From Brooklawnia propionicigenes (GTDB lineage Bacteria; Actinomycetota; Actinomycetes; Propionibacteriales; Propionibacteriaceae), in assembly GCF_030297015.1 (NCBI RefSeq), contig NZ_AP028056.1:1002939-1066938 (forward strand): 64,000 nucleotides of DNA, read 5' to 3'. A program made the translations under genes and the position numbers. Below are positions 1 to 64,000 of this stretch, piece after piece. Each line of letters starts with the position of its first letter. The first letter of the stretch is position 1. The notes beneath the pieces were generated by a model. The model had not been told where the DNA came from. It saw only the letters and a list, made by a program, of their open reading frames with translations, and ran no database searches.

Positions 1-704
1 ACCCGAGCCCGGTACGCCAGATAGGCCGACAGCGACTCCGGCGTAGCAAGCCCGGGACGCTCACCCAGCAGCACACAGGTGACCCTCGCGCCGAGGGTCT
101 GCGAGATCGGCTCCATGGAGCGCACGCGGCCGTACTTCACGAAGAACGGCGTTCCCACGCTCAGCCCGTGCAGCTTCAGCCCCTGCTCGAGCGCGGGTAG
201 CAGATCGCGGACGTTGGCCTCGACGGCCGTCGACGACAGCCCGTCGGAAACGTAGACCTGCACCTGCGGATCGGCGACGCAGCGCTTCTTGATCTCGGCG
301 AGGGTCTCGTCGTCGAATTGTGCGCCCAGATCGGGCCGGGTCAGGTACTCGTCCTTCGAAGTGCACCTGGTCTGCACGCTGAACAGCCCCAGCTGTTCCA
401 GCAGATCCGGATCCACATCGGTGAACACGGCATCTTGAGCCGAGGCGTTGTCCGCCCAGAAACGCAGCAGCGCACTGGTCGTATAGCGCGGACCGCTGCG
501 TCCCAGCCCCAGCCGGGCCCAGGTGCGAGCCTTCACCTGCGCGAACCGCTCCGGGTTCGCGGGGTGCGCCACGTCATAGGTCATCCGGTAGTCGACCTGC
601 CGGATATCGGGGATCTCATCGTCCTCGGTGGTGGCTACGGCAGCGCCGACCCCCAGTTCGCTGAGCACCCGGCGGACGATGAGTTCCATCTCCTGATCGT
701 TCAT
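1..704 (-). CDS. eutC: Ethanolamine ammonia-lyase small subunit (3' end outside window)
   Basis: Small subunit of the adenosylcobalamin-dependent lyase that splits ethanolamine into acetaldehyde and ammonia; it binds B12 together with EutB. The 234 visible codons start at an ATG at 704 behind an AAAGGTGA ribosome site and read MNDQEMELIVRRVLSELG, followed by the family-typical segments ARLGLGRSGPRYTT and VQVYVSDGLSSTAVEANV. Known EutC proteins are near 300 residues, so roughly the last 60 lie beyond position 1. It is the last visible gene of the minus-strand eut operon, 28 bases after eutB. Identification is firm because the order eutA-eutB-eutC also fits. Confidence 0.95.
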   Translation of the reverse strand, partial: MNDQEMELIVRRVLSELGVGAAVATTEDDEIPDIRQVDYRMTYDVAHPANPERFAQVKARTWARLGLGRSGPRYTTSALLRFWADNASAQDAVFTDVDPDLLEQLGLFSVQTRCTSKDEYLTRPDLGAQFDDETLAEIKKRCVADPQVQVYVSDGLSSTAVEANVRDLLPALEQGLKLHGLSVGTPFFVKYGRVRSMEPISQTLGARVTCVLLGERPGLATPESLSAYLAYRAR

Positions 705-732
705 CACGCTCACCTTTCACTCACAGCCCGGT

Positions 733-2097
733 TCAGAAGAAGATCGAGCCGTCACCGGCCCGCTCGGTCAGCACGCCACTGTCGTCGCACAGTCCCCGCG
801 AGACCATCCAGCGGTGGAACTCGGGAGCCGCGGTACGTCCCAGCAGTTCGCGCAGCGTGGCATCGTCGTGGAAGCTGGTGTCCTGGTAGGCGAGCATGAC
901 ATCGTCGGCCAGCGGGACACCCATGTAGTAGTTGGCGCCGGCCAACGCCAGCAGCATCGTCGCCTGCTGCTGATCGTCCATGGTGATCGACGTGTGGTTC
1001 GTCCAGCAGGGCGCCATACCCATCGGCAGGCCGAGGAACTTGCCCATGAAATGGTCCTCCAGATTCGCCCGGATCATTTCCTTGCCGTCGTAGATCGTCT
1101 CCGGCCCGATGAACCCCGAGACGTTGTTCACCATGAACGGCCGGAAGAAACGTCCGAAGCCGTAGGTGCGCGCTTCCAGGGTCTGCTCGTCAACACCACG
1201 GTCGCGTCCGATCGACACCTCGGAGCCCTGCCCGGTCTCGAAGTAGAGCAGGTTCGCTCCCTGGCACTGGCCGTACTGTTTCACCAGCTCATAGGCCTCC
1301 TCGAGCAGCTCCCGCGTGACCCCGAAGTCGTCGTTGGCACCCTGGGTGCCGGCGATCGACTGGAAGATCATCGACAGCGGCGCTCCCCGGCGCAACGCCT
1401 CCATCTGGGTGGTGATGTGAGAGAGCACCACGACCTGAGTCGGGATCTCGTTGCGGACCATGAAATGCCACACCGCATCGGCGATCCGTTTGGTGTTGGC
1501 CGGGTCGTCACCGACCGGATTGATACCCAGACAGGCATCGCCGCACCCGAAGGAGACCGCCTCGGCCAGTCCGAGCACGATTGTCTCCGGGTCATCGGTG
1601 GTCGAGTTGGTCTGAGCACGATACGAGATCGTGCCGGCCTGGCCGATCTCGGTATTGCAGTGGGTGACATAGCGAATCTTGGACGCGCCGTAGACCAGAT
1701 CCATCGAAGTCATGATCTTGGCCACCGCGGATGCCACCTCGCCCACGAAATTGCGTCCGGAGCGCTTCAGCACGTCAGGGGTGGTCTTGTGATCGAGCAC
1801 CCACTCGCGCAGCTCGCCGATCGTCATGGTCTTCATGGACTCGTAGCCGGGCTGGTTGAGGCCGTCCCAGTTCACCCGGGTGACCTCATCGTCCTCGTAC
1901 GGCACGGTCGGATTCTCGGTCAGCTCGCCCACCGTCAGCTCCGACAAGACGACCTTGGCAGCCAGCCGTTCGGAGGCTGTCTCGGCAGCGATGCCGGTCA
2001 GCCGATCCCCCGCTTTGGGTTCGCTGGCTTTGGCCAGCACATCGGTGATGCTCGTGAAGCGAAAGCTGTGCCCATTCAGGCTGGTTGCTAACTTCAT
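733..2097 (-). CDS. eutB: Ethanolamine ammonia-lyase large (catalytic) subunit
   Basis: Catalytic TIM-barrel subunit that converts ethanolamine to acetaldehyde and ammonia by a radical mechanism with adenosylcobalamin. The 454 residues match the usual length of about 453. Family segments include KIRYVTHCNTEIGQAGTIS, FETGQGSEVSIGRDRG and NNVSGFIGPETIYDG, the last being typical of EutB. The ATG at 2097 is preceded by a strong purine-rich site (GGGAGGGGAGGGAGC). It sits between eutA and eutC on the minus strand. No shell protein genes of a Eut microcompartment are visible, though the operon runs off the window. The cofactor it needs could be supplied by the cobalamin locus at 46.9-64 kb. Confidence 0.97.
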   Translation of the reverse strand: MKLATSLNGHSFRFTSITDVLAKASEPKAGDRLTGIAAETASERLAAKVVLSELTVGELTENPTVPYEDDEVTRVNWDGLNQPGYESMKTMTIGELREWVLDHKTTPDVLKRSGRNFVGEVASAVAKIMTSMDLVYGASKIRYVTHCNTEIGQAGTISYRAQTNSTTDDPETIVLGLAEAVSFGCGDACLGINPVGDDPANTKRIADAVWHFMVRNEIPTQVVVLSHITTQMEALRRGAPLSMIFQSIAGTQGANDDFGVTRELLEEAYELVKQYGQCQGANLLYFETGQGSEVSIGRDRGVDEQTLEARTYGFGRFFRPFMVNNVSGFIGPETIYDGKEMIRANLEDHFMGKFLGLPMGMAPCWTNHTSITMDDQQQATMLLALAGANYYMGVPLADDVMLAYQDTSFHDDATLRELLGRTAAPEFHRWMVSRGLCDDSGVLTERAGDGSIFF

Positions 2098-2173
2098 TGC
2101 TCCCTCCCCTCCCAGCGCCCGTCGTTGGACGCCGGACTGTGCTACCTTGGCCGGCCACGTCCGACCCAGGCAG

Positions 2174-3604
2174 TCAATCGTTGAAGACCAGAGTCTTCAC
2201 CACCACCGGCACCGCCTGCCCGGCGCCCACCGGTGCACCGATGTCGATGTAATCGCCCAACCCGGTGTGGACGCCGTCGATGCAGACCACATCATCGCGG
2301 CGCCCACGTTGCACCGCGAGGGATTGGCCGAGCACCTTGGCGCGGTCGTTTTCCAGGACGACCACCAGCGGATTGGGCCCGTTCAAGATGGTGGCCGCGC
2401 CGTCGATGATCGCCTGCGCCGTCTCCTGAACCGAGGCGAACGAATTGATGTGCTGACCGCTGAAGCAGACCGCCACCGCACGACTGAGATCGTCGGGATT
2501 GAGCAGGGCGAGTTGCTCTTTGATCGCGGCCGCCAACCGGGCCGGGTCGGCTGCCTGTTCATCGGGAACCCGCAGGATCGGCACATTGCGGATCGGCAGC
2601 AGCTCCCGCGCGTACTCGATCGTCGACCCGCTGATCTCCATGGTGTGGACACCCGCGCCCACTACCGTCGCACCGATGGTTTCCGCGCCGTGATAGCGCT
2701 TCACCAGGCCGAATGCGCTCTCGTCAGCGATCGCGGCACCCAGCAGCGGCCCAATGTCGCCGAAGCGGAACGGGTTCGAGCTGCGATCGGCATCGATCAG
2801 ATCGGCCACGCCACCGGAGAAGCTGATCGCCGCCGGGATGATCTCGGAACCGAGCGGTCGTCCCATGTTGGTGTACATGGTCGAGTGCATCTCATCTCGG
2901 GAGATCAGCCCGACGCCCATCGCCAGTTGCCTGGCCATCACCCTTGCCAGGGTCCGCAGGCGCTCCAGATCGGCGCGATCGCCCACCTCCAGCGGGATAC
3001 CGGATGCCGCGGCGAGCCGGCGGATCTGATGCGAGATGTAGCTGATCTTGCCACTGTCGACCCGCACCAGGCGTCCGCCGATATCCAGGCAGGACGCCCC
3101 GAGCAGCCGGCCGAACCGGTAGGCCGCAATGTTGGTCGTCCCGCCACCGACGTCGAGATTGGCGATGACCTGGGGATTGTCCCGTGACCACGAATCGATG
3201 CCGACCCCGCGGGCCGCCAGCACCGCTTCGAGCAGCGGGCCGGCGGCGGCGACAACGAAGTCACCGGCGAGTTCACTGAGCGCCTGCAAGACCTGCTCGG
3301 CGTTGTCGGCGCGGGCGGTCTCACCGGTGATGATCGCAGCACCGGTATGCACGTCGGATGGTTTCACCCCGGCCGCGCGGTATTCGTCCTCGACGATCGT
3401 CCGCAGCGCGTCCACATCGATCAATTCGGGATTGATCAGTGGCGTGAGATAGATACGGCTGCGATAGATGACCGTCTTGTCGACGATCGAGATGCGCGGC
3501 ACGACGAAGGCGCCGGCCACGTTCTCGATCGTCAGCCTGCTGAATACCAGTTCGGTGGTGGAGGTACCGACGTCGATACCGACACTGATGACGGTTTCAC
3601 TCAT
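2174..3604 (-). CDS. eutA: Ethanolamine ammonia-lyase reactivating factor
   Basis: EutA is an actin-fold ATPase chaperone that removes damaged cobalamin from inactivated EutBC so that fresh adenosylcobalamin can bind. The 476-residue protein begins with the phosphate-binding pattern SVGIDVGTSTTELVFS and carries a second nucleotide-binding loop, NLDVGGGTTNIAAY, near residue 150. Both are expected for the family, and the length matches known EutA. It starts three bases after the alcohol dehydrogenase gene and lies 76 bases upstream of eutB, so it is probably co-transcribed with both. The start at 3604 gives the expected short N-terminus before the first loop. Confidence 0.94.
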   Translation of the reverse strand: MSETVISVGIDVGTSTTELVFSRLTIENVAGAFVVPRISIVDKTVIYRSRIYLTPLINPELIDVDALRTIVEDEYRAAGVKPSDVHTGAAIITGETARADNAEQVLQALSELAGDFVVAAAGPLLEAVLAARGVGIDSWSRDNPQVIANLDVGGGTTNIAAYRFGRLLGASCLDIGGRLVRVDSGKISYISHQIRRLAAASGIPLEVGDRADLERLRTLARVMARQLAMGVGLISRDEMHSTMYTNMGRPLGSEIIPAAISFSGGVADLIDADRSSNPFRFGDIGPLLGAAIADESAFGLVKRYHGAETIGATVVGAGVHTMEISGSTIEYARELLPIRNVPILRVPDEQAADPARLAAAIKEQLALLNPDDLSRAVAVCFSGQHINSFASVQETAQAIIDGAATILNGPNPLVVVLENDRAKVLGQSLAVQRGRRDDVVCIDGVHTGLGDYIDIGAPVGAGQAVPVVVKTLVFND

Positions 3605-3607
3605 GGC

Positions 3608-4639
3608 TCAGCCGAGTTCGAGCACGGTGCGCCCAGGCAGAGCGGAGGTCTGCATGTGCTCCATCACCTCGTTGATGTCTTGCAGCCTCGCGGTCTGTAC
3701 CGTGGCAGCGATCTTCTCCTGCGCCGCCAGGTGCAGTGCGCGCCCGAGATCGTAGCGGGTGCCCACGATCGACCCGCGCAAGGTGATGGCGCGCATCACC
3801 ATGTCGTAGATCGACAACGGGAAATCGCCCGGGGGCAAGCCGTTGAGCACCACGGTGCCACCAGGACGCATCATGCCGACCGCCTGCCCGAATGCCGGCG
3901 GGGAGACGGCGGTCACCAGGGCGCCGTGCGCACCACCGATCTGACGTTGCAGATAGCCGACCGGGTCGGTGTTGCGGACGTTGATGGTCATGGTCGCACC
4001 CAGCCGGGCCGCCAGGTTCAGCTTGGCGTCGTCGATGTCGACGGCGACCACCTGGAATCCCATCGCCCTGCCGTACTGGACGGCCAGATGTCCCAGACCA
4101 CCGATGCCGGAGATGACCACCCAGTCACCCGGGTCGGCGTCGGCCATCATCAGGCCCTTGTAGACGGTCAGGCCCGCGCAGATCAGCGGCGCCGCGGCGA
4201 TGTAGTCGAGCCCGTCGGGCAGTCTCGTCGCGAACCGTCCATAGGCCACCAGGTATTCGGCGAAGCCACCATCGACGTCGTAGCCGGAGCGCAACTGCTG
4301 GTTGCACAGTGTCTCCCAGCCCGACAGGCACTGCTCACAGGTTCCGCAGGCCCAGTGCAGCCACGGCACGCCGACCCGGTCGCCGATGCTGAGATAGTCC
4401 ACCCCCGGGCCCAACTGGACGACCTCGCCGACCGCCTCGTGGCCGGGTACTCGCGGCAACGATGGCTTGTCGGGCCAATCACCTTCAACGGCATGCAGGT
4501 CGGTATGGCAGACTCCGCAGGCCCGGACCCGGACCAGGACCTGGCCGGGGCCGGGGGTGGGTACCGGCAGCTGGCGCAGCTCGAGCGGGTGACGGAACCG
4601 GGTGACCACAGCCGCATTCATCAAAGTTTCCATCATCAT
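3608..4639 (-). CDS. adhP: Zinc-dependent alcohol dehydrogenase, AdhP-like
   Basis: Medium-chain NAD-dependent alcohol dehydrogenase of 343 residues. Visible motifs are the catalytic zinc site GVCHTDLHA with GHEAVGEV, the structural zinc cysteines CGTCEQCLSGWETLC, and the Rossmann loop GIGGLGHLAVQY. In this operon the likely substrate is the acetaldehyde released by ethanolamine ammonia-lyase, reduced to ethanol to regenerate NAD; that role is inferred from context. Its ATG at 4639 overlaps the stop of the upstream pta gene (ATGA), which indicates translational coupling. Two further ATG codons follow at once and another lies at 4621, so the exact start could be a few codons later. Confidence 0.9.
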   Translation of the reverse strand: MMMETLMNAAVVTRFRHPLELRQLPVPTPGPGQVLVRVRACGVCHTDLHAVEGDWPDKPSLPRVPGHEAVGEVVQLGPGVDYLSIGDRVGVPWLHWACGTCEQCLSGWETLCNQQLRSGYDVDGGFAEYLVAYGRFATRLPDGLDYIAAAPLICAGLTVYKGLMMADADPGDWVVISGIGGLGHLAVQYGRAMGFQVVAVDIDDAKLNLAARLGATMTINVRNTDPVGYLQRQIGGAHGALVTAVSPPAFGQAVGMMRPGGTVVLNGLPPGDFPLSIYDMVMRAITLRGSIVGTRYDLGRALHLAAQEKIAATVQTARLQDINEVMEHMQTSALPGRTVLELG

Positions 4640-6180
4640 TCCAATCCGGCCTGAATAGCGGTGATGGCGACCGTGTTGACGATATCGGCGACCAGAGCAC
4701 CTCGTGAGAGATCGTTGACAGGCTTGTTGAGTCCTTGCAGAACCGGCCCGATCGCCAAGGCTCCGGCGCTACGCTGCACCGCCTTGTAGGTGTTGTTGCC
4801 GGTCTGCAGATCGGGGAAGATCAGCACCGTTGCCTGACCCGCCACCGGCGAATCCGGCAGTTTGGTGCGGGCCACTGCGGCATCGACGGCGGCGTCGTAT
4901 TGCAGCGGGCCGTCCACGATCAACCCGGGTGCCCGCTGCCGCACCAGCCGGGTCGCCTCGATCGTCTGCTCGACATCGGGGCCGGTGCCGGAGGTGCCGG
5001 TCGAATACGACAGCATCGCGACCTTGGGCTCGATACCGAACTGCTTGGCCGTGGCCGCCGAGCTGATCGCGATATCGGCGACCTGGTCGGGCGTCGGGTT
5101 GGGGTTGACCGCGCAATCGCCGAAAACCAGTACCCGGTCGGCCAGGCACATCAAGAAGACCGAGGAGACCACCGACACGCCCGGCTTGGTCTTGATGACC
5201 TCCAGCGCCGGACGAATTGTGTGCGCGGTCGTGTTGACCGAGCCGGAGACCATCCCGTCGGCCAGCCCCTCGAGGACCATCATGGTGCCGAAGTAGCTGA
5301 CATCGGCGACCCGTTCCCGGGCCTGCTCGAGCGTCACGCCCTTCTTGGCACGCAGTTCGGCGTAGTGGGCGGCGAACTGCTCGCGCAGCTGGCTGGTCTG
5401 GGGATCGATCAACTGAATGCCGTCGATCGTCAGGCCCAGCTCGGCGGCCAACTGCCCGATCGCCGCCGGGTCGCCCAGCAGAGTCAGCCGACAGATCTTC
5501 TGCTCGGCCAGGCGGTGCGCCGCGCGCAGGATGCGTTCCTCGGTGCCCTCGGGCAAGACGATGTGCTTATTCACCCGCCGGGCCTGCTCGAGCAGCCGAT
5601 GCTCGAACATGAGCGGGGTGACGATGTCCTCGCGCCCGATCGGATGAGCGTTGTCGAGCAACAGGGATGCGTCCACCTCGGAGGCGACGACTCGGCGGGC
5701 CTGGGCCAGCTGTACCGCGTTCAACCGCGCCGGCACCTTCTCGTAGTTCTTCACCGTCAGGTAGACCTGTTCGATGGTGTTGACCGAACGCAGCAGCGGT
5801 GTCTGCGGGGCCAGTTTGTTCCACAGCACGCGCACCTCGTCGGCCAGCGGCCACGGGCCGGCAGCAATCGCGGCGGCCGGCCGGGGGAATCGTCCGGATG
5901 CGCCGCCGATCAGCAGCCCGAGCCCGATCTCACTGCGATCGGCGGAGAAGACGACTGTGGCGTCGGCCTTGACCTCGGGCAGCAGGTTGGTCAGGCCCAT
6001 GTCTGCGATGAGCAGCTTGCCGGCATGCAGGCCGGACAGGTCCTGGGCGCCCGCGATGACGGTGGCGCCGAGCGCATCCAGCGCGCCGGCCAGGCCGTTG
6101 GCCGCGCCGGTCACCTCGTCCACCACGAACGCGGGCACGACGATGTCCGACGATAAATCGTTAAAGCTCCGGCCCGGCAC
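4636..6180 (-). CDS. pta: Phosphate acetyltransferase lacking the N-terminal P-loop domain
   Basis: Interconverts acetyl-CoA and acetyl phosphate. The C-terminal PTA/PTB catalytic domain is complete from about residue 190 (HIVLPEGTEERILRAAHRL through YSTGTSGTGPDVE and IFPDLQTGNNTYKAVQR). Ahead of it lies only a short region resembling part of a DRTGG domain (residues about 15-150). At 514 residues it is much shorter than the near-700-residue forms that carry an N-terminal P-loop domain. The GTG start at 6180 is the only option: an in-frame TGA lies upstream and whiB4 is 222 bases away. It heads the eut operon and may feed acetyl groups from acetaldehyde to acetate; no acetaldehyde dehydrogenase is visible here. 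Whether the short form is native or shortened is open. Confidence 0.9.
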   Translation of the reverse strand: MPGRSFNDLSSDIVVPAFVVDEVTGAANGLAGALDALGATVIAGAQDLSGLHAGKLLIADMGLTNLLPEVKADATVVFSADRSEIGLGLLIGGASGRFPRPAAAIAAGPWPLADEVRVLWNKLAPQTPLLRSVNTIEQVYLTVKNYEKVPARLNAVQLAQARRVVASEVDASLLLDNAHPIGREDIVTPLMFEHRLLEQARRVNKHIVLPEGTEERILRAAHRLAEQKICRLTLLGDPAAIGQLAAELGLTIDGIQLIDPQTSQLREQFAAHYAELRAKKGVTLEQARERVADVSYFGTMMVLEGLADGMVSGSVNTTAHTIRPALEVIKTKPGVSVVSSVFLMCLADRVLVFGDCAVNPNPTPDQVADIAISSAATAKQFGIEPKVAMLSYSTGTSGTGPDVEQTIEATRLVRQRAPGLIVDGPLQYDAAVDAAVARTKLPDSPVAGQATVLIFPDLQTGNNTYKAVQRSAGALAIGPVLQGLNKPVNDLSRGALVADIVNTVAITAIQAGLE

Positions 6181-6281
6181 GGAGTTTGGGCAGGGATCCG
6201 GCTTGAGTTCAGGGATCGGATTCGCGCGCGCTCAAGCCATCCAGGGTGTAACGAGGAGTTGCTGAGCCATCCAGCAGAATC

Positions 6282-6308
6282 GTGCCGGAGCCACAAGGAC
6301 TCCGGCAC
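6282..6308 (-). terminator. Perfect 9-bp stem-loop between whiB4 and pta
   Basis: GTGCCGGAG and CTCCGGCAC form a perfect 9-bp stem around a 9-base loop. It lies about 95 bases after the whiB4 stop and 100 bases before pta on the same strand, with no clear U-run after it. A terminator for whiB4 is the simplest reading; a leader element for pta is possible. Confidence 0.5.
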
Positions 6309-6402
6309 CGCCCGACGAGGTGGCGTTCGGGACTCTCTCAGCGAGCACGAGCCGCCGTTCTAAGACACTGGGTATCCCACCGGCACAGCACTGCCGGCGT
6401 CG

Positions 6403-6762
6403 TTAGCGAGTTTCGACTGTCTGCACCTGCTCGGGCCGCTCTGCCTCATCCGGCGCATCGAAGGTCTCGTCGACAACCCTGACGGTGTGCGACGAAATAG
6501 CTGCGGCATTCAGCACCGCTGACCACGACTTCACGTCTGGACGCTGACGCAACAGTTGGCGGCGTTCCCTTTCGGTCATGCCGCCCCAGACGCCCCATTC
6601 GATACGGTTGTCCAGCGCCTCTGCCAGACATTGCGCCCGTACCGGGCATCCCATGCATATCGTCTTCGCTCTTTTTTGGTCTTTGCCCTCGGGAAAGAGG
6701 GCATCATTCATTCCTCTGCATTTGGCCAGCAGTGGCCAGTCCTCGGGGTCAGGCACGGCCAT
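6403..6762 (-). CDS. whiB4: WhiB family iron-sulfur regulator, WhiB4-like
   Basis: WhiB proteins are small actinobacterial regulators holding an oxygen- and nitric-oxide-sensitive 4Fe-4S cluster. The four cluster cysteines are C15, C36, C39 and C45 (CMGCPVRAQC), followed by the family turn GVWGGMTERERR. The stretch EALDNRIEWGVWGGMTER and the tail RQRPDVKSWSAVL resemble mycobacterial WhiB4, which answers oxidative stress, so that subgroup is my choice over WhiB1 or WhiB2. Length is 119 residues. The ATG at 6762 was chosen because MAVPDPEDWPLLAKC places the first cysteine at the normal distance. It is divergent from the penicillin-binding protein gene across 203 bases that must hold both promoters. 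Confidence 0.9.
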   Translation of the reverse strand: MAVPDPEDWPLLAKCRGMNDALFPEGKDQKRAKTICMGCPVRAQCLAEALDNRIEWGVWGGMTERERRQLLRQRPDVKSWSAVLNAAAISSHTVRVVDETFDAPDEAERPEQVQTVETR

Positions 6763-6965
6763 CGGTGCACGCTCCCTTCAGTGGTGGGTGGTGCCATCCA
6801 ACCTACACCGGACCGCTGACTGAGCGAAACCTTCACAGGTCGCGTGGACGCCCACACGGAGCGCACACAGATATCACAAAGTCGGCTCTCATCAGGCATC
6901 CAGCTTTCAACGAGCGCTCGAATCCGACTCCTGAACCAGCAGATGCATCACGTACCCTAGAGAGC

Positions 6966-9128
6966 GTGAGCGTAAAGACCGCGGGAAGCAAAGCCTATTC
7001 GCTGCTGATGTTCGGGGTGGTCAGCATCTTGGCTGGGGTGCTGGTCGCCGGCCTTGGCGTCCCCTTCGCGGCGTTGGCTGCCGGGGCGACCCGGGCGGGG
7101 GCCGCAACGCTGAAAGAGGTACCCGCGAACCTCGCGGTGCCCGATCAGTACGAAGCGTCCACCATGTACCTGTCGGACGGTTCGGTGCTGGCGACCTTCT
7201 TCGACGAGAACCGCCAGTACGTCACGCTCGACCAGATCTCCCCCGAGATGCAGACCGCTCAGATCGCCATTGAGGACCACCGGTTCTACGAGCATGGCGC
7301 AGTCGACCTTCAGTCCGTGGTACGCGCAGCGCTCGGCAATGCCGCCGGCGGCGGTATCAGTGGCGGCGGTTCGACGCTCACCCAGCAGTACGTGAAGCAG
7401 GTCCGCCTGCAGATGTGCAACGGCGACACTGCCTGCGTGGAAGACGCTCAAGCCCCCAGCATGAACCGCAAGATCTTGGAGATGCGCTACGCGATCGCAC
7501 TGGAGAACACCCTCACCAAGGACGAGATCTTGGAGCGCTATCTCAACATCGCCTACTACGGCGATGGCGCCTATGGAGTGCAGGCCGCGGCCAGGCACTA
7601 CTTCAACACCGACGCCTCGCAACTGACCGTTGCGCAGGCCGCGATGCTTGCCGGTCTGGTGCAGAACCCCAGCCAGACCGATCCGGTCAACAACCTGGAT
7701 GGTGCGCTGGCGCGACGTCAGGCCGTGCTGGCTGCTCAGGTGCGCTACCAGGGCATGCCCCAGTCGGTGGCGGACGAGGCTGCCGCGGAGGGCTTCGATG
7801 CCTCACAGGTGCAGACGCTGGGCAATGGTTGCCAGGGCACCCGCTATCCGTTCATCTGCGACTATGCGTCGCGGGTCTTGCTGAGCGACGAGATGTCGGT
7901 CTTCGGCGATACCGTTGAGGCGCGACGCGACGTGCTCAACCGGGCCGGCCTGCAGATCACCCTCAGCATCGATCCGAGCCTGCAGGACACGGCCCAGAAT
8001 GTCATCAACTCGGTCGTCGGCCCCGAGGACGCAGCGATCGCGGTCGCCGACACCGTGGAGAACGCCACCGGGCGAATCCTGGCGATGGCCCAGTCGCGGC
8101 CGGTGATGGGCGACGGAGCAGGTGAGACGGCCTGGAACTATTCGGTGAGCTACGACATGGGAGGCGCCGACGGCTATCTGTTCGGTTCAACGTTCAAGAC
8201 CTGGACGGCTGCCGCAGCCATTCAACAGGGCCACTTCCCCGATTCCACGTACTACACCGTGCAGCGAACCCAGAATTGGAAGGGCCAGTGGTTCCGCGGT
8301 TGCGGGGACGAGAAGTTCCAGCTGACCGAGGACTACAGCACGACCAACGCGGTTGCCAACCAGAACCAGGGCAGCTTCAACATGGTGACCGGCATGATGT
8401 GGTCGGTCAACAACTACTGGGTGTCGTTGGAACGCGATGTCGGCGTCTGCCAAGCGGTTGACATGGCCAGGCGTGCCGGCGTCGAGATCTCCCAGCCCGT
8501 CGAGGGTGAGGCCTCACTGGACGACTTCGACTACGTTCCCTCGTTCACTCTCGGCGCCGCCAAGGTGACCCCGCTGTCGATGGCGGTCGGCTACGGCACC
8601 TTCGGCAATCGGGGCGTGCGATGCAACCCGATCATTCTCGACTCGGTCTACGACCGCAACGGCGCCGAGGTGCCGGTGCCCAGTGCCGACTGCCAGCAAA
8701 CCATTGATCCGACCGTGGCCGATGGCGTCAACTACGTACTCAACCGGACGCATGTCTCGGGACTGTCGTCGTCCACCTACATCAACAACGGTATCGACCA
8801 AGCATCCAAGACCGGTACCTCGGACAACTCGGCATCAAGCTCCGCATTCGTCGGCTACACACCCGACATCTCGACTTCGGTCGTGGTGGCCGGCGACAAC
8901 ACGAGCGCTGCCTGGCAGAACACTCCCGAGCAATCCCGCAACGTCATGACGATTCCCCTGAGCGCACTCAATGGCCGCAGTCTCGGCTCGTACGCGAGTA
9001 TTGGCGCGGGTGCGCTGTGGCGTCCGATCATGCAGGAGGCGATGGACGGCATGCCTCAATCGAAGTTCACCAAGTGGGTCGCGCCGGCGTCGACGTCTAC
9101 TGCCTCGTCCCCGTCGACCAGCCGATGA
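6966..9128 (+). CDS. Class A penicillin-binding protein (transglycosylase/transpeptidase)
   Basis: Bifunctional peptidoglycan synthase, membrane-anchored with an external catalytic part. A transmembrane helix lies at residues about 10-45. The glycosyltransferase (GT51) domain shows EDHRFYEH at 103, GGSTLTQQ near 134 and RKILEM with the following ERYLNIAYYG. The transpeptidase domain has the SxxK serine S408 (STFK), SVN near 480 and KTGT at 615. The GTG at 6966 gives 720 residues and places the helix at the N-terminus. The reading frame stays open to 6732, but that extension runs over the whiB4 promoter and start and is not protein-like. Its stop overlaps the ATG of the phosphoesterase gene. 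Confidence 0.93.
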   Translation: MSVKTAGSKAYSLLMFGVVSILAGVLVAGLGVPFAALAAGATRAGAATLKEVPANLAVPDQYEASTMYLSDGSVLATFFDENRQYVTLDQISPEMQTAQIAIEDHRFYEHGAVDLQSVVRAALGNAAGGGISGGGSTLTQQYVKQVRLQMCNGDTACVEDAQAPSMNRKILEMRYAIALENTLTKDEILERYLNIAYYGDGAYGVQAAARHYFNTDASQLTVAQAAMLAGLVQNPSQTDPVNNLDGALARRQAVLAAQVRYQGMPQSVADEAAAEGFDASQVQTLGNGCQGTRYPFICDYASRVLLSDEMSVFGDTVEARRDVLNRAGLQITLSIDPSLQDTAQNVINSVVGPEDAAIAVADTVENATGRILAMAQSRPVMGDGAGETAWNYSVSYDMGGADGYLFGSTFKTWTAAAAIQQGHFPDSTYYTVQRTQNWKGQWFRGCGDEKFQLTEDYSTTNAVANQNQGSFNMVTGMMWSVNNYWVSLERDVGVCQAVDMARRAGVEISQPVEGEASLDDFDYVPSFTLGAAKVTPLSMAVGYGTFGNRGVRCNPIILDSVYDRNGAEVPVPSADCQQTIDPTVADGVNYVLNRTHVSGLSSSTYINNGIDQASKTGTSDNSASSSAFVGYTPDISTSVVVAGDNTSAAWQNTPEQSRNVMTIPLSALNGRSLGSYASIGAGALWRPIMQEAMDGMPQSKFTKWVAPASTSTASSPSTSR

Positions 9129-10039
9129 CCGCCACACGTCGACTGACGCTGGCCGCGGGCGGCCTGCTCGGGTTGGCAGGTGCGGTGACCGCGGCCGCCT
9201 GGGTGGAGGCGCGTGCTTTCGTGCTGCGACGAGTGACCGTGCCGGTGCTGCCGTTCGGGTCTCCTCAGATCCGGGTGCTGCACCTGTCGGACATTCATCT
9301 GATGCCCTATCAGAAGCGCAAGCTGCGCTTCGTGGCGAGTCTGGGGGCTCTGGATCCGGATCTGGTGATCAGCACCGGCGACAACGTCTCGCGCGCGGAA
9401 GCGATCGAGCCACTGCTTGAGGCATTGTCACCGCTCATGGCGCGCCCCGGTGCGTTCGTCTTCGGCTCCAACGATTTCGTCGAACCGACCTTCCGCAACC
9501 CGGCGAGCTACCTATTCGGTAATTCCACCGTCGCCAAGGATCGCAAGCTGCTGCCCACCTGGCAGTTGCAGGACGCTTTCACCGACGCCGGGTGGGTCTA
9601 TCTCGACAACGCGGCGGCCCGGCTGTCGGTAGCTGGACGCACAGTGGACCTCCGCGGCACCGGCGACGCACACAACGCGCTGGACGACTACTCGGCGGTG
9701 TCCGGGCCGCTGGCGCCCGACGCAGATCTGACGCTGGGGGTCACGCACGCCCCGTATCAACGGGTGCTGGACGCCATGACTGCCGACGGGGTGCAGATGA
9801 TCTTCGCCGGGCACACTCATGGCGGGCAGATCTGTCTGCCGGTCAACCGCGCGATCATCGACAACTGCGATCTGCCGGTCGAGCAGGCATCCGGGCTGAG
9901 CACCTGGACCACCGGTTCGCAGACTTCCTGGCTGCACGTTTCCGCGGGTATCGGAACCTCCCCCACCGCCCCGATCCGACTGTTCTGCCGCCCGGAGGCC
10001 ACGCTGCTGCGGCTGGTGGCACGAGACTCGGATTCCTGA
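9125..10039 (+). CDS. Membrane-anchored metallophosphoesterase, YkuE-like
   Basis: Calcineurin-like phosphoesterase of 304 residues. A hydrophobic N-terminal anchor (residues about 5-28) precedes the metal-binding motifs: DIH at D56/H58, GDN near 87, GSND, and GHTHGG at H230/H232. The spacing is that of the YkuE/metallophosphatase family, some of which act on UDP-linked lipids or sugars. The true substrate is unknown. ATG 9125 overlaps the stop of the upstream penicillin-binding protein gene (ATGA), so the two are translationally coupled. That link suggests an envelope role, which is inference. An open extension upstream to 9017 lies inside the preceding gene and was rejected. Confidence 0.88.
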   Translation: MTATRRLTLAAGGLLGLAGAVTAAAWVEARAFVLRRVTVPVLPFGSPQIRVLHLSDIHLMPYQKRKLRFVASLGALDPDLVISTGDNVSRAEAIEPLLEALSPLMARPGAFVFGSNDFVEPTFRNPASYLFGNSTVAKDRKLLPTWQLQDAFTDAGWVYLDNAAARLSVAGRTVDLRGTGDAHNALDDYSAVSGPLAPDADLTLGVTHAPYQRVLDAMTADGVQMIFAGHTHGGQICLPVNRAIIDNCDLPVEQASGLSTWTTGSQTSWLHVSAGIGTSPTAPIRLFCRPEATLLRLVARDSDS

Positions 10040-10052
10040 CTGACAGGTGCAA

Positions 10053-10082
10053 TTGGTGCCCAGATCAAAGGTGCGATAAGCT
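10053..10082 (+). promoter_or_regulatory. Probable promoter of tRNA-Pro
   Basis: TTGGTG at 10053 and TAAGCT at 10077 are separated by 18 bases and lie about 22 bases before the tRNA. The match to a housekeeping promoter is modest; position is the main support. Confidence 0.4.
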
Positions 10083-10103
10083 ACCTCTCGGCTCATGAGC
10101 CAT

Positions 10104-10336
<233 letters not shown>

Positions 10337-10492
10337 TCTGCACCTTAGGCTCCGCAGACTCGTGCGGGCTTCCGCGCACAACTCGACAGGGTCTGCCGTC
10401 CGATCGTGATCGACGAACGAACCACCCGTCGCCGTCGACCATGGTGACAATGCGACCGCCCGGACCCCGGGTTGAAATCCTGGCGGAGCAAG

Positions 10493-10509
10493 TACCACTC
10501 CCAGTGGTA
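10493..10509. promoter_or_regulatory. Candidate AbiEi operator (inverted repeat)
   Basis: TACCAC and GTGGTA form a perfect 6-bp inverted repeat around five bases, ending 36 bases before the AbiEi start codon. AbiEi antitoxins of known AbiE systems repress their own promoter by binding inverted repeats upstream, so this is the natural operator candidate. No second copy was seen nearby. Confidence 0.5.
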
Positions 10510-10545
10510 AGATCGAGTCAAGCGCATCAACTTCCGGGGTCAGGA

Positions 10546-11313
10546 ATGGCGATTCAGAGCTTCCTCGCGACGCGGCAGGTGTTCACTGCCGCCGAGTTCT
10601 CTCGTGCTTTCCCGAACAGCCAGACCGACCGGAACCTGCTGTCCCGTGCGGTGCGGAACGGACGAGTTGAGCGAGTGCGACGCGGTGTCTACGTCTCCAA
10701 AGCCGGCCCCTTCAGTCAGGTGACACCGGACCCGGTCGACATCGCGGTGGCTGTAGCGCAGGACGCCGTGTTCGCCTACACGTCCGCCCTCCAGCTCCAC
10801 GGCACGCTGCACAACCTAGTCAACCGGACGCAGTTCTTCACCACCCGTCGGCTGCCCTCGTTCACGTACGACCGCCAGGACTACCTGCCTCATCAGATCG
10901 GTAAGCGGAAGCCCGAAAGCCAATCGCTGCTGACCGCATCGGGCGGCGCCTACCGCGTGACCACCCGCGAGCAGACCCTCGTCGACTGCCTCACCCGGCC
11001 CCAGCTCGCCGGCGGCCCGGAGAACGTACTCCGCTCTCTCGCCGGGTTCACATACGTGGACGCGCACAAGGTGGCCGACCTCGCCCAACGGGAGAGCCTG
11101 AGCGCACGATCGCGGATCGGCTGGGTGCTCCAGGCGCGACGCGAGGCCTGGAGCGTTCCCGAGGAGACCCTGTCGGCGCTGCGTGGCAGTCTGGGCGCCG
11201 GACCGTCGTACTTCTGGTCTTCGACCCAGCCCAAGGACGGCCACTGGGTGAACGACTGGAAGCTCTACCTGCCGGCACCCGAGGAGGAGATGGCCGCATG
11301 GTTGAACGGGTAA
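10546..11313 (+). CDS. abiEi: AbiEi-type antitoxin / transcriptional regulator
   Basis: Antitoxin of a type IV AbiE toxin-antitoxin (abortive infection) system. The 255-residue protein begins with a winged-helix segment (FTAAEFSRAF to RNGRVERVRRGVYV, residues about 12-50), the arrangement used by AbiEi for autorepression. The central part (FAYTSALQLHG, then TREQTLVDCL) is typical of the COG5340 family. The ATG at 10546 was chosen because it begins directly before the winged helix; the frame stays open upstream to 10309 across non-coding repeat DNA. It overlaps the toxin gene by 16 bases, the usual operon layout. In known systems the toxin is silenced without direct protein contact. Confidence 0.85.
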   Translation: MAIQSFLATRQVFTAAEFSRAFPNSQTDRNLLSRAVRNGRVERVRRGVYVSKAGPFSQVTPDPVDIAVAVAQDAVFAYTSALQLHGTLHNLVNRTQFFTTRRLPSFTYDRQDYLPHQIGKRKPESQSLLTASGGAYRVTTREQTLVDCLTRPQLAGGPENVLRSLAGFTYVDAHKVADLAQRESLSARSRIGWVLQARREAWSVPEETLSALRGSLGAGPSYFWSSTQPKDGHWVNDWKLYLPAPEEEMAAWLNG

Positions 11314-12245
11314 ACCTGAACTTCTCGGGGTTCCGGCCCGACATCATCGAGAAGGTCATCCGTCTCCTGCTCATCCTCGAGCGGATCGGAAACCACGCGT
11401 TCCTCGGTTCGAGGATGAGTCTGCACGGCGGCACAGCCCTGAACCTGTTCGTCCTCGCTATGCCCCGGCTATCAGTCGACATCGACCTGAGCTACGTCGG
11501 CAACACCGATCGCGAACAGATGCTCGCCGAACGGCCAGCGATCGAACATGCGATCGCGGACATAGCCCGGGAGCTGGGCTTCACGGTTACCATAAGCCCT
11601 GCGGAGCACTCCGGACGCACGTTCCGCCTGCAATACAAAGGAACCGCGGGGCTCGACTCGGTCAAGATCGACACCAACTTCCTGAACCGCTCACCGCTGC
11701 TACCGCTGCAACGCAAGACCGTCGTGCTCGACAGCGGCGCAGAGGTGACGTTCCCGCTCAACAGCGACATCGAACTGATCGCCGGCAAGCTCAAAGCACT
11801 CGTCGAACGCGTCGCCGTCCGCGACCTGTACGACACCAGCCGCATCGCCGCCATCTACCCGGACCTCGTCGCTGGTGGGGACGAACGGCTGTTTCGGCGA
11901 ATCGTGCTCTACTACCTCGCGAAGTCCGAACCGTTCCCTCGGCTGCTCGAGGTCGGTGACCGGTTCTCCGGGCGCCACAAGGACGTCGCCGACACGCTCT
12001 ACCCCATGCTGCTCGCCGGCGAGGAGCCGCACCTGGAAGCGATGATCGACACCGCCCAGGCCTTCCTCGCCCGCGTGTCCAGGCCGGTCGACACTGAAGA
12101 AGCCGACTACCTTGAGCGCTTCAGCGTCGCGGACTTCGCCCCTGAACTGCTGTTCGCCGACTACCCGGACACGCTTGCCGCCGCCCACGCTGATCCAACC
12201 GTCGCCTGGAAGCTCCAGAACCTCGCCAGAACCCTGGACATGTGA
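11298..12245 (+). CDS. abiEii: AbiEii-type nucleotidyltransferase toxin
   Basis: Toxin partner of the preceding AbiEi. The 315-residue protein carries the DUF1814 nucleotidyltransferase signature: HGGTALNL at residues 43-50 and the acidic motif SVDID with D61 and D63. It also has the downstream lysine region ELIAGKLKALVERVAVRDLYD. Members of this family transfer nucleotides to targets (the related MenT toxins modify tRNA) and stop growth when phage infects. Complete family motifs and full length indicate an intact toxin. It shares 16 bases with abiEi, which implies coupled expression. The target in this organism cannot be read from the sequence. Confidence 0.88.
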   Translation: MVERVNLNFSGFRPDIIEKVIRLLLILERIGNHAFLGSRMSLHGGTALNLFVLAMPRLSVDIDLSYVGNTDREQMLAERPAIEHAIADIARELGFTVTISPAEHSGRTFRLQYKGTAGLDSVKIDTNFLNRSPLLPLQRKTVVLDSGAEVTFPLNSDIELIAGKLKALVERVAVRDLYDTSRIAAIYPDLVAGGDERLFRRIVLYYLAKSEPFPRLLEVGDRFSGRHKDVADTLYPMLLAGEEPHLEAMIDTAQAFLARVSRPVDTEEADYLERFSVADFAPELLFADYPDTLAAAHADPTVAWKLQNLARTLDM

Positions 12246-12485
12246 GCAGACTGGCCGGCCATCGTGCTATCGGTCGGCACCGCGGAGGACGCGGCCCGCT
12301 GCCGGAGCCGATGCTTACGATCCTCCAGCGTGGATACATCGCCGAGACTTGGAACACCGCCGTACCGCCCTACTGGACTCGGGAGTTTCAGTGTTCGATC
12401 GAATTGCCGAGGTCGAGAAGGTGCAGACCGTGCGCCACTAGCGGGTCTTTCATCGCCCTCCCTAGTGAGCGACTAATCTCCTGGC
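12246..12485. other. Spacer between abiEii and the HNH gene, with a 14-bp copy of the tRNA-side repeat
   Basis: No gene is apparent in these 240 bases. TCGAATTGCCGAGG at 12399-12412 is identical to a piece of the 79-bp tandem unit beside tRNA-Pro, and a nearby GAGTTT also matches. It may mark the right boundary of the AbiE insertion, but the identity is short. Confidence 0.45.
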
Positions 12486-13394
12486 ATGGACATCAACGTG
12501 GAGCGCAGCGCTCGCGCCGCTGCCATGTCCTGGCTTGATACCAAGAAAGTCGACGGTGCGGTGTCCTTCTCGCGTGATGATCGCTTTCAGTACCAGGGGC
12601 AGAGCATAAGGTTCATGAGTCCTCAGGCGGGCATATGGAAACCCGCGGAGTGGACTGGGGCGTTGTCCATTTCAACCGCATTCACCCGTCCCACGAGCGC
12701 CCGACCCTACGACGACGCAGAGATCGGGGCAGATGGTTTCGGTCGCTATAAATGGCGGGGAACAGACCCCAATCACCCGGACAATCGTGCTCTGCGTCTG
12801 GCGATGGAGTATCACCTACCACTGATCTGGTTCATCGGCTTCACTCAAGGACGATATGCCCCGGTCTACCCCATCTATCTGGTCGGGGAAGAACCCACCC
12901 TGCACCAATTTATCGTGGCCGCCGACGCCATCCACCAGTTCGCCGCTGTCGATCTCGAGTTCCCGAACGCCGAAATCGAGCTCGCATATGCGGCGCGAGA
13001 GACGAAGCAACGCCTGCACCAGGCGCCGTTTCGTGCGGCAGTGCTGGACGCCTACACCTGCAAGTGCGCCGTCTGCCGGTTCGGCCATGCCTCCTTACTG
13101 GATGCTGCTCACATCATCACTGATGCCGACGGCGGCTCGCCGAACGTCAGAAACGGTCTGTCTCTGTGCAAGATGCACCACGCCGCCTACGACGTCGATA
13201 TCATCGGGATCACCCCGGATCTGATCGTCGAAGTGAACCACGAAATCCTGAACGAGATCGATGGCCCGATGCTGCGCCATGGCATCCAGGAGTTCCATCG
13301 CAAGCCGTTGGTTGTCCTTCCACACAGGAGATCGCAGCAGCCCGACCGCGAAGCACTCGACTTGAGGTACCAGCACTTCTTGGCACGAGCCTGA
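12486..13394 (+). CDS. HNH endonuclease of the predicted restriction type (COG3440-like)
   Basis: The C-terminal HNH nuclease (residues about 180-260) has H209, N223 and H232, supported by a zinc knuckle C194-x2-C197 and C228-x2-H231. The N-terminal part resembles the predicted restriction endonuclease family, with the hallmark stretch YDDAEIGADGFGRYKWRG and TDPNHPDNRALRLAM followed by RYAPVYPIYLVG. Such proteins are thought to cut foreign, possibly modified, DNA, and no methyltransferase partner is present here. It lies between the AbiE pair and an insertion sequence, which fits a defence block. Phage restriction is inference; the nuclease fold is well supported. The 302-residue length looks complete. 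Confidence 0.82.
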   Translation: MDINVERSARAAAMSWLDTKKVDGAVSFSRDDRFQYQGQSIRFMSPQAGIWKPAEWTGALSISTAFTRPTSARPYDDAEIGADGFGRYKWRGTDPNHPDNRALRLAMEYHLPLIWFIGFTQGRYAPVYPIYLVGEEPTLHQFIVAADAIHQFAAVDLEFPNAEIELAYAARETKQRLHQAPFRAAVLDAYTCKCAVCRFGHASLLDAAHIITDADGGSPNVRNGLSLCKMHHAAYDVDIIGITPDLIVEVNHEILNEIDGPMLRHGIQEFHRKPLVVLPHRRSQQPDREALDLRYQHFLARA

Positions 13395-13490
13395 TAGACC
13401 GTAGCCGAGCCGACCGAAGGAATCCTGGGCAGATCCTGCAAGCCCCGCTCCGGCTCCATCTCGATCCTCCGAAGGCCGAAAAAATAGGAC

Positions 13491-13521
13491 ACTCACAGGG
13501 CTACCAAAGGCTTGACTAGGA
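13491..13521. repeat. Left 31-bp direct repeat flanking the insertion sequence
   Basis: Identical over 31 bases to 15204-15234 and directly abutting the left inverted repeat. It is best read as a target duplication made when the element inserted. Confidence 0.9.
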
Positions 13522-15203
13522 CCTGACTTCCACAGGTGCGCGTGTGTCGTCAATGTTCTTGCTTGTCAGGGGCTTGCGGTGGGTGGTTTTGGGGCACTAA
13601 CGGGCGGTTAGAATCGGGCTTGTGAGCCCGTATCTGCGGAAAGTGAAGACCCGGTCGGGTGCGACCGCGGTGCAGATCGTGGAAAAGAGGCATGGCCAGC
13701 GAGTGATCGTGGAGCATCTGGGGTCGGCCCATACCGACGCCGAGCTCGCGGCGTTGATGCGGGCCGGCCACGACAAACTCCACGCCGGCCAGCCCGCCTT
13801 CGAATTGGGTATCGATCCCCACGGCGTGCCGGTGGGTGCGGTCGCGGTAGTCGCCGGGACACGATCGAAACTCCTGATGGATGCGATCCGGGCCTCCTGG
13901 GGCCGGCTCGGGTTCACCGTGATCGATGACGAGGCGTTCTTCCAGCTGGTCGCAGCCCGGCTCGTCGAGCCGACCTCGAAACGCGACAGCATCCGGGTGA
14001 TCAACCAACTCGGCATGCACGCGTTCCACGAGAACACCTACTACGCCGCGCTGCGTCGTTGCATGGCTGGTGACTACCGCGAACAGATCGCGAAGGCCTG
14101 CTTCACCCACGTGTGGACCGACGCTGGCGGGGACATCTCCTTGCTGCTCTACGACGTCACCACGCTGTATTTCGAGGCCGAGAACGAAGACGATCTTCGC
14201 AAAGTCGGCTTCAGTAAAGAGCGTCGTGTCGATCCGCAGATCGTGGTCGGGCTGCTCGTTGACCGGAGCGGGTTCCCGTTAGAGATCGCCTGCTATGAGG
14301 GTAACAAGGCCGAGACTGCCACGATCATCCCGATCGTCAAAGCGTTCCAGGACCGTCACCAGATCACTGACATGGTCGTGGTCGCCGACGCCGGCATGTT
14401 GTCCGCGACCAACCTGCAAGCCCTCGACGATGCCGGGCTCCGGTTCATCGTCGGGTCCCGGGTCACGAAAGCACCCCACGATCTGGCCAAGCATTTCTGC
14501 TGGCACGGTGACCACTTCACCGACGCCCAGATCATCGACACGATCACGATGCGCCGCACCAAACCCGACCCGGCCAGGCTCGACACCTGCGACGAGCCGG
14601 TGTGGAACCCCCAAGCCCATCCGCTAGCGTGGCGGGCGGTGTGGCAATACTCCCGCAAACGGGCCGTCCGGGATCAACACACCCTGACCGCGCAGCAGAA
14701 CCGGGCCCAAGCGATCATCGATGGCCTCCACCCGCCCCGCAAGGCCAGATTCTTGAAGACCAGCGGGGCCACGCTCACCCTTGATCACACCAGCCTGGAC
14801 CGGGCACGCCGACTCACCGGCCTGAAAGGCTACGTCACCAACATCACCGTCGACACCATGCCCGCCGACCAGGTGATCTCGGCCTACCACGAACTGTGGC
14901 ACGTGGAGCAATCCTTCCGGATGTCCAAAACCGACCTCGCTGCCAGACCGATCTTCCACCACACCCGCGACGCGATCGAAGCCCACCTGACCATCGTGTT
15001 CACCGCGCTCGCGATCGCCCGCGACCTACAGGCCCGCACCGGCTGGAGCATCAAACGCATCATCCAAACCCTCCAACCGCTACGCCACGTCACCATCACC
15101 ATCAACGGTCACCCGATCGAAGCCCAACCCGCCATCCCCGACAACACCCGAGAAATCCTCAACGATCTCGGAATTTCGGGGCACTAAACCTGTGGAAGTC
15201 AGG
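13522..15203 (+). mobile_element. Complete IS1634-like insertion sequence (1682 bp)
   Basis: The element is bounded by perfect 16-bp inverted repeats, CCTGACTTCCACAGGT at 13522-13537 and its complement at 15188-15203. It contains one intact transposase gene. Directly outside both ends lies the same 31-bp sequence. IS1634/IS1549-family elements are known for unusually long and variable target duplications, so the length supports the family assignment. Identical repeats and an intact transposase suggest a recent insertion. It split the intergenic region between the HNH gene and the HigA-like gene. A GGGGCACTAA motif recurs just inside both ends and may be a subterminal binding site. Confidence 0.92.
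13622..15187 (+). CDS. IS1634-family transposase
   Basis: DDE transposase of 521 residues starting with GTG at 13622 (MSPYLRKVKTRSG). The catalytic acids are probably D178 (LLLYDVTTLYFEA), D256 (VVVADAGML) and E429 in the YHELWHVEQSFRMSKTDL segment, which has the YREK-like spacing of the IS4 superfamily. The frame is open from near the left inverted repeat to within one base of the right one, so the gene appears functional. It is the only gene in the element. Confidence 0.93.
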   Translation: MSPYLRKVKTRSGATAVQIVEKRHGQRVIVEHLGSAHTDAELAALMRAGHDKLHAGQPAFELGIDPHGVPVGAVAVVAGTRSKLLMDAIRASWGRLGFTVIDDEAFFQLVAARLVEPTSKRDSIRVINQLGMHAFHENTYYAALRRCMAGDYREQIAKACFTHVWTDAGGDISLLLYDVTTLYFEAENEDDLRKVGFSKERRVDPQIVVGLLVDRSGFPLEIACYEGNKAETATIIPIVKAFQDRHQITDMVVVADAGMLSATNLQALDDAGLRFIVGSRVTKAPHDLAKHFCWHGDHFTDAQIIDTITMRRTKPDPARLDTCDEPVWNPQAHPLAWRAVWQYSRKRAVRDQHTLTAQQNRAQAIIDGLHPPRKARFLKTSGATLTLDHTSLDRARRLTGLKGYVTNITVDTMPADQVISAYHELWHVEQSFRMSKTDLAARPIFHHTRDAIEAHLTIVFTALAIARDLQARTGWSIKRIIQTLQPLRHVTITINGHPIEAQPAIPDNTREILNDLGISGH

Positions 15204-15234
15204 ACTCACAGGGCTACCAAAGGCTTGACTAGGA
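15204..15234. repeat. Right 31-bp direct repeat flanking the insertion sequence
   Basis: Identical to 13491-13521 and begins directly after the right inverted repeat. Removing the element plus one copy restores a continuous intergenic sequence. Confidence 0.9.
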
Positions 15235-15361
15235 GGGTATGGTTACTCGCTGGGTCCAGAAATGGACCTGAGACCGACCAGCAATGGCGGCCCCTACTAC
15301 CAGCATCGACGCCGGCTCCCTACCGGCGCCGGACGTGTCGGCCGTCATTGAAAGAGGTCCT

Positions 15362-15637
15362 ATGACCACCCTCGGTGCCACTGTTGCTGCCCCGATCCAC
15401 CCCGGGGAAATCCTCATGGAAGAGCTGTTGATTCCGCTGGGCATCTCGCAGCGACGACTCTCGGTTGCTACCGGCCTGTCGCTGCAGGAGATCAGCGAAC
15501 TCGTCCACTGCAAGTGCCGCATTACCTCCGATCTCGCGCATCGCCTCGCCGCCTACTTCGGCACTTCCGATCAGTTCTGGTTCGATCTGCAGGACAGCTA
15601 CGACCTGGAGTCCGCCGAAGCCGCGTGCCTGTGCTGA
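15362..15637 (+). CDS. HigA-like helix-turn-helix antitoxin without visible toxin
   Basis: Small XRE-type regulator of 91 residues in the HigA/VapI family. It has the signature PIHPGEILMEELLIPLGISQ followed by a helix-turn-helix (LSVATGLSLQEISELV) and the typical end LAAYFGTSDQFWFDLQDSYDL. The start at 15362 was chosen for its ribosome site (AGAGG five bases upstream); an earlier ATG at 15284 lacks one and adds non-conserved residues. HigA is normally preceded by a HigB RNase gene, but I found no HigB-like frame in 13395-13490 or 15235-15361. It may be an orphan, or its partner may have been lost around the IS insertion. Confidence 0.8.
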   Translation: MTTLGATVAAPIHPGEILMEELLIPLGISQRRLSVATGLSLQEISELVHCKCRITSDLAHRLAAYFGTSDQFWFDLQDSYDLESAEAACLC

Positions 15638-15688
15638 CCAGCCCGGGATAGTCTCCCGGGTCCCGACCGATTCACTATTGTTTGCAGC

Positions 15689-16708
15689 ATGTTGATCAGC
15701 GCCTACTCAACGCGGCTCGAGTTCGTGCCACACGACTTCACCCCAGTGGACGAGCATTTCCGCTGGCATGAGTCGGGCGAACAGGATGCCGGCTTTGCTG
15801 CGTCGTTGAGCGAGCTCGAGGACTATGTCTCACGCGCCGGTGTTGGGCAGCCGGCAGAGACCGTCCGCCTGCTGATCGGCCATGTTCGAGACACGCAGCG
15901 CTCCTACAGCTTCACCCTCGACGGCGCCGACCCAGCCCAGCTCGCCCGGCTGACCGCGTGGGCCACTGAGGCCAACGCCATCCTGGTCGCCGAGGGCGCC
16001 CTGCTCGACCCCGCCGGACGTCCGCTGCTCGCCGGGGCCCACGGTGCCCCCACCGGCAAGGTGCCACTGACCCCCGAATCGACAGAGCGCGCCCAAACCA
16101 TCCGCAGCTGGCTGGCCTCGGCCCACGGGCTACAGATCCCCGGCGATCTTCCTCCGGTGCGCAGCGCGGCCGAGACCCGGACCCGAGACGTCAGCGATGT
16201 CGGGCTGCGCATCATCGGTCTGGTCATGACCAGCGATTTCGCCTCCTCGGTCATCGCCGGCAGTCCCCTCAACCAGCGCGCCATGCAGGCCGTCTTCCCG
16301 CACGCGATGGCCGCGCTGCCACCCACCGAGCGCGAGCTCTTCAACCGCCGCGAGACCGGCGCCGCCCGCAAGCTGCAACGTCGCATCGAGGCGGCAAACG
16401 AACTGCTCTGGGCGGCCGGACGCACTACCCTCGGCTGGCCAACCACCGACTGCCATCCCACCCAGGTGAAGGACCTCGTGCTGCGCCGCGGCGAGCAGGG
16501 GTTTCTGGACGGCCTGCGGCTGCGCGGAACCAACGAACTACTGGACGAATACGAGTGCCTTTCCTCGCTGATGTGGGCGCTGAACAACCAGGAGGCGCTG
16601 CGTCCGCGCGTCTACTCGGACGCGGATCCACGCATCGTCGCGCAGCGACTCATCGCCCTGGAATGGCTGCTCAAACCCCAACTCGCCTGGGACGACGCGC
16701 AAGGCTGA
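15689..16708 (+). CDS. DUF4272 domain protein of unknown function
   Basis: A 339-residue cytoplasmic protein. Residues about 155-330 resemble DUF4272: RTRDVSDVGLRIIGLVM, then ELFNRRETGAARKLQRRIEA, and ANELLWAAGRTTLGWPTTDC. The N-terminal 140 residues are not recognised. No catalytic motif, signal peptide or membrane segment is visible. It ends 20 bases before the end of murJ on the opposite strand, so the two converge. DUF4272 proteins are sometimes found near toxin or immunity genes, but nothing here shows such a role. The gene sits at the right edge of the accessory block and could belong to it or to the core genome. Confidence 0.6.
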   Translation: MLISAYSTRLEFVPHDFTPVDEHFRWHESGEQDAGFAASLSELEDYVSRAGVGQPAETVRLLIGHVRDTQRSYSFTLDGADPAQLARLTAWATEANAILVAEGALLDPAGRPLLAGAHGAPTGKVPLTPESTERAQTIRSWLASAHGLQIPGDLPPVRSAAETRTRDVSDVGLRIIGLVMTSDFASSVIAGSPLNQRAMQAVFPHAMAALPPTERELFNRRETGAARKLQRRIEAANELLWAAGRTTLGWPTTDCHPTQVKDLVLRRGEQGFLDGLRLRGTNELLDEYECLSSLMWALNNQEALRPRVYSDADPRIVAQRLIALEWLLKPQLAWDDAQG

Positions 16709-16727
16709 CGCCTCCGACCGGCACGGA

Positions 16728-18710
16728 TCAGCCGACCTGAGGTAGATGAAGCTTGCGAAGCACGGGATTCAGCAGATCGAAGAACTCCTGCACCCGCAAC
16801 AAACGGGTCGCCAGCAGCAGCACCACGAGGAAGCTCAACCCACCGATGACGCCGCCGCCGAGCTGCCACACCCAGATCGTCCCGGCACTCATCTCGGCCT
16901 CAGGAATGGGCATCAACGCCAGGATTCCGCGGTAGGCACCCCAGGCCGCGAGACCCGCCAACCCCGACGCGGCGCCCAGCCGCAGATACATCCCCAGGAT
17001 CGACCCCAGGCCCATATCTCCGATCTGACGGCGGGTATAGAGGACGAAAACCAAGGCCAGTGTGGTGTTGCCCACGAACATGCCCAGGCAGATCACCAAC
17101 AGCCCGTACTCCAGCGGCACCAGGTAGGCCAGCAGCGCGAAACCCACCTGGAGGAAGGTGAGCAGGCACTGCATCCACAGATTGGTCTTGCCCTGTTCGG
17201 TTGCGAAACAATACTGCTGCTGCAAGGTGACGATGGTGTAGCCCAGCATGCTCGCGCTCATCACCATCAGGGGTAGCGCCGTCGCACGAGCCTGGTCGGC
17301 GTCCAGGCTGAAGTAGACCACCCGGACCGCCGGAACAGCCAGCGCGATGAACAGCGCTGAAGCCGGGATGATGCCCAGCGCCGGAAAGGTCAGTCCGCGG
17401 CGCACCAGTTCGCGCATATCCGACAGCCCGATCTGGGGGTCATCGCGTCGCTGCCAGGCCCTGGCCAGCTGCGGGAAGAGCGCCGTCAGCAGCGAGACCG
17501 CGATCAGCGAATAGGGCATTTGGAAGAGATTCAGGGCGTTCTGGTAATGCATGTAGCTGCCCACTTCGATTCCGCGCGCGTGGGCGGTATCGGCGAGATA
17601 GGTGGCCACTTTCATGATGAGCAGGCCACCGCCCTGAGCGATGACCAGCGCCAGGAAGGTGAGACCGGCGAAGCGTCCGAGCTGGCCGAAACCGTGCCCA
17701 CGCAATCCCCAACGCGGTCGCCAGCGGAAGCCGGACCGGTACAGCGGCGGGATCAGGATCGCCGCCTGCACGGCGATGCCCAGGGTCGCGCTGCCCGCCA
17801 GCACCCAGATCATCTCCGGCGTCCAGGCGGACGCATCGTCCTGGCGGCCCCACATACTCAAGAAGACGATCAGCCCCGCGATCGCGACCACATTGTTGGC
17901 GACCGGAGCCCAGCCGTAGGCTCCGAATCTGCCGCGCGCGTTGAGAATATTGCCGAGCACCGCGAAGATGCCGTAGAACAACACCTGCGGCATGCAGATG
18001 AAGGCGAAAGCGATCGCCAGCTGCAATCCACTGCCGCTCAGCGAGGTGAAGGCCCGCATCAGCAACCCGGCGCCGGCGGTACACACCAGCGCGACCGCGG
18101 CGATCAGGACGAATGTCGCGGTCACCAGACGGTCGACGAAGTCCTGGCCGCCGTCGGGGCGCTTCATCGCCTTGGTGATCTGGGGAATGAGGATGGCGTT
18201 CAAGATGCCCGCCGACAGCAGCACCAGGATGAAGTTCGGCAAGGTATTGGCGGCCTTGAAGGCGCTGCCCGCGACCAGGGTGCCGAGCACCGCAGTCTGC
18301 AAGGATGCATTCACCATGCCCAGTACCCGGCTGACCAGGGTTCCCGACGCCATCAGCAGTGAGTTGCGTCCCAGGTTCTTACGGTCGGCCTCGTCGATGG
18401 CATCGACCAGCGACTCCGCCGAATCGTCCGGAGCCCTGGTCGCAGGGACGGCCCGGTCGAGGCGGTCCGGGCCCGGCTCCTCGGCTTGCTGCTTGCGGGC
18501 CGCCGGAGCTGATGGGTCGAACTCGCTGTCCCAGACGATCCGCGGGATGATGCGGGTCTCGATGAAGGCTTCAGGATCGTCGAAACGCTGGAAGGACAGC
18601 TGTTCGGGCTCGTAAGCGTCTGCCGCCCGTTTGGGAGCGGCAGATGAACCGGGGTCAGGAGACTGGGCCCGGCGAGCGGGCTCCTCCCGGGGCTCGCCGG
18701 CTTGCGTCAA
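16728..18710 (-). CDS. murJ: Lipid II flippase MurJ with N-terminal cytoplasmic extension
   Basis: Moves the peptidoglycan precursor lipid II across the membrane. The 660-residue protein has a disordered, proline-rich N-terminus of about 130 residues, then a MATE-like transporter core of roughly 14 helices. Core signatures include [20 protein letters not shown] in the first helix and [20 protein letters not shown]. The start is probably the TTG at 18710, which overlaps the stop of the aspartate kinase gene (TTGA). Translational coupling of murJ and lysC is unusual as a functional pair. The C-terminal extracytoplasmic pseudokinase domain seen in mycobacterial MurJ is absent. Confidence 0.92.
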
Positions 18711-19996
18711 CGGCCAGTTCCTGCGTACACGACGGCTTCTTCGTCGCTGTCCAGGCCGAACGCGGTGTGGGCGGCCTGAACCGCGGCGTCCACATCGGCG
18801 ACATCGACCACGACCGAGATACGGATCTCGGAGGTGGAGATCATCGAGATGTTGATGCCGGCCTTGGCCAGCGCGTTGAAGAAGTTCGCGGTGACACCAG
18901 GATGGGTACGCATCCCCACGCCCACGACCGAGACCTTGCCGATCTTGTCGTCATAGCGAACCTCGGAGAAGCCGATACGGTCCTTGGCGGCGTTCAGCGA
19001 CTCGACCGCCTTCGCGCCATCGCTCATCGGCAGAGTGAAGGTGATATCGGTGGCGCCGGTGGCGACCGCCGATACGTTCTGCACGATCATGTCGACGTTG
19101 ATGTCCTGGTCGGCGATGATGTCGAAAATGGACGCGGCCACGCCCGGCTTGTCAGGAACCCCCACCACCGTGATCTTCGCCTCGCTGCGGTCGTGGGCGA
19201 TTCCGCTGATGATGGCTTCTTCCATGGCGTTGCCTTCCTCGAGACTGATCCGGCCGGTGACCAGTGTGCCGGGATTGTTGCTGAATGAGCTGCGCACATG
19301 CACGGTGACTCCCTCGCGGCGCGCGTACTCGACGCAGCGCAGGTGCAGGATCTTCGCGCCACACGCCGCGAGTTCCAGCATCTCGTCGTAGCTGATCTGA
19401 GAGAGCTTACGGGCTCCGTGGACGATGCGCGGATCGGCGGTGAAGACGCCGTCCACATCGGAGTAGATCTCGCAGATCTCGGCGCCCAGGGCCGCGGCGA
19501 GCGCCACCGCGGTGGTGTCGGAGGCTCCGCGTCCCAAAGTCGTGACGTCCTTGGTGGCCTGCGCGACGCCTTGGAAGCCAGCCACGATGACAATGTAGCC
19601 GTCCTGCAGTGAATGCTCGATGCGTCCGGGAGTGATGTCGATGATGCGGGCGTTGCCGTGCTGGGCAGTGGTGATGACACCGGCCTGGCTGCCGGTGTAG
19701 CTCAGCGCCTCGGCGCCCAGATCGTTGAGGGCCATCGCCAGCAGGGCCGCCGACTGACGCTCACCGGTGGTGAGCAGCATGTCGAGTTCACGGGCCTGCG
19801 GCTCGGAGCTGACCTCGAGAGCAAGATCCATCAGGTCATCGGTGGTGTCACCCATCGCCGAGATGACGACGACGACCTGGTTGCCGGCTTGCTTGGCTTC
19901 CAGCACCCGGCGGGCAACGCGCTTGATCGACTCCGCGTCGGCAACCGAGGATCCGCCGAACTTCTGGACGATCCGGCGGTGCTCACTCTGGCTCAT
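18707..19996 (-). CDS. lysC: Aspartate kinase
   Basis: Phosphorylates aspartate, the first step toward lysine, threonine and methionine. The 429-residue protein has the kinase signature [15 protein letters not shown] at the start, [15 protein letters not shown] near residue 75, and two regulatory ACT domains in the last 165 residues ([19 protein letters not shown] and [19 protein letters not shown]). Length matches the actinobacterial type, which also encodes a separate beta subunit from an internal start; a candidate internal GTG or ATG was not pinned down. Its stop overlaps the murJ start. The partner asd gene is not adjacent here. Feedback control by lysine and threonine is typical of the family. 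Confidence 0.95.
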
Positions 19997-20089
19997 CTAT
20001 GCCTCCCTGACACCCATAAAAGCAGTAGGCGCCGGTCCAACTTTAGCCGCTCAGCGTAGGCTGAATCCGTCGGCGCACGGCGAACACGG

Positions 20090-20794
20090 GTGGAGCGGAT
20101 GGACTGGGCGCTTCTCGGCACGGAAACACTGCGAGTGCTCGCGGCTGCCCTGCTGTGCGGGCTGATCGGCCTGGAGCGGCAGTTCCGTCACAAGAACGCC
20201 GGCGTACGCACTCACTCCCTGGTCGGCATGGGCGCGTGCCTGTTCACCATCGTCGGGATGGACCCGAGGGTGATCTCGGTGGCACCGAGTGCAGTGGACA
20301 CCACCCGAATCGCCGCCCAGGTGGTGAGCGGCATCGGGTTCTTGGGCGCCGGTGTCATCTTCGTCAACAGGGACGCGGTGCGCGGCATGACCACCGCCGC
20401 CGGCATCTGGCTGTCGGCCGCCGTCGGGATGGCCTGCGGCGCCGGATTGGCGCTGCTGGGTGCAGCCACGGCCGTGCTCTACCTGGCGATCGTGCTCGGC
20501 GTCGGCCCGCTGCTGCACAAGTTGCCGACCGGGGATCGTCGAATGCTGGTGCGGCTCATCTACGTGGACAAATCGGGCACCCTGCGCCAGGTGCTCACCG
20601 CCGCCACCGAGATGGGATTCCTATCGTCGGTCATCTCCACCCGGCAGCGCCGAGGATCGGATCCGCCTACGGTCGAAGTGGTCATCCGTTTCACCGGTGA
20701 CCCGCCGCTGCGCGATCTGGTGGCGGAACTGTCCGAGATCCAGGGCGTGCAATCCGCGGTCGTCTTCGAGGACTCGCACAACGACGAAATCTGA
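20090..20794 (+). CDS. MgtC/SapB family membrane protein
   Basis: A 234-residue inner-membrane protein with the MgtC signature. [21 protein letters not shown] and [14 protein letters not shown] lie in the first 100 residues, spanning about four or five helices. A soluble C-terminal ACT-like domain follows from residue about 150. MgtC proteins affect magnesium homeostasis and ATP synthase activity and support survival in low magnesium; the molecular role here is not shown. The GTG at 20090 is the listed start, but the ATG at 20099 with GGAG just upstream is also plausible. No neighbouring magnesium transporter is present. Confidence 0.87.
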
Positions 20795-20901
20795 CACCGA
20801 CCTCGCCCTCGTCCGACGGGACGCCTGCCAGCGGGGCCGGCACCTTGGGAGCCTCTACTTCATGAGGCACTCTGGAAGATAGACAAGGAAGGGAGAAACT
20901 C

Positions 20902-21468
20902 ATGGCGACAACACTCGAAGGCAAGAAGGTTCTCATCCTCTCCACGAACTATGGCACCGAGACCTCCGAACTCTTGAACCCATTGGAGTATCTGAGGGAG
21001 CACGGCGCTCAGGTGACGGTGGCTGCTCCACAGATCTCACCCATTCAGACCCTTGAAGGCGACAAGGAACCCGGGGCGACACTCGGCCCGGATATCACGC
21101 TGGCAGATGCGAACCCTGCCGACTATGAGGCCGTCGTGGTGCCCGGTGGCACCCTCAACGCCGATGCCCTGCGGGTCGACGCGGACGCTCAACGCATCGT
21201 GCAGGGCTTTGCCAACAACGGCAAGGTCGTGGCTTCGATCTGCCACGGACCGTGGCTGCTGATCAATGCCGGAATTGCCGGCGGGAAGACGCTCACGTCC
21301 TATCCGACGATCAGCACCGATCTGGTCAATGCCGGGGCGACCTGGGTGAACCAGGAAGTCAAGCTGTGCCGTGCCAACGGCTACCGGCTGATCACCTCCC
21401 GCAGCCCACAGGATCTGGCCGCGTTCGACCGGGCAATCGCCGACGAGTTGACCCACGCCGACGCCTGA
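20902..21468 (+). CDS. DJ-1/PfpI family protein (deglycase/protease-like)
   Basis: A 188-residue single-domain protein of the class I glutamine-amidotransferase-like fold. The nucleophile elbow VASICHGPWLLINAG places the reactive cysteine with the following histidine, and the segment YEAVVVPGGTLNADALR is typical of the YhbO/PfpI subgroup. Relatives are reported as stress-related glyoxalases or deglycases, and older annotations call them proteases. The ATG at 20902 has a strong ribosome site (AAGGAAGGGAG). It stands alone between two unrelated genes; the 107 bases upstream presumably hold its promoter. Confidence 0.9.
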   Translation: MATTLEGKKVLILSTNYGTETSELLNPLEYLREHGAQVTVAAPQISPIQTLEGDKEPGATLGPDITLADANPADYEAVVVPGGTLNADALRVDADAQRIVQGFANNGKVVASICHGPWLLINAGIAGGKTLTSYPTISTDLVNAGATWVNQEVKLCRANGYRLITSRSPQDLAAFDRAIADELTHADA

Positions 21469-21545
21469 GATGCTCAACGGCCATCTCGGCTCGGCCGCAA
21501 ACCTCGGATACGTGTCCGGCTTCGTGGCTGGGTAGCCTTGACGTT

Positions 21546-22097
21546 ATGAGCCAGATGCCCATCGATGATGCCGAACGCGACCGCGTGATCGCCGCGTTGC
21601 AGCGTAGCCACGCGTCCGGCTATCTCAACGACGCGGGGCTCAAGCAACGCGTCGAGGTTGCACTGGCGACCGACGACCCCTACCGGCTGAACAGTCTGTT
21701 GGCCGATCTGCCCGGAACGAACGCCTATCTGTGGTCGCCATCGGCTCACCAGCAGGTGGCACCGTTTGCTCCACAGGCCCAGCGGCAGCCCCTGAAGCAG
21801 TGGCAGGAGTTCCTGCGCACCTATTGGGGCGTGCTGGTGGGGGTGGCGCTGCTTCTGCTCATCATGATGGGCAACGGCCACTTCTCCTTATGGTGGATGT
21901 TCATCATGGTGGCAATCTTCTTCCCGCGCGGTATGCGCAGCAAGATGCACCGTCAATCCCCGCCTGCTCCGCCGTTTCAGCCCAATCCCCCGACGCGTCC
22001 TGCTCAGCCCTCTCAGCCCCAGGATCAGTTCGACGCCGATGACGATGACAACGGAAGCGACCGCTGGAATCAGCCGCCAACCGCCCCGCGCAGCTGA
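21546..22097 (+). CDS. DUF1707 domain membrane protein
   Basis: A 183-residue protein. Residues about 5-55 form a DUF1707 domain (DDAERDRVIAALQRSHASGY), a short actinobacterial domain that often precedes membrane or toast-rack domains. One or two hydrophobic helices follow at about 100-135 (YWGVLVGVALLLLIMMG and WWMFIMVAIFFP), then a proline- and aspartate-rich tail. The ATG at 21546 was chosen because the domain begins directly after it; the open frame upstream overlaps the PfpI gene. A second DUF1707 protein is encoded at 40670. Function is unknown. Confidence 0.75.
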   Translation: MSQMPIDDAERDRVIAALQRSHASGYLNDAGLKQRVEVALATDDPYRLNSLLADLPGTNAYLWSPSAHQQVAPFAPQAQRQPLKQWQEFLRTYWGVLVGVALLLLIMMGNGHFSLWWMFIMVAIFFPRGMRSKMHRQSPPAPPFQPNPPTRPAQPSQPQDQFDADDDDNGSDRWNQPPTAPRS

Positions 22098-22264
22098 TGC
22101 ATCGGCTGCCGGAGCCGGCTGTGCTTCAATCGGATAACGCCTGTATCTTTGTGCTCGATCCGCTCTCAACTGGGTGAGACGCTGGACACACCAAAATCAC
22201 CAGCAGGTAGCGTAAGTCCCTGCAGCGCCGCGTAGCGGTGCGCAGTGACGTGGAAGGAACCATC

Positions 22265-23257
22265 GTGAAGAACACTTGGCGCACGTTCGCGGCGCTAGCC
22301 TCGGTCGGCACGCTTCTCTTGGCCGGCTGTGGCTCGGACTCGGGCTCGTCGAGCACCGCCAGCGCCGGCGGCTCGGACACCGAGTACAAGATCGGCATCA
22401 CCCAGTTCGTCTCGCACGCCTCATTGGACGCGGCTCGCGAGGGCTTCAAGGATGGCCTGGCCGACGCCGGCCTGAAGGTCAGCTACGACGAGCAGAACGC
22501 GCAGGCCGATCAAGCCACCGCGTCGTCGATTGCGAGCAAGTTCGCCAGCGCCGACCTCGACCTGGTGCTGGCCATCGCCACCCCCACCGCACAAGCCACC
22601 GCTCAGGTCATCAGTGATGTGCCGATCGTGTTCACCGCAGTCACCGATCCGGTCGCCGCTGACCTGGTGGCCTCCAATGAGGCCCCGGGCGCCAATGTGA
22701 CCGGCACCACCGACATGAATCCGGTCGCCGAACAGATCGATCTGGTCAAGCAGGTGGCACCGGACGCCAAGACGGTCGGCATCATCTACTCGTCCGGCGA
22801 GATCAACTCGGCCGTCCAGGTTGACCTGGCACGCCAGGCCGCGGCGGCGCAGGGTCTGGAGGTCGTCGAGAAGACGATCACCACCACCGGTGAGGTGCTG
22901 CAGGCCGCCCAGTCGCTCGACGTCGACGCCATCTACGTGCCCACCGACAACAACGTGGTCGCAGGTCTCGACTCGGTGCTGCAGGTCGCCGAGGAACGCA
23001 AGATCCCGGTGATCGCCGGTGAGACCGAGTCGGTCTCCAAGGGAGCCCTGATCACCTACGGACTCGACTACTACGAGCTGGGCAAGCAGACCGCCGACAT
23101 GGCCGTCAAGGTCCTGACCGAGGGCGCCGATCCCGCGACCATGCCGGTCGAGTCCCAGAAGACCCCGAAGCTGGTTATCAACACCACCGCAGCAGAGCGC
23201 ATGGGCGTCACCATTCCGCAGTCGCTGCTCGACAAGGCTGACGAAACGGTTAAGTAG
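22265..23257 (+). CDS. ABC transporter substrate-binding lipoprotein (TrpX/DUF534-like)
   Basis: Extracellular solute receptor of 330 residues. A signal peptide ends in the lipobox LLLAGC, followed by a serine- and glycine-rich linker, so it is lipid-anchored. The mature part (YKIGITQFVSHASLDAAREG, then VPIVFTAVTDPVAADLV) matches the PF04392 family. Members bind tryptophan or related amino acids in some bacteria; for many the ligand is unknown. The GTG at 22265 with GGAAGGA upstream is preferred. It starts a three-gene operon with a permease and an ATPase. Adjacent purine genes raise the option of a nucleoside ligand, but this is context only. I saw no T-box in the leader, only two short hairpins. 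Confidence 0.87.
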   Translation: MKNTWRTFAALASVGTLLLAGCGSDSGSSSTASAGGSDTEYKIGITQFVSHASLDAAREGFKDGLADAGLKVSYDEQNAQADQATASSIASKFASADLDLVLAIATPTAQATAQVISDVPIVFTAVTDPVAADLVASNEAPGANVTGTTDMNPVAEQIDLVKQVAPDAKTVGIIYSSGEINSAVQVDLARQAAAAQGLEVVEKTITTTGEVLQAAQSLDVDAIYVPTDNNVVAGLDSVLQVAEERKIPVIAGETESVSKGALITYGLDYYELGKQTADMAVKVLTEGADPATMPVESQKTPKLVINTTAAERMGVTIPQSLLDKADETVK

Positions 23258-23260
23258 CAC

Positions 23261-24259
23261 ATGATCACAGCGATCGACCTCGGTCTGATTTTCGGGTTGA
23301 TGGCGCTCGGGGTCTACCTGACCTTCCGCGTTCTCGACTTCGCCGATCTGACCATCGACGGCAGTTTCACGAGCGGCGCCGCCACGGCTGCCACCCTGAT
23401 TGTTGCGGGGTGGCAGCCGTTGACGGCGACCCTGGCGGGAACTGCCGTCGGGTTGGTCGCCGGACTGGTTACCGGTCTGCTCAACACCTGGGGCAAGATC
23501 CACCCGCTGCTGGCGGGCATCTTGACCCAGATCGCGTTGTACTCGATCAACCTGCGGATCATGGGCAAAGCGAATGTGCCCCTGCTGCGCACCACCACCT
23601 TGTTCACCCCGCTGCGCGACAAGGGGCTGCTGGGCACCTGGGTGTCGGTCGGGATTCTGGCCGTGCTGCTGGCCGTCTTCGTGGTCGCGCTCGTCTGGTT
23701 CCTGTCGACCGATGTCGGTCTGGCATTGCGGGCCACCGGCGACAATGAGGGCATGGCACGTGCGCAGGGCGTCAACACCGATGCGATGACGCTGCTCGGG
23801 CTGTCGCTGAGCAACGGGCTGGTGGCCCTGTCCGGTGCGCTGTTCGCGCAGTATCAGGGCTATGCCGATATCGGTATGGGCATCGGGTTGATCGTCGCCG
23901 GTCTGGCTTCGGTCATCATCGGTACCGCGATCATCAATAACGGACACATCTGGATCACCGCACTCGCGGTCGTCTGCGGTTCGATCATCTACCGCCTGAT
24001 CATCCAGGCGGCGCTGACGATTCCGTGGTTCGATCCCAACGACATGAAGCTGCTGAGCGCCCTGATCGTGATCACCGCGCTGCTGCTGCCCCGCTGGGAT
24101 GTCTTCAACCGGCTCAGAGCTCGCAGCCGCGACAAGGAGTCCGCCGCCGAGGCCTGGGGTGATCCCGACCGCGATCCGGATCTGGAAGAACTCGACTCGG
24201 GTGATGTCCGGGCGCCTCGTCCGGGGATTGTGAAGAAGGTGAAGCGCGCCGATGCTTGA
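23261..24259 (+). CDS. ABC transporter permease of the TrpX-like system
   Basis: Membrane subunit of 332 residues with about eight to ten helices, of the branched-chain-type permease family (COG4120-like). It begins LGLIFGLMALGVYLTFRVLD and contains the coupling segment RATGDNEGMARAQGVNTD that contacts the ATPase. The charged C-terminal tail (from about residue 285) is cytoplasmic. It starts three bases after the binding-protein gene and overlaps the ATPase gene by eight bases, so the three subunits are made together. A single permease gene suggests a homodimer. Confidence 0.9.
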   Translation: MITAIDLGLIFGLMALGVYLTFRVLDFADLTIDGSFTSGAATAATLIVAGWQPLTATLAGTAVGLVAGLVTGLLNTWGKIHPLLAGILTQIALYSINLRIMGKANVPLLRTTTLFTPLRDKGLLGTWVSVGILAVLLAVFVVALVWFLSTDVGLALRATGDNEGMARAQGVNTDAMTLLGLSLSNGLVALSGALFAQYQGYADIGMGIGLIVAGLASVIIGTAIINNGHIWITALAVVCGSIIYRLIIQAALTIPWFDPNDMKLLSALIVITALLLPRWDVFNRLRARSRDKESAAEAWGDPDRDPDLEELDSGDVRAPRPGIVKKVKRADA

Positions 24260-25043
24260 GGTTCGCCATGTCACGAAGGCTTTCTTCCCGCGCACCGTCA
24301 ACGAGAAGATCGCGCTGCGCGACATCTCACTGACCCTGAAGTCCGGGGATTTCGCGACCATCATCGGATCGAACGGCGCCGGCAAATCGACGCTGCTGAA
24401 TGTGGTGGCGGGGCGCTACCGCCCCGATCTGGGCAGCGTCTGGATCGATGGTGAAGATGTCACCCGGCTGCCCGACTATCGGGTGGCCCGCCAAGTGGGC
24501 CGGGTCTTCCAGGACCCGATGGCCGGCACCAGCCCGCACCTGACGATCGAGGAGAATCTGGCGATCGCCTGGGCCCGCACTCGTGGACGCGCGCTCAAAC
24601 TGGGTGTCACCAACGCCCGCCGTGAACAGTTCCGCGAAGAACTGAAGACCCTCGAGCTGGGTCTGGAGAACCGGCTGACCGCGCGCGTCGGATTGCTCTC
24701 GGGAGGCCAGCGGCAGGCGCTGTCGCTGGTCATGGCGGCGTTCACCCAGCCACGCATCCTGCTGTTGGACGAACACACCGCGGCCCTCGACCCCCAGCGG
24801 GCGGCCTTGATCACCCGGCTGACCGATCAGATGGTGGAGCGCCACAAGCTGACCGCGATGATGGTCACTCACAACATGGAGCAGGCGCTGCAGCTGGGCA
24901 ACCGCCTGATCATGATGCACGAGGGCGAGATCATTCTCGAGTTGCGCGACGAGGCCAAGCAGAAGGCCACCGTGGCCGACCTGATGTCGGAGTTCGACAA
25001 GCTCAAGGGTGTCCAGTTGAGCGATCGCACGCTGCTGGCCTGA
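24252..25043 (+). CDS. ABC transporter ATPase of the TrpX-like system
   Basis: Cytoplasmic ATPase of 263 residues that powers the importer. Visible motifs are Walker A GSNGAGKST (near residue 41), Q-loop VFQDPMAG, signature LSGGQRQALS, Walker B ILLLDEHTAALDP and the switch histidine MVTHN. The aspartate-glutamate-histidine order DEHTAALDP is characteristic of the COG1101 group that pairs with this permease type. It overlaps the permease gene by eight bases and ends 34 bases before add. Confidence 0.92.
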   Translation: MLEVRHVTKAFFPRTVNEKIALRDISLTLKSGDFATIIGSNGAGKSTLLNVVAGRYRPDLGSVWIDGEDVTRLPDYRVARQVGRVFQDPMAGTSPHLTIEENLAIAWARTRGRALKLGVTNARREQFREELKTLELGLENRLTARVGLLSGGQRQALSLVMAAFTQPRILLLDEHTAALDPQRAALITRLTDQMVERHKLTAMMVTHNMEQALQLGNRLIMMHEGEIILELRDEAKQKATVADLMSEFDKLKGVQLSDRTLLA

Positions 25044-25077
25044 TCGGCGGGGCGCGAGACCCTCTACGATTGCCCCC

Positions 25078-26199
25078 ATGGCCGACGAAGAATTCTTCCG
25101 CAACCTGCCCAAGGTCACATTGCACGATCATCTGGACGGTGGACTGCGTCCGCAAACGATGATCGAGATCGCCGACGACATCGGCTATCGGCTGCCCGCC
25201 GGGTCGGCCGATGACCTGGCGGACTGGTTCTTCGAGACCGCGAATTCGGGCTCGCTGGCCCAATACCTGACCACTTTCGATCACACCACCGCCTGCATGC
25301 AGCGGGCCGGTGACCTACGCCGGGTCGCCCGCGAGTGGGTGGACGATCAGGTCGCCGACGGGGTTGTCGCCGGTGAGGCGCGCTGGGCGCCCGAGCAGCA
25401 TCTGCGCGCCGGGCTTGGCTTGGACGAGGCAGTCGAGGCCGTCGCCGAGGGCCTGCGCGAGGGCATGGATGCGGCCGCAGCGGCCGGCAAACCGTTCATC
25501 GCCAGGCAGCTGCTGTGCGCCATGCGGCACGCTGACCGCAGCCTGGAAATCGCTGAGTTGGCGCTGCGCCACCGCGATACGGATCTGGTAGCCGGATTCG
25601 ATATCGCCGGCGGCGAGCAGGGGAACCCGCCCACCAACCATCTGGCGGCCTTCCACCTGCTGCGCGACAACGACTTCTTCTACACCATCCACGCCGGCGA
25701 GGAAGGCCCGCTCGAGTCGCTGCACGAGGCCGTGCAGGTGTGCGGCGCGATGCGGCTGGGGCATGGCGTCAACATCGTCCAGGACATCACCCGTGATCCG
25801 CAGACCGGCCGCTATCTGCTGGGACGCCACGCTCGGTTCGTCCGCGATCAACAGATTCCGCTCGAGGTCTGCCCCAGCTCGAACCTGCAGACCGGGGTGG
25901 CGTCGTCCATCAAGGAGCATCCAATCGGCACCCTGATCTGGCTCGGCTTCAACGTGACCCTCAACTGCGACAACCGGCTGGTCGGATCGACCACGCTCAG
26001 CCGTGAATATGCGCTGGTGAGTGAGGCCTTCGGGTTGTCCACGATGCAGCTGGCCCAGATCGCGCTGGCCGGGGCGTCGGCGCTGTTCATCGACCACGCC
26101 GAGCGCACCCGGCTGGTCCAGCAGATGACGCTGCCCTGGTTCCAGGCCTCGGTCAACGAGCGCGGTGGTGGCGTCCAACCCGACCTCTGGGACCGCTGA
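25078..26199 (+). CDS. add: Adenosine deaminase
   Basis: Converts adenosine to inosine in purine salvage. The 373-residue protein has the metal-binding KVTLHDHLDGGL (HxH) near residue 15, the central FYTIHAGEEGP with the catalytic HAGE, RLGHGVNI, and the CPSSN motif with the downstream metal-binding aspartate region NCDNRLVG. Length and motif order match actinobacterial Add. It follows the ABC importer by 34 bases and may be part of the same transcript. Together with deoD at 28.3 kb it would convert adenosine to hypoxanthine and ribose 1-phosphate. Confidence 0.95.
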   Translation: MADEEFFRNLPKVTLHDHLDGGLRPQTMIEIADDIGYRLPAGSADDLADWFFETANSGSLAQYLTTFDHTTACMQRAGDLRRVAREWVDDQVADGVVAGEARWAPEQHLRAGLGLDEAVEAVAEGLREGMDAAAAAGKPFIARQLLCAMRHADRSLEIAELALRHRDTDLVAGFDIAGGEQGNPPTNHLAAFHLLRDNDFFYTIHAGEEGPLESLHEAVQVCGAMRLGHGVNIVQDITRDPQTGRYLLGRHARFVRDQQIPLEVCPSSNLQTGVASSIKEHPIGTLIWLGFNVTLNCDNRLVGSTTLSREYALVSEAFGLSTMQLAQIALAGASALFIDHAERTRLVQQMTLPWFQASVNERGGGVQPDLWDR

Positions 26200-26220
26200 G
26201 CCCACCCATCGCGGCCCGTC

Positions 26221-26352
26221 GAGCCTCCTCCGCTACCCGCAGCCCATTCCCGCGCCCCCGCAGCTCGTCCGGCCCGCAGCGCGTCCGGCCCGCAGCTCGT
26301 CCGGCCTGCCCGCCGAGCCCCCTCCGCTACCCACAGCCCGTTGTCGCGCCCC
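26221..26352. repeat. Nested GC-rich direct repeats after add
   Basis: Three tandem 16-bp units (CGCAGCTCGTCCGGCC and a one-base variant) fill 26259-26306. They are bracketed by two 38-bp imperfect direct repeats at 26221-26258 and 26315-26352 that differ at five positions. The block is non-coding and leads into the palindrome at 26345. Confidence 0.75.
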
Positions 26353-26404
26353 GAATCTGAAGATGCGCCCGATATATCGGGCGCATCTTCAGATTCCGGG
26401 CGCG
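26345..26404. repeat. 60-bp near-perfect palindrome
   Basis: The inner 44 bases (26353-26396) are a perfect palindrome with centre GATATATC and no loop. A single mismatched pair (26352/26397) is followed by seven more paired bases, giving 60 bases with one mismatch. It lies in the convergent space between add and the phosphohexomutase gene. A two-way terminator is the conservative reading, but its length, symmetry and lack of a loop are unusual for one. Confidence 0.9.
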
Positions 26405-26412
26405 GGAACAGT

Positions 26413-26461
26413 GGGGACGGGGCGCACAGGGGGACGGGGGGCGAGGGCGGGCGAGGGCGGG
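26413..26461 (+). other. G-run cluster with G-quadruplex potential
   Basis: At least eight runs of three or more G separated by one to six bases occur on the plus strand, just before the 3' end of the phosphohexomutase gene. This satisfies the usual G-quadruplex pattern. Whether it folds is unknown. Confidence 0.55.
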
Positions 26462-26478
26462 CGCCGGCATGCCCTGGG

Positions 26479-28191
26479 TCAGAGCCCGAGACAGGCGGTC
26501 AACTCCTGCTTGATCTGCGTCAGCCGCGCGGCTGCCGCTGCCTTGGCGTTGGCGAGTTGCTCGCGTCCGGCGACCTCTTCGACCACCTCGAGATAGCACT
26601 TCAGCTTGGGCTCGGTGCCCGATGGACGCACCACCACCCGGTCGCCACGCTCGGTCTCCAGGCGGTAGCCGGGCGTTGGCGGCAAACCGAGATAACCGTC
26701 CATCAGGTTCACGAACTCGCGCACCCGCGAACCGCCCAGCGATGACGGCGGGGCCGCGGCCAGCCTCCGCAGCGCCGCGGTGATCTGCTCAGCTTCGTCC
26801 ACCCGGAAGGTCAGCGGGGCGGTCGCGTGCAGGCCGTGACGCACGGCCAGATCGTCCAGCAGGTCGAGCATGCTGCGGCCTGCCTGCTTGAGCGATGCGG
26901 CCAGCCGGCAGCCGACCAGTGCGGCGGTGATGCCGTCCTTGTCGCGCACGGCCTGGGGATTGACGCAGTAGCCGAGCGCCTCCTCATAGCCGTAGACCAG
27001 GCCAGGTGTCCGGGCGATCCACTTGAACCCGGTCAGCGTCTGCGCCGAGCCCAGCCGGTGTTCCGCAGCGATCGCATCCAGCAGGGACGACGAGACGATC
27101 GACCTGGCCAGCACCCGATGCTTGTCACCGGCATAACACGCACCGAGATATTCGCCCAGTAGCGCGCCCACCTGGTCGCCGGTCAACTGCCGCCAGCCAC
27201 CGTCCACCGAACCGTCGGGCACCGCGAGCGAGCAGCGGTCGGCGTCCGGGTCGAGAGCGACGACCAGATCGGCCGAGATCTGGCGCGCCAAGGTAATGGC
27301 CAGATCGAGCGCCCCGGGTTCTTCGGGATTCGGGAAGGCCACGGTCGGGAAGTCCGGGTCAGGCTCGCGCTGAGCCGCCACCAGCTGCAGATCGGCGACA
27401 CCGATCGCGCCCAGCACGCGACTCGCCAGCTCGGCTCCCACTCCGTGCATCGCGGTCAGCACCACCCGTAGCCCGTCCACCTGTTCGGAGGCCTTGCTGA
27501 GCGTGGCGAGCCGGGTGTTGAGCGCCAGCGCCGCGCTCAGGTACGAGTCCTCGACGGATTCGTCGAGCATCTGCCAACCCCCAGCGGTCACCGGGATGCC
27601 GTCGGCCGGGCCGGAGGCCTCGATCGCGGCCATGATCTGTTCATCGAGCGGGCTGACCAGCTGAGCGCCGCGTCCCGGGCCGGTGACCATGCGTCCACCA
27701 AGGTAGACCTTGTAGCCGTTGTCGCGGGCAGGGTTGTGGGAGGCGGTGATCATCACCCCCGCATCGGTGTCCAGGTCATTGATGGCGAAGGCGAGCACCG
27801 GGGTGGGAGTCGCGTGTGGAAGCAGGAATGCGCGTCCGCCTGCGGCCACCACCACACCGGCAACGGTGCGCGCGAACTCCCAGGAGCGATGCCGGGCGTC
27901 GTGCCCGATCACGACGTGTATGTCATCGCCGACGGTGCGCCGCAAGACCTCGCAGAGCCCGGCGGTGGCACGGATCACCACGGCGGTGTTCATCCGGTTC
28001 GGACCGGCGCCGATCGCTCCCCGCAGACCCGCGGTGCCGAACCTCAGCATTCCGGACATCCGATCGTCCAGTTCATCGGCAGCCCGCCGATCACCCGATT
28101 CGGCGCGATCGACGAGGCTCCGCAGTTCGGCCCGGTCGCCGGCGTCCGGATCATGCTCGATCCACTCGCGTGCGCTGGCTGCTGCTTGCAT
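26479..28191 (-). CDS. Phospho-sugar mutase (phosphoglucomutase/phosphomannomutase)
   Basis: Alpha-D-phosphohexomutase of 570 residues that moves a phosphate between the 1- and 6-positions of a hexose or the 1- and 5-positions of ribose. It has LRFGTAGLRGAIGAGPNRM with its sugar loop, the phosphoserine loop ITASHNPARDNGYKVY, the metal loop DPDADRCSLAVPDG, and the phosphate-binding VVVRPSGTEPKLKCYL at the end. Next to adenosine deaminase and purine nucleoside phosphorylase, ribose 1-phosphate is a plausible substrate, although glucose or mannose phosphates are equally possible. ATG 28191 was chosen for its AAGGGG site; longer starts up to 28302 overlap the deoD promoter. Confidence 0.9.
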   Translation of the reverse strand: MQAAASAREWIEHDPDAGDRAELRSLVDRAESGDRRAADELDDRMSGMLRFGTAGLRGAIGAGPNRMNTAVVIRATAGLCEVLRRTVGDDIHVVIGHDARHRSWEFARTVAGVVVAAGGRAFLLPHATPTPVLAFAINDLDTDAGVMITASHNPARDNGYKVYLGGRMVTGPGRGAQLVSPLDEQIMAAIEASGPADGIPVTAGGWQMLDESVEDSYLSAALALNTRLATLSKASEQVDGLRVVLTAMHGVGAELASRVLGAIGVADLQLVAAQREPDPDFPTVAFPNPEEPGALDLAITLARQISADLVVALDPDADRCSLAVPDGSVDGGWRQLTGDQVGALLGEYLGACYAGDKHRVLARSIVSSSLLDAIAAEHRLGSAQTLTGFKWIARTPGLVYGYEEALGYCVNPQAVRDKDGITAALVGCRLAASLKQAGRSMLDLLDDLAVRHGLHATAPLTFRVDEAEQITAALRRLAAAPPSSLGGSRVREFVNLMDGYLGLPPTPGYRLETERGDRVVVRPSGTEPKLKCYLEVVEEVAGREQLANAKAAAAARLTQIKQELTACLGL

Positions 28192-28287
28192 GGCCACCCC
28201 TTGGCTGAGCATCGGTCTATCCTGAGGGCTACGCCCTACGGGCCATTCTTCCCCGATCTGCACACCAGTGAGAGGACCCCTGCACGC

Positions 28288-29025
28288 ATGGCCACTCCGC
28301 ACATCGCAGCCGAGCCCGGCGATTTCGCCTCAGCCGTGCTGATGCCCGGCGACCCCAAGCGCGCCGAGCGGATCGCGACGCTGCTGATGCCCGACGCCCG
28401 CCTGGTCACCGATGTCCGCGGCATGCTCGGCTTCACCGGCACCGTCGACGGCCGCCCGCTGAGCGTGCTGGGCTCGGGCATGGGACAGCCCTCGATCACG
28501 ATCTACGCCACTGAACTGTTCTCACTATTCGGCGTACAACGGATCATCCGGGTCGGTACCTGCGGCGCCATCTCGCCGCGCGTGCGCATCGGCGATGTGA
28601 TCATCGCGAACGGCGCCCACACCACCTCGAACATCAACCAACTGCGGCTGCCCGGGCTCAACTTCTCGTCGGTGGCCGACTTCGGCCTGACCCGCGCCGC
28701 CGTCGATGCGGTCTCGTCGCTGAGCAGGCAGGACGCGCCGCAGGTGCACGTCGGCATGGTGGTCTCCGACGATCACTTCTATCTGGCCAATCCCGATCCG
28801 CGATGGTGGGCCAAGCTCGCCCGCTACGGGGTGCTCGGGGTCGAGATGGAGGCTGCTGCGCTGTTCGCGACCGCCAATGAGTTCGGGAAACAGGCGCTCG
28901 CGGTGCTGACCGCCTCCGATCAGCTGGTCGATCCGATCGATCCGTCATCGCGGATGTCGCCCGAGCAGCGCGAAACCCGCTTCGCCGGCGCCCTGAGGCT
29001 GGCCGTCGCCGCAGCCTTCAGCTGA
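28288..29025 (+). CDS. deoD: Purine nucleoside phosphorylase, DeoD type
   Basis: Splits inosine, guanosine and their deoxy forms with phosphate into base and (deoxy)ribose 1-phosphate. The 245-residue protein begins MATPHIAAEPGDFASAVLMP and has GDPKRAERIA, VRGMLGFTGTVDG, GMGQPSITIYATEL, RVGTCGAI and the nucleoside-binding GVEMEAAALFATA, all diagnostic of hexameric DeoD. The ATG at 28288 matches the conserved N-terminus; an open upstream extension overlaps the phosphohexomutase gene. Divergent from that gene across 96 bases, so the two probably share a control region. Confidence 0.95.
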   Translation: MATPHIAAEPGDFASAVLMPGDPKRAERIATLLMPDARLVTDVRGMLGFTGTVDGRPLSVLGSGMGQPSITIYATELFSLFGVQRIIRVGTCGAISPRVRIGDVIIANGAHTTSNINQLRLPGLNFSSVADFGLTRAAVDAVSSLSRQDAPQVHVGMVVSDDHFYLANPDPRWWAKLARYGVLGVEMEAAALFATANEFGKQALAVLTASDQLVDPIDPSSRMSPEQRETRFAGALRLAVAAAFS

Positions 29026-29045
29026 CCGCGGTCGCCGATGCGCCC

Positions 29046-29094
29046 CACTTGGGTCTGATTGTCTGCACCCCCTGCAGATAACTTGACCCAAGTG
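29046..29094. terminator. Long hairpin between deoD and the response regulator (element A)
   Basis: CACTTGGGTC at 29046 pairs with GACCCAAGTG at 29085, and an inner GTCTGCA/TGCAGAT stem closes on CCCCC. It lies between convergent genes, so a two-way terminator is likely. Its core TCTGC-CCCCTGCAGATAA is shared with the element at 32853. Confidence 0.7.
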
Positions 29095-29102
29095 CGGCGG
29101 TT

Positions 29103-29789
29103 TCACTCCTGCCAGGTGAAGACCACCTCGGGACGGCCCGATCCCGTGGCCCGCTGGCTGCGTGCGACACGTCCCTCATCGGCGAGGTACTGCAGATAGC
29201 GCCTGGCGGTGACCCGTGAGGTTCCCAACGAGCGGGCCACGTCGGAGGCGCTCATCCCGGCAGGAGATGCCTCCCGCAGCACGGCGATCACCTGCTCGAG
29301 CATCTCGCCGGCAAGTCCTTTCGGCGGCAACCCGGCGCCAACGGCCGGTCGGCGCAGATCGCGAAACACCGCGTCCACGCCCCGCTGCGTGGTGAGCCCG
29401 GACGAGTCGAGTCGGGCTCGGTAATGCTGATACGCCTCCAGTCGCTCACGCAGGTCGGCGAATGTGAACGGCTTCAGCAGATATCCGACGACTCCGAGCC
29501 CGACGGCGCTGCGCACCAGTCGCGCTTCCCGCGCCGCGGTGATGGTCAGGATGTCGGTCGATCCGCCCGCCGCCCGGATGCATCGGACGATGTCGAGCCC
29601 GTTGCCGTCCGGAAGATTGAGGTCCAGCAGGATCAGGTCGACGTCGTGGCTGCGCAGTACACGCAAGGTTTCTTGCACCGTACCGGTGATGCCCGCGACA
29701 TCGAAGCCGGGCACACGACGCACGTAGGCGGCGTGCCCCTCGGCAGCCAGCGGCTCATCGTCGACGATCAGGACGCGCAGGTCACTCAT
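29103..29789 (-). CDS. Response regulator of the CitB/DcuR family
   Basis: Transcription factor of 228 residues. The receiver domain (residues 1-120) has acidic residues in LIVDDEPLAA, the phospho-acceptor aspartate in LILLDLNLPDGNGL, and the conserved lysine in YLLKPFTFADL. The C-terminal part has a helix-turn-helix (SASDVARSLGTSRVTARRYL) of the type found in CitB/DcuR regulators of carboxylate use. It overlaps the sensor kinase gene by eight bases. Target genes probably include the divergent GntP-type permease; this follows from gene order. Confidence 0.92.
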   Translation of the reverse strand: MSDLRVLIVDDEPLAAEGHAAYVRRVPGFDVAGITGTVQETLRVLRSHDVDLILLDLNLPDGNGLDIVRCIRAAGGSTDILTITAAREARLVRSAVGLGVVGYLLKPFTFADLRERLEAYQHYRARLDSSGLTTQRGVDAVFRDLRRPAVGAGLPPKGLAGEMLEQVIAVLREASPAGMSASDVARSLGTSRVTARRYLQYLADEGRVARSQRATGSGRPEVVFTWQE

Positions 29790-31395
29790 CGAGTTCCTCC
29801 GGCTGCTCGTCCGGGTTTGTGCTCAACGGCAGCTGCACCTCGAAGACCGCGCCGGCCCCCGGGCTCACCTGGATCCGGCCGCCCAGCTGCTCCACGGTCT
29901 GCCGCACCAGCGCCAGCCCGATCCCCCGCCCGATCGGTCCATCGGTAGCCTTCGTCGACCAGCCGGGCTCGAACGCGTGCGCCAGCCCCTCCGCGTCCAG
30001 TCCAGGCCCGGTATCGCTGACAGTCAATCGCACCTGCCCGGCACCTACCTCCGCGTCGATCACCACCAGCTTCTCGGCGGACGGCGCGGCGGCGTCGATC
30101 GCATTGTCGACGAGGTTGCCCAGGATCGTCACGCCGGCCCGCGCACCCAGTGCCCCGGCCGGTAGGTAGGCATCGTCGTCGAGGTCCAGACGAACCCCGC
30201 GCTCGGCAGCCTGCGCGATCTTGCCGAGCAGCAGCGCGGCTACCGAGGGCTCCTCGATAGCTGCCAGCACTGCGTCACGCTGCCGCTGGGTCGCCCGTAG
30301 CTCCTCGGTGGCGAACTGCAGCGCCTGCTCGGTGCGTCCCAGCTCAATGAGCGTGGTCACCGTGTGCATGCGATTGGCCGACTCATGAGCCTGGGCGTGC
30401 AGGGCATCCGCCAGGCTGCGGGCGGCACCGAGCTGACCGGTCACCGCCTCCAGCTCGGTGCGGTCACGCAGCGTGGTGAGCGTGGCCGCGCGACGGCCCT
30501 GCCGCACAACCTCGCGCGAGGAGACCAGCAGCACCCGCCCACCGCGCACCTGCGGAGTATCGACGTGATCGCCGGTCGCGCACAGCATCCGCGCCAGATC
30601 ATCGGGCAGCCCCAGATCGGCCAGTCTGCGTCCGGCGACGTCGTCGCTGAAACCCAGCAGCCGCCGTGCCTCGTCATTGATCACCTCGACGCGGCCGTCT
30701 GCACCGACGATGATCAGCCCCTCACGAACCGCGTGCAACACCGCTTCGTGGTGGTCGTGCAGGCGTTGCAGATCGGCGGCGTTCAGCCCGATGGTCTGGC
30801 GGCGCACCCGGTAGGCCACCACCAGCGCAGCCGCACCCGACAAGACGCCCGCAGCCAGCCCCGCCACCACGATCTGCGGCATCAGGGCACGCAGCTGAGC
30901 GGTCACCTTTTCCCGCAACACACCGACCGAAACCAGGCCGATGACCTGCCCATGGGCCAGCACCGGAACCACCGCCCTAGTGGAGGGTCCCAGTGTTCCG
31001 ACATACTCCTCGACAACGGTGCCGCCCGCCTGAGCGCCGGCGATCGTGCCCACGAACATCTCCCCCACCTGAGCAGGGTCGGGATGGGTGTAGCGCAGCC
31101 CGGAAGGCGACATGATCACCACGAAGTCCGCGCCGGTCAGTGCCCGCTCATGCTCGGCGAACCCTGCCAGCGCGGCCGCCGGATCATCGGCCATCAGGCC
31201 TTCCCGGACGTCATCGGTTGCGGCGATCGTGGTCGCGATGCTGATGACCTTCTCGGCTGCGGTCGCCTCGACCTGGCGGCGTGCCTGGACATAGGCCATC
31301 GCGACCGAGAGTGCGACGACCAGCACAGCGACGCCGCTGAGAACGGCGAGCACATGCGCGGCAACACTGCGAGGAACTGTGAACACTATGAACAC
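29782..31395 (-). CDS. Sensor histidine kinase of the CitA/DcuS family
   Basis: Membrane sensor of about 537 residues. Helix one (about residues 10-35) and helix two (about 180-200) bracket an extracellular Cache-like sensor domain (residues 40-175). A PAS domain follows (EAVLHAVREGLIIVG), then a histidine region with AQAHESANRMHTV in place of the usual SpoOB-like RTLRHE motif, and an ATPase domain (NLVDNAIDAA, then DTGPGLDAEG). CitA/DcuS relatives sense citrate or C4-dicarboxylates. The start is uncertain: GTG codons at 31395 and 31386 precede the first helix and neither has a good ribosome site. The open frame extends upstream over the permease gene and was rejected. Confidence 0.85.
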   Translation of the reverse strand: MFIVFTVPRSVAAHVLAVLSGVAVLVVALSVAMAYVQARRQVEATAAEKVISIATTIAATDDVREGLMADDPAAALAGFAEHERALTGADFVVIMSPSGLRYTHPDPAQVGEMFVGTIAGAQAGGTVVEEYVGTLGPSTRAVVPVLAHGQVIGLVSVGVLREKVTAQLRALMPQIVVAGLAAGVLSGAAALVVAYRVRRQTIGLNAADLQRLHDHHEAVLHAVREGLIIVGADGRVEVINDEARRLLGFSDDVAGRRLADLGLPDDLARMLCATGDHVDTPQVRGGRVLLVSSREVVRQGRRAATLTTLRDRTELEAVTGQLGAARSLADALHAQAHESANRMHTVTTLIELGRTEQALQFATEELRATQRQRDAVLAAIEEPSVAALLLGKIAQAAERGVRLDLDDDAYLPAGALGARAGVTILGNLVDNAIDAAAPSAEKLVVIDAEVGAGQVRLTVSDTGPGLDAEGLAHAFEPGWSTKATDGPIGRGIGLALVRQTVEQLGGRIQVSPGAGAVFEVQLPLSTNPDEQPEELDE

Positions 31396-31476
31396 AAGGA
31401 TGCCCTGTACGGACTCCGCATAACAGGCTGGGTGGCATCCATCACGCCGTAGTGGTGGTGTCGAAGGAGTCTGGCA

Positions 31477-32826
31477 ATGGTTGCTCTGCATACAGTGATC
31501 GCGATTGCGGCGGTCATCTTCCTCATCATCAAACTGAAGTTCGATCCCATCGTCGCCCTGGTGCTCGGCGCGCTGTATCTCGGCCTGGCCAGCGGCATCG
31601 GTCTCATGGAGACGGTCTCGGCCATCACCACCGGTTTCGGCGACATCATGGCCGATATCGGTCTGCTGATCGGATTCGGGGTGCTCATCGGAGCCATGCT
31701 GAACAAGGTCGGCGCCTTCGAGATGATGGTGCAGGCGCTGGTGCGCGCTGTGCCCGCGAAGAGGCTGCCGTATGCGCTGGCTGCCGTGCTGGCGACCATC
31801 GCGCCGTCGATCTACGTGGACGTGCAGGTCGTGCTCGCCGCCCCGGTGGCGCGCTCGTCCGCGAAGTACCTGGGCAAGGGTGGACGTCCCTGGCTCGCCG
31901 GTGCGCTCGGCATCGGCATCTTCGCGGGCTATGTCTTCGTGGTGCCGGGTCTGGCGGCCATCTCGATCGTCGGCCTGCTCGACCTGACCATGGGAACCTA
32001 TCTGCTGTTCGGCATCGTCATCGGCCCGCTCACCGCCATGATCACCATCTGGCTCTACCACCGCATGCTGATCATGGGCTGGTGGAACGAGGAAAAGGAC
32101 GAGGAGGATCGCGACGACAACCTGACCGATGTCGAGCCTGCCGCGGCGCTCGCCGAGGGTAAGCGTCCGAGCCTGCTGCTGGCGATGAGCCCAATCCTGG
32201 TGCCACTGCTGATGATCGCGTTCGGGGCCTTCGCCGGGCTGGCGGGACTGGACGTGCCGATCATCAACTTCATCGGCGATGCCACGGTCGCGCTGTTCAC
32301 CGGGCTGCTGATCGCCTATGGCATGGCCCGCCACTATGTGAAGGCCGAGGAGACCGCCGATGCGTTCACCGCCGGCCTGCGCACCAGCGGTGAGATTTTG
32401 CTGGTCACCGGTGTTGGCGGTTCACTGGGCGCTGTGATCAAGGCCACCGGGCTGGCCGATCTGTTGGGCGATCTGTTCTCGGCCGAGCAGGGCATGTCTG
32501 TCGTGTTGATCATCCTGCTGGCCTGGTTCGTGGCCGCGCTGATGCACCTGGCCATCGGCTCGGTTTCGGTTGCGGCGATCACCGCCGCCGGCATTCTGGC
32601 TCCGATCGTCGGCAGCTTGCCGGTCGCGCCGGTCATTGTCGGACTGGCGATCGCGTCCGGATCGCTGTTTGCACTCCAGGTCAACAGCAACTTCTTCTGG
32701 CTGTACAAGTCGCTGCTCGGCCTGTCGACGCAGGGCACCTTGAAGACCATGACCACCGTGACGGCCATGGGTTCGCTGGTCTCGTTGCCGATTGTCATGG
32801 CAGCGTCCCTGATCCCCATCGGCTGA
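31477..32826 (+). CDS. GntP-family organic acid permease
   Basis: Inner-membrane transporter of 449 residues with about 12 helices, of the GntP family that imports gluconate, glycerate or other hydroxy acids with protons. Its features are a long hydrophobic run from residue 1, the segment IAPSIYVDVQVVLAAPVARS near 110-128, and LQVNSNFFWLYKSLLGL near the end, a GntP signature. ATG 31477 has GAAGGAG eight bases upstream. It is divergent from the two-component genes, which probably control it. The exact substrate is not readable from the sequence; the CitA-like sensor suggests a carboxylate. Confidence 0.88.
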   Translation: MVALHTVIAIAAVIFLIIKLKFDPIVALVLGALYLGLASGIGLMETVSAITTGFGDIMADIGLLIGFGVLIGAMLNKVGAFEMMVQALVRAVPAKRLPYALAAVLATIAPSIYVDVQVVLAAPVARSSAKYLGKGGRPWLAGALGIGIFAGYVFVVPGLAAISIVGLLDLTMGTYLLFGIVIGPLTAMITIWLYHRMLIMGWWNEEKDEEDRDDNLTDVEPAAALAEGKRPSLLLAMSPILVPLLMIAFGAFAGLAGLDVPIINFIGDATVALFTGLLIAYGMARHYVKAEETADAFTAGLRTSGEILLVTGVGGSLGAVIKATGLADLLGDLFSAEQGMSVVLIILLAWFVAALMHLAIGSVSVAAITAAGILAPIVGSLPVAPVIVGLAIASGSLFALQVNSNFFWLYKSLLGLSTQGTLKTMTTVTAMGSLVSLPIVMAASLIPIG

Positions 32827-32852
32827 GGCCGAGCGGCGCCCCGATGCGCGGA

Positions 32853-32897
32853 CTCGGGTCGGGTTTTCTGCGGCCCCTGCAGATAATCCGACCCGAG
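32853..32897. terminator. Hairpin after the GntP gene (element B)
   Basis: CTCGGGTCGG at 32853 pairs with CCGACCCGAG at 32888, with an inner TCTGC/GCAGA stem. It lies 27 bases after the permease stop and before the quinone reductase gene. The core is shared with element A at 29046 in the same orientation. Confidence 0.7.
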
Positions 32898-32931
32898 AAC
32901 CGGTTCGCCGGCACGGTGCTTGAATGGAAGC

Positions 32932-33912
32932 ATGAAGGCAGTCATCGCTACCGCCGCCGGCGGACCCGAAGTCCTCGAATACACCGATGTTCCCGAGCCG
33001 GTCGCCGGCCCGGGGCAGGTCCTGGTCAAGGTGGACGCCGCAGGCGTGAACTTCATCGATACCTACCGACGATCGGGCATCTACAAGATGAACTTCCCGC
33101 ATGTCGTCGGCTCCGAGGGTTCCGGTCACATCGTGGCGCTGGGCCAAGATGTGACCGATGTCGCGGTCGGAGACACGGTCGCCTGGGCGTCCGCACCGGG
33201 CTCGTATGCCGAATACGTCGTGGTGGACGACCAGGAGTTGCTGCCGGTGCCGGAGGGCATGGACATGCGGGTGGCCGGCGCCCTGCCGCTGCAGGGCATG
33301 ACCGCGCACTACCTGTGCCGCTCGACCTATCCGGTGAGCGAAGGCACCGTCGCGCTGGTCCATGCGGCGGCCGGCGGGGTCGGCGGCCTGCTGACCCAGC
33401 TGATCACCTCCCACGGTGGACGCGTGATCGCCACCGCCGGGACCCCGGAGAAAGCCGATCTGGCCAGGTCTTATGGCGCCAAGGAGGCGATCGTCTACAC
33501 CGAGGTCGGTGATCTGGCCACCGAGTTGCCGCGCCGGGTGCGGGTATTGGCCGGTGGCGGCGTGGATGTCGTCTTCGACGGAGTCGGCAAGGCGACCTTC
33601 GATGCGTCCCTGGCGAGCCTGCGGCCGCGCGGCATGATGGTGCTGTTCGGCGGCTCGTCGGGTCAGGTGCCGCCGTTCGATCTGCAACGGCTGAACAGCG
33701 GCGGATCGCTGTTCATCACCCGCCCCACTCTGGCCCATTACACGCTGACCAGGCAGGAGACGCTTTGGCGGGCCGACGAGATGTTCGGTGCGGCAGCCTC
33801 CGGGCGGCTGAAGGTACGCATCGGCGAGACCTTCTCGCTGGCTGACGCCGCCCAGGCGCACCGGGCGCTGGAGTCACGCCAGACCACTGGCAAGGTGCTG
33901 CTCGTTCCGTAA
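32932..33912 (+). CDS. NADPH:quinone reductase-like zinc-free oxidoreductase
   Basis: Medium-chain dehydrogenase/reductase of the quinone oxidoreductase group, 326 residues. It starts MKAVIATAAGGPEVLEYTDV, a family-typical opening, and has VDAAGVNFIDTYRRSGIY, the NADPH loop VHAAAGGVGGLLTQL and LFGGSSGQVPPF. The zinc cysteines of alcohol dehydrogenases are absent. The ATG at 32932 is preferred over 32920 on family alignment. Quinone reduction or enoyl-type substrates are possible. It is not clearly linked to the neighbouring permease; a terminator-like hairpin separates them. Confidence 0.9.
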   Translation: MKAVIATAAGGPEVLEYTDVPEPVAGPGQVLVKVDAAGVNFIDTYRRSGIYKMNFPHVVGSEGSGHIVALGQDVTDVAVGDTVAWASAPGSYAEYVVVDDQELLPVPEGMDMRVAGALPLQGMTAHYLCRSTYPVSEGTVALVHAAAGGVGGLLTQLITSHGGRVIATAGTPEKADLARSYGAKEAIVYTEVGDLATELPRRVRVLAGGGVDVVFDGVGKATFDASLASLRPRGMMVLFGGSSGQVPPFDLQRLNSGGSLFITRPTLAHYTLTRQETLWRADEMFGAAASGRLKVRIGETFSLADAAQAHRALESRQTTGKVLLVP

Positions 33913-33929
33913 CCGCGTGATGTCCGTGG

Positions 33930-33967
33930 CTGAGGTGCGGCGGATCCGCCGACGAGTCGCACCTCAG
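33930..33967 (+). terminator. Hairpin after the quinone reductase gene
   Basis: CTGAGGTGCG and CGCACCTCAG form a perfect 10-bp stem starting 17 bases after the stop codon. A secondary GGCGGATCCGCC palindrome lies inside. There is no U-run. Confidence 0.65.
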
Positions 33968-33970
33968 CGG

Positions 33971-34048
33971 GCGCCTGTTCCTTGACTTCGTGTGGGCGCC
34001 TGTCCCTTGACTTCGTGCGGGGCGCCTGTTCCTCGGCTTCCTGCCGGT
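33971..34048. repeat. Three tandem 25-26-bp repeats
   Basis: Copies begin at 33971, 33996 and 34022, each opening GCGCCTGT and containing a CTTGACTTCGTG-like core; the third is more divergent. They fill the space between two genes that converge and are non-coding. Confidence 0.8.
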
Positions 34049-34087
34049 AGGTTCCCGGAGTGGCCGATCCACCCCCGGATTCGCATC

Positions 34088-36967
34088 TCAGCGGGCAGCT
34101 GCGCGCCTGATCAGTTTGCGGATCTCGTCGAACCACAGCACCGATGAGGCCATCGCGACGCAGACTCCCCAGTGCGTCAGATCCAGCGACGCCGTGCCGA
34201 AAGCCGTCTGCAAGAAACCGACCTGCACCACGAGCACCTGCAGCACCACGCCCAGCGCCAGGGACCCCCACAGCCACGGGTTGACGAACAGATGGTGGAA
34301 GGCCGAGATGTTCTCGGAGCGCGAGTTGAGCGTGTTGAACAGCTGGGCCATCACCAAGGTGGTGAAGCCCGCGGTACGCGCCACCGTCAGCGAATCGTTG
34401 CCGGCGACCAGCCCGCCGGGCAGGAAGATGTCGATGGTCAGCAGCGTCGCCAACGCCATCACCAGGCCGATCGACGCCACTCCCGACCACATCGCCTTAT
34501 TGATCACCGGTTCGTCAGGACGACGAGGTTTGCGGGCCATCACGTCTTCGACCGAGGGATCCACTCCCATCGCCAATGCCGGGCCGGAATCGGTGACCAG
34601 GTTGATCCACAGAATCTGGGTGGCCAACAGCGGCAGCACCACGGCCGCCCCGGCGTCGCTGGTCAGGCCGAGTATCCCGGCGAACGCGACCCCCAGGAAG
34701 ATGGTCAGTACCTCGCCCATATTGGACGAGAGCAGGTAGCGCAGGAACTTGCGGATGTTGTCGAAGATGCGGCGTCCCTCACGTACCGCCTCCACGATGG
34801 TCGCGAAGTTGTCGTCGGCGAGCACCATGGTGCCGGCATCCTTGGTCACCTGGGTGCCGGTGACACCCATCGCCACGCCGATGTCGGCGGCCCGCAGCGC
34901 GGGGGCGTCATTGACTCCGTCCCCGGTCATCGCCACTGTCTCGCCCTGGGCCTGCAGCGCCCGCACGATCCGCATCTTGTGCGACGGCGCCACCCGCGCG
35001 TAGACGGTCACCTCCTCGACGACCTGCTTCAGTTGGTCGTCGTCCAGGGCGGTCAGTTCGGCGCCGGTCAGCACCCGCGCGCCTTCGGGTGCGATACCCA
35101 GATCGGCGGCGATCCGCCCGGCTGTTGCGGGATGGTCACCGGTGATCATCAGGATGCGGATCCCGGCCCGATGCGCCTCGCGGACCGCTCGCGCGGCTTC
35201 CGGACGTGCAGGGTCGATGATGCCCACCACGCCCGCGAGGGTGAAGTCGGTCTCCAGGGCTCCCAGCCGGCCGGCGCGTTCTTCGTCGTCGCCGTGCCGG
35301 GTGGCCTCGAACTGTTCGCGCGACACATCCCGGACGCCCACCGCCAGGGTGCGCAGCGCGCGTGAACTCATGTCCTCGATCTCGGCCAGCACCCGGTCAC
35401 GGTGGTCCTGGTTCATGGGGACGGACCGGTCGCCGACACGTACCCGCGTGCACAGCTCCAGCAGCACATCGGGCGCACCCTTGACGACCATCGTGATTGA
35501 GCCGTGGGCGTCGTCGGCGTAGAAGACGCTCATCAGCTTGCGTTCGGAGGTGAAGGGCAGCACGCCGATGCGCTCGAATCGTCCCTCACGGGAACCCTGG
35601 ACGCCCAGCTTGCGTTCGGCGACCAGGAAGGCGCCCTCGGTGGGATCACCGAGAACATGCCAGCTGCCGTCCTCGGCCTGAGCCAACTCGGAATCGGAGG
35701 CCATCACCCCGCCCGACAGCACCAGCGTCACTTCGCTGGCGAGTTCGCCGGACAGCTTCTCGGTGTCGGGCACGCCGTCGCGGTCGAGGTCCGGCGACAC
35801 CTCTCCGCTCGGCTCGTAGCCGACCCCGGTCACCATGGTCGCCCCGGACGCGGTCGCCACTTCCTGAATGGTCATCTCCGAGCGGGTCAGGGTTCCGGTC
35901 TTGTCGGAACAGATAACGGTCGCCGATCCGAGGGTCTCCACGCTGGTCAACTTCTTGACCACCGCATTGTGGGCGGCCATCCGCTGCACACCCAGCGCCA
36001 GGACGACCGACAGGATCGCCGGGAGCCCCTCCGGCACGGCCGCCACCGCCAGCGACACCCCCAGCAGCAGGGTCTCGATGAAGTCCTCGACAGTGTGTAC
36101 GTTGCCCAGCAGCACCAGGGCCACGATCACCACCACGGCGATGATCAGCACCGCGATGCCGAGGACCTTCGAGACCTTGGTGATCTCGCGCTGAAGTGGG
36201 GTCGGGGCGTCCTCGACCGAGGCGAGCATCTGCGCGATGGCGCCCATTTCGGTGTGGATGCCGGTGGCGGTGACCACTGCCTGACCACTGCCCTGGGCCA
36301 CCGAGGTGCCGCGGAAGACCATGTTCGTGCGATCGGCCAGTTCGGCCGCCGGCCCGACGGGGTCGGTCGACTTGGAGACCGGTTCGGATTCTCCGGTGAG
36401 CGACGATTCGATGATTCGCAGCGCATCGGCGCTGATCAGCCGGGCGTCGGCCGGTATCTGGTCGCCCTCGCCCAGCGCGATGAGATCGCCCCTGACCAGC
36501 TCGGACGAGGCGATTTCCGCGCGCCTGCCGTCGCGGATGACCAACGTGGTGGCCTTGGTCATCTCCCTCAGCGCGGCCACCGCCTCGTCCGCGCGGTTCT
36601 CCTGCACCAGCCCGATGACCGCGTTCAGCAGCAGCACGGCGAAGATGACGATCGAATCGATGGGGGCGCCCTCGGCCCCCTCCAGTATCCAGGCGGCAGC
36701 CGAGATCACGATGGCCACCAGCAGCAGCACGACCAGCGGGTCGGTGAACTGGGTGAACAGCCGTTTCCACCAGGGTGTGGCAGGGGCAGTCTCGAGCTCG
36801 TTGGGACCGTCGGCGGCCAGCCGCTCGGCTGCGGCCGCGGAACTCAGGCCGGCGGCAGCATCGGTGGCGAGTTCCTGCACGACCTGGTCGGCCGGGCAGG
36901 CGAAAGGTGGCAGCGGATTGCGTTCGAGATCGTGTTGCGGGCCTGGGACAGATGCCGGCATATCCAT
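34088..36967 (-). CDS. Calcium-type cation-transporting P-type ATPase
   Basis: Membrane pump of 959 residues in the P2A/PMR1-like group. It has an N-terminal cation-ATPase domain, the TGES actuator loop (SSLTGESEPVSK), the phosphorylated aspartate D355 in CSDKTGTLTRSEM, the nucleotide-binding KGAPDVLLELC, and the hinge MTGDGVNDAPALRAADIGVAMG. The PEGLPA segment of helix four (VAAVPEGLPAILSVVLALG) is typical of calcium pumps. About ten helices are expected. It probably exports calcium or manganese from the cell. It stands alone between the repeats at 34.0 kb and the ileS terminator. Confidence 0.93.
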   Translation of the reverse strand: MDMPASVPGPQHDLERNPLPPFACPADQVVQELATDAAAGLSSAAAAERLAADGPNELETAPATPWWKRLFTQFTDPLVVLLLVAIVISAAAWILEGAEGAPIDSIVIFAVLLLNAVIGLVQENRADEAVAALREMTKATTLVIRDGRRAEIASSELVRGDLIALGEGDQIPADARLISADALRIIESSLTGESEPVSKSTDPVGPAAELADRTNMVFRGTSVAQGSGQAVVTATGIHTEMGAIAQMLASVEDAPTPLQREITKVSKVLGIAVLIIAVVVIVALVLLGNVHTVEDFIETLLLGVSLAVAAVPEGLPAILSVVLALGVQRMAAHNAVVKKLTSVETLGSATVICSDKTGTLTRSEMTIQEVATASGATMVTGVGYEPSGEVSPDLDRDGVPDTEKLSGELASEVTLVLSGGVMASDSELAQAEDGSWHVLGDPTEGAFLVAERKLGVQGSREGRFERIGVLPFTSERKLMSVFYADDAHGSITMVVKGAPDVLLELCTRVRVGDRSVPMNQDHRDRVLAEIEDMSSRALRTLAVGVRDVSREQFEATRHGDDEERAGRLGALETDFTLAGVVGIIDPARPEAARAVREAHRAGIRILMITGDHPATAGRIAADLGIAPEGARVLTGAELTALDDDQLKQVVEEVTVYARVAPSHKMRIVRALQAQGETVAMTGDGVNDAPALRAADIGVAMGVTGTQVTKDAGTMVLADDNFATIVEAVREGRRIFDNIRKFLRYLLSSNMGEVLTIFLGVAFAGILGLTSDAGAAVVLPLLATQILWINLVTDSGPALAMGVDPSVEDVMARKPRRPDEPVINKAMWSGVASIGLVMALATLLTIDIFLPGGLVAGNDSLTVARTAGFTTLVMAQLFNTLNSRSENISAFHHLFVNPWLWGSLALGVVLQVLVVQVGFLQTAFGTASLDLTHWGVCVAMASSVLWFDEIRKLIRRAAAR

Positions 36968-36996
36968 AAGCCCATCTAACCAGGGGTGGACGCAAC

Positions 36997-37026
36997 CAGG
37001 GCCGGGCGCAGCAGCACCCGGCCCTG
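36997..37026 (-). terminator. Perfect 10-bp hairpin after ileS
   Basis: CAGGGCCGGG and CCCGGCCCTG pair around ten bases, 45 bases beyond the ileS stop and just upstream of the ATPase start. A tandem GTCAGTTGGT repeat lies between it and ileS. Terminator of ileS is the likely role. Confidence 0.65.
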
Positions 37027-37071
37027 TCAGTTGGTGACGTCAGTTGGTCACGTCAGTGCCCGCAGGTCACC

Positions 37072-40000
37072 TCAGGCCTTCTCGACGTGGACATGCAGGC
37101 CCGTCTCGGCGTCATCGACCCAGCCCTGGCCGACCGCGCCCTGCGTGGTCACCGTGGCCAGCACCTCGTCGGCGATCTGCCTCAGGTGCCCGGCGACCGC
37201 CTTGGCCATCTCCGGATCGTCGGCAGCCCACTCCAGGCGGATGCGGTCGCTGACGTCCAGCCCGGATGCCTTGCGGGTCTCCTGGATGAAACGGATCGCC
37301 TCGCGGACCAGACCTGCCGAGACGAGCTCGGGGGTCAGCTCCAGATCGAGGGCGATCGTCTGACCGTCCTCCTCGACCACCGACCAGCCCTGGCGGGGAC
37401 GCTCGGTGATGAAGACATCGTCGGCGCCGAGCTCGACCTCGCCGACACCCTCGACATCCAGCTTCACCACACCGCCGGCGGCCAGCCGGCGGGACAGCTC
37501 CGCGGCATCGGCGGCAGCCACCGCCTTGGCGACCGTCGGGGTCTGTTTGCCGTAGCGCTTGCCGAGTGCCCGGAAGTTCGCCTTCGCCGAGTAGTCGACG
37601 ACATCTCCGGCCGCGTGGAAGGTTTCGACCGAGCCGATGTTGAGCTCGGCGGTGATCTCGGCGAGCAGCGCGTCCCGCAGCTGGGTACGAGCTCCCGAAC
37701 TGATCAGCGCACGCCGTAGCGGCTGCCTGGTCTTGACCTTGGCATCGGCGCGGGCGGCGCGTCCCAACTCGACCAGCCGACGAGCCAGTTTCATGGCCGA
37801 AGCCAGCCCGGTGTCGATCAGGGACTCATCGGCCACCGGCCAGCTGGTCAGATGAACCGAGTCGAGGCCATCGGGATCGGTCGACACGAACAGATCCTGC
37901 CAGACCCGCTCGGTGATGAACGGGACGATCGGCGCCATCAACCGGGTCAGCTGATTCAGGGTCTCGTGCAACGTCCACAAGGCCCCCGGGTCACCGGTCC
38001 AGAAACGGCGCCGGCTACGGCGAACGTACCAATTGGAGAGGTTGTCGATGAACTCCTGCAAGAGCACACCGGCATGCTGGGTGTCGAAGTTCTCCAGGTC
38101 TGCGGTGACATCCACGATGAGCTGCTGGGTGGCCGAGACCAGCCAGCGATCCAGCACGTGGCGTTCTGCCACCGCCGGAGCCGAACCGGTCGGCGTCCAG
38201 CCGTTCGCCCGGGCGTAGAGGCTTTGGAAGGCGACGGTATTCCAGTAGGTCAGCAGCACCTTGCGGACGGTCTCCTGCAGTGCCCCGGCGCCGACTCGGC
38301 GAGCCGACCACGGCGAACCGGAGCAGGCCATGAACCAGCGCACCGCGTCCGCGCCGTGCTCGTCCATCAGCGGGATCGGCTCCAAGATGTTGCCCAGATG
38401 CTTGCTCATCTTGCGGCCGTCCTCGGCGAGGATGTGGCCCAAGCACAGCACATTGCGGTAGCTCGACTGGTCGAAGACCAGCGTGCCGACCGCCATCAGC
38501 GTGTAGAACCAGCCGCGGGTCTGATCGATGGCCTCGCAGATGAAATCGGCCGGGTAGTGCTGCTCGAACTTCTCCTTCGAACCCTCCACGTAGGGGTAAC
38601 CCCATTGCGCGAATGGCATGGAGCCGGAATCGAACCAGGCGTCGATCACCTCGGGAACGCGGCGGTAGGTGCCCGCCTGGCCTGCGATGGTGAAGGTGAT
38701 GTCATCGACGAACGGACGATGCGGATCAAGCTCACTCAGGTCCAGACCGGCCAGTTCACCCAACTCGGCGCGGGAGCCGACGCAGACCATCTTGGCTGGG
38801 TCCGCGTCGTTACGCCAGATCGGCAGCGGAGTGCCCCAGTAGCGGCTGCGGCTCAGCGCCCAGTCGATGTTGTTGTTCAGCCAGTCACCGTAGCGGCCGT
38901 GCTTGATGGTGTCGGGGTACCAGTTGGTTTCCTCGTTCTCGCGCAGCAACCGGTCCTTGATGCGGGTGGTGCGGATGTACCAGGACGGCTGGGCGTAATA
39001 GATCAGCGGGGTGCCGCAGCGCCAGCAGTGCGGATAGGAGTGCGTGTACGGCTGGAGCTTCCACAACAGGCCGCGAGCTTCGAGGTCGGCAACCAGTGCC
39101 TGGTCGGCGGTCTTGAAGAAGACGCCGCCCACCAGCGGGACGGTCGGCTCGAAGGTGCCGTCGGAGCGGATCGGGTTGAGCATCTCCAGGCCGTAGGCAC
39201 GGCAGATCGCCATGTCGTCGGCGCCGAAGGCGGGCGCCTGATGCACCAGGCCGGTGCCGTCGGCGGTGGTGACATAGTCGGCGAGCACCACGAAGTTGGC
39301 CCGGTCCTTGAACGGCACCAGCTCGAAGGGACGCTGATAGTCCCAGTACTCCATCTCGGCCCCGGTGATCTGGTCGACGATCTGCCAGACCGGCTTGCCG
39401 TCATCATCGGTGATCGAGCCGAGCACGGTTTCGAACAGCGGCTCGGCGACCACCAGCTGGGAAGCGCCGTCGGTGGCACGCACGTAGCTGACCTCGGGAT
39501 GCACCGCGACCGCGGTGTTGCTGACCAGCGTCCACGGGGTGGTCGTCCAGACCAGCAGGTCGGCGCCCTGCCAGGGACCGCTGGTCAGCGGGAAACGGAC
39601 GTAGACCGAGGGGTCGGAGACGTCCTCGTATCCCTGCGAGACCTCGTGATCGCTCAACGCGGTCTGATCCTTCGGGCAGTACGGGGCGACCCGGTAGTCC
39701 TCGGCCAGCAGACCCTCGTCGAAGATCTTCTTGAGGGCCCACCACTCCGACTCGACATAGTGCGGGTCCATCGTCCAGTAGGCGTCGTCGAGGTTGACCC
39801 AGTAACCCATCCGGTTGGTCAGCTCCGCGAACTCGCCGACATAGCGGGACACCGAGGTGCGGCACAGCTCATTGAACTTGGCTACGCCGAATGCCTCGAT
39901 CTCGGACTTGTCGTCGATGCCGAGTTCTTGCTCGACGGCCAGCTCGACGGGCAGGCCGTGGCAGTCCCAGCCGGCCTTGCGGTCGACGCGTCGGCCCTGC

Positions 40001-40254
40001 ATCGTCTTGAAGCGGGGAAAGACGTCCTTGAAGACGCGGGCCTCGATGTGGTGGGTGCCCGGGTGCCCGTTCGCGGTCGGCGGGCCTTCGAAGAAGGTCC
40101 ACCGCTTGCCGTCCTTGGTAGCCTCCCAGCTGCGGCGGAACGTGTCGTTCCGCTTCCACAGCTCGAGGATCTGATGGTCCATCGATGGCAGATCGAGTTG
40201 CGCGGGCACGGCACGGTAGCCGTCAGCAGGCTGCTGCACCTCTTGGTCGCTCAT
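37072..40254 (-). CDS. ileS: Isoleucyl-tRNA synthetase
   Basis: Charges tRNA-Ile with isoleucine. The 1060-residue enzyme has the class I HIGH-type motif in PTANGHPGTHHIEAR near residue 60 and KMSKHLGN as the KMSKS loop near 615. An editing domain lies between them and an anticodon-binding C-terminal domain follows. The length and GHPGTHH sequence suit the second (eukaryote-like) IleRS type common in actinobacteria, which is often mupirocin-resistant; that subtype is my inference. The start at 40254 lies directly after a T-box leader, so the gene is controlled by uncharged tRNA-Ile. Confidence 0.95.
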   Translation of the reverse strand: MSDQEVQQPADGYRAVPAQLDLPSMDHQILELWKRNDTFRRSWEATKDGKRWTFFEGPPTANGHPGTHHIEARVFKDVFPRFKTMQGRRVDRKAGWDCHGLPVELAVEQELGIDDKSEIEAFGVAKFNELCRTSVSRYVGEFAELTNRMGYWVNLDDAYWTMDPHYVESEWWALKKIFDEGLLAEDYRVAPYCPKDQTALSDHEVSQGYEDVSDPSVYVRFPLTSGPWQGADLLVWTTTPWTLVSNTAVAVHPEVSYVRATDGASQLVVAEPLFETVLGSITDDDGKPVWQIVDQITGAEMEYWDYQRPFELVPFKDRANFVVLADYVTTADGTGLVHQAPAFGADDMAICRAYGLEMLNPIRSDGTFEPTVPLVGGVFFKTADQALVADLEARGLLWKLQPYTHSYPHCWRCGTPLIYYAQPSWYIRTTRIKDRLLRENEETNWYPDTIKHGRYGDWLNNNIDWALSRSRYWGTPLPIWRNDADPAKMVCVGSRAELGELAGLDLSELDPHRPFVDDITFTIAGQAGTYRRVPEVIDAWFDSGSMPFAQWGYPYVEGSKEKFEQHYPADFICEAIDQTRGWFYTLMAVGTLVFDQSSYRNVLCLGHILAEDGRKMSKHLGNILEPIPLMDEHGADAVRWFMACSGSPWSARRVGAGALQETVRKVLLTYWNTVAFQSLYARANGWTPTGSAPAVAERHVLDRWLVSATQQLIVDVTADLENFDTQHAGVLLQEFIDNLSNWYVRRSRRRFWTGDPGALWTLHETLNQLTRLMAPIVPFITERVWQDLFVSTDPDGLDSVHLTSWPVADESLIDTGLASAMKLARRLVELGRAARADAKVKTRQPLRRALISSGARTQLRDALLAEITAELNIGSVETFHAAGDVVDYSAKANFRALGKRYGKQTPTVAKAVAAADAAELSRRLAAGGVVKLDVEGVGEVELGADDVFITERPRQGWSVVEEDGQTIALDLELTPELVSAGLVREAIRFIQETRKASGLDVSDRIRLEWAADDPEMAKAVAGHLRQIADEVLATVTTQGAVGQGWVDDAETGLHVHVEKA

Positions 40255-40257
40255 GAA

Positions 40258-40430
40258 GAATTCCCTCGTCGAAAACCGATCAAGGGACGAACGCGCCGGT
40301 CGGGCGTCCGCGGTACCACCCTTGTTGGGATGCGAAGCATCCCCACTTCATTCGCGCCCTGCGGCCGGTTCTAGTGAGCCGGTCTCCCGGCCGTTCTTCC
40401 GGCAGCTCCGAGGTGATGGCCTCATCTGCG
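40258..40430 (-). promoter_or_regulatory. T-box leader with ultrashort stem I, isoleucine specifier
   Basis: The minus strand contains the conserved T-box CAAGGGTGGTACCGCG (complement of 40309-40324). Upstream is a hairpin of GGGATGC/GCATCCC (40327-40343). Further upstream a four-pair stem GAGG/CCTC holds a six-base loop CCATCA (40414-40419) that presents ATC, an isoleucine codon, as specifier. The whole stem I spans only about 28 bases (40402-40429), the ultrashort form known from actinobacterial ileS leaders. There is no U-run terminator before the start codon. The region just before ATG 40254 can instead pair with its ribosome site, so control is probably translational. When tRNA-Ile is uncharged the antisequestrator forms and ileS is translated. 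Confidence 0.9.
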
Positions 40431-40669
40431 CCGTGCAGCAGCGGATTCCAGTGTAGGCGGCCACCCGGCCGTCGAAGAAACCGACTCCGCTGCCGAGACG
40501 CAGCCGAGCCGATATTGGGTCCACCTATATATCCCTACGCGCTACAGCGGTACCCAATCATGCCGAGAGGTTCGCAACGCTGCCCGAATCGCCGGCCGGT
40601 GCGACCGATCGCGCCCCGACGACGATCGCCTTGTGACTCGCCTCGCTCCCGGGCAACTACTGTTGAATC
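40431..40669. other. Divergent promoter region for ileS and the DUF1707 gene
   Basis: No gene is seen here. An interrupted inverted repeat, ATTGGGT near 40515 and ACCCAAT near 40552, could be regulatory or part of the ileS promoter. No clear promoter consensus was identified. Confidence 0.3.
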
Positions 40670-41404
40670 ATGAGCCATGACGATGACTTCCAGGATGCGC
40701 CGCGGCAGCGGGCGGGCGATGCCGATCGCCAGCAGGCGATCGAAGCGCTGACCCGCGCCTGGCGCGAGGGGCGCATCACCCGCGACGAATTCCAGGAGCG
40801 CAGCCCACAGGCACTGGGCGCGGTCTACCTCGATGAGCTGGACGATCTGCTGTCCGACCTCGGCGGCCTGACCGCGTCCCCGGCGCCACAAGCGGTGGAG
40901 CCCGGCGTTGTCAGCTACCAGTCTCCGGTGCCCGCAGGTGATCTGATCATTCAGGACAGCTGGCAGTCCGAGCCCGACGAACCGGCGTTGCCGGCGGTCT
41001 ACGCACCCGAGGGAACCAAGGGATCGGCGCTGTCGGTCGGGGTCATGAGCGGCGTCGACCGGGCAGGCGAGTGGACGGTCGCTCCCACCCATGTCTCGAT
41101 CGCGGTGATGGGCGGCACCTCCATCGACCTGCGTGAGGCGATCTTCACCAGCGACACCACGATCGTTACCTGCTTCGCCATCATGGGGGGCACCGATGTC
41201 ATCGTGCCGCCCGAGATGGACGTCGAGGTCAACGGAATCGGTTTCATGGGCGGTTTCGGCTGGGAGAAGCCGCGCTACGTCAAGGCCACCCGGCCGGCAC
41301 CCGAAGGCAATCCCCGCGTGATCATCAACGGGCTCGGCTTCTGGGGTGCGGTGAACATCGTCCGGCTGGAGCGCGGCGAGGAATACGACGGTCAGTCGAC
41401 GTAG
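40670..41404 (+). CDS. DUF1707 plus LiaF/toast-rack-like protein
   Basis: A 244-residue protein. Residues about 18-65 are a DUF1707 domain ([20 protein letters not shown]). Residues about 120-240 form a beta-rich, LiaF-like part with repeated hydrophobic strands ([16 protein letters not shown]-type, [32 protein letters not shown]). LiaF-like domains occur in envelope-stress signalling, usually with membrane helices; none is evident here. The C-terminal 13 bases overlap recR on the other strand. Function unknown. Confidence 0.75.
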
Positions 41405-41991
41405 CGGCGGCCACTGAAGGCCCGCCCCAACGTCACCTCGTCGGCGTACTCGAGGTCGGCGCCCACCGGCAGACCCGACGCCAGCCGGGTGATCCGGATG
41501 CCCGGGGTCTGGCCGAGCAGCCGGCTGAGATAGGTGGCGGTCGCTTCGCCCTCCAGGTTGGGGTTGGTCGCCAGGATCACCTCGGTGATCGCGGCGTCGC
41601 TGAGCCTGCGCACCAGTTCGGCGATGTGCAGGTCGCCGGGCCCGCGACCGGCGATCGGGCTGATCGAGCCGCCGAGCACGTGGTAGCGACCCCGGAACTC
41701 CCGGGTGCGTTCGATCGCCACCACGTCCTTGCTCTCCTCCACCACACAGATGGACGAGGCGTCGCGCTTGGGGTCGCGGCAGATGCGGCAGACGTCCTGA
41801 TCGGTGACGTTGAAACAGATCTCGCAGAAACGCACCTTCTGCTTGACCTCGATCAGCGCCTGGGCGAGGCGTTCAACGTCCTCGGCGGGCTGGTCGAGCA
41901 GCCAGAAGGCGATGCGCTGAGCACTCTTCGGGCCGATCCCGGGCAGGCGTCCCAGTTCATCGATCAGGTCTTGGACGGGACCGTCGTACAA
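41392..41991 (-). CDS. recR: Recombination mediator RecR
   Basis: Works with RecO and RecF to load RecA at single-stranded gaps. The 199-residue protein has an N-terminal helix-hairpin-helix ([17 protein letters not shown]), a four-cysteine zinc finger ([19 protein letters not shown]), and a Toprim domain ([18 protein letters not shown]). Length matches the family. It lies downstream of ebfC and dnaX, the classic dnaX-ebfC-recR cluster. It converges with and overlaps the DUF1707/LiaF gene by 13 bases. Confidence 0.96.
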
Positions 41992-42005
41992 CTAACTCAA
42001 GCCTC

Positions 42006-42314
42006 TCAGAATCCGAGGCCGCCGAGATCGGGCATCAACGCCTGTGCCTGATTGGCGGCCTGGGTGCCGGCATCCCGCACCGCGGCGATGATCAGGTCAC
42101 TGAGCGACTCGAGGTCGTCGAGGTCAACGGCACCCGGCTCGATCGTGAGACCGACCAGCTCGCCAGCACCGGTGACGACCGCTTGGACGAGATCGCCGCC
42201 CGCGCTGCCGGTGAAGACCGAGTTCGCCAGGTCCTCCTGGGCCTGCTGCAGTTGCGCCTGCATGGCCTGGGCCTGCTGCAACAGCGCGTTCATGTCCATT
42301 CCTTCGGGGAACAT
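42006..42314 (-). CDS. ebfC: YbaB/EbfC nucleoid-associated protein
   Basis: Small DNA-binding dimer of 102 residues. It has the typical methionine/glutamine-rich N-terminus (MNALLQQAQAMQAQLQQAQ) and the conserved GAGELVGLTIEPGAVDLDD core. In E. coli the equivalent gene lies between dnaX and recR, as here. It binds DNA with little sequence preference; a specific role in recombination or replication is not proven. Confidence 0.93.
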   Translation of the reverse strand: MFPEGMDMNALLQQAQAMQAQLQQAQEDLANSVFTGSAGGDLVQAVVTGAGELVGLTIEPGAVDLDDLESLSDLIIAAVRDAGTQAANQAQALMPDLGGLGF

Positions 42315-42335
42315 GGATGTCCTTTCGTTGCGGAC

Positions 42336-44513
42336 TTAGGTTTCTTGCTCGTCGATGATCTGGGCGCCGAGCTGGCGCATCAGTAGCTCCGCGGCGTCCA
42401 CGCCCGACTCATCGAGCACCACGTCCTCAGCTGTGACGATATCGCCCATATCGGCCTCGGGGGTCTCCGGTCGCCGGTTCTGGCCATCGTGCGGGCTGCT
42501 GCCGCGCTCCGGCGCTGCCTGCCGACGATCCTCGTCATGGACCGCCTGGTAGTGATGTGGCACCGGCTGCGGCTCATGGTCGGGTTCGTCGCCGGGTTGG
42601 GAGGGTACCGCCTGCTGATGCTGACCGGCTGCCGAGGGGCCTCCGTCCACAGCCGCCGAGATACGAAGATCTGCGCCCAGGACCGCGATCAGGCACTCGC
42701 GCAGCACCTCGATGCTGCCGCCCGACTGGAAGCGCTCCAAGGTGCCCTGGTTGGCGAAGCCGAGCAGCAGGTCGGAGCCGCGGACCTCGACCACCTGAGC
42801 GTTCTGGCTGAGCAGGGCATGGGTGAACCGCTTGCGCGACTTTACCTCCTCGAGGATCTGCGGCCACAGCCTCCGCAGATCGGCTGTGCTCGGGCCGGAC
42901 GCGGCAGCGGTGCTGGGCTGGGGCTGCGGTGCCGGCGGAGGGGCCACCGGCTGCTGGGGTGCTGGGCGCTGTTCATCGACTGCCCGCGGGGTGCGGCCGC
43001 GCGGTTGGTCGACCGGGCGTTGCTCGGGTGGACGACGTTGCTGTGCCGGGCGCTGCCGGGTGGGCGGGGTCTGCTCGTCGGCGGGTGGGACGATCGGCGC
43101 GTCGACCGGCTCGGGTCGCCGGGAGGGCTGCGCCGTGCGAGCCGGGAACTGGTGGATCTCGGCGTCCCCGGCCGGCGGCGCGACCGAGCGGCCCGGCACG
43201 ACGTCGGGCATGTCGAGGCGCCGTTCCAACCGGTCGAGGCGGGCATGCACGCCGCGGGCGCCGTCGTCGGCGGTGGGCAGCAGGATGCGCGCACAGATCA
43301 GTTCCAGATGCAGTCTCGGTGCGGTGGTGCCCCGCATCTGCACCAGGCCGGTCGCGATCACCTCGGCGGCACGGGTGAGCTCGCCCGAGCCCAGCGCCGC
43401 CGCCTGGGCACGCAGCCGTTCGGCCTGGTCCTCGGCCACATCGATGAGCCCGGAATCGATCGCGTCCGGCACCTGGGAGACGATCACCAGATCACGCATC
43501 CGCTCCAGCAGGTCCTCGGCGAAGCGGCGCGGGTCCTGGCCGACCTCGATCACCTTGTCGATCCCCGCGAACACGCCCTTGCCGTCTCCGGCGGCGAAAG
43601 CGTCCACGATCTCGTCCAGCAGCGCGTCGGAGGTGTAGCCGAGCAGCCCGGCAGCCTGCAGGTAGCTGACGCGTCCGTGGTCGGCGGCGCCCAGCAGCTG
43701 ATCGAGCACCGACAGCGAATCGCGCACCGAGCCGGCACCGGCGCGCACCACCAACGGCAGCACGCCCCGCTCGACGTCGACACCTTCCTCACCGCAGATC
43801 TTTTCCAGATAGGCGGTCAGTGTGCGCGGCGGCACCAGCCGGAACGGGTAGTGGTGGGTGCGCGAGCGGATCGTCCCGATGACCTTCTCGGGTTCGGTCG
43901 TCGCGAAGATGAACTTGACGTGTTCGGGTGGCTCCTCGACGACCTTCAGCAAGGCGTTGAAGCCTTCCTTGGTCACCATGTGCGCCTCGTCGATGATGTA
44001 GATCTTGTAGCGGCTGGCCACCGGCGCGAAGTAGACGCCCTCGCGTAGGTCGCGGGCGTCGTCCACCCGGCCGTGCGAGGCGGCGTCGATCTCGATGACG
44101 TCGATGCTGCCCGGTCCCCCGGTGGCCAGTTGCACGCAGGAGTCGCAGACTCCACACGGCGTGGGGGTGGGGCCCTGCGCGCAGTTCAGGCAGCGGGCCA
44201 GGATGCGCGCGCTGGTGGTCTTGCCGCAGCCGCGCGGCCCGCTGAACAGGTAGGCGTGATTGACCTTGTTGTTGGCGATCGCCCGGCACAGCGGCCCGGT
44301 GACATGTTCTTGGCCGATGACCTCGGCGAAGGTGTCCGGACGATAGCGCCGGTACAGCGCCAGCGGCGCCGGCGGACGCTCGACGGTCGCAGCCGGCGCT
44401 ACAACGACGGGCTCGGGCGCTGACGGGATGCCGGCATCGTCCTGCTCGAACAGCAGGAGGTCATCGGGATCGTCAGCGAGGTCGTCCCCGTCGAAGCCAA
44501 GATCGTCGTCCAC
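42336..44513 (-). CDS. dnaX: DNA polymerase III subunits gamma/tau
   Basis: Clamp-loader ATPase of 725 residues. It has Walker A GPRGCGKTTSARILARCLNC near residue 93, a zinc module with CGVCDSC, a DEAH Walker B (YIIDEAHMV), and the sensor region IFATTEPEKVIGTIRSR. The C-terminal half is proline- and glutamine-rich (about residues 440-560), then a conserved tau-like part (SKRFTHALLSQNAQVVEV-like). A programmed frameshift to make a short gamma form was not identified. It is the first gene of the dnaX-ebfC-recR cluster and lies downstream of the SRP RNA gene. Confidence 0.95.
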   Translation of the reverse strand: MDDDLGFDGDDLADDPDDLLLFEQDDAGIPSAPEPVVVAPAATVERPPAPLALYRRYRPDTFAEVIGQEHVTGPLCRAIANNKVNHAYLFSGPRGCGKTTSARILARCLNCAQGPTPTPCGVCDSCVQLATGGPGSIDVIEIDAASHGRVDDARDLREGVYFAPVASRYKIYIIDEAHMVTKEGFNALLKVVEEPPEHVKFIFATTEPEKVIGTIRSRTHHYPFRLVPPRTLTAYLEKICGEEGVDVERGVLPLVVRAGAGSVRDSLSVLDQLLGAADHGRVSYLQAAGLLGYTSDALLDEIVDAFAAGDGKGVFAGIDKVIEVGQDPRRFAEDLLERMRDLVIVSQVPDAIDSGLIDVAEDQAERLRAQAAALGSGELTRAAEVIATGLVQMRGTTAPRLHLELICARILLPTADDGARGVHARLDRLERRLDMPDVVPGRSVAPPAGDAEIHQFPARTAQPSRRPEPVDAPIVPPADEQTPPTRQRPAQQRRPPEQRPVDQPRGRTPRAVDEQRPAPQQPVAPPPAPQPQPSTAAASGPSTADLRRLWPQILEEVKSRKRFTHALLSQNAQVVEVRGSDLLLGFANQGTLERFQSGGSIEVLRECLIAVLGADLRISAAVDGGPSAAGQHQQAVPSQPGDEPDHEPQPVPHHYQAVHDEDRRQAAPERGSSPHDGQNRRPETPEADMGDIVTAEDVVLDESGVDAAELLMRQLGAQIIDEQET

Positions 44514-44617
44514 CCGGCAAGCCTATGCTGAGCCACCGACAGTTCTTCACCCCGGTGGCGGATTCCTGCGGCCGTATCCGATCGGCGGGAGACGCCGACG
44601 CTGCGCTGTGACGGCAC

Positions 44618-44712
44618 AAAAAGGGGCCCCCGCGCACCCGGAAGAGCTCACTTACCCTTGCTGCCTTCCGGCCCTGGGGGGGTTGGGCGAGTTACCGCCG
44701 CACGGGGGACCT
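44618..44712 (-). ncRNA. ffs: Signal recognition particle RNA (4.5S type)
   Basis: The minus strand carries the conserved apical domain GGCCGGAAGGCAGCAAGGGT, flanked by complementary arms (GGTCCCCCGTGC near 44712 and GCGCGGGGGCC near 44625). A T-run follows (A-run 44618-44622 on the plus strand), giving a typical intrinsic terminator. The length of about 90 bases fits the bacterial small SRP RNA, which binds Ffh for co-translational membrane targeting. Position just upstream of dnaX is a common arrangement in actinobacteria. Confidence 0.95.
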
Positions 44713-44802
44713 GACGTCCATACTACGTGCATCGTTGGCCCGAGCGCCAAACCCGGGTCAACGATGCAGGTCCTGAACGGGATCCGTGGAGGCGTCGGCG
44801 GC

Positions 44803-45726
44803 TCAGATGGTCGTCTCGGTCGGGACCTCGCCGCGGGTCACGATCACCGGGCAGTGCGCCTCGCGCAGCACGTGCTTGCTGGTCGAGCCCAGCAGCAGGC
44901 CGGCGAAGCCGCCGCGTCCGCGTGAACCGACGACGACCAGGCCCGCCTTCTTCGACTCGTCCACCAGGGCGACCTCGGCCCTGCCCCTGACGACCCGGAC
45001 CTCGGTCGGGACCTCGGGGAACTTGGCCTTTCCGTCGGCGAGTTGCTTGTTGACCATCTCGGTCAACCCGGCGGTGATCTCGTCGATCGAGTACTCCCAC
45101 ACGTCGGCGTTGTAGGCGTCGTAGGCGCCGAAATCCCAGGCGTTGATCGCGATCAGCGGAACCTTGCGGACATGCGCGGTCTCGAAGGCGAAGTCGATGG
45201 CGCCCTTCGCCGCCGCGGATTCGTCGACGCCGACCACGACCGGGCCACCGGGGTTCTCGATCGATTCGTCGGTGATCACCGCGATGGGTCCGTGCGAGTG
45301 GGTGGCCACCGCGTCCGAGACGCCACCCAGCAGCTTCACGGACATCGGTGCGCCCTGACCACGCGCGCCGACCACGACGAGGAACGCATCGCGGGACGCC
45401 TCGGCGAGCACCGCCGACGGGTTGCCCCGCACGACCTGGCCCTCGACATCGAGATCGGGATGCTTCTCCTTCAGCTGCGTGAGTACCTTGTCGAGGCGTT
45501 TCTCGGCACGCGCGTTGTACTGCTCCAGGAAGTCGCCCCCGCTCGCCATTGCCTTGAGCGCGTGAGTGCGACTCGGCAGCGGCACCTCGGCGATCACATC
45601 CAGCACGAGAAGTGGGATTCCGCGTATCTGGGCCCGTTCAGCAGCCCAATCAACAGCCTTGTTCGCTCGCTCCGAGCCATCGGTTCCCACAACAATCCGA
45701 CCTGCGGTCTGAAGCTCTGCGGTCAT
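44803..45726 (-). CDS. Universal stress protein, two tandem Usp domains
   Basis: A 307-residue cytoplasmic protein made of two Usp domains (about 10-155 and 160-300). Each ends in the ATP-binding pattern: GARGQGAPMSVKLLGGVSDA, and GSRGRGGFAGLLLGSTSKHV with DESAAAKGA starting the second domain. Such proteins bind ATP and help cells through starvation or hypoxia, but their precise action is not established. The ATG at 45726 follows AGAGGAGG, a strong ribosome site; the longer start at 45810 lacks one. Confidence 0.92.
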   Translation of the reverse strand: MTAELQTAGRIVVGTDGSERANKAVDWAAERAQIRGIPLLVLDVIAEVPLPSRTHALKAMASGGDFLEQYNARAEKRLDKVLTQLKEKHPDLDVEGQVVRGNPSAVLAEASRDAFLVVVGARGQGAPMSVKLLGGVSDAVATHSHGPIAVITDESIENPGGPVVVGVDESAAAKGAIDFAFETAHVRKVPLIAINAWDFGAYDAYNADVWEYSIDEITAGLTEMVNKQLADGKAKFPEVPTEVRVVRGRAEVALVDESKKAGLVVVGSRGRGGFAGLLLGSTSKHVLREAHCPVIVTRGEVPTETTI

Positions 45727-45824
45727 CACGGCCTCCTCTGGTCGCCCAAGCATCATCTTCAGTGATGAGTGCCAGTCTATCGGCCCGGCCCGTGTCACCG
45801 CAGGGATCACGGCGCCGCGCAGCG

Positions 45825-46901
45825 TCAGAACCGCGACTGCCGGACGATCGCAGCGACAGCCTCGCGGCCGGCCCGATTGGCCCCGACGGTGGACTGCGAG
45901 GTGCCGTACCCGATCAGATGGACGCGTGGCTCGCCGGCCACCTGGGTGCCGCGCATCGTGATGGCCCCCAGCTGGTTGCGCAGCCGCATGGGCTCCAGAT
46001 GCTGCAGTGCGGCGCGAAACCCGGTCGCCCAGACGATCGTGTCCAGCGGGGTGAAGCTGCCATCGGCCTCCCGGACTCCGTCAGGTTCCACCGCGGTGAA
46101 CAGCGGCCGGCGCCGGAGCACGCCCCGGTCGTGCGCCTCGCGGGTGTACTGGTTCCGCGGCAGACCGGTATAGGAGACCACGCTTCGGGTCGGGCGGCCC
46201 GCCTCGACGTCGGCCCGCACCTGGTCGATGGTCTGCCGTCCGCCCTCGTCCGGGGTGAAGCTGTCGCGGAATTCAGGTACCCGCCGGGTGTACCAGAAGG
46301 TGGTGGCCACCCGCGAGATCTCCGCCAGATGCTGGATCGCCGAGATCCCGCCACCGACGATCGCGACTCGGCGTCCGGCGAAGTCAGCAGCCCGTGTGTA
46401 GTCGTGGGTGTGCAACTGCCGGCCGGCGAAGGTGGCGCGGCCGGCGATATCGGGCCACACCGGGTTGGTCCAGGTGCCGGTGGCGTTGATGATGATCCGC
46501 GACCGCCATTGACCCCGGTCGGTGTCGATGACCAGGTCGCCGTCGGGGTCGTCGTCGTCCGGCCTGACCGCGTCGACCATCTCGGGACGCAGGATCGGCG
46601 GGCGGAAACGGTCTTCGAACGCTGCGAAGTAGCGGGGCACGGCGATGCTGCTCGGCTCGTCGGGGTCGATCGGGGGGCTCGGCAGGCCGGGCAGATCGAA
46701 GATCCCGTTGACCGTGGCCATGGTCAACGATTCCCAGCGGTGCCGCCAGGCGCCACCCGGACCGGTCTCATGGTCGAGGACGACGAAGCTGCGGCCGGCC
46801 TGCGGGAAGTCGACAGCGCTCACGAAACCGCGCCGCAGCAGGTGATAGGCAGCCGATAGACCGGCCTGGCCTGCCCCGATGACCACCACGGACGAGAGCA
46901 T
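45825..46901 (-). CDS. Flavin-containing monooxygenase-like oxidoreductase
   Basis: FAD/NADPH enzyme of 358 residues. It begins with the FAD-binding VVVIGAGQAGLSAAYHLL and has a second dinucleotide loop VAIVGGGISAIQHLAEIS near residue 180 and the ATGF motif (IVWATGFRAAL) near 300. Its sequence fits single-component flavoprotein monooxygenases of the CzcO/ArsO type. The substrate is unknown. It lies 42 bases after the CobB-CobC gene on the same strand and could be read through from it, but no link to cobalamin is known. Confidence 0.85.
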   Translation of the reverse strand: MLSSVVVIGAGQAGLSAAYHLLRRGFVSAVDFPQAGRSFVVLDHETGPGGAWRHRWESLTMATVNGIFDLPGLPSPPIDPDEPSSIAVPRYFAAFEDRFRPPILRPEMVDAVRPDDDDPDGDLVIDTDRGQWRSRIIINATGTWTNPVWPDIAGRATFAGRQLHTHDYTRAADFAGRRVAIVGGGISAIQHLAEISRVATTFWYTRRVPEFRDSFTPDEGGRQTIDQVRADVEAGRPTRSVVSYTGLPRNQYTREAHDRGVLRRRPLFTAVEPDGVREADGSFTPLDTIVWATGFRAALQHLEPMRLRNQLGAITMRGTQVAGEPRVHLIGYGTSQSTVGANRAGREAVAAIVRQSRF

Positions 46902-46943
46902 GAGCTTCAGTGTAGATCGACCCTTCCGCCAGGGACCGACAAC

Positions 46944-49394
46944 TCAATCACCACGCACCCGGATCAGCGCCGCTATCAACGCGGTGCTGATCGGTTCGCT
47001 GGGCACCGAAACGCGGATCCAGCCGGGTCCCAGCCCCGGGAAGGTATCGCAACGACGCACCGCGAAGCCCTGGGCGGCGAGGGCTTCGGGAGGGTTCGAG
47101 ACGCCCAGGCCGCTGACATCCACCAGGACGAACGGTGTCCGGGGCTCACCTGCCACTGGGAACCCGGCGGCGCGCAACGCGTCCACCAGGAAAGCCCGTT
47201 CGGTGGCGACCTCATCGAGGATCCGGGCTGCCACCCGGTCGGCCTGGCCACTCGCGATCGCGACCATGGCGTCCAGCGCGGGGGTGGAGACCGCCCACGG
47301 TTCCTGATGCCGGGCCAGTTCGCCGATCAGGGTTTGATCGCCGGCCACGAATCCGGCCCGCAGCCCGGCGATCCCCCACAACTTGGTCAGTGAGCGGGTG
47401 ACCAGCACGCCGTCCAGGTCGCCGGCCAGGACCGACTCCGGCTCGCCGGGCACAAAGTCCATGAAGGCCTCGTCGACCACGACGATTCGTCCCGGACGCA
47501 CCAGCCTGCCGATCTCGGCGGCCGGATGCAGCACCCCCGTCGGGTTCGTCGGGTTGCCGAGGACGACCAGATCCGCGTCGGCACCGATCCGGTCGGCGTC
47601 CAGCCGGAAACCCTCGTCGGCGCGCAGCATCGACCGGCGCACCTGATGGCCGGCGGTCCGCCAGGCCACCTCGGGTTCGGTGAACTGCGGATGCACGATC
47701 ACCACCTTGCGTCCCGGAAATGTGCGCGCGACAAGGGTGAAGGCGTCCGCAGCACCGGCGGTGGGCAGCAGCTGCCCGGCCTCCAGGCCGTACCGGGCGG
47801 CTAGCGCCTGACGGGCGGCGCCCGACTCGGGATAGCCGGTCCACTGGTCTGCCCGGGCGGCCACCGCGGTGAGCAGCCATTCGGGAGCGCGCCGCACATT
47901 GACGGCCAGATCGACCAGGCCCGGACGCAGTTGAGCGTCCCCGTGATGACGCAGATCGGGCGCCGGCAGCCGTTGCGGGCCGACCGGTGCCTGCCAGCTG
48001 CGCCCGGCGTTGCCGAAGGCCGCGCAGGCCTGCGCGAAACGCTGCGCCAGCTGCGGGTATCCCGCCCAGTGCACGTGCTGATAGGACGCCAGCACCGACG
48101 CGCTCGCCAGTCCCTCGGTGCGCCCGGGCCCGGCATCGACCAGCCAGGCCGGGGCCACGTCTGCACCGGCCGTGCCGCGCAGCGAGGTGGTGATCGTCCG
48201 GTGGAACTCGTGCGAATGCACCCGCTCCCCCGGCTCGGTGACCACCGAGCGGGACGCGGCGACCAGGTCGCGGTAGCCGAGCGTGAGCTTCGGCGACATC
48301 CGGGCGTCCAGCGGGACCGCGCCGGCCATGTCGGTGCCGTCCAGGGTGCGGCACAGGTAGAGCAATCCCGCGCACTCGGCGACGGTCGGCATCCCCGCGG
48401 CGACCGCCGCGCGGACCTCGGCCAGCAGGGGGCGGTTCGCGGCGAGTTCCTCGGCATACATCTCGGGAAAGCCGCCACCCAGGTAGAGCCCGTGGCTGCC
48501 GCCCGGCAGGCGGTGGCTGGTCATCGGATCGAATTCGACGACCTCGCAGCCGGCGGCCCGCAGCAGCTCGACCGTCTCGGCGTAACGGAAGGTGAACGCC
48601 CGGCCGGCGGCCACCGCGATCCGCGGACGCCCGCCCACGGTGCTGATCTCGGCCTGCGCCGACCACGGCGTGACATCCAGCTCGGCCGCCGCGGACGCCA
48701 CGGCCAGCACCTCGTCCAGATCGACATGCGCGGCCACCAACTCGGCGGCGGCATCGATGACCGCCTGGGCCTGATCGCGCTCGGCGGCGGGCACCAGGCC
48801 CAGATGCCGCGAGGGCACCACCAGGTCACGGCTGCGCGGAATCGCGCCGAGCACCGGCAGCCCCACCTCCGCGAGCGCACCCCGCAGTTCGTCCACGGCC
48901 CTCGGCGAGCCCGTCTTGTTCAGGATGACTCCGGCCACCTTCGGCGCCTGCAGGTGGTTCGCCAGGCCATAGGCGGTTGCGGCCAGCGTGCGGGAGACCC
49001 CGCTGGTGTCCATCACCAAGACCACCGGGGCGTCGATCAACTCGGCGATGTGGGCGCTCGACCCGAAGCCGCTGCGGCCCTCGGTGAGCCCCAGCCGCCC
49101 GTCGTAGAGCCCCATGACCCCCTCGACCACCGAGACATCGGCACCCGCGGCGCCGTGCGCGAACAGCGGTGCGATGCGTCCGGTGCCGCACAACCAGGCA
49201 TCGAGGTTGCGGCCGGGCAGTCCGGTGGCCAGCGTGTGATAGCCGGGATCGATGTAGTCGGGGCCGACCTTGAACGGCGCCACCCGCAGCCCGCGGGCGC
49301 GCAGTGCGGCCATCAGCCCGATGCTGACGGTGGTCTTGCCCGAGCTCGAGTTGGGTGCGGCCAGCAGCAGGCGCGGATAGGGGGTCATCACCAT
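46944..49394 (-). CDS. Fusion: cobyrinic acid a,c-diamide synthase (CobB) + CobC/CobD-like aminotransferase-fold enzyme
   Basis: One 816-residue protein carries two cobalamin enzymes. Residues 1 to about 455 are CobB/CbiA: P-loop NSSSGKTTVSIGLM, then a glutamine amidotransferase part with YLGGGFPEMYAEELA and the nucleophile cysteine in AECAGLLYLCR. Residues about 475-816 are a PLP-dependent CobC/CobD-like enzyme, related to threonine-phosphate decarboxylase, with GNPTNPTGV, DEAFMDFVP and the PLP lysine K671 in TRSLTKLWGIAGLR. The first part amidates the corrin a and c side chains; the second probably makes the aminopropanol linker. The gene overlaps the CobQ-CobO fusion gene by seven bases. 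The third codon ATG is an alternative start. Confidence 0.92.
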   Translation of the reverse strand: MVMTPYPRLLLAAPNSSSGKTTVSIGLMAALRARGLRVAPFKVGPDYIDPGYHTLATGLPGRNLDAWLCGTGRIAPLFAHGAAGADVSVVEGVMGLYDGRLGLTEGRSGFGSSAHIAELIDAPVVLVMDTSGVSRTLAATAYGLANHLQAPKVAGVILNKTGSPRAVDELRGALAEVGLPVLGAIPRSRDLVVPSRHLGLVPAAERDQAQAVIDAAAELVAAHVDLDEVLAVASAAAELDVTPWSAQAEISTVGGRPRIAVAAGRAFTFRYAETVELLRAAGCEVVEFDPMTSHRLPGGSHGLYLGGGFPEMYAEELAANRPLLAEVRAAVAAGMPTVAECAGLLYLCRTLDGTDMAGAVPLDARMSPKLTLGYRDLVAASRSVVTEPGERVHSHEFHRTITTSLRGTAGADVAPAWLVDAGPGRTEGLASASVLASYQHVHWAGYPQLAQRFAQACAAFGNAGRSWQAPVGPQRLPAPDLRHHGDAQLRPGLVDLAVNVRRAPEWLLTAVAARADQWTGYPESGAARQALAARYGLEAGQLLPTAGAADAFTLVARTFPGRKVVIVHPQFTEPEVAWRTAGHQVRRSMLRADEGFRLDADRIGADADLVVLGNPTNPTGVLHPAAEIGRLVRPGRIVVVDEAFMDFVPGEPESVLAGDLDGVLVTRSLTKLWGIAGLRAGFVAGDQTLIGELARHQEPWAVSTPALDAMVAIASGQADRVAARILDEVATERAFLVDALRAAGFPVAGEPRTPFVLVDVSGLGVSNPPEALAAQGFAVRRCDTFPGLGPGWIRVSVPSEPISTALIAALIRVRGD

Positions 49395-51517
49395 TCGATT
49401 CCGGCCTGGCCCTTCTCACCGGCATCGAAAGGATGCTTGATCTTGCGCATGTCGGTCACCAGGTCGGCGGCGGCGATCAGCCGGTCCGGCGCATGGCGTC
49501 CGGTGATCACCACATGTTGATGGCCCGGACGATTCAGCAGCGTGTCGACCACCTCGTCGGCGTCCAGCCAGCCCTTGGCCAGCACATGGCAGAACTCGTC
49601 GAGGATGAGCAGATCGTGGGTTTCGGCGAGCAGCCGCTCGCGGACCTGCTGCCAGCCCCGCTCGGCCAGCGCCCGCTGATCGGCCTTCGCCCCGGCACGG
49701 GTGGCGGTGCGCCCCTCGCCGAAGTTCAGCCACTCGACCCGGCCGCCCTGGCCGGTGCGCTGATGCACGTCATCGAGAGCCTGGAAGGCCAGCCGCTCAC
49801 CGGTCGGCCAGCCGCAGGTCTTGATGAACTGGAACACCCCGATCGACCAGCCCTGTGACCAGGCGCGCAGCCCGACGCCGAAGGCGGCCGTCGATTTCCC
49901 CTTGCCGTCGCCGGTGTTGACGATCAGCCGCGGCCTCAGCCGCAGCGCGCGGGCGGTGAGGGGCTCGGCCTCCACCTCGGAGTACTCGCCAAGATCCACG
50001 GCTTCGGGCTCGGACGCCCGGCTGGGCCGCGGTTGCGCCCGGCGGGCCGCGCCATGCGGTCCGGCCAGCCCGGCCAGCTCCAGCATCCGGTCGAGGTCGA
50101 CCTTCTCCTCGACCGCGTCGGCCAGGGTTTCGATCATCTGTTCCCGGGCGGCGGCATAGCCGACGGCGTCCGGGTCGGGACGCCACCCCACACCGGCCAG
50201 CCGGGCCACCTCGGTCAGGAACGCGTTCCGGAAGTCGTCGTTCTCCAGGCTGCCGTGCAGCATGGTGCCGAAGGTCGACCCCACCTGCCAGCCGTCCAGG
50301 AACGGCTCGGCCTGCCCCACCCGGGTGCAGACGCCGTGGTGGATCTCGTACCCGTGCACCTCGTGGACACCCCACGAGTAGGTGGTCTGGGCGGTGATCT
50401 TCTCGTCGGCGAAGCTGACCTCGACCGGCAGCAGCCCGAGCCCGGGCACTCGACCCTTCCTCGTCTCGACCTGATCGTCGATGACCTGGGCGAGCATCTG
50501 GTAGCCGCCGCAGATGCCCAAGACCGGGCGCCCGGCGGCGCGGCGGGCAGCGATCGCCTCGTCCAGACCGTGCTCGCGGAGCCAGGCCAGGTCGTCCACG
50601 GTCGACCGTGAACCCGGCAGGATCAGCAGATCGACGGCGGCTGCCTCGTAGGGATCGGCGGTGACCGTCACGTCGACCCCCGGCGTGTTCGCGAGGGCCT
50701 CGACATCGGTGGCATTGGAGATGCGCGGGAAGCGCACCACGGCCACCCGCAACGGCACGAGCTTCTCGGGTACCGGCCCCAATTCGGCGCGCCAGCGATC
50801 GACCTGCAGGGCATCCTCGCCGTCCAGCCAGACACCCTCCAGCCAGGGCAGCACCCCGAGGTTCTCCATTCCGGTGCGGCGGCTGATGTCGTCCAGGCCG
50901 GGGTCGAGCACACTCTGGTCGCCGCGGAACTTGTTGATGATGAAGCCGGCCAGCAGCGCGCGATCGGCCTCGGACACAATGCCCCAGGTGCCGTACAGGC
51001 TCGCGAGAATGCCGCCGCGGTCGATATCGCCGACCAACACCACCGGCAGCCCGAACTGCTGAGCCAACCCCATGTTGACGTAGTCGCCGGCGCGCAGGTT
51101 GGTCTCGGCCGGGGATCCGGCGCCTTCCACGACGACGAGTTCGTGGCTATCGGACAGCTCCTGGTAGGCGGCGAACGCCGCCTCGGCCAGGTGCCGGCGT
51201 CCGGTGGCGTACTCACCGGCCTCCAAGGTGCCGGCCGGGCGTCCGCGCAGCACCACGAACGCGCGGCGGTCGGTACCGGGCTTGAGCAGCACCGGGTTGA
51301 GGATGCTGGCAGGTTCGACGCCGGCGGCCTGGGCCTGCAGGTACTGCGCGCGTCCGATCTCGGAGCCGTCGGCGCAGACCATCGAGTTGTTCGACATGTT
51401 CTGCGCCTTGAAGGGCACGACGTCGATGCCGCGCCGTTTGAGGGCACGGCAGATTCCGGTCACCATGAGGGACTTTCCGGCGTCGGACGACGTCCCGGCG
51501 ATCAGGATTCCTGTCAT
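49388..51517 (-). CDS. Fusion: cobyric acid synthase (CobQ) + corrinoid adenosyltransferase (CobO)
   Basis: One 709-residue protein. Residues 1 to about 480 are CobQ, which amidates four side chains: it has GTSSDAGKSLMVTGICRAL, the VLGICGGYQML nucleophile cysteine and the HGSLENDDFRNAFL end. Residues about 530-709 are CobO/BtuR, which transfers the adenosyl group from ATP to cobalt: P-loop TGDGKGKSTAAFGVGLRA (G536-S542), then FQFIKTCGWPTGER and EWLNFGEGRTA. A charged linker (about 485-530) joins them. It starts 35 bases from the divergent cobK gene and overlaps the CobB-CobC gene at its end. Domain boundaries are from motif positions. Confidence 0.93.
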   Translation of the reverse strand: MTGILIAGTSSDAGKSLMVTGICRALKRRGIDVVPFKAQNMSNNSMVCADGSEIGRAQYLQAQAAGVEPASILNPVLLKPGTDRRAFVVLRGRPAGTLEAGEYATGRRHLAEAAFAAYQELSDSHELVVVEGAGSPAETNLRAGDYVNMGLAQQFGLPVVLVGDIDRGGILASLYGTWGIVSEADRALLAGFIINKFRGDQSVLDPGLDDISRRTGMENLGVLPWLEGVWLDGEDALQVDRWRAELGPVPEKLVPLRVAVVRFPRISNATDVEALANTPGVDVTVTADPYEAAAVDLLILPGSRSTVDDLAWLREHGLDEAIAARRAAGRPVLGICGGYQMLAQVIDDQVETRKGRVPGLGLLPVEVSFADEKITAQTTYSWGVHEVHGYEIHHGVCTRVGQAEPFLDGWQVGSTFGTMLHGSLENDDFRNAFLTEVARLAGVGWRPDPDAVGYAAAREQMIETLADAVEEKVDLDRMLELAGLAGPHGAARRAQPRPSRASEPEAVDLGEYSEVEAEPLTARALRLRPRLIVNTGDGKGKSTAAFGVGLRAWSQGWSIGVFQFIKTCGWPTGERLAFQALDDVHQRTGQGGRVEWLNFGEGRTATRAGAKADQRALAERGWQQVRERLLAETHDLLILDEFCHVLAKGWLDADEVVDTLLNRPGHQHVVITGRHAPDRLIAAADLVTDMRKIKHPFDAGEKGQAGIEW

Positions 51518-51552
51518 CGTTGCTCCTTCATGCGTGCGATAGGTTGAGGCAC

Positions 51553-52284
51553 GTGCGAGTCCTCTTGCTGGGTGGTACCGCCGACGGCCGGGAACTGGCC
51601 GCCGCGCTGGAATCCGCCGGGGTCGCTGTGCTGAGGTCGGTGGCCGGACGCACCGCGCAGGCGCGTGGCGAGGTGGGCGCCCGGGTCGGCGGCTTCGGTG
51701 GGGTTGACGGCTTGGTCGATTACCTGCGCGCTACTGAGATCGACGCAGTAGTGGACGCCACGCACCCGTTTGCGGCCCGGATGACCGCCAATGCGGCTCA
51801 AGCCTGCGCCGTGACCGGGGTGAGGCTGCTGCGATTCACCCGCCCCAGCTGGGCCGATCATCCGCTCGCCGCGCAGTGGCGCTGGGTGCCCGACCACCGT
51901 GCGGCGGCCGCGCTGGCCGCGCAGGCATCCGGCAGGGTGCTGCTGACGGTCGGTCGTCAGCCGCTGGCGGCCTACCGCGGTCTTCCCGACGTGCTGGCCA
52001 GAGTCGCCGAGTGGCAGGGCGACCCGGTGCCCGACGGCATGCGCATCGTTGAGGCCCGCGGCCCTTTCGGCCTGGACGCAGAACTCGCGCTGCTGCGCAA
52101 CGAGACGATCACCCTGCTCGTCAGCAAGGACTCCGGCGGCGCGGACAACGCGGCCAAGCTGGAAGCCGCAGCCCGGCTGGACGTCCCGGTGGTGATGATC
52201 GAGCGTCCGCCGCTGCCCGAGGGCCTGCAGCAGGCCGGCAGTGTCGCCGATGCCGTGACCTGGGTGGGCACGCTGAACCACTGA
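51553..52284 (+). CDS. cobK: Precorrin-6A reductase (CobK/CbiJ)
   Basis: NADPH-dependent reductase that saturates one bond of precorrin-6A (or its cobalt form). The 243-residue protein begins VRVLLLGGTADGRELAAAL with the family loop, then DATHPFAARMTANA, LLRFTRPSW and KDSGGADNAAKLEAA, all typical of CobK/CbiJ. The start is the GTG at 51553; an upstream ATG-like start at 51520 would overlap the divergent gene region. It is a lone plus-strand gene between two minus-strand genes. Confidence 0.93.
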   Translation: MRVLLLGGTADGRELAAALESAGVAVLRSVAGRTAQARGEVGARVGGFGGVDGLVDYLRATEIDAVVDATHPFAARMTANAAQACAVTGVRLLRFTRPSWADHPLAAQWRWVPDHRAAAALAAQASGRVLLTVGRQPLAAYRGLPDVLARVAEWQGDPVPDGMRIVEARGPFGLDAELALLRNETITLLVSKDSGGADNAAKLEAAARLDVPVVMIERPPLPEGLQQAGSVADAVTWVGTLNH

Positions 52285-52314
52285 GTTCCTGGCCGCAAGA
52301 CTGAGCCGCACCGG

Positions 52315-53085
52315 TCAGTTCCGATCCGCTTCCGGCTGGGCGGGCTGCGCCAGTTCGAGCGCGGCGACCGCACCGATGATCGTGATCGCCGGAGGGGTGA
52401 CCCCTTCACGACCAGCGATCTCGGCGATCTCGCCCAGCGGAGCGCGCAGCACCCGCATCTGATCCGAAGCCGCATTCATCACGATCGCGGCAGGGGTCCC
52501 GGCGTCCAGGCCGGCACCGACGAGTTCGGCAACGATGTCGGGAAGGTACTTGACGCCCATCAGGATCACCAGCGTGGTGTTGGTCTGGGCCAGCGCCACC
52601 CAATTGAGTTCGCTGCGCGAATCCTGCGGGCGGACGTGGCCGCTGACGATGGTGACGCCCTGGGACAGCCCGCGATGGGTGACCGGAATGCCCGCCAGAG
52701 CGGGAGCCGCGATCGCCGAGCTGACGCCGGGAATCACCTGCACCGGCACGCCGGCCAGTGCACACTCGATGACCTCCTCGCCGCCGCGACCGAACAGGAA
52801 GTTGTCGCCGCCCTTCAGCCGCACCACGCGGCGTCCCTGCCTGGCCTGTTCGATGAGGATCGCGTTGATGTCTTCCTGAGACGTCTGAGGGCCCCGCGGG
52901 ATCTTGCCGACGTCGATCTTCTCGGCGTCCGGGCGGGCCTGGTCGAGCACGGCAAGTGGCGCCAGCCTGTCGTAGACGATGACATCGGCCTGTTGCACGG
53001 CGCGCAGTCCCCCGACGGTGATGAGATCCGGGTCACCTGGACCGCCGCCGACCAGAACGACCGTGCCGGGAGTGAGCTGGTTCAT
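52315..53085 (-). CDS. cobA: Uroporphyrinogen-III C-methyltransferase
   Basis: Adds two methyl groups to uroporphyrinogen III to form precorrin-2, the entry point to cobalamin and siroheme. The 256-residue protein has the SAM-binding GGGPGDPDLITVGGLRAV, then VVRLKGGDNFLFGRGGEE and VIPGVSSAIAAPALAGIPVTH, the SUMT signature. It is not fused to the precorrin-2 dehydrogenase domain, which here sits on CbiX. It is a lone minus-strand gene, 66 bases from the divergent cbiT start. Confidence 0.95.
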   Translation of the reverse strand: MNQLTPGTVVLVGGGPGDPDLITVGGLRAVQQADVIVYDRLAPLAVLDQARPDAEKIDVGKIPRGPQTSQEDINAILIEQARQGRRVVRLKGGDNFLFGRGGEEVIECALAGVPVQVIPGVSSAIAAPALAGIPVTHRGLSQGVTIVSGHVRPQDSRSELNWVALAQTNTTLVILMGVKYLPDIVAELVGAGLDAGTPAAIVMNAASDQMRVLRAPLGEIAEIAGREGVTPPAITIIGAVAALELAQPAQPEADRN

Positions 53086-53151
53086 GATCCTCCTTGTTCG
53101 GGGCCGCTGAGCCGCCCCCGCCGCTGGATTGTTCTCGGGTAGCCTCGCCTC

Positions 53152-53763
53152 GTGACCGATCGCACATCCGAGCTTCCCACATCCGACGAGCTGGCGACTC
53201 TCGGCACGACACCCGGACTACCCGACGAGGCGTTCGAACACGACGGATTGATCACCAAGCGGCACGTGCGCGCCAGCGCCTTCGCATTCCTGCGCCCGGC
53301 GGCCGGCGAGCTGCTGTGGGACGTCGGTCTCGGTTCGGGCGCGATGGCCATCGAATGGTGCCGGGCCGCGCCGGGGGCGTCCGCGATCGGCCTGGAACGC
53401 AAGGCGGAGCGGGCCGAACGGGCCCGCCGCAACATTGAGCGCATGGTTCCCGGCCGCGTCCGGATCGTCATCGGGGAGGCCTCCCGGGCTCTGGCGGAAC
53501 TGCCCGCGCCCGATGCGGTTTTCCTCGGCGGCGGGGTCACCGATGGCGTGCTCGATGATTGCTGGGCCGCGCTCAAGCCGGGTGGACGGATCGTTGCCCA
53601 CGGTGTCACCCTGGACACCGAAACACTGCTCGCCGGGTGGTACCGGGCGCACGGCGGGTCGTTGAGCCGGCTGCTGGTCGAGAACGTCGAACAGCTCGGC
53701 CGGTTCCTGAGCTGGACGCCTGCCCGCGCGGTCACGCAGTGGGCCTGTGTGAAGGACCGATAG
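53152..53763 (+). CDS. cbiT: Precorrin-6B C15-methyltransferase, decarboxylating (CbiT)
   Basis: SAM-dependent enzyme of 203 residues that methylates C15 and removes the C12 acetate carboxyl. It has [14 protein letters not shown], a variant SAM loop [16 protein letters not shown], and [15 protein letters not shown]. In many aerobic bacteria it is fused to CbiE as CobL; here the two are separate and 8 kb apart. The GTG at 53152 is the likely start. Its last 32 bases overlap the end of cbiO on the other strand, so both genes converge. Confidence 0.92.
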
Positions 53764-54550
53764 CTTCGAGAACCTCGGTCATCGTGCGGGGACGGGACTC
53801 CAGGCCCAGTGCGATGGCCAGCTGCAACTGCCAGGGCTGCCGCAGATGAGCCCGGCTCACCAGATCGGTATCGGCCAGCACCTCGGCTATCGGGCCCTGG
53901 TGCACCTGACCACCGGCGACCACTGCCGCCTCATCCGCCCATGACAGCGCGAAATCGACGTCGTGGGTGGCCAGGACGATGGTGGTGCCCTGGCCGGTGA
54001 GCCGCGCCAGCGCCGAGCGCGTCTCTTCGACACCCGACGGGTCGAGACCCGCCGTGGGTTCGTCGAGCAGAAGAACATCCGGACGCATGGCGACCGCTCC
54101 CGCGATCGTGACGCGTTTGCGTTCGCCGTAGGACAGCTGATGAGTCGGACGATCGGCCAGATGCGTGATGCCCAGCAGGTCGAGTGCCTCAGCGACACGG
54201 CGGCGGGCTTCGTCCTCGGTCAGGCCCAGGTTGAGCGGACCGAACGCGACATCTTGGGTGACGTCGGCCGAGAAGAGCTGGTCGTCGGGATCCTGCAGCA
54301 CCAATTGGACGCGCCGGCGGTGCTCCCGCAAGCCGGCCCTGTCATGTTTGAGCGGCCGGCCGGCCAGGGCGATCTCGCCCGAGTCGGGCTTGTGAGCACC
54401 GGACAGGCAGCGCAGCAGCGTGGTCTTGCCCGAGCCGTTGGCGCCGAGCAGGGCCAGCCTGATCCCCGGAGAGAGCCGGCAGCTCGCCCGCTTCAGCACC
54501 GGTTCGGCCCCCGGATAGGACGCGATGACATCGCGCGCGACGAGGATCAT
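53732..54550 (-). CDS. cbiO: Cobalt ECF transporter ATPase CbiO
   Basis: ATPase of the energy-coupling factor cobalt importer. The 272-residue protein has Walker [14 protein letters not shown]-loop [11 protein letters not shown], signature [16 protein letters not shown], Walker [14 protein letters not shown] and the switch histidine [10 protein letters not shown]. The LSYGE in place of LSGGQ is common in CbiO. The start at 54550 overlaps the stop of cbiQ (ATGA), making the two coupled. It is the last gene of the cbiMNQO operon. Confidence 0.95.
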
Positions 54551-55329
54551 GACAAGACCGTCCACCCGATGGTGAGCAGCCAGATGCCGCCGAGCAACGC
54601 GCCGACGGCCGCCAGGAATCGTGGCGATGCCGGCATCCGGCGCGGCAGGGTGATGAGGTCACCGTCGATGCCGCGGGCTGCCAGCCCGTCGGTCAGCCGG
54701 GCGGCGCGATCCCAGGAACGTACCAGGAGGGTGCCCATGGTGTTGGCCGCGGTGTTCATCCGCCGTTTGAATGGTTTCGGGCCGGCCGGCGCGTCCCCGA
54801 GCCGCGCCACCTGCGCGACGTGCATCGCCAGTGCGGTGTCGAGCAGCACGAACAGCAGCCGGTAGATGAGGGACGCCACCTCGACCAGCGGTCCCGGCAC
54901 GCCGCGCTGGCGGGCCCAGCCGAGCAGGTCGACCATCGGTGTGGTGGTGGCGAGCAGCAGGATTGCCAGGGTGCCGGCCGTCGAGCGGGCGAACAGTTGC
55001 AGCCCGTTGAGAGCCGACGCTGTGGTCAGTGATAGCGGGCCGAAACGGAACCAGGCTTCGGCGGGCGCCCGGCCGACGATGAAGGCGACCGAGATCGAGC
55101 CGATCAGGATGAAGACGAGGGGTGCCGCGAAGCCGGTGGCCAGCGTCCGGATGGGAATGCGTGCCGGGCCGAGCGTCGCGACGACCGAGGCCAGCGCCAC
55201 CAGCGGCGCGGCCGGCCAGGCGGGTGCGATCAGGGCAGTGAGGACCAGACCCATGCTGAGCAGGAGCTTCTCACTGACCCTGATGTGCCGCCAGGGCGCA
55301 CCCCAGGCGGCATCATCAAGGGCAATCAT
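54547..55329 (-). CDS. cbiQ: Cobalt ECF transporter transmembrane subunit CbiQ
   Basis: Membrane coupling subunit of 260 residues with about five helices (for example [40 protein letters not shown]). Conserved coupling segments such as [18 protein letters not shown] lie in the cytoplasmic loop that contacts CbiO. It starts six bases after cbiN and overlaps cbiO by four bases. Confidence 0.92.
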
Positions 55330-55335
55330 TGCAGG

Positions 55336-55701
55336 CTATTCGGTAGCCGGGACAGGTGCGTCCCCCGATGGTTTGACCGGTGCGGGCCCGGCCGCAGCGA
55401 ACTCTTCCCTGCTCTTGGCGCGGCCACGCAGGTTTCCGAGGGCGAATCCGACGATACCGGCACCCAGGGCGGCCTGCAGGGCGAACAGCCCGGACTCGAT
55501 CTCACCGCTGCCGGGCTCGAAGATCGGCTGGAACCAGGGCTCGGTGCCTTCTTGTTCCAGGGTCTCGGTGACGACCGAGTCGGTGCCCGTGAAGCCTTCT
55601 TCGCCGTCACCGGGCTTGGGAGCCAGCGCGAACGAGAGCACGAAGATCGCGATGATGGCGGCAATCAGGCCGAAGGTGATCCAGGGATTCTTCTTAGACA
55701 T
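55336..55701 (-). CDS. cbiN: Cobalt transport accessory protein CbiN
   Basis: Small membrane protein of 121 residues with two helices (about 8-28 and about 72-92) joined by an extracellular loop. CbiN activates CbiM for metal loading. The gene overlaps cbiM by eight bases. Sequence identity in this family is low; position between cbiM and cbiQ is decisive. Confidence 0.87.
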
Positions 55702-56392
55702 TGCTGGTCTCCTCAGCTTTCGCCTGGGGAGCAGCTATCGGGTCGATGATGCCGCGGCGTTCCAGTTCGGGACGCACGACTCCGGCCAGGAAGCGGAAGA
55801 GCAGCACCCCGACGAAGCCTTCGGCCACGGCCAGCGGAATCTGGGTGATGGCGAAGACGCTCAGGAACTTGGCTGCGGCTCCGGCGAAGCCGGACACCGG
55901 GTCGGGATGCGCGATGGCCAATTGGATCGAGGTGACGACGTAGGTGCTGAGATCGGCGAAGAACATCGCCGCGAAGATCGCTATCGACGATCCGAATCTG
56001 CGCAGCAGCCGATAGGCTCCGTAGCCGATCCACGGACCGGCGATCGCCATCGAGAAGACGTTCGCGCCCAATGTGGTGATTCCCCCGTGGGCCAGCAGCA
56101 GCGCCTGGAACAGCAGCACCACGGTGCCCAGGAAGGCCATTACCGGTGGTCTGAACAGCACCGCCCCGACACCGGTGCCGGTGGGGTGCGAGGAGCTGCC
56201 GGTCACCGACGGCAGCTTGATCGCCGAGAGCACGAAGGTGAAAGCTCCGGCGACGGCCAGCAGCATTTTGTTCTCGGTGGATTCGCGAGCTTCCTTGATG
56301 ACGCAACGGGCCCCGTGGATGACGAATGGAGCGGCTGCCACATACCAGGCAGCACATTGAAGTGGCGGTAGGAATCCTTCGGCGATATGCAC
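55694..56392 (-). CDS. cbiM: Cobalt-binding membrane component CbiM
   Basis: Substrate-specific subunit of the cobalt importer, 232 residues. After the initiator residue, the N-terminus reads HIAEGFLP; the histidine near the start binds the metal, so the GTG at 56392 with AAAGGAGAGA is the right start even though the frame is open to 56425. Further signatures are [16 protein letters not shown] (metal-binding histidine) and [21 protein letters not shown]. It has about seven helices. A cobalamin riboswitch lies 41 bases upstream, so B12 shuts off cobalt import. Confidence 0.95.
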
Positions 56393-56432
56393 GAATCTCT
56401 CTCCTTTTGAGATGACGCGTCCCAATAATTCG

Positions 56433-56527
56433 ATGCATCAAGGTGAGTTCCTGACTTCCGTTCGAATGAACGTTCACAGTGGCGCGACCGTGCCGGCTCT
56501 TCCCGGCTTCCTCGTCGCTTGACGCAT
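56433..56527 (-). promoter_or_regulatory. Cobalamin riboswitch controlling cbiM
   Basis: The minus strand contains the conserved core CGGTCGCGCCACTGTGA and the B12 box AGTCAGGAACTCACC, typical of cobalamin aptamers. The closing stem pairs ATGCGTCAAG (5') with CTTGATGCAT (3'). The aptamer ends 41 bases before the cbiM start codon, which leaves room for a ribosome-site-sequestering platform. Binding of adenosylcobalamin is expected to repress the cbiMNQO operon. The aptamer lies between the divergent cbiM and cobH genes. Confidence 0.92.
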
Positions 56528-56574
56528 ATGAGACTCTAGACCACGAGCATTCGGACCTCGAAGGGACCCCCCAC

Positions 56575-57231
56575 GTGGACGTGACATACGACTACCTCAC
56601 TGATGCGGCCGAGATCTACGCCGAATCGTTTTCAACCATTCGTCGCGAGGCTGATCTGTCGCGTTTCCCCGATGACGTCGCCAACGTTGTCGTGCGGATG
56701 ATCCACGCCGCCGCCCAGACCGACCTGCCCGCCGACATCGCGTTCACCGAGGGTGTGGTGGCGAGCACGCGTGAAGCCTTGTGGAACGGTGCCCCGGTCT
56801 TCTGCGATTCCACCATGGTGGCCACCGGGATCATCCGTTCCCGGCTGCCGAACAGCAACGAGGTGATCTGCCATCTGGGCGACCCACGGCTGGCCGAGAT
56901 GGCTGCCGAACTGCACACCACCAAGACCGCGGCCGCGGTCGACCTGTGGCTGCCCCGCCTGCAGGGCGCGGTGGTGGCCATCGGCAATGCGCCGACGGCG
57001 TTGTTCCGGCTGCTCGAAGTGGTGCGGGACACGGGAGTCAAGCCGGCAGGTGTGATCGGTATCCCGGTAGGTTTCGTGGGTGCGGCCGAGTCGAAGCAGG
57101 CGCTGGTCGACAATCCGTTCGGGCTGGAGTATCTGGCGCTGCTGGGACGCCGCGGCGGCTCCGCCGTGACGGTGGCCGCGGTGAATGCGATCGCCAGCAC
57201 CGACGAGCGCACGAACCAGGTGCGCGCCTAG
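56575..57231 (+). CDS. cobH: Precorrin-8X methylmutase (CobH/CbiC)
   Basis: Moves a methyl group from C11 to C12, giving hydrogenobyrinic acid or its cobalt form. The 218-residue protein has the PDDVANVVVRMIHAAAQTDL motif with the catalytic histidine, FCDSTMVATGI and GIPVGFVGAAESKQAL, the family hallmarks. The start is the GTG at 56575 or 56581; the longer open frame to 56479 overlaps the riboswitch region. It is a lone plus-strand gene between minus-strand genes. Confidence 0.94.
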   Translation: MDVTYDYLTDAAEIYAESFSTIRREADLSRFPDDVANVVVRMIHAAAQTDLPADIAFTEGVVASTREALWNGAPVFCDSTMVATGIIRSRLPNSNEVICHLGDPRLAEMAAELHTTKTAAAVDLWLPRLQGAVVAIGNAPTALFRLLEVVRDTGVKPAGVIGIPVGFVGAAESKQALVDNPFGLEYLALLGRRGGSAVTVAAVNAIASTDERTNQVRA

Positions 57232-57249
57232 CTCTGCCGCCGTCGGAGC

Positions 57250-57579
57250 CTAGGCGAAAGCGATATAGCGCAGGTAAATGTAGATCCAGGCGATGATCGT
57301 GGTGAAGACGGTCGTCAATATGCCGTACTTGGTGAAATGCCAGAACGTGATCTTGTGTCCCGAGCGAGCCGCCAGCCCGATGCCGACGACGTTCGCGCTG
57401 GCCGCCACCGCTGTTCCGTTGCCGCCGAAGTCGGCACCCAGCGCGAACGCCCACCACAGGAACGCTCCGTCGTGGGAGTCGCTGCCGTAGGTGACCAGCA
57501 CATCCACGATCGGTGCCATGGTCACCGGGTCGCCCACTCGGACCGGTGGCACCTGCACAGCCAGATCTCTTGCCCTCAT
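57250..57579 (-). pseudogene. C-terminal fragment of an ArsB/CitM-type ion permease
   Basis: The 109-residue frame matches only the end of ion transporter-superfamily permeases: FLWWAFALGADFGGNGTAVA followed by ASANVVGIGLAARSG and a closing helix. A full protein would exceed 400 residues, so most of the gene is missing. A good ribosome site (AAAGGAA) precedes the ATG at 57579, so a short peptide could still be made. It lies between cobH and cobF, possibly a relic of rearrangement. Confidence 0.75.
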
Positions 57580-57691
57580 GGCAACGTTCCTTTGTCCACG
57601 GAGTTGGAAAAACTGATGAGGCTAACAAGCCTGACATGCGTTCGGCCCCTCCCCGCCGGGCGCTCGCGGCAACTGTGACGTGATGGGTTAA

Positions 57692-57723
57692 CACTAGCGG
57701 AAATCGGGGGATTGCCACTAGTG
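57692..57723 (-). terminator. Hairpin directly after cobF
   Basis: CACTAGTGGCAATC and GATTTCCGCTAGTG form a 14-pair stem with one wobble and one mismatch, starting nine bases after the cobF stop, followed by TTAA. It probably ends the cobI-cobF transcript. It could alternatively be an operator for the permease fragment. Confidence 0.6.
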
Positions 57724-57731
57724 AGTTGCAC

Positions 57732-58535
57732 TCAGTTACGGACGGGGCCTGAGCGCGAAACGCGATCACGCCGCAGCAGGTAGGTGTCGAAGATCCAGCC
57801 GTTCATCTCGGCGGCCTCGGCGCGCACGCGCAGGATCTCGTCCCTCACCTGCGCCAATGGTCCGCTGATGAGGAGCTCGGCTGCGGTACCCAGGTAGGCG
57901 CCCCAGAAGATCTCGAGGCCGGCAGGGTCGATGCGAGCGAAGGTCTGCTTGCCGTCGAGCATCACCACGACATCGTCGACCGTCTCGGGCATGCCTGAGG
58001 CCAGCAGCCGGGCAGGGGCGATCTGCACCGCCCGTCCCTGACGATTGAGCGGGATCTTGAATGCCGCGGCCAGCGCCAGCACGCAGCTGATGCCGGGGAT
58101 CACCTGTACTTCGATCGGACGCCCGGCCCGGGTGGACGCGTCGGCCAGCTTGTCGACGATGGCCAGGGTGCTCTCGTAGAGGCTGGGGTCGCCCCAGATC
58201 AGGAAGCCGCCGCTGGCGCCTTCGGGCAGCTCCGCGGCCACTGCCGCACTCCACGATTCGAGCCGCTGAGCTCGCCAGCTGGCAACCGCGGCCGGATAGT
58301 CGGGGGTGGTCTGCCAGGGACGGGGCGGATCGCGTAGTTCGACGGTCTTCAGCGGGACGTCGCGGTGCCGCTCGATGATGATCCGCCGTGCCTCGACGAG
58401 GTCATCGAGTTGATCCTCCTTGAGAACCACGAACAGGACGTCGATCTCGCGGATCGCCGCGATCGCCTGCAGCGTGATCCATTCGGGGTTACCTGCGCCG
58501 ATTCCGATCAGCACAAGCTTGCGGGGTCCGGCCAT
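57732..58535 (-). CDS. cobF: Precorrin-6A synthase (deacetylating), CobF
   Basis: SAM-dependent methyltransferase of 267 residues. It has the fold-typical LVLIGIGAGNPEWITLQAI and the CobF-specific segments LKEDQLDDLVEARR, PDYPAAVASWRAQR and FLIWGDPSLYESTL. In the oxygen-dependent pathway CobF methylates C1 and removes the acetyl group of precorrin-5. Here it occurs with CbiG and CbiX, which belong to the early-cobalt pathway, and no CbiD is seen. It may therefore act only as the C1 methyltransferase. It is the last gene of the cobI to cobF operon. Confidence 0.93.
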   Translation of the reverse strand: MAGPRKLVLIGIGAGNPEWITLQAIAAIREIDVLFVVLKEDQLDDLVEARRIIIERHRDVPLKTVELRDPPRPWQTTPDYPAAVASWRAQRLESWSAAVAAELPEGASGGFLIWGDPSLYESTLAIVDKLADASTRAGRPIEVQVIPGISCVLALAAAFKIPLNRQGRAVQIAPARLLASGMPETVDDVVVMLDGKQTFARIDPAGLEIFWGAYLGTAAELLISGPLAQVRDEILRVRAEAAEMNGWIFDTYLLRRDRVSRSGPVRN

Positions 58536-58537
58536 GG

Positions 58538-59764
58538 TCAGTCGGCGAGCTCGCCGAGAGCCTTGACGGCCGCGGTGCGGGCGTGCGCCGTGCGATGCGG
58601 GTTGCGGTCACCGACCACCCCGACCCACAGACCCGCGACCTCCCCGGTCGCCGGCGTCCAGGCCGTGCCGCCGATAGCAGCATCACCGCGGACGCAGAAG
58701 ACGCGCCGCTGCTCGGCCCAGGCTGCCACCTGCGCATTGACCTCGGGGGAATCGGTCAGCGCCAGCGCATACCAGGCACCCTCCAGATCGGCCTCGGACA
58801 CCGCGCGCTGAGTCCAGCTCAGCTGTCCCTCGTCCGCCAGCCTGCGGATCTTCTCGCTCGCCTGGGGAGCGACCACCCGGACATCGGCACCGGCCTTGAG
58901 CAGCTTGCCGACCCGGCGGGCCGCGACCGTGCCCGCGCCGGCGATGAGTACCGTGCGTCCGGTCAGCACGAGGCCGCTCAGGTAGACCTGCGGGGCCGGG
59001 CCACTGGCCGGGCCGATCCAGCCCTGAGCAGCCGACCGGTAGCGGTCGGCGACCGTCTGCGCCAATTCGTCGCAGTCGCCGATCACGTCGGCCAGCCGCA
59101 CCTCGGCGTCCGGATGATTCGCCGCCCAGGTGGCGGACTGCTCCCGTGCCCAGTTCTGCAGCAGGCCAGGAAACAGATAGTGCGGCATGATCACGATCTT
59201 GCGTCCACCGTGGGCGTAGGCCCGGTCGAGGGCGGTGGTCAGGTCGGGCTCGGCGATCTGGATGAAGCCGGTGACCACGTCGCCGTAGCCGCCCTCCTCG
59301 CGCAGCAGCCGGCCCAGCCGGACATGATCGGCGTTGGCCTCGGGGACGCTGCAACCGCGTCCCAGGAAGACCACACTGGTCTGGCCGGGTGTCCACTCGC
59401 CGAGGGCGGCAGCGATCCGTTCGCGGGCGGCGGCGCGTAGCAGCGGGTCCGAACCCAGGTGCCCGGCATAGCTGACCGATCCGCTGCCGGCAAGCACTCG
59501 TCCGCCTTCGATGCCCTCGGGAATATCCTCGCGGACGTGCCCGCCGGTGCCGATCATCAGCGGCACCACCACGACATGATCGTCGGACGACTCGGCCAGG
59601 GCGGCGGCGACCGCGTCCTCGATCGTCGGGGTGTCGAGCTCGACGTAGGCGTCGTAGACCGTCACGCCGGGCAGCAGCGTCTTCACCCGGTCGATCAGTG
59701 CACGGCAGGCCTGCTGCCCCTCGGGAAGCCGGGTGCCGTGGGCGGCAATGACCAACGAACTCAT
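58538..59764 (-). CDS. Fusion: sirohydrochlorin chelatase CbiX + precorrin-2 dehydrogenase
   Basis: A 408-residue protein. Residues 1 to about 250 are a two-domain CbiX that inserts cobalt (SSLVIAAHGTRLPEGQQA, VVVPLMIGTGGHVREDIP, VIMPHYLFPGLL). Residues about 262-408 are an NAD-binding precorrin-2 dehydrogenase of the CysG-N/SirC type (TGRTVLIAGAGTVAARRVGK, then ALTDSPEVNAQVA). One protein can thus turn precorrin-2 into cobalt-sirohydrochlorin. The ATG at 59764 overlaps the stop of the CbiG-CobJ gene (ATGA). The open frame extends upstream to 61051 but is only a shadow of that gene. Confidence 0.92.
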   Translation of the reverse strand: MSSLVIAAHGTRLPEGQQACRALIDRVKTLLPGVTVYDAYVELDTPTIEDAVAAALAESSDDHVVVVPLMIGTGGHVREDIPEGIEGGRVLAGSGSVSYAGHLGSDPLLRAAARERIAAALGEWTPGQTSVVFLGRGCSVPEANADHVRLGRLLREEGGYGDVVTGFIQIAEPDLTTALDRAYAHGGRKIVIMPHYLFPGLLQNWAREQSATWAANHPDAEVRLADVIGDCDELAQTVADRYRSAAQGWIGPASGPAPQVYLSGLVLTGRTVLIAGAGTVAARRVGKLLKAGADVRVVAPQASEKIRRLADEGQLSWTQRAVSEADLEGAWYALALTDSPEVNAQVAAWAEQRRVFCVRGDAAIGGTAWTPATGEVAGLWVGVVGDRNPHRTAHARTAAVKALGELAD

Positions 59765-61521
59765 CTCTGCTCCATCCAGGTGTAGTCGCGGGGGGTCACC
59801 ATCACTTCGTCCCCGGCGCCGGTAGGCATCATGCGGGTCGAGGACGACCCGACGATCACGATCGAATGCATGTCGACCCACTGCGGGTCGAAGTCTGCCA
59901 GCGGCGCCACGCGGTAGCTCTGCTCGGGACGACTGGCGTCGCGCACCACGGCGACCGGTGTGCCGGCCGGCCGGTGCGCGCCGAGGATCTCCAACGCCCG
60001 CGGCAGATGAGCCGTCCGCGAGCGACTGCGCGGGTTGTACATGGCCACCACGAAATCGCCCTCGGCGGCAGCCTGCAGACGCTTCTCGATGACATCCCAA
60101 TCGGTGTGCAGATCCGACAGCGAAATGGTCACGTGGTCGTGGCCCAGCGGGGCGCCGAGGATCGCCGAGGCGGCCAGTTCCGCGGTCACGCCCGGGACGA
60201 TCTCGACGTCGATGCCCTCGGTGCCCTGTTCGAGGGTGGGCGAGGCCATCGCGTAGATCGCCGGATCTCCCCCGCACACGATCGCCACATTTCGTCCCTC
60301 GCGGGCCTTCTCGATGCCGAGCGCGGTGCGCATGTCCTCGGTGCCCATGCCCGATGAGACGATCTCGGTGCCGGGCCGCAGCACCGAGCGGATCTGCGCC
60401 ACGTAGGGCCGATAGCCGATGACGATGGCGGACTCGCTGAGCACCCGGCGGGCCCGCGGGGTCAACAGGTCGTCGGCGCCGGGGCCGAGGCCGACGATGG
60501 CGAGCCGCCCGCGCGGCTCGAGACGGCCGATGGCGATGGTCGCCTCCGGGCTCTTGGTCTTCTCGACGATCAGCGTGGCGCCGTGGGCCAGCACGGAGGC
60601 CTCCGACACGCTCGGCGTGCCGACCGCGCTCGCGGCATGACCGCTGGGATTGGGCACCTGGAGGCCGGCGAGCAACGGGGCGGAATAGGTGACGAAATCC
60701 ACCCCTAGCTCGGCGGCCAGAGCGATCAGGCCCTGCTCGTCGGCCTTGGCGTCCACGCTGGTCAGCGCACAGATGGACGACTGGGACAAGCCGCGCTCGG
60801 CAAACGTCGCGGCCAGCAGTGTGCGCAGGTCCTCGACGGAGGTGCCGCGGTTGCAGCCCATTCCGACGACCAGCGATTTGGGATGCAGCACCACGGTGGG
60901 CAGATCGGTGGGCACCAACACCGCATCGCTCACCAGGATGCGCGCCTGGGGATCGGGCGGTGGGGGCAGCACCTTGACATGCGTCCCGCGCCGTTCGACC
61001 CGCTCGACCCCGGGCTCGGTGACGTTGCTGGGCAGCGCGGGCAGCGGCCACGGGTGCTCGCGGACGAGCGCGACCGGGCGTCCGTCGATCACCGCACGGG
61101 TCACCCCGGCGAGGTCACCGGTGGTCTCCCAGCCCAGCGTGTCCAGACCGGGCAGCCCCAGCGCGTCGGTCGCGGTGGTGAGCACCGCGGTGGCACCCAG
61201 ACCCTCCGCGATCCGCCGGGCCAGTTCGTTCGCGCCGCCGACATGTCCCCCGACCAGGGGGACGACGAATCGTCCGGCCTCGTCGATCACGACCACGCCG
61301 GGATCGGTCTTCTTGTCGGCGAGTAGGCCGGCGATCAGGCGGGTGGTGGCGCCGAGCGCCAGGTGGCTGATGATCAGATCGCATTCGTCCCAGGCTTGCC
61401 GGAGGCCTTCGGCCGACGATGTTGTGTAGCGGTGGGTCGTGCCGAGGAATGCGTCGATGGCCTCCGCGCGGGCCTGGCTTGTGGCGGTGGTGGCCACTTG
61501 GCCGATGATGGGCTGGCTCAC
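59761..61521 (-). CDS. Fusion: CbiG (cobalt-precorrin-5A hydrolase) + CobJ/CbiH (C17-methyltransferase)
   Basis: A 586-residue protein. Residues 1 to about 335 are CbiG, which opens the ring lactone and releases acetaldehyde: VIDEAGRFVVPLVGGHVGGANELA and the C-terminal LVVGMGCNRGTSVEDL. Residues about 340-586 are the ring-contracting C17 methyltransferase: GRLAIVGLGPGADDLLTPRA, MYNPRSRSRTAHLP and VVRDASRPEQ. It overlaps cbiE and the CbiX fusion by four bases each. In P. freudenreichii, as far as I recall, CbiE is also joined to these two; here it is separate. Confidence 0.92.
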   Translation of the reverse strand: MSQPIIGQVATTATSQARAEAIDAFLGTTHRYTTSSAEGLRQAWDECDLIISHLALGATTRLIAGLLADKKTDPGVVVIDEAGRFVVPLVGGHVGGANELARRIAEGLGATAVLTTATDALGLPGLDTLGWETTGDLAGVTRAVIDGRPVALVREHPWPLPALPSNVTEPGVERVERRGTHVKVLPPPPDPQARILVSDAVLVPTDLPTVVLHPKSLVVGMGCNRGTSVEDLRTLLAATFAERGLSQSSICALTSVDAKADEQGLIALAAELGVDFVTYSAPLLAGLQVPNPSGHAASAVGTPSVSEASVLAHGATLIVEKTKSPEATIAIGRLEPRGRLAIVGLGPGADDLLTPRARRVLSESAIVIGYRPYVAQIRSVLRPGTEIVSSGMGTEDMRTALGIEKAREGRNVAIVCGGDPAIYAMASPTLEQGTEGIDVEIVPGVTAELAASAILGAPLGHDHVTISLSDLHTDWDVIEKRLQAAAEGDFVVAMYNPRSRSRTAHLPRALEILGAHRPAGTPVAVVRDASRPEQSYRVAPLADFDPQWVDMHSIVIVGSSSTRMMPTGAGDEVMVTPRDYTWMEQR

Positions 61522-62183
61522 GCTTCGGCTCCTGCCGGCCGGGCTCCCCCGGCGATCGCTGTCTGTTCCCCGATGGCGGCGGCATCGTCGGGGTGGTGGG
61601 CGAGGACGAGCACCACATTCGGCTGCGCGATGTCGGTCACCACGCGGGCCTGTTCCTCACTGAGGACGCGGACCTGTTCGTCGTGCTCACCGAGCCGTTC
61701 GGCCAGCACATAGCTGCGTCCCAGGCCGGCGGTGGCGGCCACGATCTGCGGCAGACCCGTGCGTCCATCGGTCAACAGGCCCACCTTCGGATGGGTGCGC
61801 AGCGCCTCGAGTGCCGGCGCCGGATCGTTGCCGTGCAACGAGACGAGCAGGGCGTCGTCCCAGGGCAGCGCGACCGCGGCGAAGGCGAGTTGGAGCGAGG
61901 TGACCGTCGGGACGACGCGCACCTTCAGCCCCGCCGCGCGAATGCGCCGCACGACCCCGTAGAACAGCGGGTCTCCCGAGGCGATGACCACCGCCCGATC
62001 CTCGGCAGGCAGCTCCTGGAGGGCGTCGATGGCAGGCCCGATGCGGCCCAGGACGATGCGGCGATCGTCCGGCACACCGAGCGCATCGAGGTGCCGCTGC
62101 CCGCCCACCACCAGGGAGGCACCGGCGACGGCTTCGCGTAGTCCGGCGCTGGGGGCGCCGATGTAACCGTAGACGGTGATCAT
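61518..62183 (-). CDS. cbiE: Precorrin-6Y C5-methyltransferase subunit CbiE
   Basis: SAM-dependent methyltransferase of 221 residues acting on C5 of the macrocycle. It has the family opening VYGYIGAPSAGLREAVAGAS, IASGDPLFYGVVRRI and LHGNDPAPALEAL. CbiT supplies the C15 step from 53152. It overlaps its neighbours by four bases on each side. Confidence 0.9.
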   Translation of the reverse strand: MITVYGYIGAPSAGLREAVAGASLVVGGQRHLDALGVPDDRRIVLGRIGPAIDALQELPAEDRAVVIASGDPLFYGVVRRIRAAGLKVRVVPTVTSLQLAFAAVALPWDDALLVSLHGNDPAPALEALRTHPKVGLLTDGRTGLPQIVAATAGLGRSYVLAERLGEHDEQVRVLSEEQARVVTDIAQPNVVLVLAHHPDDAAAIGEQTAIAGGARPAGAEA

Positions 62184-63088
62184 GCCTGGGCGCCCTTCTC
62201 GGCAAGTTCGCGCGCGGCGACCGGGTCGGCATCGCGGTACTCGTGCCGGAAACCGGGATGGTAGAGATGGCTGCGCTTGGCCAGCGGGGTTTCGGCCAGC
62301 GCGGGACCGACCAGGATCACGGTGTGCTTCCAGAACTTGTGCTCTTTCATGGTGGCGGCCAACTGATCGAGCCGGCAGCGCACCATCACCTCGTCGGGCC
62401 AGGTCACCTGGTGGCCGATGATGACCGGGGTGTCCGGCGGATAGCCGCCGGCCAGCAGCTCCCGCTGCAGGGTGTGGCTGCGCGCCGCGGACAGGTAGAG
62501 CGCCATCGTGGTGCCGTGGGCGGCGAATTCGCGGACACTCTCGCGCGGCGGCATCGGCGTGCGGCCGCCCTCCAGCCGGGTGAGGATCAACGACTGCGAG
62601 ACCTCCGGCAAGGTGATCTCGACATCGGAGCGGGCTGCGGCGGCGGAGAAGGCCGAGACACCCGGAATCGACTCGTAGGCGATGCCGAGCCTGCGGAGTA
62701 GTTCGCGCTGTTCGGCGGTGGCGCCGTAGATGGCCGGGTCGCCGGTGTGTACGCGAGCGACCAGCAGGCCCTCGTCGCGGGCCCGCTCGTAGAGGGGGGT
62801 GATGTCTTCGAGCGAGGCGGACGCCGAGTCGACCAACAGCGCGTCCGGCTTGTGGTCGGCCACGATCTCGGCGTTGACCAGGGACGACGCCCAGATGATG
62901 ATGTCGGCGGCCGCGATCGTCCGGGCACCGCGCACGGTGATCAGGTCGGCTGCGCCCGGGCCGGCGCCGACGAAGACGACCTTGCCCTGGCCGGGTTCAC
63001 CGCCGGCCGGTGGAATCACCGTGTACTGGGCGCGGCCTTCGGCCTGCGGCTCGGTGGCGTCTGATTCAGCCGCTGGTTGCTGGTTCAC
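62180..63088 (-). CDS. cobM: Precorrin-4 C11-methyltransferase (CobM/CbiF)
   Basis: Methylates C11 of precorrin-4. The 302-residue protein has a disordered first 45 residues, then VVFVGAGPGAADLITVRGAR, VARVHTGDPAIYGATAEQ, IPGVSAFSAAAA and RTPMPPRESVREFAAHGTTMA, the CobM/CbiF signature. The GTG at 63088 overlaps the cobI stop (GTGA) and was chosen over a longer frame to 63124. It overlaps cbiE by four bases. Confidence 0.93.
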   Translation of the reverse strand: MNQQPAAESDATEPQAEGRAQYTVIPPAGGEPGQGKVVFVGAGPGAADLITVRGARTIAAADIIIWASSLVNAEIVADHKPDALLVDSASASLEDITPLYERARDEGLLVARVHTGDPAIYGATAEQRELLRRLGIAYESIPGVSAFSAAAARSDVEITLPEVSQSLILTRLEGGRTPMPPRESVREFAAHGTTMALYLSAARSHTLQRELLAGGYPPDTPVIIGHQVTWPDEVMVRCRLDQLAATMKEHKFWKHTVILVGPALAETPLAKRSHLYHPGFRHEYRDADPVAARELAEKGAQA

Positions 63089-63846
63089 AGCCGTTCTCCT
63101 CGTCCGCCACGCTTGGCCGGCCACAGCACGCTGGTGAAGTAGGGGGCGCTGTCCAGTTCACTGACCGCGCTGATCTGCTCCGCGGGCAGCCCGACGTCGA
63201 TTCCTGCTACGGCGTCGTCGCCGATCTCGGCCAGATGCGCCCGCAACTCGGGCAGATAGCGTCCGGCCTTGTACACCACGCAGGTGTCGGCCACCTCGGC
63301 GACCTTCAGCAGTGGCTCGATGCCCCTCTTGAGCGGGACGAGCGCCAGCACCTCGTCGCCTTCGACCAGCGGGGTGCGGCTGGCCGCGGCCAGCGCCTGC
63401 ATGGCGGTGATGCCGGGGATGACCTCGACCCGCAGATCAGCAACCTTCTCGCGCACCGATGAGGCCAGATAGCTGAAGGTGGAGTAGACCGACGGGTCCC
63501 CGATGGTTGCGAAGCCGATGGTCGTGGCACCAGCATCGAACGAGGCCACGGCCTGATCTGCCGAGGCCTGCCACGAGGCGGCGCGCCGTTTCGTCACACC
63601 GGTGCGGTCGGCCATCGAGAACGGAATACGCACGATGCGCTCGGCCACGTCGGGGCAGGCGGCGAGCACGATCGTCTCGGCTCGTCCGGCGCCGGAGCCG
63701 CTCGCTTCGGTGGCGGGCACCAGGATGCGTTCACAGTGGCGCAGCGCGTTGACCGCTTTGACGGTGATGAGTTCGGGATCACCGGGGCCGACCCCGATGC
63801 CGAAGAGGATGTGGGGGCGCGTCGTGGGCTGGGCGGCTTCGCTCAA
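63085..63846 (-). CDS. cobI: Precorrin-2 C20-methyltransferase (CobI/CbiL)
   Basis: Methylates C20 of precorrin-2 or cobalt-factor II. The 253-residue protein has ILFGIGVGPGDPELITVKAV, TIGDPSVYSTFSYLA and VIPGITAMQALAAASRTPLV. The start is the TTG at 63846, with AAGGAG five bases upstream; the open frame to 63933 runs through the riboswitch. It is the first gene of the minus-strand corrin operon, directly after the riboswitch at the right edge. Confidence 0.92.
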   Translation of the reverse strand: MSEAAQPTTRPHILFGIGVGPGDPELITVKAVNALRHCERILVPATEASGSGAGRAETIVLAACPDVAERIVRIPFSMADRTGVTKRRAASWQASADQAVASFDAGATTIGFATIGDPSVYSTFSYLASSVREKVADLRVEVIPGITAMQALAAASRTPLVEGDEVLALVPLKRGIEPLLKVAEVADTCVVYKAGRYLPELRAHLAEIGDDAVAGIDVGLPAEQISAVSELDSAPYFTSVLWPAKRGGRGERL

Positions 63847-63859
63847 TTCGACTCCTTGC

Positions 63860-64000
63860 GATCCCCTCAGCCGGGGGACCTGATCTGCAGGAACGCGAAG
63901 GCCAGTCGACCGGGCTTGCCGCGCGTAGCGCATGCTTCGGGCATGCAGCAGGGCGGACCACCGTTGCGGGACAGCGCCGGAATCTCACCGGCTTCGCTTG
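63860..64000 (-). promoter_or_regulatory. Cobalamin riboswitch upstream of cobI (5' end cut by window)
   Basis: The minus strand contains AAGCCGGTGAGATTCCGGCG followed by CTGTCCCGCAAC (complement of 63963-63994) and a B12 box AAGCCCGGTCGACTGGCC (63900-63917). Downstream a TCCCC/GGGGA hairpin (63862-63878) ends just before the AAGGAG ribosome site. That fits a translational switch that hides the site when B12 is bound. The 5' part of the aptamer lies beyond 64000. Confidence 0.88.

Follow-up and report, generated by a model that had tools for sequence, protein, structure and literature searches.

The palindrome described here is probably a solo, non-autonomous copy belonging to a two-part system of gene and palindrome, a partnership of the REPIN kind. 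One part would be a gene for a protein of about 305 residues, with an AbiEi-like winged-helix N-terminus and a PD-(D/E)XK/DUF559-like C-terminus, lying between two four-unit palindromes of about 68 bp, so that gene and brackets would form a cassette of about 1.1-1.2 kb. The other part would be the like palindromes scattered in the intergenic DNA of the same genome. The evidence for this association covers the palindrome family, its architecture, the bracketing of the gene, the generality of that bracketing, the specificity of the homologues and, in the genomes tested, a dispersal private to each genome.

Taken alone, the copy is a modest solo element, and the larger finding is a recurrent, controlled association of gene and repeat outside known families. 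The arrangement of a gene with its private palindromes recurs in related bacteria, seems undescribed, and points to new selfish or mobile DNA. More tentatively, it may represent a new class of mobile DNA across the Propionibacteriales, and probably further, in which a protein with a winged helix and a restriction-endonuclease fold mobilises four-unit palindromes as solos and its own gene as a bracketed cassette, each lineage having a private palindrome. We hold this to be a serious possibility, short of probable.

The palindrome and its surroundings

Only one palindrome in the 64-kb window (the whole stretch of DNA analysed) has perfect arms of at least 11 nt and a loop of at most 10 nt. It is the perfect, loopless 44-bp core (22 + 22) that the original prediction had described, and re-reading the sequence gave the same core (Table 1). 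Ungapped extension carries the palindrome to 26340-26409 (91%). The chance expectation of a 26-bp core with at most three mismatches was 0.00 in 100 shuffled windows, and the 68-bp element folds as RNA at -57.5 kcal/mol (z -10.9). The runner-up in the window, near 39243, reaches 23/34 pairs.

Table 1. Positions in the window of the palindromic element, its units and its immediate neighbours.
Feature	Position	Strand	Basis
68-bp palindromic element	26341..26408	.	covariance model R1, 88.7 / 86.2 bits on the two strands, the window copy itself being among the 20 rows used to build the model; 31/34 pairs; alignments A1-A3
Perfect 44-bp loopless core	26353..26396	.	
Outer unit A, GCG-n3-GAAAT type	26346..26356	+	place in 68-bp alignment; GCG invariant in 56/56 rows
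Inner unit B, GCG-n3-GATAT type	26365..26375	+	19 bp after unit A; alignment A3
Inner unit B', inverted	26374..26384	-	alignment A3
Outer unit A', inverted	26393..26403	-	alignment A3
Adenosine deaminase gene, host neighbour	25078..26199	+	NF006847, 478 bits (cut-off 412)
Phosphohexomutase-type gene, host neighbour, convergent	26479..28212	-	under the cut-off of every NCBIfam model matched; start approximate (ORF from 28302)
45-bp direct repeat, first copy	26214..26258	+	left flank plus 12 bases (26247-26258) matching the element start; 87%

The immediate surroundings are largely as first reported. The neighbouring genes are indeed convergent, a G-rich block follows the palindrome at about 26410-26462, and the tandem 16-bp repeats are present as three 21-nt copies at a 16-bp pitch (26257-26309). 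The accompanying repeat exists too, but it was undersized at 38 bp: it is a direct repeat of 45 bp, with its second copy at 26308-26352, and the tandem repeats separate its two copies. Because its final 12 bases are those with which the palindrome starts, the 45-bp repeat looks like the remnant of a duplicated junction, and its first copy is probably a truncated, decayed leftover from a local duplication of the element end. The adenosine deaminase and mutase genes are neighbours in the congener G005 too, with no element in the DNA between them.

Directly upstream of the adenosine deaminase gene, the stretch 22238-25043 holds genes for a TrpX-like substrate-binding protein (the TrpX match is below its cut-off) and an ABC ATPase-type protein, together with a gene at 23261-24259; these probably form one transporter operon. 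Elsewhere the window carries a bacterial small SRP RNA gene (44618-44714), a tRNA-Pro at 10104, and, at 52838, a predicted tRNA-Arg absent from the Rfam list at gathering score.

A dispersed family of palindromes

The original prediction had proposed a search of the genome for further copies, and this returned at least 12 full copies, the window's own included, on the single 3,211,969-bp contig (best-strand E 4.4e-14 to 2.1e-17), so the palindrome is not the solitary maintained structure that it had been taken for. The window occupies 1002939-1066938 of this contig. The covariance model spans 68 positions and was built from 20 copies, among them the 12 from the own genome; run on that genome, it gave the same 12 and, at E 0.02, a weak match of 46 nt. 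The 16-bp core, with up to two mismatches, occurs at 13 sites there, 12 with arms and one (L017) without. Since the model search scored 150 candidates per genome, all copy numbers are lower bounds, and a scan for the units alone found a copy in G006 (L151:3613) that the model listing lacks.

Five of the eight genus genomes have sites of this kind: at least 12 in the own genome, at least 17 in a MAG of the same species (JAAYVB01, 'Propionibacterium sp. isolate AS27yjCOA_218'), at least 29 in G002, at least 18 in G006, and at least one in G005. None was found among the scored candidates in G001, G003 and G004. Copies from G002 and G006 form their own species-specific subfamilies.

The own genome and the MAG have copies at 11 common positions, a comparison outside which the window's copy falls, as its region was not found in the MAG. 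The presence of 12 full copies on one contig and of 11 positions common to the same-species genome speaks against an assembly artefact, which had been raised as a possible cause. The instability expected of such palindromes was seen: 31 bp are gone through the centre of one own-genome copy (L084, about 3590-3628) compared with its intact counterpart in the MAG (L038, 33-100). Another common copy (L077 and L011) differs by two nearby substitutions, in one arm only, toward the variant of other copies, which suggests an exchange between copies. Two closely spaced pairs add four palindromes in another region of the MAG (L158; G057 C35:164500-171806); this region failed to align with the 17.5 kb of own-genome DNA surrounding the shared copy next to it.

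In the own genome (L005-L016), 11 of the 12 sites have a left flank rich in C and a right flank rich in G, at both 0-30 and 30-60 bp and whatever the gene orientation; in G002 and G006 this bias is weak. Core matches outside the MAG account for 13 of 22 stretches (in Burkholderiaceae, Clostridia, Arthrobacter and other groups); as they have no outer units, they were taken as chance, as were likewise L017, L019 of G005 and L021 of G015. Neither the 50,697 phage records nor the 72,556 plasmid records searched match the element, and a phage or plasmid origin was rejected on this result together with those for the protein (below).

Architecture and placement of the element

A gap-free alignment of 68 columns, with 56 copies drawn from three species, shows four units of about 11 bp in the order ->-><-<-: a direct pair at a 19-bp pitch faces an inverted pair. 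Columns 6-8 (GCG) and 42-44 (CGC) never vary, and the overall pattern is GCG-n3-GAAATC, 7 bp, GCG-n3-GAnATnTC-n3-CGC, 7 bp, GATTTC-n3-CGC. The species differ in the spacers and in the n3 letters, and copies from G002 are often unpaired in the spacers, a figure that includes a diverged group (L137-L140). Three G002 matches span 66 bp, and the G005 site 69 bp. Being too diverged, L137-L140 were left out of the A3 alignment, of the flank-duplication, permutation and flank-composition tests, and of the unit model.

The number of permutations, out of 5000, that reached the observed arm pairing beyond family conservation was 137 for the own genome, 44 for G010, 1231 and 460 for two groups of G006, and 4982 for G002. 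As pairing beyond the consensus is thus weak or absent, conservation appears to act on the units more than on a perfect stem, and perfect pairing as a selected feature was discarded. A half element as the mobile unit was also set aside: none stood apart from a full copy in the DNA scanned, which lay mostly around known copies. The diverged copies L140 and L157 have one half only above threshold.

All 64 site centres considered (12 own, 29 from G002, 17 from G006 and six extra ones from the MAG) lie outside the genes called by a codon-score gene finder. The 58 sites of the own genome, G002 and G006 are distributed over 19 convergent, 33 tandem and 6 divergent gene pairs, while the 24 gaps of at least 70 bp in the window comprise 2, 16 and 6, respectively. 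No target-site duplication was detected at 56 sites (exact, 2-9 bp, symmetric offsets), nor any excess outside the element: exact flank repeats of 3 bp occur at 4 of the 56 sites at most for any offset, and no site has one of 5-9 bp. Such duplications could have decayed in old copies. A search for clean empty sites gave a single candidate, which was a rearrangement.

A gene between two palindromes

Among the genes around all copies, one family recurs, in three species, in the interval of about 1.0-1.1 kb that separates two copies. It is present in the own genome (at 281.6 kb, with a degenerate second copy), in the MAG with both palindromes intact, twice in G006, and in G002, where a frameshift splits the gene (L113, 1431-2500) and at least 29 palindromes persist. 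In the MAG the downstream bracket begins 2 bp past the stop codon (L038). Strong homologues (E<=1e-90) occur within the genus in the own genome, G002, G005 and G006, all of which have palindrome sites. G001 and G003 have neither homologue nor site among the scored candidates, and G004 combines a weak homologue (4.3e-27) with no site among them. The gene is low in copy number and its neighbours are diverse, no Pfam family appearing in more than 2 of 62 neighbouring proteins (30 of the 40 loci added later, described below, supplied 60 of the genes, and the other two lie beside the own cassette).

Over residues of about 12-167, the encoded protein of about 305 residues scores with PADLOC AbiEi models (E 2.8e-13; best E values for three proteins 2.8e-13, 1.4e-12 and 4.8e-15). 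Invariant among 30 aligned homologues (alignment A5, without L173, whose frame came out wrong, and without L181 and L187, but with L144, L194 and L196 added) are, among others, E192, Q210, D225, E236, D238, G239 and R262, and K242 is conserved in at least 90% of them. We read these columns as a putative PD-(D/E)XK pattern, DUF559-like, with a conserved D and E-x-(D/K). Across the 30 homologues, Pfam detects AbiEi_4 in 16, and DUF559 and REase_MTES_1575 weakly in one each. Searches of NCBIfam gave no match and a profile search of the PDB no relevant one, and a single-sequence structure model (pLDDT 36) had no usable fold. Records label the homologues hypothetical, AbiEi antitoxin or, for one of them, DUF559.

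The protein is unmatched in the 50,697 phage records. It has eight distant matches in the plasmid collection and, among viral contigs, five weak ones to its C-terminal part, none with the larger alignment. No AbiEii-like partner was seen beside the gene in five of five annotated records, which have an incomplete gene table, and the 25 listed of 138 neighbour families include none.

Bracketing beyond the genus

Homologues (E<=1e-20) were found in 69 of 96 genomes, the own included. In a first set of 30 loci, the upstream and downstream flanks have a repeat in common at 24 of the 28 testable; at the other two (L169 and L176) the flanks overlap at the contig end. The four loci without it are L165, L178, L181 and L183, of which L165 is a strong homologue inside the genus, in G002. 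In the 30-row protein set, where the flanks of L169 and L176 are likewise short, palindromes at threshold stand on both sides of the gene in 19 cases, on one side in 4 and on neither in 7.

Forty further loci were taken from the homologue list before their flanks were seen, 20 of them new positions in genomes of the family already sampled elsewhere and 20 in unsampled genomes of other families of the order. A repeat common to the two 400-bp flanks (E<=1e-4) was present at 37 of the 40 (19/20 in the family and 18/20 in other families), against 1 of 79 control genes. Palindromes on both sides reached the threshold at 22 of the 40 (14/20 and 8/20), compared with 3 of the 79 controls. Split by origin, the 31 neighbouring genes among the controls had no repeat and three double palindromes, and the 48 window genes one repeat and no double palindrome.

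Palindromes with at least 21/34 pairs are concentrated close to the gene, with 39 in the 15.6 kb that lie no more than 300 bp from a match end and 12 in the 52 kb further out, counts that leave out L162, L163 and loci shorter than 3.5 kb; the window has six, including the one studied. Outside the order, seven of the eight plasmid-collection matches were covered (H6 was left out), in records that look chromosome-like by gene content. Palindromes on both sides were present in two of these seven loci, both from Tsukamurella (L194 and L196), and a bracket pair was not seen in L192, L193, L195, L197 and L198.

Homologue-specific brackets and their dispersal

Bracket sequences differ between homologues, even inside one genome. 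For 20 selected loci (15 of the 20 further in-family loci and five earlier ones), the two brackets of a locus had a median local similarity score of 51. Between loci of one genome the median was 9 (24 pairs, maximum 25), and between genomes it was 8 (166 pairs, maximum 15). Proteins closer in identity have slightly more similar palindromes (Mantel r 0.24; 55/5000). In G006, which has the gene twice, the 17 copies divide into nine assigned to the brackets of gene A and eight to those of gene B, with one bracket copy counted in each and a close assignment for L145 (32 vs 29).

Dispersal was followed in six genomes in all, two of them from other genera and chosen for their clear brackets. The bracket from G067 gave 57 blastn matches at 28 sites in its own genome, two brackets included, and that from G010 gave 19 matches at 8 sites, brackets included, with partial ones beside them; neither had any match in 10 other genomes. 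Called genes contain none of the 19 dispersed places retrieved, some of which are a single site listed once per strand.

Alternative explanations

The protein might regulate transcription, with the palindromes as its operators and its own gene among those it controls. An AbiEi-like N-terminus, units particular to each homologue and a bracket on the upstream side would all suit such a regulon. Its operators, however, would be oddly placed, given the second bracket downstream of the gene and the many more convergent than divergent sites, and they come as 68-bp tetrads, with no separate half element in DNA scanned mostly around the copies, so that we regard the regulon as unlikely. Similarly doubtful is the idea that whole cassettes move and that recombination of palindrome with palindrome then deletes the gene and leaves one behind, as with solo LTRs. 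It would explain why the gene sits between two like palindromes, why arms look shuffled between copies, and why solos are many and genes few. It fits poorly with the gene-less close pairs of the MAG (140 and 89 bp between; C35:167684/167892 and 170160/170317), and no cassette was seen where a relative has a solo, in a comparison that was not systematic.

That chance gene conversion amplified ordinary terminators working in both directions, or hairpins at mRNA 3' ends, is very improbable. The hairpin is very stable and the convergent context is enriched relative to the window gaps, but neither arm is followed by a T run, the internal units are conserved, the length is 68 bp in 56 of 56 aligned copies, the subfamilies follow species, and the palindromes are tied to one gene family (37/40 vs 1/79), a link that already puts this reading in disfavour. 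An intrinsic terminator in the strict sense, a short GC stem with loop and U-tract, was rejected by reading the sequence, which has a loopless 44-bp core and no T run. The original prediction had named many intergenic copies acting as ordinary terminators as the finding that would speak against it. Many intergenic copies do exist, but in their fixed length, four units and subfamilies they are unlike ordinary terminators; together with the 6 of 58 divergent sites and the bracketed gene, these features bear out its view of the structure as unusual. A lone structure or terminator is ruled out by the other copies and the link to the gene. Equally little weight goes to a defence or toxin-antitoxin module, where the nuclease would be held in check by the RNA or DNA of the palindrome and solo copies would serve as decoys: the AbiEi similarity and the nuclease-like motif favour it, whereas the neighbourhoods surveyed for an AbiEii-like partner and the phage records searched for the protein speak against it.

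A proposed mechanism

We favour instead the two-part system of gene and palindrome, in which recognition, cutting and mobility are what we infer from the association. The predicted N-terminal domain would recognise the units of about 11 bp, as the specificity of the brackets suggests, and the nuclease-like domain, if its motifs are read correctly, would act on the palindrome as a duplex tetrad, a cruciform or a single-strand hairpin. In this way palindromes would be copied to new places, now and then together with the gene that two of them enclose, and the protein family would diversify together with its recognition sequence. Mobility is suggested by the private dispersal, the species subfamilies and the diverse neighbourhoods of the cassette. 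Against it stand the lack of target-site duplications at the sites inspected, the lack of a clean empty site and the 11 common positions, which indicate that movement is not frequent. The window copy would be harmless downstream of two convergent genes, where its hairpin (-57 kcal/mol) may secondarily end or protect transcripts.

If this system is confirmed, it would give a role to a nuclease-like family of orphan proteins, unrelated to the HUH/Y1 enzymes of REPINs, that 69 of the 96 genomes searched contain, and dozens of natural pairs of protein and target would be at hand for reading the DNA specificity of the family. It would also be a second independent example of a partnership of protein and palindrome inside bacterial genomes.

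Comparison with known systems

MITEs and IS-derived miniature elements are short, non-autonomous and dispersed, with inverted symmetry. The elements described here share these properties, but differ in having no target-site duplication at the 56 sites, and no known transposase was identified among the recurrent neighbours of the copies. The AbiE type IV toxin-antitoxin system is a bicistronic abiEi-abiEii operon. Our protein resembles its first component in the N-terminal part, and departs from the system in the extra C-terminal nuclease-like part, in the palindrome brackets and in having no AbiEii partner in the neighbourhoods surveyed. Its C-terminal motif is shared with DUF559 and REase_MTES_1575 proteins, although Pfam detects each of the two in a single member of the 30. 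A search of open-access full text, with subscription literature outside its scope, found no paper that connects flanking palindromes with DUF559 or AbiEi genes.

CGTC-tagged REPs are likewise dispersed palindromic repeats without a dedicated Y1 transposase (PMC3733652); the system described here differs in having a bracketed protein gene. The text of this GTAG/CGTC survey has no word beginning with actinobacteri, propionibacteri or corynebacteri (PMC3733652).

The closest system in its logic is REPIN/RAYT (the REPtron), described as dispersed, intergenic, inverted pairs of repeat units that form hairpins, with a cognate protein gene (PMC3116915, PMC8266576); the literature consulted ties REPINs to one enzyme superfamily, HUH/Y1. 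Both systems have a low-copy cognate gene beside the same repeats, and repeats that vary with the protein. The dispersed unit is an inverted pair here as well, in all 56 aligned copies, and the cognate gene is flanked by repeats. The protein, however, is AbiEi/DUF559-like and not a Y1 HUH transposase. Membership of the RAYT family was rejected, as the Y1 transposase domain PF01797 was found in none of the eight genus genomes and was detected in 5 of 14 control genomes. The own-family consensus has no unpaired GTAG tag, and the letters GTAG do occur inside the paired units of some other brackets (for example L164, L174 and L185). Finally, where a REPIN is built from stem-loops, the half element here is a direct repeat of two units, so that four units at a 19-bp pitch fill 68 bp, and the gene itself is a bracketed cassette.
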